34,804 nucleotides of DNA from Acetobacteraceae bacterium (GTDB taxonomy: Bacteria; Pseudomonadota; Alphaproteobacteria; Acetobacterales; Acetobacteraceae): assembly GCA_027353465.1 (NCBI GenBank), contig DAIEHR010000090.1, positions 1-34,804 on the forward strand. Reading direction: 5' to 3'. The notes beneath the pieces are model-generated. The model worked only from the letters and a program-made list of their open reading frames with translations. It did no database searches and was not told where the DNA came from. The position numbers and the translations under genes are program-made. Of this stretch, positions 1 to 34,804 are shown piece after piece (position 1 is the stretch's first letter; each line of letters begins with the position of its first letter).

Positions 1-6
1 ACGGCG

Positions 7-588
7 ATGAACATCCTTGAGGCGGACAGCGAGCGTTTGCTGACGGCGGTGCGGTCCTTGCTGGAGCGCAAGGGAATCGTTTCAACGGCGGAAGTCATGG
101 AGCGCATGGCGATCACCGATGCGGCGAGTCCGGGGCAGGGCGCGCGCATGGTCGCCAAGGCGTGGGTCGATCCGGCCTATCGCGCGCGCATGCTGGAAGA
201 TGGGACCAAGGCGGCGGAGGAACTGGGCATCGTAATGCGGGGGATGCCTCCGTTGGGTGTGCTGGAAAGCACGGCCGAGGTGCATAACCTGGTGGTGTGC
301 ACGCTGTGCAGTTGTTATCCGCGCGCGGTGCTGGGGTATCCGCCATTCTGGTACAAATCGGCATCGTTCCGGGCGCGGGCAATCCGCGATCCGCGGGAGC
401 TGTTGGCTTCGGAATGGAAGACGGTGGTGCCCGACGAGGTCAAGGTAAGGGTCGTGGATTCGACGGCGGATTACCGCTGGATGGTGTTGCCGGTGCGGCC
501 GGCGGGAACCGATGGCTGGGATGAGGATCGGCTGGCTGGCATCGTGCGGGAAGGGGATATGATCGGGGTGACGGTGCCGGCGGTCTGA
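7..588 (+). CDS. nthA: Nitrile hydratase alpha subunit, cobalt type
   Basis: Hydrates nitriles to amides as an alpha/beta heterodimer in the cytoplasm. The metal-claw motif VCTLCSCYPR is at residues 97-106, with Cys98, Cys101 and Cys103 as expected ligands. The Thr between the first two cysteines is the signature of cobalt rather than iron enzymes. The length of 193 residues fits the family. The ATG at position 7 gives a normal-length protein, but no upstream stop is visible, so a start outside the window cannot be excluded. No beta subunit or activator follows; they may lie upstream of the window. Thiocyanate hydrolase gamma subunits share this claw and are the main alternative. Confidence 0.88.
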   Translation: MNILEADSERLLTAVRSLLERKGIVSTAEVMERMAITDAASPGQGARMVAKAWVDPAYRARMLEDGTKAAEELGIVMRGMPPLGVLESTAEVHNLVVCTLCSCYPRAVLGYPPFWYKSASFRARAIRDPRELLASEWKTVVPDEVKVRVVDSTADYRWMVLPVRPAGTDGWDEDRLAGIVREGDMIGVTVPAV

Positions 589-604
589 CATTGCCGTCAG
601 ACTG
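581..604. terminator. Hairpin at the nitrile hydratase stop codon
   Basis: GTCTGAC (583-589) and GTCAGAC (596-602) form a perfect 7-bp stem with a 6-nt loop. It can be lengthened by a wobble pair and one more G-C pair, and it overlaps the TGA at 586-588. There is no T-tract after it, so termination is only a possibility. Confidence 0.4.
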
Positions 605-627
605 AAACCGGTGGCGCATCGGGCCGT

Positions 628-647
628 TTGTCTCGTTCCACAGACAA
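628..647. promoter_or_regulatory. Inverted repeat just upstream of the small lipoprotein gene
   Basis: TTGTCT (628-633) and AGACAA (642-647) form a 6-bp inverted repeat with an 8-nt spacer, ending 9 nt before the ATG at 657. It could fold over the ribosome binding region or be an operator. Only the repeat itself is directly seen. Confidence 0.3.
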
Positions 648-656
648 GAGATTCCG

Positions 657-851
657 ATGCGTATGTCCCTACGAACCGCCGCTGTTGCCTTAATGTTGGT
701 TGGGCTGGCCGCCTGTCACCAGGAAGGCCCTGCCGAACGCGCTGGCAAGAGCCTGGATAACGCCGGGCAATCGGTATCGGATGCGCTGAATCCGCCGCAG
801 GGGCCGGCCCAGTCGGCGGGACGCAAGGTCGATCGGGCACTGGGTAATTAG
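657..851 (+). CDS. Small lipoprotein, 64 residues
   Basis: I do not recognise a named family. The protein has a basic N-terminus, a hydrophobic stretch at about residues 6-19 and the lipobox LAAC ending at Cys20, so it should be lipidated and anchored in the envelope. The mature part is about 44 residues, hydrophilic, rich in Ala, Ser, Asn, Gln and Gly, and has no other cysteine. This recalls entericidin-like and other short envelope lipoproteins. A second ATG two codons in (663) is possible. It stands alone between a plus-strand enzyme gene and a convergent reductase gene. Confidence 0.7.
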   Translation: MRMSLRTAAVALMLVGLAACHQEGPAERAGKSLDNAGQSVSDALNPPQGPAQSAGRKVDRALGN

Positions 852-878
852 CGGCGTCTGGGTTTCGACGGGGTGGAG

Positions 879-900
879 GGCAGGTCGTTTTGCGCCTGCC
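879..900. terminator. Hairpin downstream of the small lipoprotein
   Basis: GGCAGG (879-884) pairs with CCTGCC (895-900) around a T-rich loop, 28 nt after the lipoprotein stop. No 3' T-run is seen, so this is a weak terminator candidate. The rest of the gap to 1103 shows no convincing gene. A second small hairpin, GAACCT/AGGTTC at 1076-1081/1092-1097, sits just past the stop of the convergent reductase. Confidence 0.3.
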
Positions 901-1103
901 TGCCACAATCAGGGCGTTCGGTGCCGTCCCTGCCGGGCGCGGGTTCCGCGCATAAAAGTCGCCAGCCCGCTCGGCGCCGCTCCTCCGAAGCAGTATCCGG
1001 CGAGGACCGGACGTTTTGTGGGCCGTTTGTTCCTGGCATTATGGCTGGTTCACCGCACGACGGCTATCGAACGGCGAACCTGAACAATCGGAGGTTCATT
1101 GTC

Positions 1104-1745
1104 CTAGCGCCCGAGCACCACATGGGTTGCGAGGTCTGAGGCAGCGGATCGTATGACGCGGTAGCCAAGGGCAGGGAGGTCCAAGCCCTCGAACATCGCC
1201 TCGCCTCGTCCGAGCAGGACTGGCGAGAGCGCAAGGTGCAATTCATCGATCAAACCGGCCTGCAAGTACTGGCGAACGGTCGAGACGCCACCTCCGATCT
1301 TGATGTCGCGGGCTCCCGCGGCCTCGCGTGCGCGGTCGAGCGCGGCGTGGATCCCGTCCGTGACGAAGTGGAACGTGGTGCCGCCTTCCATTATGATCGG
1401 CTCGCGGGCGTGGTGCGTCAGGATAAACGTCGGCGCGTGATAGGGCGGATTGTCCCCCCACCAGCCCTTCCAGCTATCGTCCGGCCATGTCCCGCGCACC
1501 GGACCGAACATGTTCCTGCCAAGAATAAAGGCACCGAAGCCGTCCATCGAGCGGTGGGCAAAGGTTTCGTCCAGGCCCTCGGAGCCACCGCCCTGGCCGA
1601 ACATGGCCTTAAAGGTCTTGGTTCCGAAGAACCATCTGTGAAGCTCCATCCCGCGCTTTCCCAGAGGATCCTGAATACTTTGTTCCGGGCCCGCGCCGAA
1701 CCCATCCAGGGATATGGCAAATCCCGCGACTTTCACACGTCCCAT
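1104..1745 (-). CDS. RibD C-terminal/dihydrofolate reductase-like protein
   Basis: A 213-residue stand-alone RibD-C (DHFR-fold) protein, a family of NADPH-dependent reductases of mostly unknown substrate. Evidence is the N-terminal strand KVAGFAISLDGFGAGP, the central LGRNMFGPVRG segment, and the late IKIGGGVSTVRQYLQAGLID, DELHLALSPVLLGRGEAMF pattern typical of this fold. The ATG at 1745 is chosen because GGGAGGAGG lies directly upstream on the minus strand and the conserved first strand begins a few residues later. A longer frame to 1799 adds residues with no family match. It is a single-gene unit; a 12-bp palindrome lies just upstream. Confidence 0.82.
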   Translation of the reverse strand: MGRVKVAGFAISLDGFGAGPEQSIQDPLGKRGMELHRWFFGTKTFKAMFGQGGGSEGLDETFAHRSMDGFGAFILGRNMFGPVRGTWPDDSWKGWWGDNPPYHAPTFILTHHAREPIIMEGGTTFHFVTDGIHAALDRAREAAGARDIKIGGGVSTVRQYLQAGLIDELHLALSPVLLGRGEAMFEGLDLPALGYRVIRSAASDLATHVVLGR

Positions 1746-1765
1746 CCTGGCCTCCTCCCGCGTTT

Positions 1766-1777
1766 GCAGCATGCTGC
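1766..1777. promoter_or_regulatory. 12-bp perfect palindrome upstream of the RibD-C gene
   Basis: GCAGCATGCTGC is its own reverse complement and lies about 20 bp upstream of the minus-strand ATG at 1745, in the leader. It could be an operator or an RNA hairpin. It is not repeated elsewhere nearby. Confidence 0.35.
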
Positions 1778-1948
1778 CTCGCTGAACAAATGCCTGCAAT
1801 CCGGGACCCTTAGCATGGGGTTCAGTGGCGCCTTTCGATCAAAGGACGAACCCACCGCGCGGACGGGGTCAAGGCGCTTTCTTTGGTCCACGTAACTTAC
1901 GCGGTGGATGTCCGATCTGAGTAAATGCCGGCCCGAAAGCAGGTTGGA

Positions 1949-2128
1949 CCGCCGGGCTTGCCGCCCGGGCGTTGCAGGATAACATTTCGTCCCGGGACGG
2001 AAAAAGGCCAGGACGGAGGTGAGCAACCACATTCCACAGGGTTTGCTTTGGCCCGAATCCATCGCGGTTCTGGGCGCCTCGCCCGATCCGCGGAAGATTC
2101 GCAGGCGATTGTTGCATGACGGCTTTTG
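1949..2128 (+). repeat. Left copy of imperfect direct repeat flanking the ATPase gene
   Basis: This segment matches 3526-3692 without gaps at a constant offset of 1577 over about 167 bp, with about 20 mismatches counted by eye. It covers about 70 bp of leader, the AGGA ribosome binding region, the GTG start and about 33 codons of the acyl-CoA ligase gene. A 12-bp in-frame deletion then precedes the last few matching bases. Most coding differences change the amino acid, which suggests this copy is the one no longer under selection. Weaker similarity (TGCCGGC at 1926 and 3496) may extend the repeat a little upstream. Confidence 0.9.
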
Positions 2129-2135
2129 GATCTGA
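2019..2135 (+). pseudogene. Truncated 5' stub of the acyl-CoA ligase gene
   Basis: Reading from GTG 2019 gives 38 codons and then TGA. The peptide contains LWPESIAVLGASPDP, which corresponds to FWPESIAVLGASPDL at residues 10-24 of the intact ligase encoded from 3596. Frame is kept until the break, apart from loss of four codons (QLRE in the intact protein), after which the sequence leaves the ligase. The remaining 670 residues are absent here. It is read as the displaced original start, or a duplicated start, left by whatever placed the ATPase gene between the two copies. Translation into a functional peptide is unlikely. Confidence 0.8.
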
Positions 2136-2230
2136 GGATGGGTCTTCTGAGCCGGCGCCACCCTATGGCCCACCTTCCCGATGTCGCGTTGACCATTCGA
2201 TGGCTCTTGTAGCGGCGCGGTTGGGGGCGA

Positions 2231-2287
2231 CTAGCGATCTCTAGATAAGTCTAGCGATTTTTCCTAGACTTCGATAGCTTTCGCTAG
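2231..2287. promoter_or_regulatory. CTAG-rich array with 10-bp phasing and nested inverted repeats
   Basis: Five CTAG tetranucleotides occur in 57 bp, at 2231, 2241, 2251, 2264 and 2284, the first three at exact 10-bp steps. AAGTCTAG (2247-2254) and CTAGACTT (2264-2271) form an 8-bp inverted repeat. CTAGCGA at 2231 and 2251 is mirrored by TCGCTAG at 2281-2287. The array ends 27 bp before the ATPase ATG. One-turn phasing suggests cooperative protein binding, for example an operator for autoregulation. A recombination end is also possible. Confidence 0.55.
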
Positions 2288-2314
2288 GCAGCGCAGCAAC
2301 CCCGCGGAGTATCG

Positions 2315-3478
2315 ATGGACCCGTATCGTAACCCATTCGCGCCCGGAGCAGGCAGTCGCCCTCCGGAACTCGCAGGCCGGGATAACATCCTTGATGCGGC
2401 AAAAATTTCGTGTGGAAGGGCCATCCAAGGAAGAACCGCACGTTCGATCATGCTGCTGGGGCTGCGCGGCACTGGCAAAACCGTGCTGCTCAACGAGATC
2501 GGCCGGAACGCTGAGCAAGCGAGGTTGATGGTATCGAAGGTCGAGGCACCGGAAGGGGAAAGTCTCGCCCGCCTGCTGTACCCGGAAATGCGAAAAGTCA
2601 TGAGATCGCTGTCCGGGGTGGAAGCAGCCAAGCAGCTTGCTATCCGTGGTCTCAGAGGGTTGAGGAGCTTTGCCTCGATCTTCAAGGTCGAAATGGCAGG
2701 CGTGGAGGCAGGTGTGGAGCCTGAGCCCGGACTGGCCGATACGGGCGACCTTCAATACGATCTTCCCGACCTTTTCACCCTTATCGGGAAGGCGGCCAAG
2801 GCCGCGGGACGTGGCTGGATACTCCTGATCGACGAAGTACAGTACCTGTCCGAAGTCGATTTTTCGGCACTGATTGTTGCTTTGCACCGGATGTCGCAGG
2901 AGGGCCTGCCCATACTGTTGGTTGGCGCCGGTCTCCCACAAGTGGCCCGTTTGGCGGGCGAAGCCAAGTCTTATGCGGAACGGCTGTTTCAATATCCGGG
3001 TGTGGGGGCGCTCGACGCCGCCTCCGCCAGAAAAGCCGTTGAAAAGCCGATTGTCGAGGAAGATGCTACCATTACACCGGCAGCGATGGATCTTATCATC
3101 GAGCGCACCAAGGGCTATCCTTTCTTCCTTCAGGAATGGGCCTCCGTCCTATGGAATAACGCGGAAGGACCGGAAATTACCTTCGACGATGCCGATAGTT
3201 CCTATAGCGAAACCCTGGCGGCGCTGGACGAAGGGTTTTTCAAGGTGCGGATCGATCGCTTAACGAAGGCGGAGGTCCAGTTCGTGAAGGCAATGGCAAA
3301 TCTTGCGGATGGTCCCTATGCGATGGCGGATATCGCACAGGCACTTCAGCGAACCCAGAAGTCTTTGGGGCCGACGCGGGCAAGCATCATATCGAAGGGC
3401 ATGATTTATAGCACCGATCACGGATATCTGGACTTCACGGTGCCGCTCTTTGCCGAGTTCATGCGGCGCCAGGGATAA
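2315..3478 (+). CDS. AAA-type ATPase (AAA_16/archaeal-ATPase-like), stand-alone
   Basis: A 387-residue predicted cytoplasmic P-loop ATPase. Walker A is GLRGTGKT at 49-56. Walker B is WILLIDE at 168-174, with Asp173 and Glu174. A sensor-1-like strand ILLVGAGLP is at 200-208, and the lid-region signature GYPFFLQEWA at 267-276 is typical of Orc/Cdc6-like and AAA_16 proteins. The N-terminal NPF...PPELAGRD segment precedes the ATPase core, as in many orphan bacterial members. The C-terminal third (about 300-387) looks like a winged-helix domain. GCGGAG lies 6 nt before the ATG. No partner gene is present, so the biological role is unknown. The gene sits between duplicated copies of the next gene's start and after a CTAG array. 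Confidence 0.82.
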   Translation: MDPYRNPFAPGAGSRPPELAGRDNILDAAKISCGRAIQGRTARSIMLLGLRGTGKTVLLNEIGRNAEQARLMVSKVEAPEGESLARLLYPEMRKVMRSLSGVEAAKQLAIRGLRGLRSFASIFKVEMAGVEAGVEPEPGLADTGDLQYDLPDLFTLIGKAAKAAGRGWILLIDEVQYLSEVDFSALIVALHRMSQEGLPILLVGAGLPQVARLAGEAKSYAERLFQYPGVGALDAASARKAVEKPIVEEDATITPAAMDLIIERTKGYPFFLQEWASVLWNNAEGPEITFDDADSSYSETLAALDEGFFKVRIDRLTKAEVQFVKAMANLADGPYAMADIAQALQRTQKSLGPTRASIISKGMIYSTDHGYLDFTVPLFAEFMRRQG

Positions 3479-3494
3479 CCGGTCAAAAATCTCT

Positions 3495-3507
3495 GTGCCG
3501 GCGGCAC
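3495..3507. terminator. Short hairpin after the ATPase gene
   Basis: GTGCC, a 3-nt spacer and GGCAC (3495-3507) form a small stem 16 nt after the ATPase stop, followed by CAAAA. It is too short and lacks a T-tract, so a role in termination is tentative. Confidence 0.3.
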
Positions 3508-3525
3508 CAAAAGCCCGGGACCGGG

Positions 3526-3692
3526 CCGCCAGACTTGCCGCCTTGCCGTCTCGGGATAACACTTCGTCCCGGGACGGAAAAAGGCCAGGACGCAGGTGAG
3601 CAACCACATTCTACAGAGTTTCTTTTGGCCCGAATCCATCGCGGTTCTGGGCGCCTCGCCCGATCTGCACAAGATTCGCGGGCGGTTGCTGC
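3526..3692 (+). repeat. Right copy of the direct repeat (native ligase start)
   Basis: This is the partner of 1949-2128. It contains the ribosome binding site and GTG start used by the intact ligase gene. The longest exact matches are about 30 nt across the leader and about 41 nt within codons 10-23. The copy is continuous with the full reading frame. Confidence 0.9.
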
Positions 3693-5710
3693 ATCAGTTG
3701 CGGGAGAACGGTTTTCCGGGCCGGATATTGCCGATCAACCCAAGCTATCAGCAGATCGACGGGCTGACGTGCTATCCGTCGATCGGGGCGGTTTCGGGCG
3801 GTGTCGATCTGGCGCTGATCGCGATCCCCGCCGCCGGGGTTGCCGCGGCGGTGGAGGAATGTGCCAAAGCTGGCGTGAAGAATACGCTGATCATTTCTTC
3901 GGGTTTCGCGGAGGAAGGCGGGGCGGCCGGCGATATGCAGGCGGAATTGCTCGCGGTGACGCAACGCACCGGAATCCGCGCGTGCGGGCCGAATTGCGAG
4001 GGGTATTATAACGCGCTGGGGCGGGTGGCGACGACGTTCAGCCCCACCGTCGAAACGAAAGAGGATGACAGCCGCACACTCGTCTCATCGAAGCGGGTGG
4101 GGGTGATCGCGCAGTCGGGCGGCATCGGGTTCGCGCTGTTCAATCGCGGCAAGGCGGCTGGGCTGGGCTTCAGCTACGTGATCTCCACCGGCAACGAGGC
4201 CGATCTGGGGATGGCCGATTTCCTGGATTACATGGTGGAAGACCCTCACACCCACGCGGTGATGCTGTTCTGCGAGGCCGTTCGTAACGGCCCCGGATTC
4301 ATCTCCGCCCTGCAAAAGGCTCGGAATTTGGGCAAACCGGTCATCGCGATCAAGGTCGGTCGTTCCGATGCCGGCACGCGGGCGACCGCGTCGCACACCG
4401 CGTCCTTGTCCGGGTCTTACGTTGCCTATCGGGCGATTTTCGAACGCTACGGTGTCATCGAGGCGGAGGACGCCGACGAAGCGGTTGCCATCGCCGGTAT
4501 GGTGCTGACCTGTCCGCTGCCGAAGGGGCGGCGAACCGGGATCATTACGGTTTCCGGCGGCGGCGGCGCGTGGATGGCCGATACGCTGTCGGCGCACGGG
4601 CTGATCGTTCCGAACCTGTCGGCTGAATCCCAGGCGGCGCTGCGGCCGTTGATGCCGTCTTATGGCGCCTCGGCCAATCCGGTCGATGTGACGGCGCAGG
4701 GATCGAATACCGGGCCGGCGATGATGACGGTGATGGAACATCTCGCCGGGTCGGATGAGATCGACATGATCGTGCTGGTGACCTCCTTGGCCAGCGAAAC
4801 CCGCGTGTCGCTGGATGCCGATCGGGTGCGCGCGGTGGCGGAAAGCTGCGGCAAGCCGATGACGGTATGGAGCTATACGCTGCCCTCGGCGTTCGGGCGG
4901 ATTTCGGCGGCGGGGTGCGGGTTGTTCGTGGACAGCAATCTGCGGAACGTCGGTGTGGCGCTGGGCAAGCTGGCGACCTATGCCGAGGCCCGGCAACGTA
5001 CTTTGCCAGAGGCGTTTTCGCCGGTTTCCGGGCAGTTGTATCCCGGCCTGCCGGCGGTCGTGCCGGAGTATCTGGCCAAGCAGGTGCTGGCGGCGTGGCT
5101 GCCGGATACCCGCGAGACATTGGCTGGGTCGGCGGAAGAAGCGGCCGACGCGGCCGAACGCCTGGGCTTTCCCGTAGTGCTGAAGGTGCAATCGCCGGAA
5201 CTGCCGCACAAGACCGAGGCGGGCGGCGTGCGACTGAACCTGGGAAGCCGTCAGGCGGTGACGGATGCCTATACATCCATGTTGGCGGATGTCGGGCGCC
5301 ATGCGCCGGATGCAGGGATCGACGGCGTGCTGGTGCAGCGGATGGCGCCGAAAGGCCATGAACTGGTGATCGGCATGGCCGATGATCCGACGTTCGGCGC
5401 GATCATGATGCTGGGCTTTGGCGGCATCACGGTGGAGCTGTTCGGCGACGTGGCGCACGCCCCGGCACCGGTCGATGAGGCTGAGGCCACGCGGATGATC
5501 CTATCGCTGAAATCGGGCCGCCTGCTCACCGGATTTCGCGGCGCTCGGGCCATCGATCTCGCCCCCATCGCCAGGCTGGTGGCGGCGTTATCCCGAGCGG
5601 CACTGACGTTGCGGGGGCAGGTGAGGGAGTTTGAGTTGAACCCGGTGATCGTGCATGAAGATGGCTCCGGCCTGACCGTCGCCGATGCATTGTTGCTGAT
5701 GAAACCGTAA
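3596..5710 (+). CDS. NDP-forming acyl-CoA synthetase (acetate-CoA ligase family)
   Basis: Makes or uses acyl-CoA with ATP or ADP through a phosphohistidine. The 704 residues fuse all subdomains: a CoA-binding Rossmann domain (about 8-135), succinyl-CoA-ligase-like domains (about 165-450, with GVIAQSGGIG at 169-178) and a C-terminal ATP-grasp domain (about 490-704, with FPVVLKVQSPELPHKTEAGG at 525-544). His267 in ATASHTASLSGS is the expected phosphorylated residue. There is no C-terminal acetyltransferase domain, unlike PatZ. The start is GTG with AGGA 5 nt upstream, and it lies in the duplicated repeat. The stop overlaps the AAGGAGG of the dioxygenase gene that follows, so the two are co-transcribed. 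The acyl substrate cannot be read from sequence. Confidence 0.88.
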   Translation: MSNHILQSFFWPESIAVLGASPDLHKIRGRLLHQLRENGFPGRILPINPSYQQIDGLTCYPSIGAVSGGVDLALIAIPAAGVAAAVEECAKAGVKNTLIISSGFAEEGGAAGDMQAELLAVTQRTGIRACGPNCEGYYNALGRVATTFSPTVETKEDDSRTLVSSKRVGVIAQSGGIGFALFNRGKAAGLGFSYVISTGNEADLGMADFLDYMVEDPHTHAVMLFCEAVRNGPGFISALQKARNLGKPVIAIKVGRSDAGTRATASHTASLSGSYVAYRAIFERYGVIEAEDADEAVAIAGMVLTCPLPKGRRTGIITVSGGGGAWMADTLSAHGLIVPNLSAESQAALRPLMPSYGASANPVDVTAQGSNTGPAMMTVMEHLAGSDEIDMIVLVTSLASETRVSLDADRVRAVAESCGKPMTVWSYTLPSAFGRISAAGCGLFVDSNLRNVGVALGKLATYAEARQRTLPEAFSPVSGQLYPGLPAVVPEYLAKQVLAAWLPDTRETLAGSAEEAADAAERLGFPVVLKVQSPELPHKTEAGGVRLNLGSRQAVTDAYTSMLADVGRHAPDAGIDGVLVQRMAPKGHELVIGMADDPTFGAIMMLGFGGITVELFGDVAHAPAPVDEAEATRMILSLKSGRLLTGFRGARAIDLAPIARLVAALSRAALTLRGQVREFELNPVIVHEDGSGLTVADALLLMKP

Positions 5711-5720
5711 GGAGGTTGCG

Positions 5721-6629
5721 ATGGTGTCGATCCAGCCTACAGGCGCTGTTTTGGGCGCCACTGTCACCGGTATCGATCTGGCTCAGCCGATTCCGCCGGC
5801 GGAATTCGGACGTATCCTGCGTGCCCTCGGCCAGTATGGCGTGCTGCGGTTTCCGGGGCAGAAGCTGGATATCGGCGACGTGAAACGATTTTCGGAATTG
5901 TTCGGGGAGATACAGGGGAATCCGGTGCGGGCGATGGACCGGACGCAGCCGTTTCCCGAGGTCGGTATTCTGTCCAATATCAAGGAAAACGGCGCCTATA
6001 TCGGCAGCCCGGACGCGGGCCAGGACTGGCACACCGATATGTCCTATCGCGACACGATGGGATTCGTGAACGTGCTGTATGGCATTCGGATTCCTCACCG
6101 CGCGGGCAAACCGTTGGGCGGGACCGAGTTCAGCAACATGCACGCCGCCTATAACGCGCTGCCGGAGCAAATCAAGACTAAGTTGGACGGGATGACGGTG
6201 ACCCATAATTTCGAGAAATTCTGGGAACATATGCGCCAGCACAAGAACAGCGACCGGCCGGCGATGACGGAGGAGCAGCGCAAGCGGCGGCCTCCGGCGG
6301 TGCATCCGGTTTTCCTGACTCACCCGATCACGGGACGGAAGGTGCTGTATTGCAACGAAGGCTATGCGGTGCGGATCAACGAGCTGCCGGCGGCCGAAAG
6401 CGACGGGATGCTGGATTATCTGTTCCGGCATCAGTTGGAGATGCGGTTTCGCTATACTCATGACTGGACCGAAAACGATCTGCTGATCTGGGATCATCTG
6501 GGCACCATCCATCGTGCGATCGCCGATTACGGGCCGGATGAAGTCCGCCTGATCCGGCGCTGCCAGGTGATGGCGAACAAGGTGTTCGACCCGGCGTTCC
6601 TGCGGCCGGCCTTGGAGGCGGTTGCCTAG
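5721..6629 (+). CDS. TauD/TfdA family 2-oxoglutarate dioxygenase
   Basis: A 302-residue Fe(II)/2-oxoglutarate-dependent oxygenase. The facial triad is visible: His104 and Asp106 in [10 protein letters not shown], and distal His264 in [19 protein letters not shown]. Arg276 and Arg280 are candidates for the residue that binds 2-oxoglutarate. Length and motif spacing fit the taurine/2,4-D dioxygenase family, but the primary substrate is not identifiable. AAGGAGG begins over the stop of the upstream ligase gene, and only 10 bp separate the two frames, so they form an operon. The pair suggests oxidative release of a carboxylic acid that is then activated to a CoA thioester (inference). Confidence 0.88.
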
Positions 6630-6712
6630 TTTTCACCAGCCCTCAAGCACACGTGACGAGCCAATCCCGGTCGATTGATATCAGATATAGCCAGCCTGGA
6701 CCGGGGATTCAC

Positions 6713-7453
6713 ATGCGGGACGATATGGCGCGCCGTGTATCGGCGGAATTTTTCGGTACTTTCTGGCTCACATTCGGGGGATGCGGCGCGGCCGTTCTGG
6801 CGGCGGCGTTTCCGGCTGTGGGGATCGGATTGTTGGGTGTCTCGTTAGCATTCGGCCTGACCGTGCTGACCATGGCCTATGCTGTTGGTCACATCTCCGG
6901 CGGCCATTTCAATCCCGCGGTGACGCTGGGACTTTGGGCAGCTGGACGTTGTGCCAACAAGCATGTGCTGCCTTATATCGTCGCCCAGGTTATCGGCGCT
7001 ATCGTCGCGGCGGCGGTGCTGTGGATGATCGCCTCGGGCAAGCCAGGATGGGTGCCGGCGGGGTTCGCCGCGAATGGCTATGGCGATCTTAGTCCCGGCA
7101 AATATGGGCTGATGTCGTGTCTGATCACCGAACTGGTGATGACCTTCTTCTTCCTGTTCATCATTGTCGGGACGACCTCCAAGGGCGCGGCAAGCGGGTT
7201 CGCTGGCATCCCGATCGGGTTGGCGCTGACGCTGATCCATCTCGTGTCTATTCCCGTGACCAACACTTCGGTTAATCCGGCGCGCAGCACCGGGCCGGCG
7301 CTGTTCGCGGGCAGCGAGTATATCGGCCAGCTCTGGCTGTTCTGGCTGGCACCGATCGTCGGCGGTATGGTCGCCGGTGCGCTCGCTCGGTGGATGTACG
7401 AGCCTGATGTGCTGATCGAGACGGTTGTTATCGAAGAGCGTCAGATCGCCTGA
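6713..7453 (+). CDS. aqpZ: Aquaporin Z-like water channel
   Basis: A 246-residue inner-membrane channel with six transmembrane helices and the two half-helix loops HFNPA (N67-A69) and SVNPAR (N188-R191). The selectivity-filter residues match E. coli AqpZ: Phe47, His176, Thr185 and Arg191, indicating water rather than glycerol. The segment [20 protein letters not shown] is nearly identical to AqpZ. The ATG at 6713 follows GGGGA at a good distance. ATG 6725 aligns exactly with the E. coli N-terminus and is an equally fair start, while a GTG at 6653 would add an unmatched tail. The gene sits inside a catabolic cluster and has no obvious functional link to it. Confidence 0.9.
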
Positions 7454-7515
7454 ACTTGCCATACATAGCGCGGCGGCGCGATCATGCCCCCAGCATAAGA
7501 ACGGGGGGATCGGCT

Positions 7516-8307
7516 ATGCGCTGGGTGCGCTTCAGCAAGGACGATACGATTTCGTATGGCCGGTTGGATGGGGATCGGATCGCCGAGATTCGTGGGGAGC
7601 CATGGGGCGACGCCTTGCCCACCGGGCGGGACTTTGCCCTGGCGGAGGTGAAGCTGGAGGTTCCGGTCATTCCCCGCACCTTCTATTGCGCCGGGATCAA
7701 CTATGCTGCCCACATCAGGGAGATGGCGCATAAGCGCGGGGTGGAGCCGGTGTTCCCGGACAAGGCCGATATTGGGTATCGCGCCAACAACGCGCTGATC
7801 GCGCATGACGAACCCGTCGTCATTCCAGCCCACGCGCCGCCGAAGATCAATTACGAGGGCGAACTCGTCGTGGTCATCGGCAAGAAGGTCAAGCACCTGA
7901 CCGAAGCTGACGCGATGTCCTGTGTATTTGGCTACACCATCGGCAATGATGTCAGCGAGCGCACATGGCAGCGCGGCGACCGCACGTTCTGGCGCGGCAA
8001 GAATGCCGATACGTTCAAGCCGATGGGGCCGTGGATCGAAACCGATGTCGATCTGGACGCGATGGAAACCACCATCCGGCTAAACGGCAAGGAAGACCTG
8101 CGGTTCAAGACAAACGACATGATCTTTGGCATCGCCCACTACATCGCGACGATGACGCGCTACCTGACGTTGTATCCGGGCGATGTCATCTGGATGGGGA
8201 CGGACGGGACCTCGCCGGATCTGGTCGATGGTGATGTGGTGGAGGTCGAACTGACCGGCATCGGGGTACTACGTAATCCATTCGTCCGCGAGAAGGAGAT
8301 CGTTTGA
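7516..8307 (+). CDS. Fumarylacetoacetate hydrolase (FAH) family protein
   Basis: A 263-residue FAH-fold enzyme; relatives hydrolyse or isomerise acylpyruvates and 2-hydroxy-hepta-2,4-dienedioate-type compounds. The metal-binding acids are Glu114 and Glu116 in NYEGELVVVIGK and Asp145 in GNDVSERTWQ. Further family marks are CAGINYAAH (58-66), FWRGKNADTFKPMGPW (158-173) and the late TLYPGDVIWMGTDGT (218-232). ATG 7516 is preferred over an upstream in-frame start because GGGGGGAT precedes it and family proteins begin with this strand. Its stop overlaps the next gene's start by one base (TGATG), indicating translational coupling with the SDR. Confidence 0.88.
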   Translation: MRWVRFSKDDTISYGRLDGDRIAEIRGEPWGDALPTGRDFALAEVKLEVPVIPRTFYCAGINYAAHIREMAHKRGVEPVFPDKADIGYRANNALIAHDEPVVIPAHAPPKINYEGELVVVIGKKVKHLTEADAMSCVFGYTIGNDVSERTWQRGDRTFWRGKNADTFKPMGPWIETDVDLDAMETTIRLNGKEDLRFKTNDMIFGIAHYIATMTRYLTLYPGDVIWMGTDGTSPDLVDGDVVEVELTGIGVLRNPFVREKEIV

Positions 8308-9158
8308 TGGGCAAGCTGACAGGTAAGGTCGCCATCGTAACTGGCGCAAGTCGCGGGATCGGCCAGCAGGTCGCCGAACTGTTTGCCTCGGAGGGCGCCA
8401 AAGTGGTGTGCGCGGCCCGCACCCTGAACGAGGGCGAGCACAAGATGCTGGAAGGGTCCTTGTCGCGCACGGTGGATTTGATCCGGGCCAAGGGCGGCGA
8501 GGCCATCGCGATAACCGCGGACGTTTCGGTTGAATCCGAATGTCTCGCGCTGGTTGACTCCGCTCGGGCGGCCTACGGGCCGATCGACATTCTGGTGAAT
8601 AACGCGGCGCTGAACTACTATTTGCCGACGGACACCTATCCGACGAATCGCTGGGTGCGGTGCTTCGCGATCAACGTGCACGCGCCGTTCATCCTGTCCA
8701 AGGCCGTGCTGGCCGATATGATTCCCCGCCGGTCAGGCGCTATCGTCAACATCAGCTCCGGCGCGGCCATTGGCCCCGGGCGGGGGCCGTATGAGGACCA
8801 GACGGTGCGGGGCGGCGTTATGTATGGCGCCAGCAAGGCGGCGCTGGAGAGGTTTACTCAGGGGTTGGCGCAGGAGGTTTCGCAATACCAAGGCATCACC
8901 GTCGCCGCGGTTTCACCGTCTCAGGTCGTGCCGACGCCGGGGACGATCCACCATAAGCTGGTGACCGGCATCGGCGACCCCAAAGGGGAGCATCCGATCC
9001 TGATGGCCAGGGCGGCGCTGCTGCTGGCCAGCGAGCCGCCGCTGAAGGTGAACGGGCGGGTGACCTATAGCCAGCAGATACTGAAGGAGTTCGGCTGGAT
9101 CGAGGAGGCGACGGGCAGGGGCGTCACCATCCGCGGGTCTGGTTATTCGTTGGTTTAG
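8307..9158 (+). CDS. Short-chain dehydrogenase/reductase, long form
   Basis: A 283-residue NAD(P)-dependent oxidoreductase. The cofactor motif TGASRGIG is at 12-19, NNA at 98-100, Ser150/Ser151 in NISSGAA, and the catalytic pair Tyr173/Lys177 in MYGASKAAL, so the active site is complete. The C-terminus is longer than in a basic SDR and includes QILKEFGWIEEATG. The ATG at 8307 shares its first base with the upstream TGA and follows AAGGAG at 8 nt, so it is coupled to the FAH gene. With ligase, dioxygenase and FAH hydrolase it makes a plausible degradation pathway for a small carboxylic or oxo acid; the substrate is unknown. Confidence 0.87.
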   Translation: MGKLTGKVAIVTGASRGIGQQVAELFASEGAKVVCAARTLNEGEHKMLEGSLSRTVDLIRAKGGEAIAITADVSVESECLALVDSARAAYGPIDILVNNAALNYYLPTDTYPTNRWVRCFAINVHAPFILSKAVLADMIPRRSGAIVNISSGAAIGPGRGPYEDQTVRGGVMYGASKAALERFTQGLAQEVSQYQGITVAAVSPSQVVPTPGTIHHKLVTGIGDPKGEHPILMARAALLLASEPPLKVNGRVTYSQQILKEFGWIEEATGRGVTIRGSGYSLV

Positions 9159-9169
9159 TTCAAGGATCC

Positions 9170-12100
9170 TTACGCGTTCAGGTGCCCGCCAGTGGCGCCG
9201 ACATAGCCGATGACGGACAGGCTGCCGATTGTGTCGCCGACATGCATCGCCTGGCTGCCGCTGGTGTTGTAGGCCATCGTCTGCATTGGCGCAGCGCCTT
9301 GCAGGAACGCCTGCTGGCTGGAGAACACGGTGGCGTAGATGCCCGCGCCGGCGGTGGTGGAGAAGTGGCCTCCGGCGATCGGGGTGTTGGTCAGTACGTT
9401 GGTGGTGGCGTCGGCGAAGATTTTCTCGCCGCTGGTGACTTCGCCCTGGAAGTAGATCGTGGCGCCAGACGCAAAGGGATTGGCGTTGTTGCTGATTTCC
9501 ATGAACGCCATGCTGGCCCCGTTGGTGCCGGTGACGGACGCCAAGCCGGCCTGGACCTGTTTCAGGGACACGGTATTGCCGGGGTTGTAGGCGAACTCCA
9601 GCGTTTGGGCGGTTCCATAGATGGCCGACAGGCTGCCGGTGGGTGCGGTGCCGCCGACGCTGACGTTGCTGTTGCAGCCAAGAACCTGGACTTCCTTGGT
9701 GTCGGTCGCGGTGACGGTTGCGCCGGTGGAGGTGACGGTGCTGGTCGTGCCACAGGTGTTGGTGTCGTTCTGGGTCTGGGTAATGTTGGCGGCGTCGCCG
9801 CAATCGGTGTTGCTATACTGGTTGACCGGCGCGCCGGCACATTCGGTGCTGTTGCCGCCAGAGGGCAGATTGTCGCAGGACTTCACGCCGATGTCGTTGT
9901 AGTTGGTGGCGCCGTTGGTATCGTTCTGGTTGAAGCTGCTGAAGCCGGTGCAGTTGCCGTCCCAGTTCAACGTGGAGGCACCACAGTTGTTAGTGCTGTC
10001 GCCGATCGACCATGTCACCTGACCGTTTGTCAGATCCGTGCCGGAGGGAACCGTTGTGGGGCAGCCGGTGAGGAATACATTGCCGGGGGTGCAATTAGCC
10101 GGCAGGGTGGTGACCCAGCAGTTGGTGGACGCGTCGAACACGGTGGTGGCGGCCTTGCAGGCGCTGGAGAACGTGACCTCGGCGTTCGGGCACTTCACGA
10201 TGACTGGGTTGCCCGAACCATGGACGGTGCAGGTCACGTTGCTGAAAGTATAGTTTGCGCCGTCCGCGCAGGACGTTGGCTTGAAGGTGGAGTGCAGCCA
10301 GGCCGTGCAGCCGCTGCTTAGGTCGGAGCCGGAGACGGTCTTGGTGGTGCAGCTTGTGCCTGTGACCGCTTGGGCAGAGACTGTGACGGTGTCGGCGGCG
10401 CCGGCTATGTTGGTGGCATTCGATGTCACCGAACCGCCCTGGCCGCAGGAGCCGCTGCTGGCGTTGCCGCAACCATTGTCGTTATAGCTGGAGCCGGACC
10501 CGCAATAGCTTTGATTTCCACCACCCCAACCGCTGTAGGTGTCACCGCCGCAGGTGGTTCCGAAGTCGTTGTTGCCACCGCCCCAGCTGCTGTAGGTGTT
10601 GTAGCCGCCGTAACTTTGGCTGTAACTGTCGCAGGTCGTGGTGTCGCCGCAGTTACTGTTGACATACTGATTTTCAGGCGTACCGCAATTGTCGGATCCG
10701 GACCCCTGCCACCCGTGACTATCCCACGACCAACCCCAGCCGTTGCCCCCGCATCCGCCGCCGTTGGCGTTAAATCCCAGGTCTTGGTAGCAATATCCGT
10801 TGTAGCCATATCCTGTATTGCAGTCACCGCCATTGCCGTAGCTGCTAAGGTTGTCGCAGGACTTTACGCCGATCTGGTTGTAGTCGGCGGATCCGTTCAG
10901 GCCGTTCGCGGCGAAGGTCTGGTACCCCGTGCAGCCGCCGTCCCACTGAACGCTGGAGGTCCCACAGTTGTTGGAACTGTCTCCGACGTTCCAGGTTACG
11001 CTGGCATTGGTCAGGTTGCAGCCGCTGGGGATGGTCAACGGCAGGCCGGTCAGGAATACGCTGCCGGGGTTGCAATTGGCCGGCAGCGTGGTGACCCAGC
11101 ATTTGGTGGACGCGTCATAGACCGTTGTCGCCTGACCGCAGTTGCTGGAGAATGTGACCTCGGAGTCCGGGCAATCCACTTTGATCGGGGTAGAACCCAC
11201 GCCGGCACCGCTAATCGTGCAGGTTATACCCTGGAATTTGTAGGTCGCGCCATCCGCGCGGGAGGTTGGGTTGAAGCTGGAATGCAGCCACGCGGTGCAG
11301 CCTGAGGATAGGTTTGAGCCGGACGTGGTGTGACACACCGAACCCGAGGTGCCGGCAGTGCAATTGATCTGGCTGACCGTCTCTGAATACACCCAGGTCT
11401 GTCCGGGGTTCAGTATGCCGTTGGTGCCGGTTGTGACCAGGGTGGGGGTGACGATGTCCGGGTTGGCCGCGGAGCCGATGTTGTCGGTAATCTTGACGTT
11501 GGTCAGCGCGGTGGAGCCGGTGTTGGTGACATTGAACGTATAAGTTACCTGGCCGCACTGGTTTACCACGACCGAACAAGGCTGCTTCAGAACCGTAATG
11601 CCGCTGGCGTTTTGCAGACCGGCGTCGATGGTGTTGTTCGTCTGGCCGGCCGCCAAAGTGATGGCGTCGGTGACGCCAGTCGATTGATTGGCATTACTAT
11701 CGATCGCGGTATTGGTGCCGGCGTATTGAGGGGTGAAGCTCTCACCGGTTGGGGCAGTGAACGCGACCTCATAGGAACCGGCATTCAGCCCGGTGAAGGC
11801 ATAATACCCCGAACTGTTGGTGGTTGTCGTTGCCAACACCACGCCGCCTGTGCCGGTCAGGTTTAACGTCTGTGCCCCGGCGCTGTAGAGGGCGAGAGAC
11901 TTGTTTTCGACAATGCCGTTATAGGTGACGTTATCGACATACAGATTGCGATCTGTTGATGCTGTTCCGGCGTAAGCATCGTTGAGGAAATGCACGGCCA
12001 CCGTCGGATTGTTGCCGAAATCCCCTTGCAGCGTCAGCAGGGTGTCCTGGCCCGCGGTATGGGACGCCGTCGCGGTGTAGGTGCCTCCGACCTGCTTGCC

Positions 12101-13510
12101 GTTGACGGTCACAGTATATTGGGCGTTACCTTGGTAGGCGTCCTCGGAGATCGAGAGGATCAGCGTGTCAGCGGCCAGCAGGGAAACCTTCACGCCGCTG
12201 ACACCTGGTTCACCGGCGTTTTGGATGCCGTTGCGGTTCAGATCCTGCCATACGAAGTCGCCGATCGCTCCGGTAGGGGCGAAGCCTGCATTGACATATT
12301 GCTGTGTCTGGCCGGCAGTCAGCGTGATCGGGGCGGTGAGACCGGTAATGGCATTGGCGCTGGAATCGTTCGGCTGGAAGTTCGCACCCTGAGTCGTAAA
12401 CGCATCTGTCGTGGGGGCAAGGAATTCGACCGTGTAGGTGCCCGGATTCAGATTGGTGAAGGCATAGTTGCCGCTTAGATCTGTCGTGGTGGTGCTGATG
12501 ATCGAGCCGGCGCTGTTCAGCAAATCGACTGTAGTACCCGCGAGAAGCCTGTCCCCCGCGTCGTTGATGCCGTTGCTGTTGGTGTCGAAAAAGGTTGTTC
12601 CAGTTATAGAGGCTGGCGGAGAAACCAGACCGGCGTTGACGTTGTTGTCCACCTGTCCGGCGGCAAGCGTGATCGGGGCGGTGAGGCCGGTGGAGACGTT
12701 GGCGCTGGAGTCGGTGGCGGTCTGTGTCGCGCCCTGGGTAGTGAACTGCGTACCGGGTGGCGCGACGAACTGGACCTCGTAGGTGCCGGCGTTCAGGCCG
12801 GTGAAGGCATAATGCCCGCTGCTGTCGGTGGTGGTGGTCTGCAGGACCGCCCCGGTGTTGTTCAGCAGATCGACGGTGACTCCGGCGACGGTCGTTTCTC
12901 CGGGGGTAAAGAGACCGTCGCGGTTGGTGTCCATCCACACGGTGGAGCCGATCGAAGCAGTGGCGGACGGTGCGGCAATGGAAGATGGTGCGGCAATGGT
13001 ACCGAAGCTCTGGTCGATCTTGCTGATGTGAATCTCCGAAGAGGAATTGCCGGTGCCGTCAACCGCCATCGTCAGACTAATCTTGACGTTCACGGTCTGC
13101 TCAGCCTGAATGAGTATTATACTTGGCGCATTGGTAACGCCGCCAGTAAAAGTTTCGCTTCCCAGAAGATTTCCCGAGCTGTCATAGACGCTTTCAACCG
13201 CGACAAGACTGACGCCCGGTCCAGACAGGACGTCGGCCACGTAAACCTGACCCACCGAGTCGATCAGCGAAGTTGAAGAGGTTGAACTGACAGAATAACT
13301 GAAGTTAACAACCTGCGACGACCCGGCATAATATACCGCAGCGCCAACGCCGCCCCATGACAATTCGGCGCCTGTCGGAATTGCGACGCCTTGAAGGGTT
13401 CCAGGACTCGACGTGAAAGGTGCGAACGTGCCGGTATCGGCCTCGTTTACCGCGATGTTGGTGAACGAAAGACCGTTCGAACTAACCGGAGAGAACGAAG
13501 CTGAAGACAT
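9170..13510 (-). CDS. Giant repeat surface protein with SdrD_B-like repeats and nested CBM60-like module
   Basis: 1446 residues, predicted extracellular. Order: a Ser/Thr-rich N-terminal domain (1-175); SdrD_B-like Ig repeats at about 185-295, 300-410 and 414-633; a DUF11-like domain (about 638-712); a Cys-rich module (about 729-955); a Gly/Asn/Ser/Tyr-rich linker (about 890-1050, partly overlapping); a second Cys-rich module (about 1057-1239); and a C-terminal domain (about 1280-1446) ending in GYVGATGGHLNA. Residues about 446-532, with SISEDAYQGNAQ and FLNDAYAGT...DRNLYVDNVTY, resemble the calcium-dependent xylan-binding CBM60 family and interrupt the third Ig repeat. GAGGAAG precedes the ATG. 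A TGA two codons upstream closes the frame, so no N-terminal signal peptide is hidden, and there is no C-terminal PEP-CTERM tail. Type I export is therefore inferred, but no transporter is in view. Confidence 0.85.
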   Translation of the reverse strand: MSSASFSPVSSNGLSFTNIAVNEADTGTFAPFTSSPGTLQGVAIPTGAELSWGGVGAAVYYAGSSQVVNFSYSVSSTSSTSLIDSVGQVYVADVLSGPGVSLVAVESVYDSSGNLLGSETFTGGVTNAPSIILIQAEQTVNVKISLTMAVDGTGNSSSEIHISKIDQSFGTIAAPSSIAAPSATASIGSTVWMDTNRDGLFTPGETTVAGVTVDLLNNTGAVLQTTTTDSSGHYAFTGLNAGTYEVQFVAPPGTQFTTQGATQTATDSSANVSTGLTAPITLAAGQVDNNVNAGLVSPPASITGTTFFDTNSNGINDAGDRLLAGTTVDLLNSAGSIISTTTTDLSGNYAFTNLNPGTYTVEFLAPTTDAFTTQGANFQPNDSSANAITGLTAPITLTAGQTQQYVNAGFAPTGAIGDFVWQDLNRNGIQNAGEPGVSGVKVSLLAADTLILSISEDAYQGNAQYTVTVNGKQVGGTYTATASHTAGQDTLLTLQGDFGNNPTVAVHFLNDAYAGTASTDRNLYVDNVTYNGIVENKSLALYSAGAQTLNLTGTGGVVLATTTTNSSGYYAFTGLNAGSYEVAFTAPTGESFTPQYAGTNTAIDSNANQSTGVTDAITLAAGQTNNTIDAGLQNASGITVLKQPCSVVVNQCGQVTYTFNVTNTGSTALTNVKITDNIGSAANPDIVTPTLVTTGTNGILNPGQTWVYSETVSQINCTAGTSGSVCHTTSGSNLSSGCTAWLHSSFNPTSRADGATYKFQGITCTISGAGVGSTPIKVDCPDSEVTFSSNCGQATTVYDASTKCWVTTLPANCNPGSVFLTGLPLTIPSGCNLTNASVTWNVGDSSNNCGTSSVQWDGGCTGYQTFAANGLNGSADYNQIGVKSCDNLSSYGNGGDCNTGYGYNGYCYQDLGFNANGGGCGGNGWGWSWDSHGWQGSGSDNCGTPENQYVNSNCGDTTTCDSYSQSYGGYNTYSSWGGGNNDFGTTCGGDTYSGWGGGNQSYCGSGSSYNDNGCGNASSGSCGQGGSVTSNATNIAGAADTVTVSAQAVTGTSCTTKTVSGSDLSSGCTAWLHSTFKPTSCADGANYTFSNVTCTVHGSGNPVIVKCPNAEVTFSSACKAATTVFDASTNCWVTTLPANCTPGNVFLTGCPTTVPSGTDLTNGQVTWSIGDSTNNCGASTLNWDGNCTGFSSFNQNDTNGATNYNDIGVKSCDNLPSGGNSTECAGAPVNQYSNTDCGDAANITQTQNDTNTCGTTSTVTSTGATVTATDTKEVQVLGCNSNVSVGGTAPTGSLSAIYGTAQTLEFAYNPGNTVSLKQVQAGLASVTGTNGASMAFMEISNNANPFASGATIYFQGEVTSGEKIFADATTNVLTNTPIAGGHFSTTAGAGIYATVFSSQQAFLQGAAPMQTMAYNTSGSQAMHVGDTIGSLSVIGYVGATGGHLNA
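9794..10342 (-). repeat. Second copy of the Cys-rich module in the surface protein
   Basis: Encodes residues about 1057-1239. It shares with the first copy (residues about 729-955) the ordered landmarks DLSSGCTAWLHS, CWVTTLPANC, NVFLTG, VTW...GDS, NNCG, W.GNCTGF, NDIGVKSCDNL and a terminal NQYSNTDCGD. The first copy has a long Gly/Asn-rich insertion before its closing NQYVNSNCGD. The pair is an internal duplication, and most of the paired cysteines are conserved. Confidence 0.85.
10646..11329 (-). repeat. First copy of the Cys-rich module in the surface protein
   Basis: Encodes residues about 729-955 and is the partner of 9794-10342. The insertion at about 890-940 is rich in Gly, Asn, Tyr, Trp and Cys (for example GGCGGNGWGWSWDSHGW) and looks like a flexible or self-associating linker. 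The overall pattern W-TT-P---VFL-GL---P----VTW and a closing CGTPEN recalls modules in large repeat proteins of other environmental bacteria (from memory). Confidence 0.8.
11915..12175 (-). other. CBM60-like domain inserted within an SdrD_B-like repeat
   Basis: Encodes residues about 446-532. The flanking halves DFVWQDLNRNGIQNAGEPGV (419-438) and LATTTTNSSGYYAFTGLNAG (559-578) are the two ends of a single SdrD_B-like repeat that is contiguous in the two preceding repeats. The inserted segment has the TLILSISEDAYQG and NLYVDNVTYNG patterns of calcium-dependent xylan-binding modules. Confidence 0.65.
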
Positions 13511-13571
13511 GACTCATCTTCCTCGAAAGAGGGCGAATTTCCAGTGGACGCGAAAGCTGATCCGAGAGGCG

Positions 13572-14279
13572 CTAGCCCTTGCGAATTTTCCGCCGGACCA
13601 AACCGAGCCCGGCGAGGCCGACTGTAAGCAGGCTTGAAGAAACAGGCTCCGGAACGGCGGTATATGCTACCGTCGCGGTATTCATGGTCGCATTTTCCGT
13701 GCCATTGCTGGTTCCCGCCAGAAAATCGGTCCCGGCTGATACCGCGTTGATCGGCGCGAATGTTTGTGACTGCAAGGTAGGCGAGTTTGTTGGGTTAGTG
13801 CTGATCCCTGGCTCGACCACAGTCGTGGTTACGGTCTGACTGACCACTATCCCCCTGCTGGGGAATGTAGGGTCGGAACCGTTCACATTGACTTCAGCCT
13901 CATAAATGTTGAGGCCTGTTGGGGCGGTGACGGTAATATTTGCGGCCATGTCGCTGCGGTTAGTTCCCCCGCTGGTCAGAAGCGGACCGCCTGTGCTGCT
14001 TTCGAACACCAGGGACAAAGTGATGCCAATGCCGGTATTGGAAACAGTGGGAATAACCTCTGATCCCGCGCATGTTTCTGCTGACGCTAGCGACATTCCG
14101 CAGCCCGACAAAACAATCGTCCAGCCCTTTATACTCGGGTCGTTTGTGCTGTCGATCGTTAGGGACCCTGACGCAGCTGGGCCAAGCAGGAACCCGCCAG
14201 CGGTCTGTGCGCGAGAGGGCGCAACGACGGCCATGCCGACCAAAGTAGCTAAGCTGACAGTGTTCAGAACCGACCGCAT
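13572..14279 (-). CDS. PEP-CTERM sorted exported protein (copy 2)
   Basis: A 235-residue exported protein. The signal peptide runs to about the AQTAG junction (basic MR start, hydrophobic SLATLVGMAVVA). The C-terminus is a PEP-CTERM sorting signal: VPEP (209-212), a hydrophobic SSSLLTVGLAGLGLV stretch and the basic tail RRKIRKG, the type cut by an exosortase. The mature part has a GWTIVLSGCGMSLASAETC block with two cysteines that matches its paralogue at 15395-16171. ATG 14279 is chosen over TTG 14285 because GGGG precedes it and the signal peptide starts there. The upstream gap holds an ATACGTAT palindrome. The surface-protein gene begins 61 bp downstream, so the two are probably co-transcribed. 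Confidence 0.85.
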   Translation of the reverse strand: MRSVLNTVSLATLVGMAVVAPSRAQTAGGFLLGPAASGSLTIDSTNDPSIKGWTIVLSGCGMSLASAETCAGSEVIPTVSNTGIGITLSLVFESSTGGPLLTSGGTNRSDMAANITVTAPTGLNIYEAEVNVNGSDPTFPSRGIVVSQTVTTTVVEPGISTNPTNSPTLQSQTFAPINAVSAGTDFLAGTSNGTENATMNTATVAYTAVPEPVSSSLLTVGLAGLGLVRRKIRKG

Positions 14280-14338
14280 ATCCAAACCCCAATTCCACGC
14301 AGCGTGTGAGCATTAAACAAATTTCACCACGCGCCGAT

Positions 14339-14350
14339 CGATACGTATCG
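14339..14350. promoter_or_regulatory. 12-bp palindrome with ATACGTAT core upstream of PEP-CTERM copy 2
   Basis: CGATACGTATCG is self-complementary and lies 60 bp upstream of ATG 14279 in an AT-rich gap (14280-14449). A TTTACA hexamer on the minus strand lies 17 bp before TACGTA, so the site could overlap a -10 region. The same 8-bp core occurs in the palindrome at 16280-16295. Confidence 0.45.
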
Positions 14351-14449
14351 GCATGAAAGAGTTTTGTAAACTATCTAGCGGACATTCTTATTTTTTATTC
14401 AGAGCCATCTAAAAAATAACACTTTAATACAAAGCCTAATGGCTGGAAT

Positions 14450-15373
14450 CTAAGGGGATTTTTTCTGTGTGTTGGGATCATGCCCTCTCGTGCCGGTCGG
14501 ACCGTAATCGTTCACTTCAACCGACGCTCGGGATTTTTGGATAATTGTTGCCGCGGCTTCCCGCTTCAATGCGTTCGTCAACTCGGGGCGTGCTTCCGCC
14601 AGCGTCGGAGCCCCTAGCTGCCGGCGGCCTTCTACCTGTATGATAAACCATCGTCCGTGGCTGGGGACCGGGAAAGCCGTGGTCTGGCCGGGCATCAGGC
14701 TAAACACCACGGCGCCGATTTCCGGAGTCAACCGGTCGCGCGCCGCGAATCCGATTTCGCCGCCGTTGATCGCCGAGGGGTCCTTACTCACCGCTCGAGC
14801 AAGGCCGGCAAAATCGGTGCCTTTGCCGAGGCGGTCCAGCACGATCATACCATCGGACTTGGTTTCTGTCGCGATGACACGAAAACGCACCTCCTCGGGG
14901 CCGGGGTGGCCCGCGATGGTGGCAGCGTACCGGTCCTCGATCGCCTTGTCGGTCACCAGTTCAGGCGTGATGCGCCGGATCAGAGCCTGACCGAGCGTCT
15001 GGTCGGCGGACTCTTCGAGTCGGCGCCGGGTCTCCGGCAGTTTGTCCAAGCCAAGCGCCTTGGCTTTGACGGCCAGCGCGCGCTGCTCGATCAGATCATC
15101 AAGTGCGCTTTTATAGACGATATCGGCGGGCAAAACTGACAATTTTTCGGGGAAGTCCCGCAGTCGGTCTGCCACCATGCCCAAAGTGATCGGCAGGCCG
15201 TTGACGTCGGCCACGACCGTGTCCGGGGACTTTGCGAATTGGGCCGCAAGATTGGCCAGACTGTCCGCGGCGGCGTTTGGCTTGGGCGTTGGCGTTTGGC
15301 CGTACGTTGGCGAACATAGGGAAACAGCTATCAACCCGGCAGCAGCATGCCGGTAAAGGCTCAAACGTATCAT
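14450..15373 (-). CDS. Parvulin-type peptidyl-prolyl isomerase (periplasmic foldase B)
   Basis: A 307-residue SurA/PpiC/PrsA-like foldase. It has a signal peptide (LYRHAAAGLIAVSLCSPTYG), an alpha-helical N-domain (about 50-155) opening with VVADVNGLPITLGMVADRLR, and one parvulin domain (about 161-252) with FAGLARAVSKDPSAINGGEI and GRWFIIQVEGRR. A short basic tail follows. The ATG at 15373 lies 21 bp after the stop of the PEP-CTERM copy 1 gene, so the two are likely one unit. PPIases of the EpsD type occur in exosortase loci, so assistance in folding exported PEP-CTERM proteins is a reasonable inference. Confidence 0.88.
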   Translation of the reverse strand: MIRLSLYRHAAAGLIAVSLCSPTYGQTPTPKPNAAADSLANLAAQFAKSPDTVVADVNGLPITLGMVADRLRDFPEKLSVLPADIVYKSALDDLIEQRALAVKAKALGLDKLPETRRRLEESADQTLGQALIRRITPELVTDKAIEDRYAATIAGHPGPEEVRFRVIATETKSDGMIVLDRLGKGTDFAGLARAVSKDPSAINGGEIGFAARDRLTPEIGAVVFSLMPGQTTAFPVPSHGRWFIIQVEGRRQLGAPTLAEARPELTNALKREAAATIIQKSRASVEVNDYGPTGTRGHDPNTQKKSP

Positions 15374-15394
15374 ATTTCGATATTCCGCCAGGAT

Positions 15395-16171
15395 TTAGAG
15401 AGTGCGCGCAGCGCGAGTATCCTGGCTTTCCGCACGGTTGCGGGTGTAGCGGCGGCGGGCGGCGGTCAGGCCAGCAAGCCCGGCGCCCAAAATGGTGATC
15501 GCCGCGGGCTCCGGCGCCGGGGAAAAGTTCAGCCGGTCTGTATTGAGCGCGAGAACGCCACTACTATAAGCGGACAAGCCGAGGTTGACCTGGAAGCTCA
15601 TCACCGCGGTGCTGCTGGTCAAACCGTTGACGACGGGGATCTGGCCGCTGGCAGACGCGGCGGTGGTGGAGGTATTCACGGAGGAAAGTAGAGTGGATGT
15701 GGGATAATAAACCGCTGAACTGATACCAGTGCTGGCTATGTTACCAGTGATCGCGTTGGTGACGGCAGTCACCGTACTTGCCTTGCTGCTGGCTCGCTTC
15801 ACTTGAATCGTCGCATCCAGGTAACTGGCATTAGCACATTTATTGCAGGCAAGGGCGGCACTCCCTTTCGCAATCGCGGTGCCGCCGGTATTACCGGCCC
15901 CGGTGCCGATGATTTCAATCGTAGGGGTGCCGCGGTTGCTGGCCAGGATTTCCAGATAGTCATTGGTTGACCCGCCACTGCAAGAGACAGCGGTGCCGCC
16001 GTTCAGGGAGTATGTACAGGCAGAAAGATAGAACGACAGCCCATCGTAAGTGACCGATTGGCCCGTATTGAGATAAACCTTACTGCCGATGCTTTGAGCG
16101 TAAGCATGACCCGCCATGATCAACGCAAGGAGGCCAGGCACCAGAGCCGGGATCGTCTTCAATGTACGCAC
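15395..16171 (-). CDS. PEP-CTERM sorted exported protein (copy 1)
   Basis: A 258-residue exported protein with an N-terminal signal peptide (KTIPALVPGLLALIMAGHAYA, cut before QSIGS). The C-terminal PEP-CTERM signal is PEP at 220-222, a hydrophobic stretch (223-238) and RRR at 239-241. An unusual 17-residue hydrophilic tail, YTRNRAESQDTRAARTL, follows. The mature part has three visible cysteine pairs and the block GLSFYLSACTYSLNGG, paralogous to the protein at 13572-14279. The start is GTG, with AAAAGGGG 6 nt upstream. It probably leads a two-gene unit with foldase B. The upstream gap holds a 16-bp palindrome and a sigma-54-like element. Confidence 0.83.
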   Translation of the reverse strand: MRTLKTIPALVPGLLALIMAGHAYAQSIGSKVYLNTGQSVTYDGLSFYLSACTYSLNGGTAVSCSGGSTNDYLEILASNRGTPTIEIIGTGAGNTGGTAIAKGSAALACNKCANASYLDATIQVKRASSKASTVTAVTNAITGNIASTGISSAVYYPTSTLLSSVNTSTTAASASGQIPVVNGLTSSTAVMSFQVNLGLSAYSSGVLALNTDRLNFSPAPEPAAITILGAGLAGLTAARRRYTRNRAESQDTRAARTL

Positions 16172-16244
16172 CCTAACCCCTTTTCGCCCGGCGATAGATG
16201 GTCAAAACTCCGATTCATTTCTTTTACGCCGCGTCACTTTCGAA

Positions 16245-16260
16245 TGCAAACCAAAAGCCA
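16245..16260 (-). promoter_or_regulatory. Sigma-54-like -24/-12 element upstream of PEP-CTERM copy 1
   Basis: On the minus strand 16260-16245 reads TGGCTTTTGGTTTGCA, which keeps TGGC-N7-TTGCA, the spacing of RpoN promoters (TGGCAC-N5-TTGC). It would start transcription near 16235, leaving a leader of about 64 nt before GTG 16171. Sigma-54 control of PEP-CTERM genes is known in other bacteria with PrsK/PrsR. No such element is seen before copy 2. Confidence 0.45.
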
Positions 16261-16279
16261 ATGCCAAAAATTGATACCA

Positions 16280-16295
16280 CAATATACGTATATTG
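16280..16295. promoter_or_regulatory. 16-bp perfect palindrome upstream of PEP-CTERM copy 1
   Basis: CAATATACGTATATTG is its own reverse complement and lies 109 bp upstream of GTG 16171, about 20 bp upstream of the -24 element. The ATACGTAT core is shared with the palindrome at 14339-14350, which also precedes a PEP-CTERM gene. It is a candidate activator site for a dimeric regulator. Confidence 0.5.
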
Positions 16296-16336
16296 AAATC
16301 AATGCCAATTATTGGAATTTTCTCGTTCGTGGGGCT

Positions 16337-17293
16337 TCATTTGAGCGACGCGCCAGTCTCCTCCCTACCGTTGATATCGAATTCCCGAATCGCAACCCCT
16401 GTGATCGCGCGCGCAGCGACAACCTGTGCCGTCTCCCTTAACATAATTTGCTCCAAAATGCTCCGGGCGTCGGCATATGATAATGTTTTTGCGGTGCGGC
16501 GCTCCTCCACCTTCACGATGAACCAGCCGCCCGCGCTCCGAAATGGGTACTGCGTGAACTGACCAGGCACCAGCACGAAGGCGACCGATCCAACTTCGGC
16601 GTTCAGCGCGTCCATCCGCATGAACCCCAGATCGCCTCCGACCGACGCGCTGCTGTCGGTGCTGGACCGTTTGGCCAGGGCCGCGAAATCTGCCCCCGCT
16701 TTCAATTCCGCGATCAGGCCTCGCGCGGTCTCCTCATTAGCCGTCATTATAACGCGAAGATGGACTTCGTCCGGCCCGGGCTTGTTCGCGACATCTTTGT
16801 TGTAGCGACCCAACAACGCCTCTTCGGTGATTGATGGCATGATCGCGCGTTTCAACATCTCATCGGCCAGCACTTGGTTGGTGGCCGCCTTCAGCTTCCG
16901 CCTTATGACAGGATCTTCATCCAAAGCCTGCTGCTGTGCCCGAATAACCAGCGCCTCTCGCTCAGCAAGCCGATCCACCACGCTGGGATAGAGCTCCTCG
17001 AACGGGGTCGATTGCATGCCTGGCGGCAACGCGGCGATCGCGTCCGACACGTCGCCCAGGGTTATCGCTCGGCCATCGACTTCGGCGACAACCGTCGCGG
17101 CGCTCCTTTCCTGCACATGGCTTGTGTCGACGATGGGCTTGGAGGTGTCGAAGATCGGACGCCTCAGGTTGCCGGGTGCGAAAGGAGACGGGTCGCCTTG
17201 CGGCGCGGCCTGGGCCAAGGCGCCGGAAGAAGAAAGCAAGCCGAGTAGCAGGGACATCCGCATGATATGCCGCCGGTTATGCTGCCAATTCAT
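16337..17293 (-). CDS. Parvulin-type peptidyl-prolyl isomerase (periplasmic foldase A)
   Basis: A 318-residue periplasmic foldase, paralogous to the one at 14450-15373. A signal peptide (RRHIMRMSLLLGLLSSSGAL, cut near AQA) leads to a Pro-rich spacer. An N-domain with VVAEVDGRAITLGDVSDAI follows, then one parvulin domain (about 175-266) with FAALAKRSSTDSSASVGGDL and GGWFIVKVEERR. ATG 17293 gives a normal basic N-region; in-frame ATGs at 17308 and 17335 are alternatives without a better ribosome binding site. It is first in the minus-strand surface locus and is separated by 165 bp from PEP-CTERM copy 1. Confidence 0.87.
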   Translation of the reverse strand: MNWQHNRRHIMRMSLLLGLLSSSGALAQAAPQGDPSPFAPGNLRRPIFDTSKPIVDTSHVQERSAATVVAEVDGRAITLGDVSDAIAALPPGMQSTPFEELYPSVVDRLAEREALVIRAQQQALDEDPVIRRKLKAATNQVLADEMLKRAIMPSITEEALLGRYNKDVANKPGPDEVHLRVIMTANEETARGLIAELKAGADFAALAKRSSTDSSASVGGDLGFMRMDALNAEVGSVAFVLVPGQFTQYPFRSAGGWFIVKVEERRTAKTLSYADARSILEQIMLRETAQVVAARAITGVAIREFDINGREETGASLK

Positions 17294-17367
17294 ACAAATC
17301 CGTCTCATGATGCTACGATTTGGTTTCGATAGCACAAACCGGACTGCCGACGCGACGTCATGATGGC

Positions 17368-17390
17368 CCGAACAGATTCCGATTGTTCGG
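17368..17390. terminator. Hairpin between the Gfo/Idh gene and foldase A
   Basis: CCGAACA (17368-17374) and TGTTCGG (17384-17390) form a perfect 7-bp stem with a 9-nt loop, about 90 bp after the Gfo/Idh stop on the minus strand. No T-tract follows. It could end the upstream unit or sit in the leader of foldase A. Confidence 0.3.
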
Positions 17391-17479
17391 CCCGGCCGAA
17401 TTCCGCGATTCGCTCGGTTCGCCCAGGCGTCACAGGTGTGGGCACGATCCGTTCCGTTGGCCGAGCCGCGAATCTGTTG

Positions 17480-18472
17480 TTAGACCTCAACCATCCCCCC
17501 GGTAGCCGCCGACCGGGCAATCGCCTCGAACACCGCCACGCCGTGCATGATCTGATCCATCGGCGTCGGGAACGGCCGGCCCAAGGCGATGCTGGCGGCG
17601 AATGCCTCCAGTTCCGCGGTCAGCATGTTGAAGCCGGGATTTTCCGTTACCACGGGCGGGCCGCCCCCATGCACCGCGCCGCCGGTCGCCGGCACCAGCC
17701 GGAACGTATCCATCGGGTGGCCAAGAATCTCCGCGAAACCGCCGGTCCCATAAACCGCCATGCGGTAATGCGGGGTAGCGGCGGTCGAGCAGAAGATGTG
17801 TCCAGACGCCCCGTTCGCGAACCGCAGCACAACGTCCGTCGTGTCATCCGCCAGCGGCGCTGCCCGGCGCGAAACCTCGGCATAAACCTGGCGAATGGGT
17901 CCAAACAGATCGATCATTCCATCCACCAAATGCACGCCAATCGCGGTCATCGCGCCAACGGGGGCTTCCTCGGGCTTCGCGCGCCACGCGTCCGCGGCGA
18001 GTGAAATGCCATGCAGCGCGGTCTGTTCCGCGCTGATGGTGACCAGAGTGCCAAGCGCACCAGAGGCAACGGCATCACGCAGCAGCACCATCGACGGATG
18101 AAACCGCCGATTGAACCCCACCGCCAGCACGATCCCAGCCCTGTCCGCCGCCGCCTTCGCCCGGATCGCATCGGCATGCGACAGGCTGAATGGCTTCTCG
18201 ATAAAAGTATGCTTGCCGGCGGCAGCGGACCGAACCACCTGATCGGTGTGCTGGGTATGGGGGGTGGCGAACACCACGGCCTGTATATCCGGGTCGTTCA
18301 ACACCAGATCTAGCGACCCGACCCAGTTCAGCTTGGCCTCGGCGCAGAACGCGGCGGTGGTGGCCTGATTGCGCGTGTGGGCGGTGGTGAAGCGAATGCG
18401 CTCGCTGCCGCGCACGCTGTTCACCAGGTTTTGGCCCCACCACCCCAGGCCGACGATGGCTGCGTTGATCAT
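17480..18472 (-). CDS. Gfo/Idh/MocA family oxidoreductase
   Basis: A 330-residue NAD(P)-dependent sugar or polyol dehydrogenase-like enzyme. The N-terminal Rossmann motif is GLGWWG (8-13). The EKP motif is at 92-94 with Lys93. The C-terminal catalytic motif GVHLVDGMIDLF has His181 as the likely catalytic residue, with Asp184 and Asp188. The substrate cannot be read. The ATG overlaps the stop of the HD-domain gene by four bases (ATGA, 18469-18472), so translation is coupled. Together with the nearby SMP-30 lactonase it hints at sugar acid or lactone metabolism (inference). Confidence 0.88.
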   Translation of the reverse strand: MINAAIVGLGWWGQNLVNSVRGSERIRFTTAHTRNQATTAAFCAEAKLNWVGSLDLVLNDPDIQAVVFATPHTQHTDQVVRSAAAGKHTFIEKPFSLSHADAIRAKAAADRAGIVLAVGFNRRFHPSMVLLRDAVASGALGTLVTISAEQTALHGISLAADAWRAKPEEAPVGAMTAIGVHLVDGMIDLFGPIRQVYAEVSRRAAPLADDTTDVVLRFANGASGHIFCSTAATPHYRMAVYGTGGFAEILGHPMDTFRLVPATGGAVHGGGPPVVTENPGFNMLTAELEAFAASIALGRPFPTPMDQIMHGVAVFEAIARSAATGGMVEV

Positions 18473-19137
18473 GCCTGTTGCTCTCCGATTTCGTTCAGCA
18501 GGGAATCGACGAAGACCCGCATGGTCTGGCTGCGCGCGTTCGCAAGGTCCTGACCAGTTTTGGTTTGAAAGTCTCCGGCTATTTTGAACAGTTTTGCGCC
18601 GAAATGGTCCAGCGCGAAGGTCTGGTCGTTCAGCGGGCGATTCGCCGCCGCGGGATCATCCGGGTCATACAGGCCCGACCCCATCCGGCCGCCGACGTAG
18701 AAGCAGCGGGCAATGCCGATCGCACCGATTGCGTCCAACCGATCGGCATCCTGGACAATACGGGCCTCGGGTGTTTCGGGTGGGATGGCGGCGGAGAAGC
18801 TGTGCGCTTCGATAGCATGCGCGGTTCGGTCGATGGTTGTCTGATCCCAGCCAATGGCGGCCAAAAGTGCCCGGGCCCGAGTCGCGGCAAGGCGGGACGC
18901 CTGGGAACGCAGGGGCGAATCCTTCTCCACCGCCACGCAGTCGTGCAGAATCACGGCGGCGGTCAACACCGCGTAGTCGCAGCCTGGTTCGGCGGCGGCG
19001 ATCCGCAGGGCATTTTGCGCGACACGCAGTAGATGCGACCGGTCGTGGGACCCATCGTCTCCCTCTGGCCCTAACGCCGCCAACAAACGTGACGCAAGCG
19101 GCGCTTGCTCGCCGAAAATAGTAGCGATTTTGTCCAT
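18469..19137 (-). CDS. HD superfamily phosphohydrolase, YedJ-like
   Basis: A 222-residue predicted metal-dependent phosphohydrolase. The HD residues are His31 or His35 in GSHDRSHLLRVAQNA, His65-Asp66 in VILHDCV, His112 in IEAHSF, and Asp130/Asp132 in IVQDADRLDAIGAIGIAR. The last block is characteristic of the E. coli YedJ family, whose physiological substrate is not established. ATG 19137 begins at the family N-terminus; a long upstream extension in frame is antisense to the divergent transporter gene and was discarded. Only 33 bp separate this start from the divergent binding-protein start at 19171, so both promoters must overlap the genes or each other. Confidence 0.85.
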   Translation of the reverse strand: MDKIATIFGEQAPLASRLLAALGPEGDDGSHDRSHLLRVAQNALRIAAAEPGCDYAVLTAAVILHDCVAVEKDSPLRSQASRLAATRARALLAAIGWDQTTIDRTAHAIEAHSFSAAIPPETPEARIVQDADRLDAIGAIGIARCFYVGGRMGSGLYDPDDPAAANRPLNDQTFALDHFGAKLFKIAGDFQTKTGQDLANARSQTMRVFVDSLLNEIGEQQA

Positions 19138-19170
19138 ATACTCGTCTTCCAGCCCGATCGGAGACGCACA

Positions 19171-20748
19171 ATGCCGACCCGCCGCCGTGTTCTGCAAGCC
19201 GCCGCCGCGCTGGCGATGCCGTCGGTCGCGCGCGGGGAGGGCGCACAAGTGCTGACTGTGGTGCCGCAAGCGGATCTGGCATCGCTCGATCCGGTTTGGA
19301 CGACGGCGTATCAGACCCGCGACCATGGCTTTCTGGTGTTCGACACGTTGTTCGGAATCGACACCCAATTCAGGGCCTCGCCACAGATGGCTGAGGGTGC
19401 GGTCAGCGAGGACGGCGGCCGGATCTGGCGGATCGTGCTGCGCGATGGATTGATGTTCCACGACGGGACCAAGGTGCTTGCCAGGGATGCCGTCGCCTCC
19501 ATCCGGCGCTGGGGCGGGCGGGATGCGTTCGGGCAATCGCTATTGGCGGCGGCGGACGAGATTGTTGCCACGGACGACAAGACGATGGAGTTTCGGCTGA
19601 AGCAGAAGTTTCCCCTGCTGGCCGACGCGCTGGCTAAAGCGTCCCCCAGCATGTGCCCGATCATGCCGGAGCGTCTGGCCGAGACCGATCCGTTTACCCA
19701 GGTGACGGAGATGGTTGGCAGCGGTCCGTACCGCTTTGTCGCCGATGAACGGGTGCCTGGCGATCGCGTGGTTTATCAGCGTAACCTGGCCTATGTCCCC
19801 CGTTCGGACGGTTCGGCCGACGGAACGGCAGGGCCGAAAGTCGCCTATTTTGACCGGGTCGAGTGGCGGCTGATGCCCGACCCGACGACCATTGCCACCG
19901 CCCTGCGGCAGCAGGAAATCGACTGGTGGCTAACCCCGGATGCCGATTTGTTGCCGATGCTGCGGCACAGCCAGCACCTGATCGTGGAGCCGTTGTCTTC
20001 CACTGGGAATATCTCCACTCTGCGGTTCAACCATCTGCAGCCGCCGTTCGACAACCCGGCGGTTCGGCGTGCGGTGCTTGGGGCGGTGTCCCAGGCCGAT
20101 TACATGATTGGCATGGTTGGCACCGATCCGGCGCTTTGGCGCGATGGTGTTGGCTTTTTCTGCCCAGGCACGCCGATGGCGAATACCGCCGGGATGGAGG
20201 CCATGGCGCGGCCGCGCAATCTGAATTCCGTGCGAAGGGCACTTGTTGCCGCGGGATACACGGGTGAAACCGTGGTGGTGCTGACGCCCACCGATATCCC
20301 GGCAGCCCGGGCGCTGGCGGAGATTACGGCGGATATGCTGCGGACGATTGGCATGACGGTGGAAGCGCCGACGATGGACTGGGCTACCATGGTGCAACGG
20401 CGGGTCAAGACCGATCCAGTCGGACAGGGGGGATGGAGCATCTTCCATACCGGATGGGCTGGGCTGGATATGATCAACCCCGCCGGGCATGTGTTCCTAC
20501 GCGCCAACGGCCGCGCCGCGGCGCCAGGCTGGCCGGACAGCCCGGCGATCGAATCCTTGCGCGACGCGTGGTTCGCGGCATCCGACCTTGCGACCCAGCA
20601 GGCGATTTGCCGCCGGATACAGCAGCAGGCGTTCATCGACTTACCTTATATACCGCTGGGCCAGTATTTCGGCCGCGTCGCCTACCAATCGAATTTGACG
20701 GGCGTGCTGAAGGGTAGTCCCCTGTTCTGGAACGTCAGACGGACCTGA
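19171..20748 (+). CDS. ABC transporter periplasmic solute-binding protein, DppA/SBP_bac_5 family
   Basis: A 525-residue binding protein for peptides, opines or similar solutes. The N-terminus TRRRVLQAAAALAM fits a twin-arginine signal, with cleavage near ARG/EGA. Family marks are LTVVPQADLASLDPVWTTAY, LRDGLMFHDGTKVLARDAVA, and MVGSGPYRF. The length is typical. ATG 19171 follows GGAGA at 6 nt, whereas an earlier in-frame start would overlap the divergent gene and hide the signal. No permease or ATPase genes are next to it, so it is an orphan or serves a distant transporter. The SMP-30 gene begins 5 bp after its stop, so they are co-transcribed. Confidence 0.9.
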   Translation: MPTRRRVLQAAAALAMPSVARGEGAQVLTVVPQADLASLDPVWTTAYQTRDHGFLVFDTLFGIDTQFRASPQMAEGAVSEDGGRIWRIVLRDGLMFHDGTKVLARDAVASIRRWGGRDAFGQSLLAAADEIVATDDKTMEFRLKQKFPLLADALAKASPSMCPIMPERLAETDPFTQVTEMVGSGPYRFVADERVPGDRVVYQRNLAYVPRSDGSADGTAGPKVAYFDRVEWRLMPDPTTIATALRQQEIDWWLTPDADLLPMLRHSQHLIVEPLSSTGNISTLRFNHLQPPFDNPAVRRAVLGAVSQADYMIGMVGTDPALWRDGVGFFCPGTPMANTAGMEAMARPRNLNSVRRALVAAGYTGETVVVLTPTDIPAARALAEITADMLRTIGMTVEAPTMDWATMVQRRVKTDPVGQGGWSIFHTGWAGLDMINPAGHVFLRANGRAAAPGWPDSPAIESLRDAWFAASDLATQQAICRRIQQQAFIDLPYIPLGQYFGRVAYQSNLTGVLKGSPLFWNVRRT

Positions 20749-20753
20749 AAGAC

Positions 20754-21620
20754 ATGAGCGATTTCGAACTGGTCTGGGACTCCCGCTGCGGTGTCGCGGA
20801 ATCCCCGGTGTGGGACGCGGTCAACCGGCGGATCCTGTTTTGCGACATCGAAGGGAAGCGGATCAACGCGTTTTCGGTCGATACGGGCGCTCGGGAATGG
20901 TGGGATTTCCCCGATGTGGTGGGTAGTTTCGGCCTTTGCCGCTCTGGGCGGCTGGTGGTGTCGCAACGACTGCATGTCGTCCTGTTCGACACCCGAACCG
21001 GAGAACTGGCGGATCTAACCGCGACGATCGAGGAACCCGGGGTCAACCGCCTGAACGATGGCAAGGTTGGTCCCGATGGCGCATTCTGGGTCGGCAGCCT
21101 GGATGGCAACGCGCCGCGCCAGAACACGGCCTGCTTGTACCGGGTCACTGCCGACGGCGCGATCACGCGGGTGGAGGGCGGATACAAAAACTCGAACGGT
21201 CTGGCATGGTCGCCGGATGGGCGGGTGATGTACCATTCCGACTCGACAGCCGGGATGCTTGAGGCCTGGGATTTCGATCCGGCGACCGGTGCCCGGACAA
21301 ACCATCGCGTGCTGGCTAGATTGACCAATGAGGAAGGCCGGCCGGATGGCGGGGCTACGGATATGGAGGGAAACTACTGGTCGGCGGGACCCTCGGTAGG
21401 GTGCTTGAACTGCTTCAGCCCCTCGGGGGCGCTGTTGCGGAAATGGGCGTTTCCGGTGCCCGGCCCCACGATGCCCTGCTTTGCCGATGGCTATATGTAT
21501 GTGACTTCGCTGCGCGAGGGAAAATCCCCGGGGGTTCTGGCGGAGTACCCGACGTTAGGGGGCTTGTTCCGGACGCCGGCGCCCGCAGAGGGTGCGCCGG
21601 TCGGTTTGTTCTCGGATTGA
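20754..21620 (+). CDS. SMP-30/gluconolactonase family lactonase
   Basis: A 288-residue six-bladed beta-propeller, probably a metal-dependent sugar lactonase. The metal ligands of the family are present: Glu16 (AESPVW), Asn148 (NSNGLAWSPDG) and Asp198 (GRPDGGATD). Substrate-contact positions Arg99 and Asn101 lie in GVNRLNDGKVGPDG. There is no signal peptide, so it should act in the cytoplasm. It follows the binding-protein gene by 5 bp. With the divergent Gfo/Idh oxidoreductase it would complete a dehydrogenase-lactonase pair for an imported sugar-like compound (inference). Confidence 0.9.
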   Translation: MSDFELVWDSRCGVAESPVWDAVNRRILFCDIEGKRINAFSVDTGAREWWDFPDVVGSFGLCRSGRLVVSQRLHVVLFDTRTGELADLTATIEEPGVNRLNDGKVGPDGAFWVGSLDGNAPRQNTACLYRVTADGAITRVEGGYKNSNGLAWSPDGRVMYHSDSTAGMLEAWDFDPATGARTNHRVLARLTNEEGRPDGGATDMEGNYWSAGPSVGCLNCFSPSGALLRKWAFPVPGPTMPCFADGYMYVTSLREGKSPGVLAEYPTLGGLFRTPAPAEGAPVGLFSD

Positions 21621-21622
21621 AT

Positions 21623-21922
21623 TCAACGCGGGGGTAACGGCGGCGGCGGCGGCGGATAGCTGGACTGATAGCTTGGCTGCTGGTAGCGCGCACGATCTGG
21701 CGTGGTCGCCGCCCCGCCCAGGGCGCCGACCGCCCCACCCAGCAGGCCGCCGGCCAGAGCGCCCGATCCGCCACCGGCCAGGCCGCCGATGGCCGCCCCG
21801 GCCCCCGCGCCGATCAGGCCGCCGCCCGCCGCGCGCTGGCCAGGGCTGTATGGATCGGTGCAAGCTGACAATGACAACGTGGCGGCGATCACCATGGCGC
21901 CAGGAAGTAGAAAATGTCTCAT
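21623..21922 (-). CDS. Glycine-zipper lipoprotein with Pro-rich tail
   Basis: A 99-residue envelope lipoprotein. The signal sequence ends in the lipobox LSAC at Cys21. Residues about 32-75 form a glycine zipper with repeated GGxxGAGxGAxxGG patterns that can pack in a membrane. The C-terminus has Gln/Ser/Tyr residues and a PPPPPPLPPR run. ATG 21922 is chosen because the longer frame to 21988 has no signal sequence at its own start. It is convergent with the lactonase gene, with 2 bp between the stops. The family is common in proteobacterial envelopes but without a settled role. Confidence 0.8.
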   Translation of the reverse strand: MRHFLLPGAMVIAATLSLSACTDPYSPGQRAAGGGLIGAGAGAAIGGLAGGGSGALAGGLLGGAVGALGGAATTPDRARYQQPSYQSSYPPPPPPLPPR

Positions 21923-22013
21923 ATCGCAATATCCCCGTTCACGTAACGATGGGCTGATATAGAGCAGCGCCCCTGACCACGTCGTCACGATATGGTGATG
22001 CCGCTCGGGCCGC

Positions 22014-23420
22014 CTATGAGATAGCGCGGAGGGCAGGCCGAGCGGGCTTCATTTCCACTTGCTGAAGGTGATTCAGGAATACGGTACAAAAACGTTCCGC
22101 GGTATTGGTTGTAACTTTCGTGTGCAACGCATTCCACCGCTCGCGACGTTCTTCCACCTCCATCGACAGGCCGACATGCATGGCGTCCGCGATCTCGTCT
22201 GAATCATAGGGATTGACGATCAGCGCCTCGGTCAGTTCCTCGGCCGCCCCGGCGAACCGCGACAGAATCAGAACGCCGGGGTCGCCAGGATCCTGTGCGG
22301 CGACATATTCCTTGGCGACCAGGTTCATGCCATCGCGTAGCGGCGTCACCATCGCCAGCCGCGACAACCGGAAAAACCCAGCCAGCGTATCGCGTTTTAC
22401 CGCCCTGGTCATATAACGTAACGGAGTCCAATCGAATTCGGAGTAACGGCCATTGGTATCGCCGACGATTCGGTCCAGTTCCCGGCGCAGGCGTTGATAG
22501 GCGCCCTGATCCTCCCGCGATCGGGCCGCGACCTGCAGGAAGCTGACCTGACGTCTATGTTGCGGGTACGTCCCGAAAAAGCGGCCAATCGCCTCAAACC
22601 GGTTGATCAGGCCCTTGGAGTAATCCAGGCGATCCACACCGATTGCCAGTCCGCCCTTGCCCAGGCTGTCGCGCAACATTCGGGCATCGTTGCCACGCGA
22701 TGCGTCACGGGCGCGATCACCGAAGCCTTCCGCATCGATACCGATCGGGTCAACGATCACGCGAACCGAATTCCCGCGCCAGACGAAACGGCCATCCGGA
22801 TCGGAGTGGATGCCCAGTGTTTCGGTTATGCAATCGAGAAACGCGGTGCGATAGGTTCGGGTATGGAAGCCAATGACGTCATAACTGCAGAAAGTGGTGA
22901 GCAACTCGGTCGAGCGCGGCAGCGCGTGGAATATCGTTGGGGGCACGAAAGGGGTGTGCAAGAAAAAGCCGATACGATTGGTCACACCCAGTGCGCGCAG
23001 CTCTGCCGCCAGCGGAATCAGGTGGTAGTCATGCACCCAGATTACGTCGTCCGGCCGCAACAACGGCAAGAGCGCGGCGGCGTATTGACGGTTAACCGAG
23101 CGGTACCCACCGTAATCATCGGTGCGGAAATCGACGAGGCCAAGTCGGAAATGCAACAGCGGCCATAATGCACCATTGGAAAAATTGACGTAGAAGGAGT
23201 GATATTCAGCTTCCGTCAGGTCAATAGTTGCATATGTAACGCCTTCGGATCGCTGGATATGGGTGGTCCCGGATCCGCGCGCGGATCGACGCCCACTCCA
23301 TCCAAACCAGAGCGATCCTGGCTGCAACGCATCCGCCAAGGCCACGGCGAGGCCGCCTGCCTTGGCCCCCCGCTCTGACGGTAATGGTACACGATTCGAA
23401 ACGACCACCAGTCGCCCCAT
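22014..23420 (-). CDS. otsA: Trehalose-6-phosphate synthase
   Basis: A 468-residue GT20 enzyme joining UDP-glucose and glucose-6-phosphate to trehalose-6-phosphate. The key residues line up with E. coli OtsA at an offset of one or two: Arg10, HDYHL with Asp131, Arg264 and Lys269 in [10 protein letters not shown], and Asp363 to Glu371 in [22 protein letters not shown] lies upstream of ATG 23420, and the family N-terminus [13 protein letters not shown] follows directly, so the longer frame is rejected. No otsB phosphatase is adjacent. The gene is divergent from a GT4 glycosyltransferase across a 200-bp gap, consistent with osmotic or desiccation stress functions. Confidence 0.95.
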
Positions 23421-23620
23421 TGGCCGGCACCTCCTGGTTTGCGGCGGCATCCGCACGGGCGGAACCACACCTTAACGGATTTAACGTAAACGAGGCGGCG
23501 TGGTGGCATCGATGGGGTCACATGGCCGTGAGGACACCGGGTTTGCACGTTCCCGCCCCAAAAAAACCTAAACCGGACAACATGTTTCATGAAGACGACA
23601 AGGCCAGGAGCCACAAGACA

Positions 23621-24673
23621 ATGCGTATAGCCCAGATCGCACCGCTGACTGAGTCTGTTCCGCCCCGTACTTATGGGGGAACCGAGCGAGTAGTATCGTA
23701 CCTGACTGAAGAACTCATGGCTATGGGCCATGATGTGACTTTATTTGCCAGCGGCGATTCCGTAACGACAGCGAAATTGGAAGCGGCGTGGCCATGCGCG
23801 CTGCGCTTCGACACCACTTTGCGCGATGCCATGGCGCCACAGGTATTGCTGATGGAACAGGTCGCTCGGCGGGCGCATGAATTCGATGTACTGCACTGTC
23901 ATTTGGATTACTGGCCGTTCTCCTTGCTCAGCCGTCAGCCGACGCCGTATCTGACGACCTTGCATGGGCGTTTGGATTTGCCGGAACTGACCCGCGTGTA
24001 CGACTGTTTTGAAGATGCACCGCTGGTGTCGATTTCCGACGCGCAGCGCCGGCCACTGCCGCGGGCTAATTTCGTCGGCACGGTGCATCACGGGTTACCG
24101 CCCGATTTGCTGACTCCGCGGCCGGGCACGCGTGACTATCTGGCGTTTCTGGGTCGTATCTGCCCGGAGAAGTCGCCCGATCGCGCGATCCGGATTGCCC
24201 GCTCCGCCGGGATGAAGCTGAAGATCGCGGCAAAGATCGATCGGGTGGACCGCGAGTATTTCGAAACGAAAATCCGGCCGATGATCGACGGCGACCAGAT
24301 TGAACTGATTGGGGAAATCGGTGATGCGGAAAAGCCCGCGTTCCTCAGCGGCGCCAAGGCGCTGCTGCTGCCGATCGACTGGCCGGAGCCGTTCGGTTTG
24401 GTAATGATCGAGGCGATGGCCTGTGGCACGCCCACGATCGCGTTTCCCGCCGGTTCGGTGCCGGAGGTCATCGACCACGGGGTTACCGGCTTTATCGTTC
24501 CGGACGAGACGGCGGCGGTGACCGCGGTGTCGCGCCTGGACGCGCTTTCGCATACCGCGATCCGGGATCGCTTCGAAACCCGCTTCACCGCCCGCCGGAT
24601 GGCCGAGGACTACGTGGCGCTGTATCGGCGGATGGCGGTCAAGAGCCGGCCGGCGTTGCGTGTGGTGACCTAA
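23621..24673 (+). CDS. GT4 family glycosyltransferase
   Basis: A 350-residue retaining GT-B glycosyltransferase. The N-terminal domain begins MRIAQIAPLTE and has YGGTERVVSYL (18-28). The donor-binding domain has LGRICPEKSP (177-186, with Arg179 and Lys184) and the EX7E motif EPFGLVMIE (Glu256 and Glu264), followed by GTPTIAFPAGSVPEVI. AGGAG lies about 11 nt before ATG 23621. An in-frame ATG at 23582 is possible, and a longer frame overlaps the divergent otsA start. The acceptor is unknown; glucosyl or mannosyl transfer linked to compatible solutes or exopolysaccharide is speculative. Confidence 0.88.
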   Translation: MRIAQIAPLTESVPPRTYGGTERVVSYLTEELMAMGHDVTLFASGDSVTTAKLEAAWPCALRFDTTLRDAMAPQVLLMEQVARRAHEFDVLHCHLDYWPFSLLSRQPTPYLTTLHGRLDLPELTRVYDCFEDAPLVSISDAQRRPLPRANFVGTVHHGLPPDLLTPRPGTRDYLAFLGRICPEKSPDRAIRIARSAGMKLKIAAKIDRVDREYFETKIRPMIDGDQIELIGEIGDAEKPAFLSGAKALLLPIDWPEPFGLVMIEAMACGTPTIAFPAGSVPEVIDHGVTGFIVPDETAAVTAVSRLDALSHTAIRDRFETRFTARRMAEDYVALYRRMAVKSRPALRVVT

Positions 24674-24754
24674 CCGCCGCGCGCCCCGCCCGGACGCTGG
24701 CCAAACGGCCGCGCTTCAGGTTGACTTGCCCAAACGATAACGGGTGGGGCGTCC

Positions 24755-26347
24755 ATGGAATACGACTACATCATCGTCGGTGCTGGGTCGGCTGGCTGTG
24801 TGCTGGCCAACCGTTTGAGCGCGGATCGAAACAACCGCGTTCTGCTGCTGGAGGCCGGGGGCAAGGATACCGACCCGTGGATCCACATTCCGGCGGGGTT
24901 TTACCGGAACATCTACAACCCCAAAGTCGCCTGGTATTTTGAAACCGAACCCGTGCCGGAAATGAACAACCGGCGCATTTCCTGGCCGCGCGGTAAGGTG
25001 CTGGGCGGATCGTCATCGATTAACGGGCTGATTTACATCCGCGGGCAAAGCCAGGATTTTGACCTGTGGCGGCAATTGGGCAATGCGGGATGGTCATACG
25101 ATGATGTTCTGCCGTATTTCCGGAAGGCCGAGGATCAGGAACACGGTGCCAACCAGTTCCACGGTTCCGGTGGCCCGCTGGGCGTATCGGACCTGCGAAC
25201 GGACCATCCGCTGCATGATGCATTCGTCGCCGGCGCTCAACAGGCGGGTTACCCGTACAACCGTGACTTCAACGGCGCGATGCAGGAAGGCGTCGGCCCG
25301 TTGCAATTGACGGTCAAGGGGCGCCGGCGTGCCTCGGCCGCGGTGAGCTACCTGAATCCGGTTAAATCCCGCCCCAACCTGACGATCGAAGTCCGGGCAC
25401 TGACGCACCGGGTGTTGCTGGACGGCAAGCGGGCGGTGGGTATCGAGTACAGCCAGAACGGCGCACTGCATCAGGCCAAGGCGCACAAGGAGGTCATCCT
25501 GTGCGGTGGCGCCATCAACTCGCCGCAGATATTGCAGCTGTCTGGCATTGGGCCGGGTGGCCACCTGCAATCGTTGGGGATCGACATCAGGCACGAGCTG
25601 CCGGGCGTTGGCGAGAATCTGCAGGACCATATCGGCGGCCGTATCATCCATCGCTGCGTCGATGGCACGGTGACGATGAACGAGATCTACCACAACTGGT
25701 TGCGCCGCCTGTATGCGGGCGCCGAGTGGATTCTGGCCGGCAAGGGGCCGTTGATGACGGGTGCCGGGCCGATCGGGCTGTTCGTGAAGACGCGCCCTGA
25801 ACTCGACAGCCCTGACGTCCAGTATCAGTTCCTCGCCGGCAGCGCGGAGAAAACGGGGGAGCCGATGCACCGGTTCCCGGGCTGCACGATGGTCGCTATT
25901 CCCTGCCGGCCGGAAAGCCGGGGGTGGCTGCGTATCAAGTCGCCTGATCCCACCGAGGCTCCGGCGATGCAGCCGAACTACCTGTCCACTCAGCGGGACC
26001 GGGACACCATTGTCGCGGGGCTGCGGGTGACGCGGCGCATATTCGCGACGGAAGCGATGCGGAAGTATTGCCGGGAGGAGATCTACCCGGGGCCAAAGGC
26101 AGAAACCGACGAGGACCTGCTGAACCATGTGCGGGCCACGGCCGGCACCACGTTCCATCAGACCAGCACCTGCATGATGGGGCCGGGGCCCAAGGCAGTG
26201 GTGGACACCGATTTGAAAGTGAAGGGTATGCAGGGCTTGCGCGTCATCGACGCCTCCATCATGCCGACCGTGGTATCGGGCAATACAAATGCCACGGTCA
26301 TTATGATTGCGGAAAAGGGGGCGGATATGATCCTGCGCGCGGCATGA
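24755..26347 (+). CDS. GMC family FAD-dependent oxidoreductase
   Basis: A 530-residue choline-dehydrogenase-like alcohol oxidoreductase. The FAD dinucleotide motif is VGAGSAG (8-14) with LLLEAGG at 30-36. The GMC signatures are WPRGKVLGGSSSINGLIYIR and the GAINSPQILQLSGIG block. The active-site His468 is in HQTSTCMMG and Asn510 in SGNTNATVIM. There is no signal peptide. The alcohol substrate is not identifiable. The stop overlaps the next SDR start by four bases (ATGA, 26344-26347), so the two proteins are made together and probably act in sequence on the same alcohol or ketone. Confidence 0.92.
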   Translation: MEYDYIIVGAGSAGCVLANRLSADRNNRVLLLEAGGKDTDPWIHIPAGFYRNIYNPKVAWYFETEPVPEMNNRRISWPRGKVLGGSSSINGLIYIRGQSQDFDLWRQLGNAGWSYDDVLPYFRKAEDQEHGANQFHGSGGPLGVSDLRTDHPLHDAFVAGAQQAGYPYNRDFNGAMQEGVGPLQLTVKGRRRASAAVSYLNPVKSRPNLTIEVRALTHRVLLDGKRAVGIEYSQNGALHQAKAHKEVILCGGAINSPQILQLSGIGPGGHLQSLGIDIRHELPGVGENLQDHIGGRIIHRCVDGTVTMNEIYHNWLRRLYAGAEWILAGKGPLMTGAGPIGLFVKTRPELDSPDVQYQFLAGSAEKTGEPMHRFPGCTMVAIPCRPESRGWLRIKSPDPTEAPAMQPNYLSTQRDRDTIVAGLRVTRRIFATEAMRKYCREEIYPGPKAETDEDLLNHVRATAGTTFHQTSTCMMGPGPKAVVDTDLKVKGMQGLRVIDASIMPTVVSGNTNATVIMIAEKGADMILRAA

Positions 26348-27102
26348 GCTTGGAACAGGTCTTCGCGGGCAAGGTCGCGCTGGTGACTGGCGCCGGTAAG
26401 AACATCGGTCGAACCATTGCCCTGGATCTGGCGGCTCGTGGTGCGTCGCTGGTGGTCAACGGGCGCGCCGATCGCGGCGCTGTCGATGAGGTGGTGGCGG
26501 AGATCAACGCGGCGGGCGGCCAGGCGATCGGCTGTTTGGCCGACGTGTCGGACGAGGCACAAACCCTGGCGATGATCGCGGCTGCCGTCGCGGCGTTCGG
26601 CGGGATCGATATTGTCGTCAGCAATGCGGGGCTGCGCCGCCAGACGCCGTTCCTGGAGATGTCGCTGGCGGAGTGGCGGGAGATTCTGTCCGTCGCGCTG
26701 GACGGCGCATTCATTCTATGCCGGGCGGCGGTGCCGCATATGCTGGGGCGCGGCGGTGGGGCGATCGTGGCGCTGTCCGGCATCTCCACCCATATCGGAA
26801 CGCCGAACCGGTGCCATGTGTCGGCCTCCAAGGCCGGACTCGAAGGGTTGATGCGGGCTCTGGCAATCGAACTGGCGCCGCGGGGGATTACCTGCAACAC
26901 GGTCGCCCCGGGGGCGGTCGATACGGTGCGCGGGGCGGCGGCTGGCGCAATGCCACAAACCATGACGGACCGGGGTATTCCGCTGGGGCGCAAGGCAGCG
27001 ATGCAGGAGATTTCGGCCGCCGTTCGCTTCCTTGCCGGCCCGGAGGGGCGCTACATAACCGGGCAGACGCTGCATGTGAACGGCGGAGCGTTTTTGGGGT
27101 GA
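26344..27102 (+). CDS. SDR-family protein lacking the catalytic tyrosine
   Basis: A 252-residue SDR-fold protein. The cofactor motif TGAGKNIG is at 15-22, SNAG at 93-96, Ser145 in VALSGIS, and the lysine Lys163. The residue four before the lysine, normally Tyr, is Val159 (codon GTG at 26818-26820), giving HVSASKAG with His158 next to it. Otherwise the protein looks intact, with the usual C-terminal RYITGQTLHVNGG. The start ATG lies inside the GMC stop (ATGA overlap). Some SDR-like reductases in the databases carry H-V at this site (from memory), so it may be a distinct catalytic or binding subfamily rather than a dead enzyme. Confidence 0.85.
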   Translation: MSLEQVFAGKVALVTGAGKNIGRTIALDLAARGASLVVNGRADRGAVDEVVAEINAAGGQAIGCLADVSDEAQTLAMIAAAVAAFGGIDIVVSNAGLRRQTPFLEMSLAEWREILSVALDGAFILCRAAVPHMLGRGGGAIVALSGISTHIGTPNRCHVSASKAGLEGLMRALAIELAPRGITCNTVAPGAVDTVRGAAAGAMPQTMTDRGIPLGRKAAMQEISAAVRFLAGPEGRYITGQTLHVNGGAFLG

Positions 27103-27105
27103 AAC

Positions 27106-27139
27106 TGCATTCGCGCCCGTCCGGACAAGCGCGAATGCA
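27106..27139. terminator. Strong hairpin between convergent genes
   Basis: TGCATTCGCGC (27106-27116) and GCGCGAATGCA (27129-27139) form a perfect 11-bp stem with a 12-nt loop. It starts 3 nt after the SDR stop and ends 8 nt before the stop of the convergent 58-residue gene, so it is well placed as a bidirectional terminator, though no clear T-tract follows on either side. Confidence 0.65.
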
Positions 27140-27146
27140 AGGCGAT

Positions 27147-27323
27147 TCAGTAGTGGTAATAGCCGCCGTGGCCGCCGAACAGCAGGAACAGCACCACGAT
27201 AACGACAATCAGCGTCAGGCCTCCGCCATAGTGGGCGCCACCATAGTAGCCGGAACGGTATCCATAGTAGCCGCCTCCGCCGAATAGCAGGAACAGGATC
27301 ACCAGCAGCAGTATCAGACCCAT
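27147..27323 (-). CDS. 58-residue Gly/Tyr-rich protein with two hydrophobic segments
   Basis: A short open frame read directly from the minus strand. Residues 2-14 (GLILLLVILFLLF) and 36-49 (LTLIVVIVVLFLLF) are two membrane-spanning stretches. Each is followed by a Gly/Tyr block: GGGGYYGYRSGYYGG and GGHGGYYHY. The second half repeats the plan of the first. AAAGG lies 8 nt before the ATG at 27323. It recalls small hydrophobic families such as DUF3309, but I cannot assign it. The coding quality (two matching halves, ribosome binding site, terminator hairpin right after the stop) supports a real gene. Confidence 0.68.
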   Translation of the reverse strand: MGLILLLVILFLLFGGGGYYGYRSGYYGGAHYGGGLTLIVVIVVLFLLFGGHGGYYHY

Positions 27324-27435
27324 GGCATTAACCTTTTGTTAAGCGATTATTGCTACGCTGTGCTGAACCGTTCCGCTGGCCCGCGGTTTGGGGGCAATCT
27401 CGCGGCAGTGAACCCTTTTTGGTAAATACCCCGGC

Positions 27436-28446
27436 ATGACACTTCCCATATGGCACCCTGAAAGCCTCGCCGCCCGCATGCCGTTCCTGCGGCGGCGGTC
27501 GGCCGTCACGCGCCGGGTGCGGGGCTTTTTCGAGGCCCGGGGCTATACCGAGGTGGAAACGCCCTATCTGGTGCCTGCGCCGGGGGAGGAGGTGCATCTA
27601 CGCGCGTTCTCGACCGTGCGTGAACATCCGGATGATCCCGACCAGACGTTGTGGCTGAACACCAGTCCGGAATTCGCGATGAAACGCCTGTTGGTCGCGG
27701 GCGCCGGCCCAATCTTCCAGTTCGCTCGGGTTTGGCGCAATGGCGAGTTCAGCCCGCTGCACTCCCCCGAATTCACCATGCTGGAATGGTATCGGCCGGA
27801 CGCTGATATGGACTCACTGATCGACGAAACCACCCGGCTGGTGCGGTCGGTCATGGCGCCGCACGTGCGCTGCCGCGGCCTACAGAACGACCTGACCCAA
27901 GATTTTGAGCGACTGACAGTGGCCGAGGCCTTCGCACGATATGTTGGGGTCGATCTGCTGAGGATTGGCGAGGATGCACCGGGTCTTGCCGCGGCGGCCG
28001 GGGCGCGGCTGCGCGATGGCGAGACGTGGGAGGATCTGTTCTTCCGCTTGATGCTGGAGCGTGTCGAACCCAATTTGGGCCGATCCCGGCCGACCTTCCT
28101 GACGCACTGGCCCGCCGCGCAGGCCGCCTTAGCCCGCCGTGACCCGGCGGACCCCCGGGTAGCCGAGCGGTTTGAATTATTCGTCTGCGGAATCGAACTG
28201 GCCAACGCGTTCGTTGAACTGACCGATCCGGTCGAACAGCGGGCGCGGTTCATTGCCGACCGCGAACGTCGGCATGCGGCGTACGGGGAGGACTGGCCGC
28301 TGGACGAGGATTTTCTGGCCGCGCTGGAGCATGGGATGCCCCCGAGCGCCGGGATCGCGGTGGGATTTGACCGGTTGGCGATGATCGCGTCGGGCGCGGA
28401 TCGCATCGGGCAGGTGTTGTGGCTTCCGCCTAACGACCTCATATGA
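27436..28446 (+). CDS. epmA: EF-P lysine lysyltransferase (PoxA/GenX)
   Basis: A 336-residue class II lysyl-tRNA-synthetase-like ligase without an anticodon-binding domain. It attaches (R)-beta-lysine to elongation factor P. Motif 1 lies around FFEARGYTEVETPYLVPAPG (31-50). Motif 2 is FARVWRNGEFSPLHSPEFTM (96-115), and motif 3 is AGIAVGFDRLAMIA near the C-terminus. Length fits EpmA, not full LysS. EpmB and EF-P are not in the window. The ribosome binding site before the ATG is weak. The small lipoprotein gene follows by 27 bp and is probably co-transcribed. Confidence 0.93.
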   Translation: MTLPIWHPESLAARMPFLRRRSAVTRRVRGFFEARGYTEVETPYLVPAPGEEVHLRAFSTVREHPDDPDQTLWLNTSPEFAMKRLLVAGAGPIFQFARVWRNGEFSPLHSPEFTMLEWYRPDADMDSLIDETTRLVRSVMAPHVRCRGLQNDLTQDFERLTVAEAFARYVGVDLLRIGEDAPGLAAAAGARLRDGETWEDLFFRLMLERVEPNLGRSRPTFLTHWPAAQAALARRDPADPRVAERFELFVCGIELANAFVELTDPVEQRARFIADRERRHAAYGEDWPLDEDFLAALEHGMPPSAGIAVGFDRLAMIASGADRIGQVLWLPPNDLI

Positions 28447-28473
28447 GGCACATATCAGGAATGGGAGCGACGG

Positions 28474-28845
28474 ATGCGTCGGTGCGGAGTTTTGCTGCTG
28501 GCCGCCATGATTGGCGGTTGCACCGGGGGCCTCGCGACGCGTCAGGCTGAACTGTCCCAGTGGGTAGGCCGCTCGGAAACTGAGTTGGTAGCGGCCATGG
28601 GCGCCCCGAACCGGACCTATGACAGCGGCGGGATGAAATTCCTGACGTATGAGGATCGTCGAACCGAGATCAGCGGCGGAACACCCTATTTCGGCGAATT
28701 CGGGCCATACTGGTATGGCGATGGATTCGGCATGTATGGCGGCGGCTTTCCTCCCACGGCGTCCACATATGTGTGCGACACGACGTTCACCGTGGCCGGG
28801 AACGTCGTGCGTGCGTTCAGCTTGCGCGGGAATGCCTGCGGGTAA
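28474..28845 (+). CDS. SmpA/BamE-like small lipoprotein
   Basis: A 123-residue envelope lipoprotein with lipobox IGGC ending at Cys16. The mature domain opens with SQWVGRSETELVAAMGAPNR, the helix-turn pattern of SmpA/OmlA/BamE-like proteins. A Gly/Tyr/Phe-rich middle (PYFGEFGPYWYGDGFGMYGG) follows, then CDTTFTVAGNVVRAFSLRGNAC, a short beta segment with a cysteine pair. GGGAGCGACGG precedes the ATG. A structural role in the outer membrane is inferred; it is too divergent to be called BamE. Confidence 0.75.
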   Translation: MRRCGVLLLAAMIGGCTGGLATRQAELSQWVGRSETELVAAMGAPNRTYDSGGMKFLTYEDRRTEISGGTPYFGEFGPYWYGDGFGMYGGGFPPTASTYVCDTTFTVAGNVVRAFSLRGNACG

Positions 28846-28925
28846 CGCAATCGCCTGGTCGCGCGCCGGTATTATACCAACCGCCGTTTGCCGACGCGCC
28901 CGCGCTTTGACGGTTGGTGCGAGGA

Positions 28926-28947
28926 TGGCTGGGACTACGCCCAGCCA
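28926..28947. terminator. Hairpin between the lipoprotein and pyk
   Basis: TGGCTGGG (28926-28933) pairs with CCCAGCCA (28940-28947) around a 6-nt loop. It lies between the convergent lipoprotein stop (28845) and pyk stop (28962). There is no T-run, so bidirectional termination is likely only from its position. Confidence 0.45.
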
Positions 28948-28961
28948 AAGCCGGTTACCCT

Positions 28962-30395
28962 TTACTTAACCGTCGCCACGCGTAGCGCATTCGTGGTGCC
29001 CGAATGGCCGAACGGCACCCCGGCCGTCACCACGATCTCATCCCCATGCGATGCAAACCCCTCGGTCAAGGTTACGCGCGCGGCCCTGGCCACGGCTTCC
29101 GTCATCGAATGCACGTCTGGTGTCACGACGGCATGAACCCCCCAGATCACCGCCATGAGCCGCGCGGTCGCCTGATTGGGCGTCAGGCCTATGACCGGAG
29201 ATGGGGGCCGCTCCCGGGCGACACGCAACGCGGTACTGGCGGAGGCGGTGAAGGCGACGATCGCCTTCGCACCGATGGTATGGGCGACCTGTGACGCGGC
29301 CGAGGCGATGGCGTCCGCCGCGTTCTTCTCCGGCGGCAAGCGGGAGGCATTGATCATCGCCCGCCAATCGGCATCCTGCTCCACACGGGCAATGATACGG
29401 TCCATCATGTTGACTGCCTCATAGGGATACTGGCCAGCGGCGGTTTCCCCCGACAGCATCACCGCGTCAGCCCCATCGAACACGGCGGTTGCCACGTCGG
29501 ATGCCTCGGCCCGGGTTGGGGCCGGCGCGCTGATCATGCTTTCCAGCATCTGGGTGGCAACGACCACAGGTTTACCCAGCGCGCGGGACATGCGGACGAT
29601 GCGCTTTTGCGCCAGCGGCACCTCCTCGGGCGGCAGTTCCACGCCAAGGTCGCCGCGCGCGACCATCACGGCGTCGGTCAGCGCCAGGATTTCCTCCAGA
29701 TTGTCCAGCGCCTGAGGCTTTTCCAGCTTCACCATCACCCAGGCGCGGCCGGCGATCAGGCGTTTGGCCTCGATCACGTCCTCCGGCCGTTGGACGAAGG
29801 ACAAACCAATGTAGTTGGCGCCGTGGGTGACGGCGAACTCCAGATCCGCTCGATCCTTTTCGGTCAGGGCCGGGATCGGCAATACCACGTCAGGGACATT
29901 CACGCCCTTGCGGTCGGATAGCGGGCCGCCGACCACAACCTCGGTTTCCAGGGCATCGGGTCGCTTGTGGATAACTCGCAAGCGCAGTTTGCCGTCGTCC
30001 AGCAGCAGCGATGAGCCGATGGAGGCTGCCTCGATAATCTCGGGATGCGGCAGGTTCACACGCTGGACATCGCCGGGTGTGGCGTTGAGGTCGAGGCGGA
30101 ATTTTTGGCCGGTTTGCAGGTGAACGCGGCCACCGCCGAAGGTGCCTACGCGCAGCTTCGGCCCTTGAACATCGGCCAGGATGCCAATCGGGCGGTCAAA
30201 CTTCTCCTCCAACTCGCGGATCATCGCGAAGCGGACGGCGTGGTCTTCATGCGTACCGTGGGAGAAATTCAGGCGGAAAACGTCGGCGCCGGCCTGGAAC
30301 AGGCGAGTCATCACTTCTAGCGAGGAGCTGGCTGGACCGAGCGTGGCGATGATTTTCGTGCGGCGCCGACGGCGCATCTTGGGGCGGAGAGGCAT
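28962..30395 (-). CDS. pyk: Pyruvate kinase
   Basis: A 477-residue glycolytic enzyme converting phosphoenolpyruvate and ADP to pyruvate and ATP. It begins with a basic MRRRRRTKIIATLGPASSS segment. Visible motifs are RLNFSHG, the active-site lysine region VMVKLEKPQAL, the metal-binding VMVARGDLGVELPPE, and a C-terminal allosteric domain with FTASASTALRVARERP. It follows the glycerate kinase gene by 18 bp. The two would turn glycerate into pyruvate via 2-phosphoglycerate with enolase. The same pairing is known as ttuD-ttuE in tartrate utilisation of Agrobacterium. Confidence 0.95.
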   Translation of the reverse strand: MPLRPKMRRRRRTKIIATLGPASSSLEVMTRLFQAGADVFRLNFSHGTHEDHAVRFAMIRELEEKFDRPIGILADVQGPKLRVGTFGGGRVHLQTGQKFRLDLNATPGDVQRVNLPHPEIIEAASIGSSLLLDDGKLRLRVIHKRPDALETEVVVGGPLSDRKGVNVPDVVLPIPALTEKDRADLEFAVTHGANYIGLSFVQRPEDVIEAKRLIAGRAWVMVKLEKPQALDNLEEILALTDAVMVARGDLGVELPPEEVPLAQKRIVRMSRALGKPVVVATQMLESMISAPAPTRAEASDVATAVFDGADAVMLSGETAAGQYPYEAVNMMDRIIARVEQDADWRAMINASRLPPEKNAADAIASAASQVAHTIGAKAIVAFTASASTALRVARERPPSPVIGLTPNQATARLMAVIWGVHAVVTPDVHSMTEAVARAARVTLTEGFASHGDEIVVTAGVPFGHSGTTNALRVATVK

Positions 30396-30413
30396 GGACG
30401 ATCCCTTGGTTGT

Positions 30414-31703
30414 TCAGGCGATTAAGATGGCCCTGATATCGTTAACATTGGTGAGCGTCGGGCCGGTGACGATCAAGTCCTTTAACGCGCCGAAGAAGCC
30501 ATGGCTGTCGTGGCCCGCCAGCATGGCGCGCGCATCGATGCCGATTGCCCTGGCGCGGGACATTGTATCCGGCGTCAGCAGGGCGCCGGCGATTTCATCC
30601 ATACCGTCGATCCCGTCGGTGTCGCCGGCAGTGGCCCAAATTCCGGCCGCGCCGTCCAGGGCGATGGCGAGACCCAGCAGGAAGGTGGTGTTGCGTCCGC
30701 CCGCGCCGGAGGATTTTCCCGTCATGGTGACGGTGGTTTCGCCGCCGGACAGCAGGACGGCGGGGCGGGCGACGGGTTGGCCATGAGTCTGGATGGAGCG
30801 GGCGATGCCGGCCATGACGGTGCCCATTTGCGCGGCCTCGCCTTCCAGGGCATCGCCCAGGATCAATGGGGTCAGGCCGAGGGTCCGGGCTTTGGCCGCC
30901 ATCGCATCCAGCGCCATCATCGGGGTCGCGATCATACGGAACTCTACGTTCGTCAAGCTGCCGGGTTTCGGGGTTTCGTCATCGTCCCGGGATAGACGCT
31001 GGGCGACGGCGGGCGACGGCGTGATTCCATAGCGGGCAATCAGGGCACGGGCTTGAGCGAAGGTCGTGGCGTCGGGGACGGTGGGGCCTGATCCGATGAC
31101 GGCGGGATCGTCGCCCGGCACGTCACTGATCGCCAGGGTGACCACGCGGGCAGGGGCGGCGGCCGCGGCAAGCCTGCCACCCTTGATAGCGGACAGGTGC
31201 TTTCGCACCGCGTTCATCTCGGTGATGTTGGCCCCGCATGCCAGCAGCGCTCGGTTGATCGCCTGTTTGTCGGCCAAGGTCAGGCCGGGAACCGGGGCCG
31301 CGAGCAAGGCGGACGCGCCGCCGGACATCAGGGCGATGACGAGGTCGTCCTTGGTCAGGCCCCGCACACGCTCCAGCAGCCGTTTTGCCCCGCGCTCACT
31401 GTTGGCGTCGGGGACGGGGTGGGATGCCTCGATGACCTCGATTCGCCGGGTCGGGACGGCGTGGCCATAGCGGGTGACGACGGTGCCTTCCAGCGCGACG
31501 TCGGGCCACGCGTCCTCCAGGGCGGCGGCCATGACGGCGGCCGATTTGCCCCCCCCGACCACGATGCAACGGCCGTTGGTGGGCTTTGGCGGCAGGTGAC
31601 GTGCCAGCACGGTGCGGGGGTCAGCCGCCGCGACAGCGGTATCGAACAGATCCCGCAGCGCGGCGCGAGCAGACGTGTCGTTCCAGGGGGAAGCCTGGGG
31701 CAT
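30414..31703 (-). CDS. ttuD: Glycerate 2-kinase, MOFRL family
   Basis: A 429-residue type II glycerate kinase, often labelled TtuD or hydroxypyruvate reductase; phosphorylates D-glycerate to 2-phosphoglycerate. The N-terminal DUF4147 domain has VVGGGKSAAVMAAAL and ALMSGGASALLAAPVPGL. The C-terminal MOFRL domain has VLLSGGETTVTMTG, GGRNTTFLLGLA and ATAGDTDGIDG. ATG 31703 (after AGAGGAAA) is preferred, since the longer frame to 31760 overlaps the region of the divergent gene's promoter. It is transcribed ahead of pyk as one unit. Confidence 0.92.
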   Translation of the reverse strand: MPQASPWNDTSARAALRDLFDTAVAAADPRTVLARHLPPKPTNGRCIVVGGGKSAAVMAAALEDAWPDVALEGTVVTRYGHAVPTRRIEVIEASHPVPDANSERGAKRLLERVRGLTKDDLVIALMSGGASALLAAPVPGLTLADKQAINRALLACGANITEMNAVRKHLSAIKGGRLAAAAAPARVVTLAISDVPGDDPAVIGSGPTVPDATTFAQARALIARYGITPSPAVAQRLSRDDDETPKPGSLTNVEFRMIATPMMALDAMAAKARTLGLTPLILGDALEGEAAQMGTVMAGIARSIQTHGQPVARPAVLLSGGETTVTMTGKSSGAGGRNTTFLLGLAIALDGAAGIWATAGDTDGIDGMDEIAGALLTPDTMSRARAIGIDARAMLAGHDSHGFFGALKDLIVTGPTLTNVNDIRAILIA

Positions 31704-31793
31704 TCGACGGTTTCCTCTCTTTTTCCGGCGTGGGGAGTATGGCGAACCCGAGCGGGACACGCCATCTTTGGTGCAACGGAGAAGGAGATACCC

Positions 31794-32105
31794 ATGTCGG
31801 CACCCGAACTAGACCAGGCGACCCGCACTGAACTGGAGGCCGCTGCTTTCCGCAGGTTGGTCGCGCATCTGCGCGAACGCAGCGATGTGCAGAATATCGA
31901 TATGATGAATCTGGCCGGTTTCTGCCGGAATTGCTTAAGCCGCTGGTATCGCGAGGAAGCGGCGACTCAGGGCATCACCATCGCTGATCCTGACGCGCGG
32001 GAGATCGTGTACGGGATGCCGTACAAGGAATGGCAGGCAAAGTATCAGAAAGAGGCGTCCGCCGACCAGAAGGCCGCGTTCGCCAAGGCAAATCCCGGGC
32101 ACTGA
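31794..32105 (+). CDS. DUF1244 family protein
   Basis: A 103-residue soluble protein of a family widespread in Alphaproteobacteria. A structure is known from Sinorhizobium, but the function is not. The family motif MMNLAGFCRNCLSRWYREEA is at 37-56, with two cysteines in CRNC, and is followed by YGMPYKEWQAKYQ (73-85). GAAGGAGA lies close before the ATG, a strong ribosome binding site. It is divergent from the glycerate kinase gene across 90 bp. A longer in-frame extension is antisense to that kinase and was rejected. Confidence 0.92.
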   Translation: MSAPELDQATRTELEAAAFRRLVAHLRERSDVQNIDMMNLAGFCRNCLSRWYREEAATQGITIADPDAREIVYGMPYKEWQAKYQKEASADQKAAFAKANPGH

Positions 32106-32123
32106 AAATAGGCCTGATCTCTG

Positions 32124-32158
32124 TGGCCCGGTGATGATCCTTTTGATGATCCGGGCCA
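32124..32158. terminator. Hairpin after the DUF1244 gene
   Basis: TGGCCCGG (32124-32131) and CCGGGCCA (32151-32158) form an 8-bp stem. The 19-nt loop contains TTTT, and TGATGATCC occurs twice across the loop and right arm. It is placed 18 nt after the DUF1244 stop and before gapR. Confidence 0.5.
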
Positions 32159-32246
32159 TCCGGCCGCTATTCGAGCGTTTGCCATTGACCCCGAGGCCCC
32201 CCAAAGCTATCCCCGCCCGCCCTGTTCTGAGCGGAGAAAGAGATTT

Positions 32247-32513
32247 ATGGCCAAACCGGTCAGCGAAGAAGAAATCAAGTCCGGCGGCGTCGCGGTTGAT
32301 CGTCTCCGCAGCCTTGTCGAACGGATTGAGCGGCTTGAGGAAGAGCGCAAGGCGCTCGGTAGCGACATCAAGGACATCTATGCCGAGGCAAAATCGGCGG
32401 GCTTCGATCCGAAGGTCCTTCGCCAGCTTATTCGCATCCGCAAGCAGGAAGCCGCCGAGGTTGAGGAGCAGGAGACGATGCTGGACATCTACCGCCGCGC
32501 GCTGGGGATGTAG
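32247..32513 (+). CDS. gapR: GapR family nucleoid-associated protein (DUF2312)
   Basis: An 88-residue DNA-binding protein. In Caulobacter GapR clamps overtwisted AT-rich DNA ahead of replication and transcription forks. The sequence has the family's coiled-coil core RLRSLVERIERLEEERKALG (19-38), then DIKDIYAEAKSAGFDPKVLR and QEAAEVEEQETMLDIYRRAL. Length and ends match the family. GGAGAAAGAG precedes the ATG. It is probably monocistronic or leads the acyltransferase gene, which starts 15 bp after its stop. Confidence 0.93.
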   Translation: MAKPVSEEEIKSGGVAVDRLRSLVERIERLEEERKALGSDIKDIYAEAKSAGFDPKVLRQLIRIRKQEAAEVEEQETMLDIYRRALGM

Positions 32514-32528
32514 CCGAAGCGGGTTCGT

Positions 32529-33557
32529 TTGGGCCTGACCCGTTCAGGTCCGGCGCCTGCAAATGGTGCCCGGAATCGCAGCCTGGACGGGCTGCGGGGG
32601 ATTGCGGCACTTTCCGTAGCACTGGGCCACTGCTTTGTGCAGGTGACGGGCCTGCCATTGTGGGAAACCAGTCTGCGGGACTTCCCCTCCATGTCGGCGG
32701 GGGCCATTGCCATGCGCGTGACGTCGGCGCTGTTCCCAAGCGACGCCGCTGTGATGGTGTTCTTCGTCCTGAGCGGCCATGTGCTTTGGGGTTCGTTTCG
32801 CCGCAAAGACGTTTCTTTCGTTGGCGGATTGCCTGAATACACGGCCGCGCGGATTTATCGGCTGTTCCCCCTGACGATCGTCAGCGCAATACCGATCGGG
32901 CTGTTGAGCAGCGCCTCGGCCAGGGAACTGGCGAAGAACATGCTGCTGCTCAGCAACAGCATGAACGGCGTGTTGTGGTCGCTGCAGGTCGAGGTCGTGG
33001 CCAGCTTCGCTCTGTTCGCCTTATGGGGGCTGACGCGCGGAATGGGTTGGAAGATGAGCCTCGGCCTTATCGTGGCGGTCGGCGCGACGGCGTTTTTCCG
33101 GGGCTATGGCCCTGTGGTGTTTTTTCCAGCCTTCATTCTGGGGGCCTCGATCTCTCTGGTCCCGGCAAGGGTGTGGCAGCAGGGCTGGCTGGTTACGATT
33201 GGGGTGCTGGTCCTGGTTTTCACCAACGTGCTGCTCGGACATGGCGGTATCACCCGGTTTTTTGAAATGACCGGCGCCACGGTCGTCGTGGGTGCGGTGG
33301 CAACTGGCCAACTGCCATTCCTGACATGGCGCCTGCCGTTGTTCCTGGGGGCGATCAGCTATCCGTTCTACCTGACTCATTTAGTCGGTTTGCTTATCAG
33401 CGAACCCTGGTTGGCTATGTTGCCCGCGATGCCCCCTTTAGCGATGGTCGCGGTTCGGGCGGTGGCTTCGATCGCGATAACGATTCCGCTGGCTTGGGCG
33501 CTGCACGTTTTTGTCGAGACCCCGATGCTGCGGGCTCGTCCGCGGCCGATGCTGTGA
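32529..33557 (+). CDS. Acyltransferase-3 (OafA/YrhL-like) membrane protein
   Basis: A 342-residue integral membrane O-acyltransferase. The N-terminal signature is RSLDGLRGIAALSVALGHC (17-35), with Arg23 and His34 as conserved catalytic-site residues. FFVLSGHVLWGSF and LWSLQVEVVASF carry the other family motifs (the SLxxE-like motif includes Glu). About nine or ten hydrophobic segments are visible. The start is TTG 32529, the first possible one after the in-frame TAG of gapR; no ATG occurs before the conserved region. Relatives acylate sugars in cell-surface polysaccharides; the acceptor here is unknown. Confidence 0.83.
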   Translation: MGLTRSGPAPANGARNRSLDGLRGIAALSVALGHCFVQVTGLPLWETSLRDFPSMSAGAIAMRVTSALFPSDAAVMVFFVLSGHVLWGSFRRKDVSFVGGLPEYTAARIYRLFPLTIVSAIPIGLLSSASARELAKNMLLLSNSMNGVLWSLQVEVVASFALFALWGLTRGMGWKMSLGLIVAVGATAFFRGYGPVVFFPAFILGASISLVPARVWQQGWLVTIGVLVLVFTNVLLGHGGITRFFEMTGATVVVGAVATGQLPFLTWRLPLFLGAISYPFYLTHLVGLLISEPWLAMLPAMPPLAMVAVRAVASIAITIPLAWALHVFVETPMLRARPRPML

Positions 33558-33685
33558 GGATCTCGGCCTGCTGCTTTGGGTTATGGCAAGGGGCGTTCCA
33601 CGTCTGAGGTTGGACCGGCCACCCCATCTGGACCGCGACCCGAACCTGTTCTACTTCCACGCCGACATTGGGAAGGGGCTTTACC

Positions 33686-34804
33686 ATGCGCGAGATCGGG
33701 CATTTCATCGGCGGTAAACATGTCGCCGGAACCAGCGGCAAGTTCGGGGACGTGTTCAACCCGGCCTCGGGCGAACTCACCGCCAAGGTCGCGATGGCCG
33801 ATGCGTCGGAAGTGGACAAGGCTGTTGCCGCCGCCACCGCCGCGTGGCCGGCCTGGGCGAATACGCCCCCGCTCCGCCGAGCGCGGGTGATGTTCAAGCT
33901 GAGGGAACTGATCGATCGCGACCGGCGCGAGATGTCGGAAATCATTACCGCTGAGCATGGCAAGGTGTTGTCGGACGCCGACGGCGAAGTGCAGCGCGGC
34001 CTGGAAGTGGTGGAGTTCGCCTGCGGCATCCCGCATCTGCTGAAGGGTGAATACACCGACCAGGTCGGCACCGGCATCGACGCGTGGTCGATCCGCCAGC
34101 CCTTGGGCGTGGTGGCCGGCATCACGCCGTTCAACTTCCCGATCATGGTGCCGCTGTGGATGATCCCGGTGGCGCTGGCGACGGGCAACTGCTTCATCCT
34201 GAAGCCGTCGGAAAAGGACCCCTCGGTCGCGCTGAAACTGGCGGAACTGCTGCAGGAAGCGGGTCTGCCGGACGGTGTGTTCGCGGTGGTTCAGGGCGGG
34301 CGGGAAGCGGTGGAGACGATCATCGCGCATCCGGGGATCGCTGCGATCAGCTTCGTCGGGTCCACCGCGATCGCGGAGACGATCTATCGCGGCGGCACGC
34401 AGCACGGCAAGCGCGTGCAGGCGCTGGGTGGCGCGAAGAACCATATGGTCATCATGCCGGATGCGAACATTGACGACGCGGTCGATGCGCTGATGGGGTC
34501 TGCCTATGGCGCGGCTGGCGAACGGTGCATGGCGGTGTCGGTTGCCGTCACGGTCGGGTCGGCCGGCGATGAACTGATGACCAAGCTGGCGCCGCGGGTG
34601 CGCGCGCTGAAGGTGGCGCCGGGTGTCGATCCGGAGGCGGAGATGGGGCCGCTGGTGACTCGCGAGCACATGCAGAAGGTGCGGGGCTACGTGGATTTGG
34701 GCGTGAAGGAAGGCGCCAATCTGGTGGTCGATGGCCGCGGCTTGAAGCTGCAGGGGTATGAGGACGGGTTCTTCCTGGGCGGCTGCCTGTTCGACAATGT
34801 CACG
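33686..34804 (+). CDS. mmsA: CoA-acylating methylmalonate-semialdehyde dehydrogenase (partial)
   Basis: The frame is open to the window edge, giving 373 residues of an expected 500 or so. MmsA oxidises methylmalonate or malonate semialdehyde to propionyl- or acetyl-CoA in valine and inositol breakdown. Visible features are the N-terminal [30 protein letters not shown] with Asn150, KPSEKDPS (173-180), and the catalytic Cys281 in AAGERCMAV. The general-base Glu of other aldehyde dehydrogenases is replaced by Asn252 in GGAKNH, the mark of the CoA-acylating type. AAGGGG precedes the ATG. The C-terminus lies outside the window. Confidence 0.92.

Follow-up and report, generated by a model that had tools for sequence, protein, structure and literature searches.

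A duplicated CoA ligase gene start around a solitary AAA+ ATPase gene in an Acetobacteraceae bacterium

It is a long-standing question how a single gene passes between bacteria when no transposon, integrase or plasmid carries it. Nobusato et al. (2000) reportedly described insertion with a long target duplication for restriction-modification (RM) genes. Long target duplications, on the order of 100 bp, are given for some RM systems in a part of PMC3874152, and passages of PMC1643837 and PMC3031569 also deal with RM insertion with a long target duplication. A passage of PMC3240628 describes another route, in which homologous recombination occurs at one end and illegitimate recombination at the other. 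We found no account of the ATPase studied here as a mobile gene in the open-licence PMC literature.

The window, by which we mean the whole stretch of 34,804 nucleotides that was analysed, carries the start of a CoA ligase gene twice, with an AAA+ ATPase gene between the copies. This duplicated start is a real feature of the locus, which is made up as follows.

1104..1799, minus strand: RibD_C-domain gene (Pfam), the left neighbour
1946..2117, plus strand: upstream repeat copy, decayed, with the leader and 33 initial codons of the ligase (repeat search)
2019..2135, plus strand: ligase stub of 38 codons and a stop, GTG start; foreign sequence past codon 33
2107..3482, plus strand: stretch of the unit homologous to an unrelated locus in genome G005 (88.6% identity)
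2231..2287, plus strand: leader array, CTAG words at ~10-nt phasing, with exact CTAGN6CTAGN6CTAG at 2231-2254
2315..3478, plus strand: AAA+ ATPase gene, 387 aa (AAA_16 by Pfam; C-terminal winged helix predicted by a model)
3474..3523, plus strand: native upstream flank of copy 2, homologous to genome G020; no counterpart beside copy 1
3523..3694, plus strand: downstream repeat copy, start of the intact ligase (repeat search)
3596..5710, plus strand: CoA ligase gene, GTG start (CoA_binding_2, Succ_CoA_lig, ATP-grasp_5)

The direct repeat (1946-2117 and 3523-3694) was 172 nt long and 88% identical, with a spacing of 1577 bp, and consisted of 73 nt of leader and 33 ligase codons. The two copies differed in 9 of the 33 codons, 7 of them non-synonymously, and at 11 of the 73 leader positions. 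Compared with G020 and G018, copy 1 had 14 private changes over the 172 positions and copy 2 had three. The ligase reading frame was open across 704 codons. These results bear out the earlier note on this DNA, which had described a ligase start occurring twice in the same orientation 1577 bp apart, a shared coding part of about 33 codons, a 38-codon stub with mostly amino-acid-changing differences, and a downstream copy serving the intact ligase. The repeat that it had placed between borders 1949 and 3692 was found, with these borders 2-3 nt short of the true ends. It had also seen only an ATPase gene and its leader between the copies and no integrase or transposase; indeed, the ATPase was the only gene assigned in the insert, and neither enzyme was found in the 19 ORFs of the window that were submitted to Pfam (the window has 121 ORFs of at least 90 aa). 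A leftward extension of the repeat failed a shuffle test, in which 108 of 500 shuffles scored as high. At E ≤ 1e-5 the window had four self-matches, one being the ligase repeat; the other three lay within 9.9-12.9 kb, inside a 1446-aa ORF with SdrD_B domains whose internal repeats span 9867-12877. An assembly artefact was considered, the source being a fragmented MAG (77% complete, 413 contigs), and was judged unlikely because positions 2107-3482 are contiguous in G005 and the copies differ by 12%.

A ligase query against 98 genomes gave some match in 72, and 25 genomes of the genus had a ligase locus that included the start (L003-L027, 74-98% protein identity). A single ligase start was present at all 25 loci, in a test that detected both starts in the window, and the ATPase was absent from all of them, L012 having only ~0.4 kb of upstream sequence. 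A donor-type arrangement, with the ATPase, the ligase and a single start, was not found among these loci either. The comparison with close relatives that the earlier note had proposed thus gave empty sites, and its view that foreign DNA had arrived at the ligase was supported, with the unit present elsewhere in G005. In G020, homology to the window resumed at 3474 and extended left to the RibD_C neighbour, and the RibD_C gene was also near the ligase (91%). In G018, homology started with the repeat, and no RibD_C gene was found in its contig. The sequence upstream of the ligase differed among G000, G018 and G020, and the different arrangements in G020 and G018 indicate that this region was rearranged within the group. 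The ligase of G005 and G015 (L005, L006) directly followed another reading frame, which we take to be an acyl-CoA dehydrogenase-like end; the leader in G000, G018 and G020 was different.

At the unrelated site in G005, a genome of the same genus, the ATPase itself was 93% identical to that of the window. The relatives G015 and G025 had 258 nt and 76 nt, respectively, between the flanks of this site, compared to 1.9 kb in G005, and G012 had ~2.2 kb of other DNA with no ATPase match. No duplication was found at the ATPase site of G005. Short dispersed repeats to the left of this ATPase (L084, 5530-5796) recurred genome-wide (up to 95% over 152 nt) and also occurred, more weakly, in relatives.

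Pfam gave only AAA-type domains for the ATPase, AAA_16 above and ATPase_2 below the cut-off. Scores against NCBIfam models were far below the cut-offs, and the best PADLOC match (mad8, E 2.9e-5) was partial. With a structure alignment of 57 sequences (the window together with 56 of the 76 usable loci), the protein is predicted to be an AAA+ core with Walker motifs, a lid and a winged helix, of the Orc/Cdc6-STAND-TnsC type. CTAG-like words averaged 4.8 per 100 nt of leader at 54 loci with at least 70% identity, 3.0 at 53-70% (17 loci) and 1.1 below 53% (42 loci), compared to 0.39 per 100 nt in 280 control windows. The exact pattern CTAGN6CTAGN6CTAG occurred only at the window ATPase leader in G000 and only at the ATPase leader in G005, and was absent from G020 and G018; the reversed-pattern control (12-25 matches per genome) consists of GATC words and is unfair for the rare CTAG. 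An inverted repeat beat all 20 shuffles in 47 of 113 leaders, the window leader not among them. The array travels with the ATPase gene and is a probable operator.

Relatives of the ATPase in the best 80 of 96 loci from a scan of genome contigs were 46-93% identical and came from Alpha-, Beta- and Gammaproteobacteria, with a small number from other groups. A match at E ≤ 1e-100 was present in 8 of 398 genomes drawn from the phylum, the own genome included. The tree had 77 rows, the window and 76 loci, after removal of L129, L133 and L148 (internal stops or a frameshift) and L154 (truncated at the end of its contig). Its class labels needed 7 changes, compared to a minimum of 3, and starred branches forced only 1-2 per group; transfer of the ATPase between classes is therefore likely, if short of proven. 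The pair comparison covered 1334 pairs, after exclusion of 125 whose flanks were shared and 52 whose flanks were short. In the 53 pairs with at least 78% DNA identity, the shared stretch comprised the ORF and extended beyond it by a median of 66 nt on the upstream side (quartiles 12-86) and, counted from the last codon, 3 nt on the downstream side (quartiles -2 to 7). Exceptions reached 73 nt past the last codon in L103/L155, 49 nt in L141/L142 and more in others. Decay of unselected flanks may have shortened the shared stretch between loci. No partner gene recurred widely; the widest shared family, presumably LysR-like, occurred at 5 of 54 distinct loci at 70% or above (60 rows less five duplicates and one unscanned locus). 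The duplicates L033 and L060-L063 were removed from counts, as was L066 in later comparisons.

Carriers of ATPase relatives included 118 plasmid records, all but one below 60% identity, one phage record and 19 viral contigs. One viral contig (L217) had a 78% relative near a C-5 cytosine DNA methylase gene. Distant cousins often preceded a carB-like gene (19 loci, one cluster; Pfam on L162 only), with what we take to be a carA-like end upstream. These cousins, which include L039, L040, L042, L064, L065, L067 and L162, have a fixed site, as opposed to the roaming subfamily. In L092, L120 and L121 the ATPase had an elongation factor P gene in its vicinity (identified by Pfam in L092 and L121), L120 and L121 being colinear. 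The left flanks of L110 and L112 were 90% alike and their ATPases 76% in DNA, which points to two nearby arrivals or a replacement.

We looked for direct repeats (E ≤ 1e-5) up to 2 kb from the ATPase at 112 loci, those with short flanks having been dropped. They flanked the ATPase at 11 of the 112 (p ~0.009). Among the controls, repeats occurred at 2 of 116 positions (two fixed places per long locus, not random) and at 2 of 121 frames, which were open for 280-600 codons and need not be genes. Without the weak cases L145 and L159, the count for the ATPase was 9 of 112 (p = 0.03). The remaining 101 of the 112 loci had no flanking repeat, so that ATPase homologues beside a duplicated gene end, which the earlier note had thought worth searching for, exist at a minority of loci. 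Its suggestion that the ATPase itself might be responsible is unproven, given these 101 loci, the absence of a duplication in G005 and the absence of a left copy in L096. It had reasoned that an ATPase without a duplicated start would separate the two events; G005 and L096 are such cases, and arrival and duplication are thus separable.

Five tight cases stood out, in which the right copy started at most 85 nt from the homologous last codon, as near as in only 1 of the 121 control frames. These were the window (172 nt, CoA ligase 5′ end), L114 from Rheinheimera lutimaris (51 nt, 5′ end of a metallo-beta-lactamase-fold gene), L091 (~100 nt, arsC 3′ end), L095 from Pseudomonas (156 nt, 3′ end of a CbiG_N/TP_methylase gene) and L157 (96 nt, end of a reading frame), with repeats ranging from 51 to 172 nt. 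The intact gene lay on the 3′ side of the ATPase in the window, L091, L095 and L114, the tight cases where this could be told. Second genes were present in the inserts of L095 (a Fic-domain protein, 4476-5903) and L114 (a PRiA4_ORF3 protein, 5378-5800). In L103, L138, L141 and L147, the copies were 200-961 nt from the ORF end, and some were a whole gene or an integrase; the L103 repeat was 719 nt long. No conserved or inverted element ends were found among the insert ends of 6 loci and the edges of 13 loci. Exact words of 11-13 nt near the ends were no commoner than in controls, and those of at least 14 nt occurred in 4 of 109 cases compared to 0 of 203 controls.

The best relatives placed the resumption of native homology on the right close to the end of the stop codon, at -4 for the window with G020 (91%), +6 for L114 with G1015 (93%) and +8 for L095 with G925 (86%). 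Other relatives resumed later (G018 at +45 for the window; G1018 at +41, G1008 at +39 and G1006 at +52 for L114; six further relatives of L095 at +105 to +108; the four relatives of L091 at +85 to +102), and the sharp joint therefore rests on one relative per locus at three loci. The stretch adjacent to the stop codon had no match at the left copy of L114, and only words of up to 17 nt (E 0.05 or worse) at those of the window and L095. In L114, the left copy and its upstream sequence were of the G1018 type (87% over 1.5 kb leftward), as opposed to the right copy and its flank toward the ATPase, which were of the G1015 type; position 5183 split likewise. In the window, none of the 172 positions had a base common to the two copies and different from both G020 and G018; at one site, copy 1 agreed with G018 and copy 2 agreed with G020. 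These flank comparisons speak for two adjacent alleles rather than for a single target duplicated in place. The L114 left copy was followed by a dispersed repeat and then by a 35-40-nt piece like the upstream sequence of G1006 and G1008, so the history of L114 is more complex. L114 had also been considered as a clean in-place duplication on the basis of bases common to its copies and missing in L200 and L199, an argument that falls because G1015 and G1006 also have those bases.

The window is best explained as holding a copy of a unit that roams horizontally and consists of an AAA+ ATPase gene and the phased leader belonging to it. For the arrangement around it, we tentatively prefer the import of a block of donor DNA, with a homology joint on the gene side, an illegitimate joint on the other and the resident gene end left behind, and put this at a little under an even chance. 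In some donor, the unit would have become joined just past its stop codon to native sequence upstream of the ligase. A block with the unit, this upstream flank and the ligase start would then have entered the present lineage, recombining homologously with the resident on the ligase side and illegitimately on the other side, at the short word TTGYTGCAT within the ligase start already present. That start would have remained as a stub and decayed, and the incoming one would serve the intact gene. Such a process would be akin to homology-facilitated illegitimate recombination. The donor, the direction of transfer and both types of crossover are inferred; the ATPase gene is presumably kept for some benefit, for example defence. 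The 9-nt word at the left joint overlaps the stub end and reads TTGTTGCAT in the window and TTGCTGCAT in the ligase and G005; its match with one difference suggests joining at a short homology. L096, with the same ATPase-gene joint as L095 and no left copy within 13 kb, has the arrangement expected of a donor. The proposal of the earlier note that an element carried a replacement start comes close to this history, with the addition that the right copy came with its own upstream flank. Against block import stand the failure to find a donor among the 25 ligase loci, the later resumption of homology in the other relatives, the two gene pieces of G1015 without an ATPase in the stretch examined, the more complex history of L114 and the presence of repeats at only 11 of the 112 loci, among them two weak cases and four with copies further out. 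The first joining of the unit at its stop codon leaves room for a self-sufficient mobile element.

The strongest rival, in our estimate rather unlikely, is insertion in place with a long target duplication, after which the left copy would have decayed, its outermost stretch being lost. The layout, a length on the order of 100 bp and the lack of a transposase match what passages of PMC3874152, PMC3031569 and PMC1643837 describe for RM genes; furthermore, different loci have different targets, and the changes in copy 1 are mostly amino-acid-changing, as in an unselected stub. A target duplicated in place should, however, reach the right end of the unit on both sides. Since native sequence resumes at the stop codon and the left copy lacks that stretch at all three loci compared, the explanation fits only loosely, and neither the two types of copy in L114 nor the absence of a site uniting the window copies agrees with it.

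It is less probable still that the gene end was duplicated first, or independently, at a rearrangement-prone site and that the ATPase arrived later between the copies. The Rheinheimera target site may be prone to duplication without the ATPase, because G1015 (L236) had two pieces of the metallo-beta-lactamase-fold gene ~3 kb apart (2129-2396 and 5401-5649) and no ATPase in the 5.7 kb examined, up to the contig end; the variable region upstream of the ligase in G000, G018 and G020 points the same way. However, copy 1 ends no more than 11 nt from the left edge of the unit, no ligase locus of the 25 combines a duplicated start with the absence of the ATPase, and repeats are commoner at the ATPase than at control frames.

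The least probable rival is a self-mobilising one-gene element in which the ATPase would bind the CTAG array and drive insertion, with the stop codon as its right end: the right end does lie near the stop codon in the pairwise and the three empty-site comparisons, the array moves along with the gene and the fold is common to TnsC, MuB and Orc/Cdc6, but Pfam gives only AAA-type domains, there is no conserved terminal motif, the right end varies (as in L103/L155 and L141/L142) and a fold alone is no proof of function, which together make it very improbable. We give hardly more credence to the related proposal that the ATPase and its leader form a minimal mobile element, sufficient in itself and ~1.25 kb long between the array and the stop codon, whose protein would bind the array, recruit host replication or repair machinery and place the unit beside gene ends. 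If true, this would be a mobile element without a nuclease or transposase of its own; insertion driven by the ATPase itself is unproven.

Block import, our preferred history, can now be set beside the known systems. A classical DNA transposon was rejected, as a fixed short target duplication and terminal inverted repeats were not seen, and so was an integrase-borne island with a replacement gene end, as no integrase was assigned in the window insert. The archaeal proteins PAB2304 (2qen) and SSO1545 (2fna) and Orc/Cdc6 are 13-16% identical to the ATPase, which is bacterial and has a travelling phased leader. Compared to the transposition ATPases TnsC and MuB, it has no transposase partner, and no conserved ends were seen. 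The likeness to homology-facilitated illegitimate recombination would lie in homology on one side and a joint with short or no homology on the other, with a partial copy of the anchor gene expected. The native gene and flank are on the right at three loci; the other-side joint has its 9-nt word in the window. Such a process is here deduced from finished loci. As in RM insertion with a long target duplication, a transposase-free gene lies between long direct repeats of a target end, of variable length between the ATPase loci, and the target stays intact. The cargo differs, being a solitary AAA+ ATPase, and so do the left copy, which stops short of the flank at the right end of the unit, and L114 with its copies of two types. 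We do not assign the locus to this class, though later loss in the left copy may have occurred. The long repeats at RM genes were read as target duplications, and a similar footprint appears here for a different type of gene. If two alleles do lie side by side at these loci, a footprint of this kind can be what a one-sided import of DNA leaves behind, and the abrupt end of the unit at its stop codon calls for an explanation.
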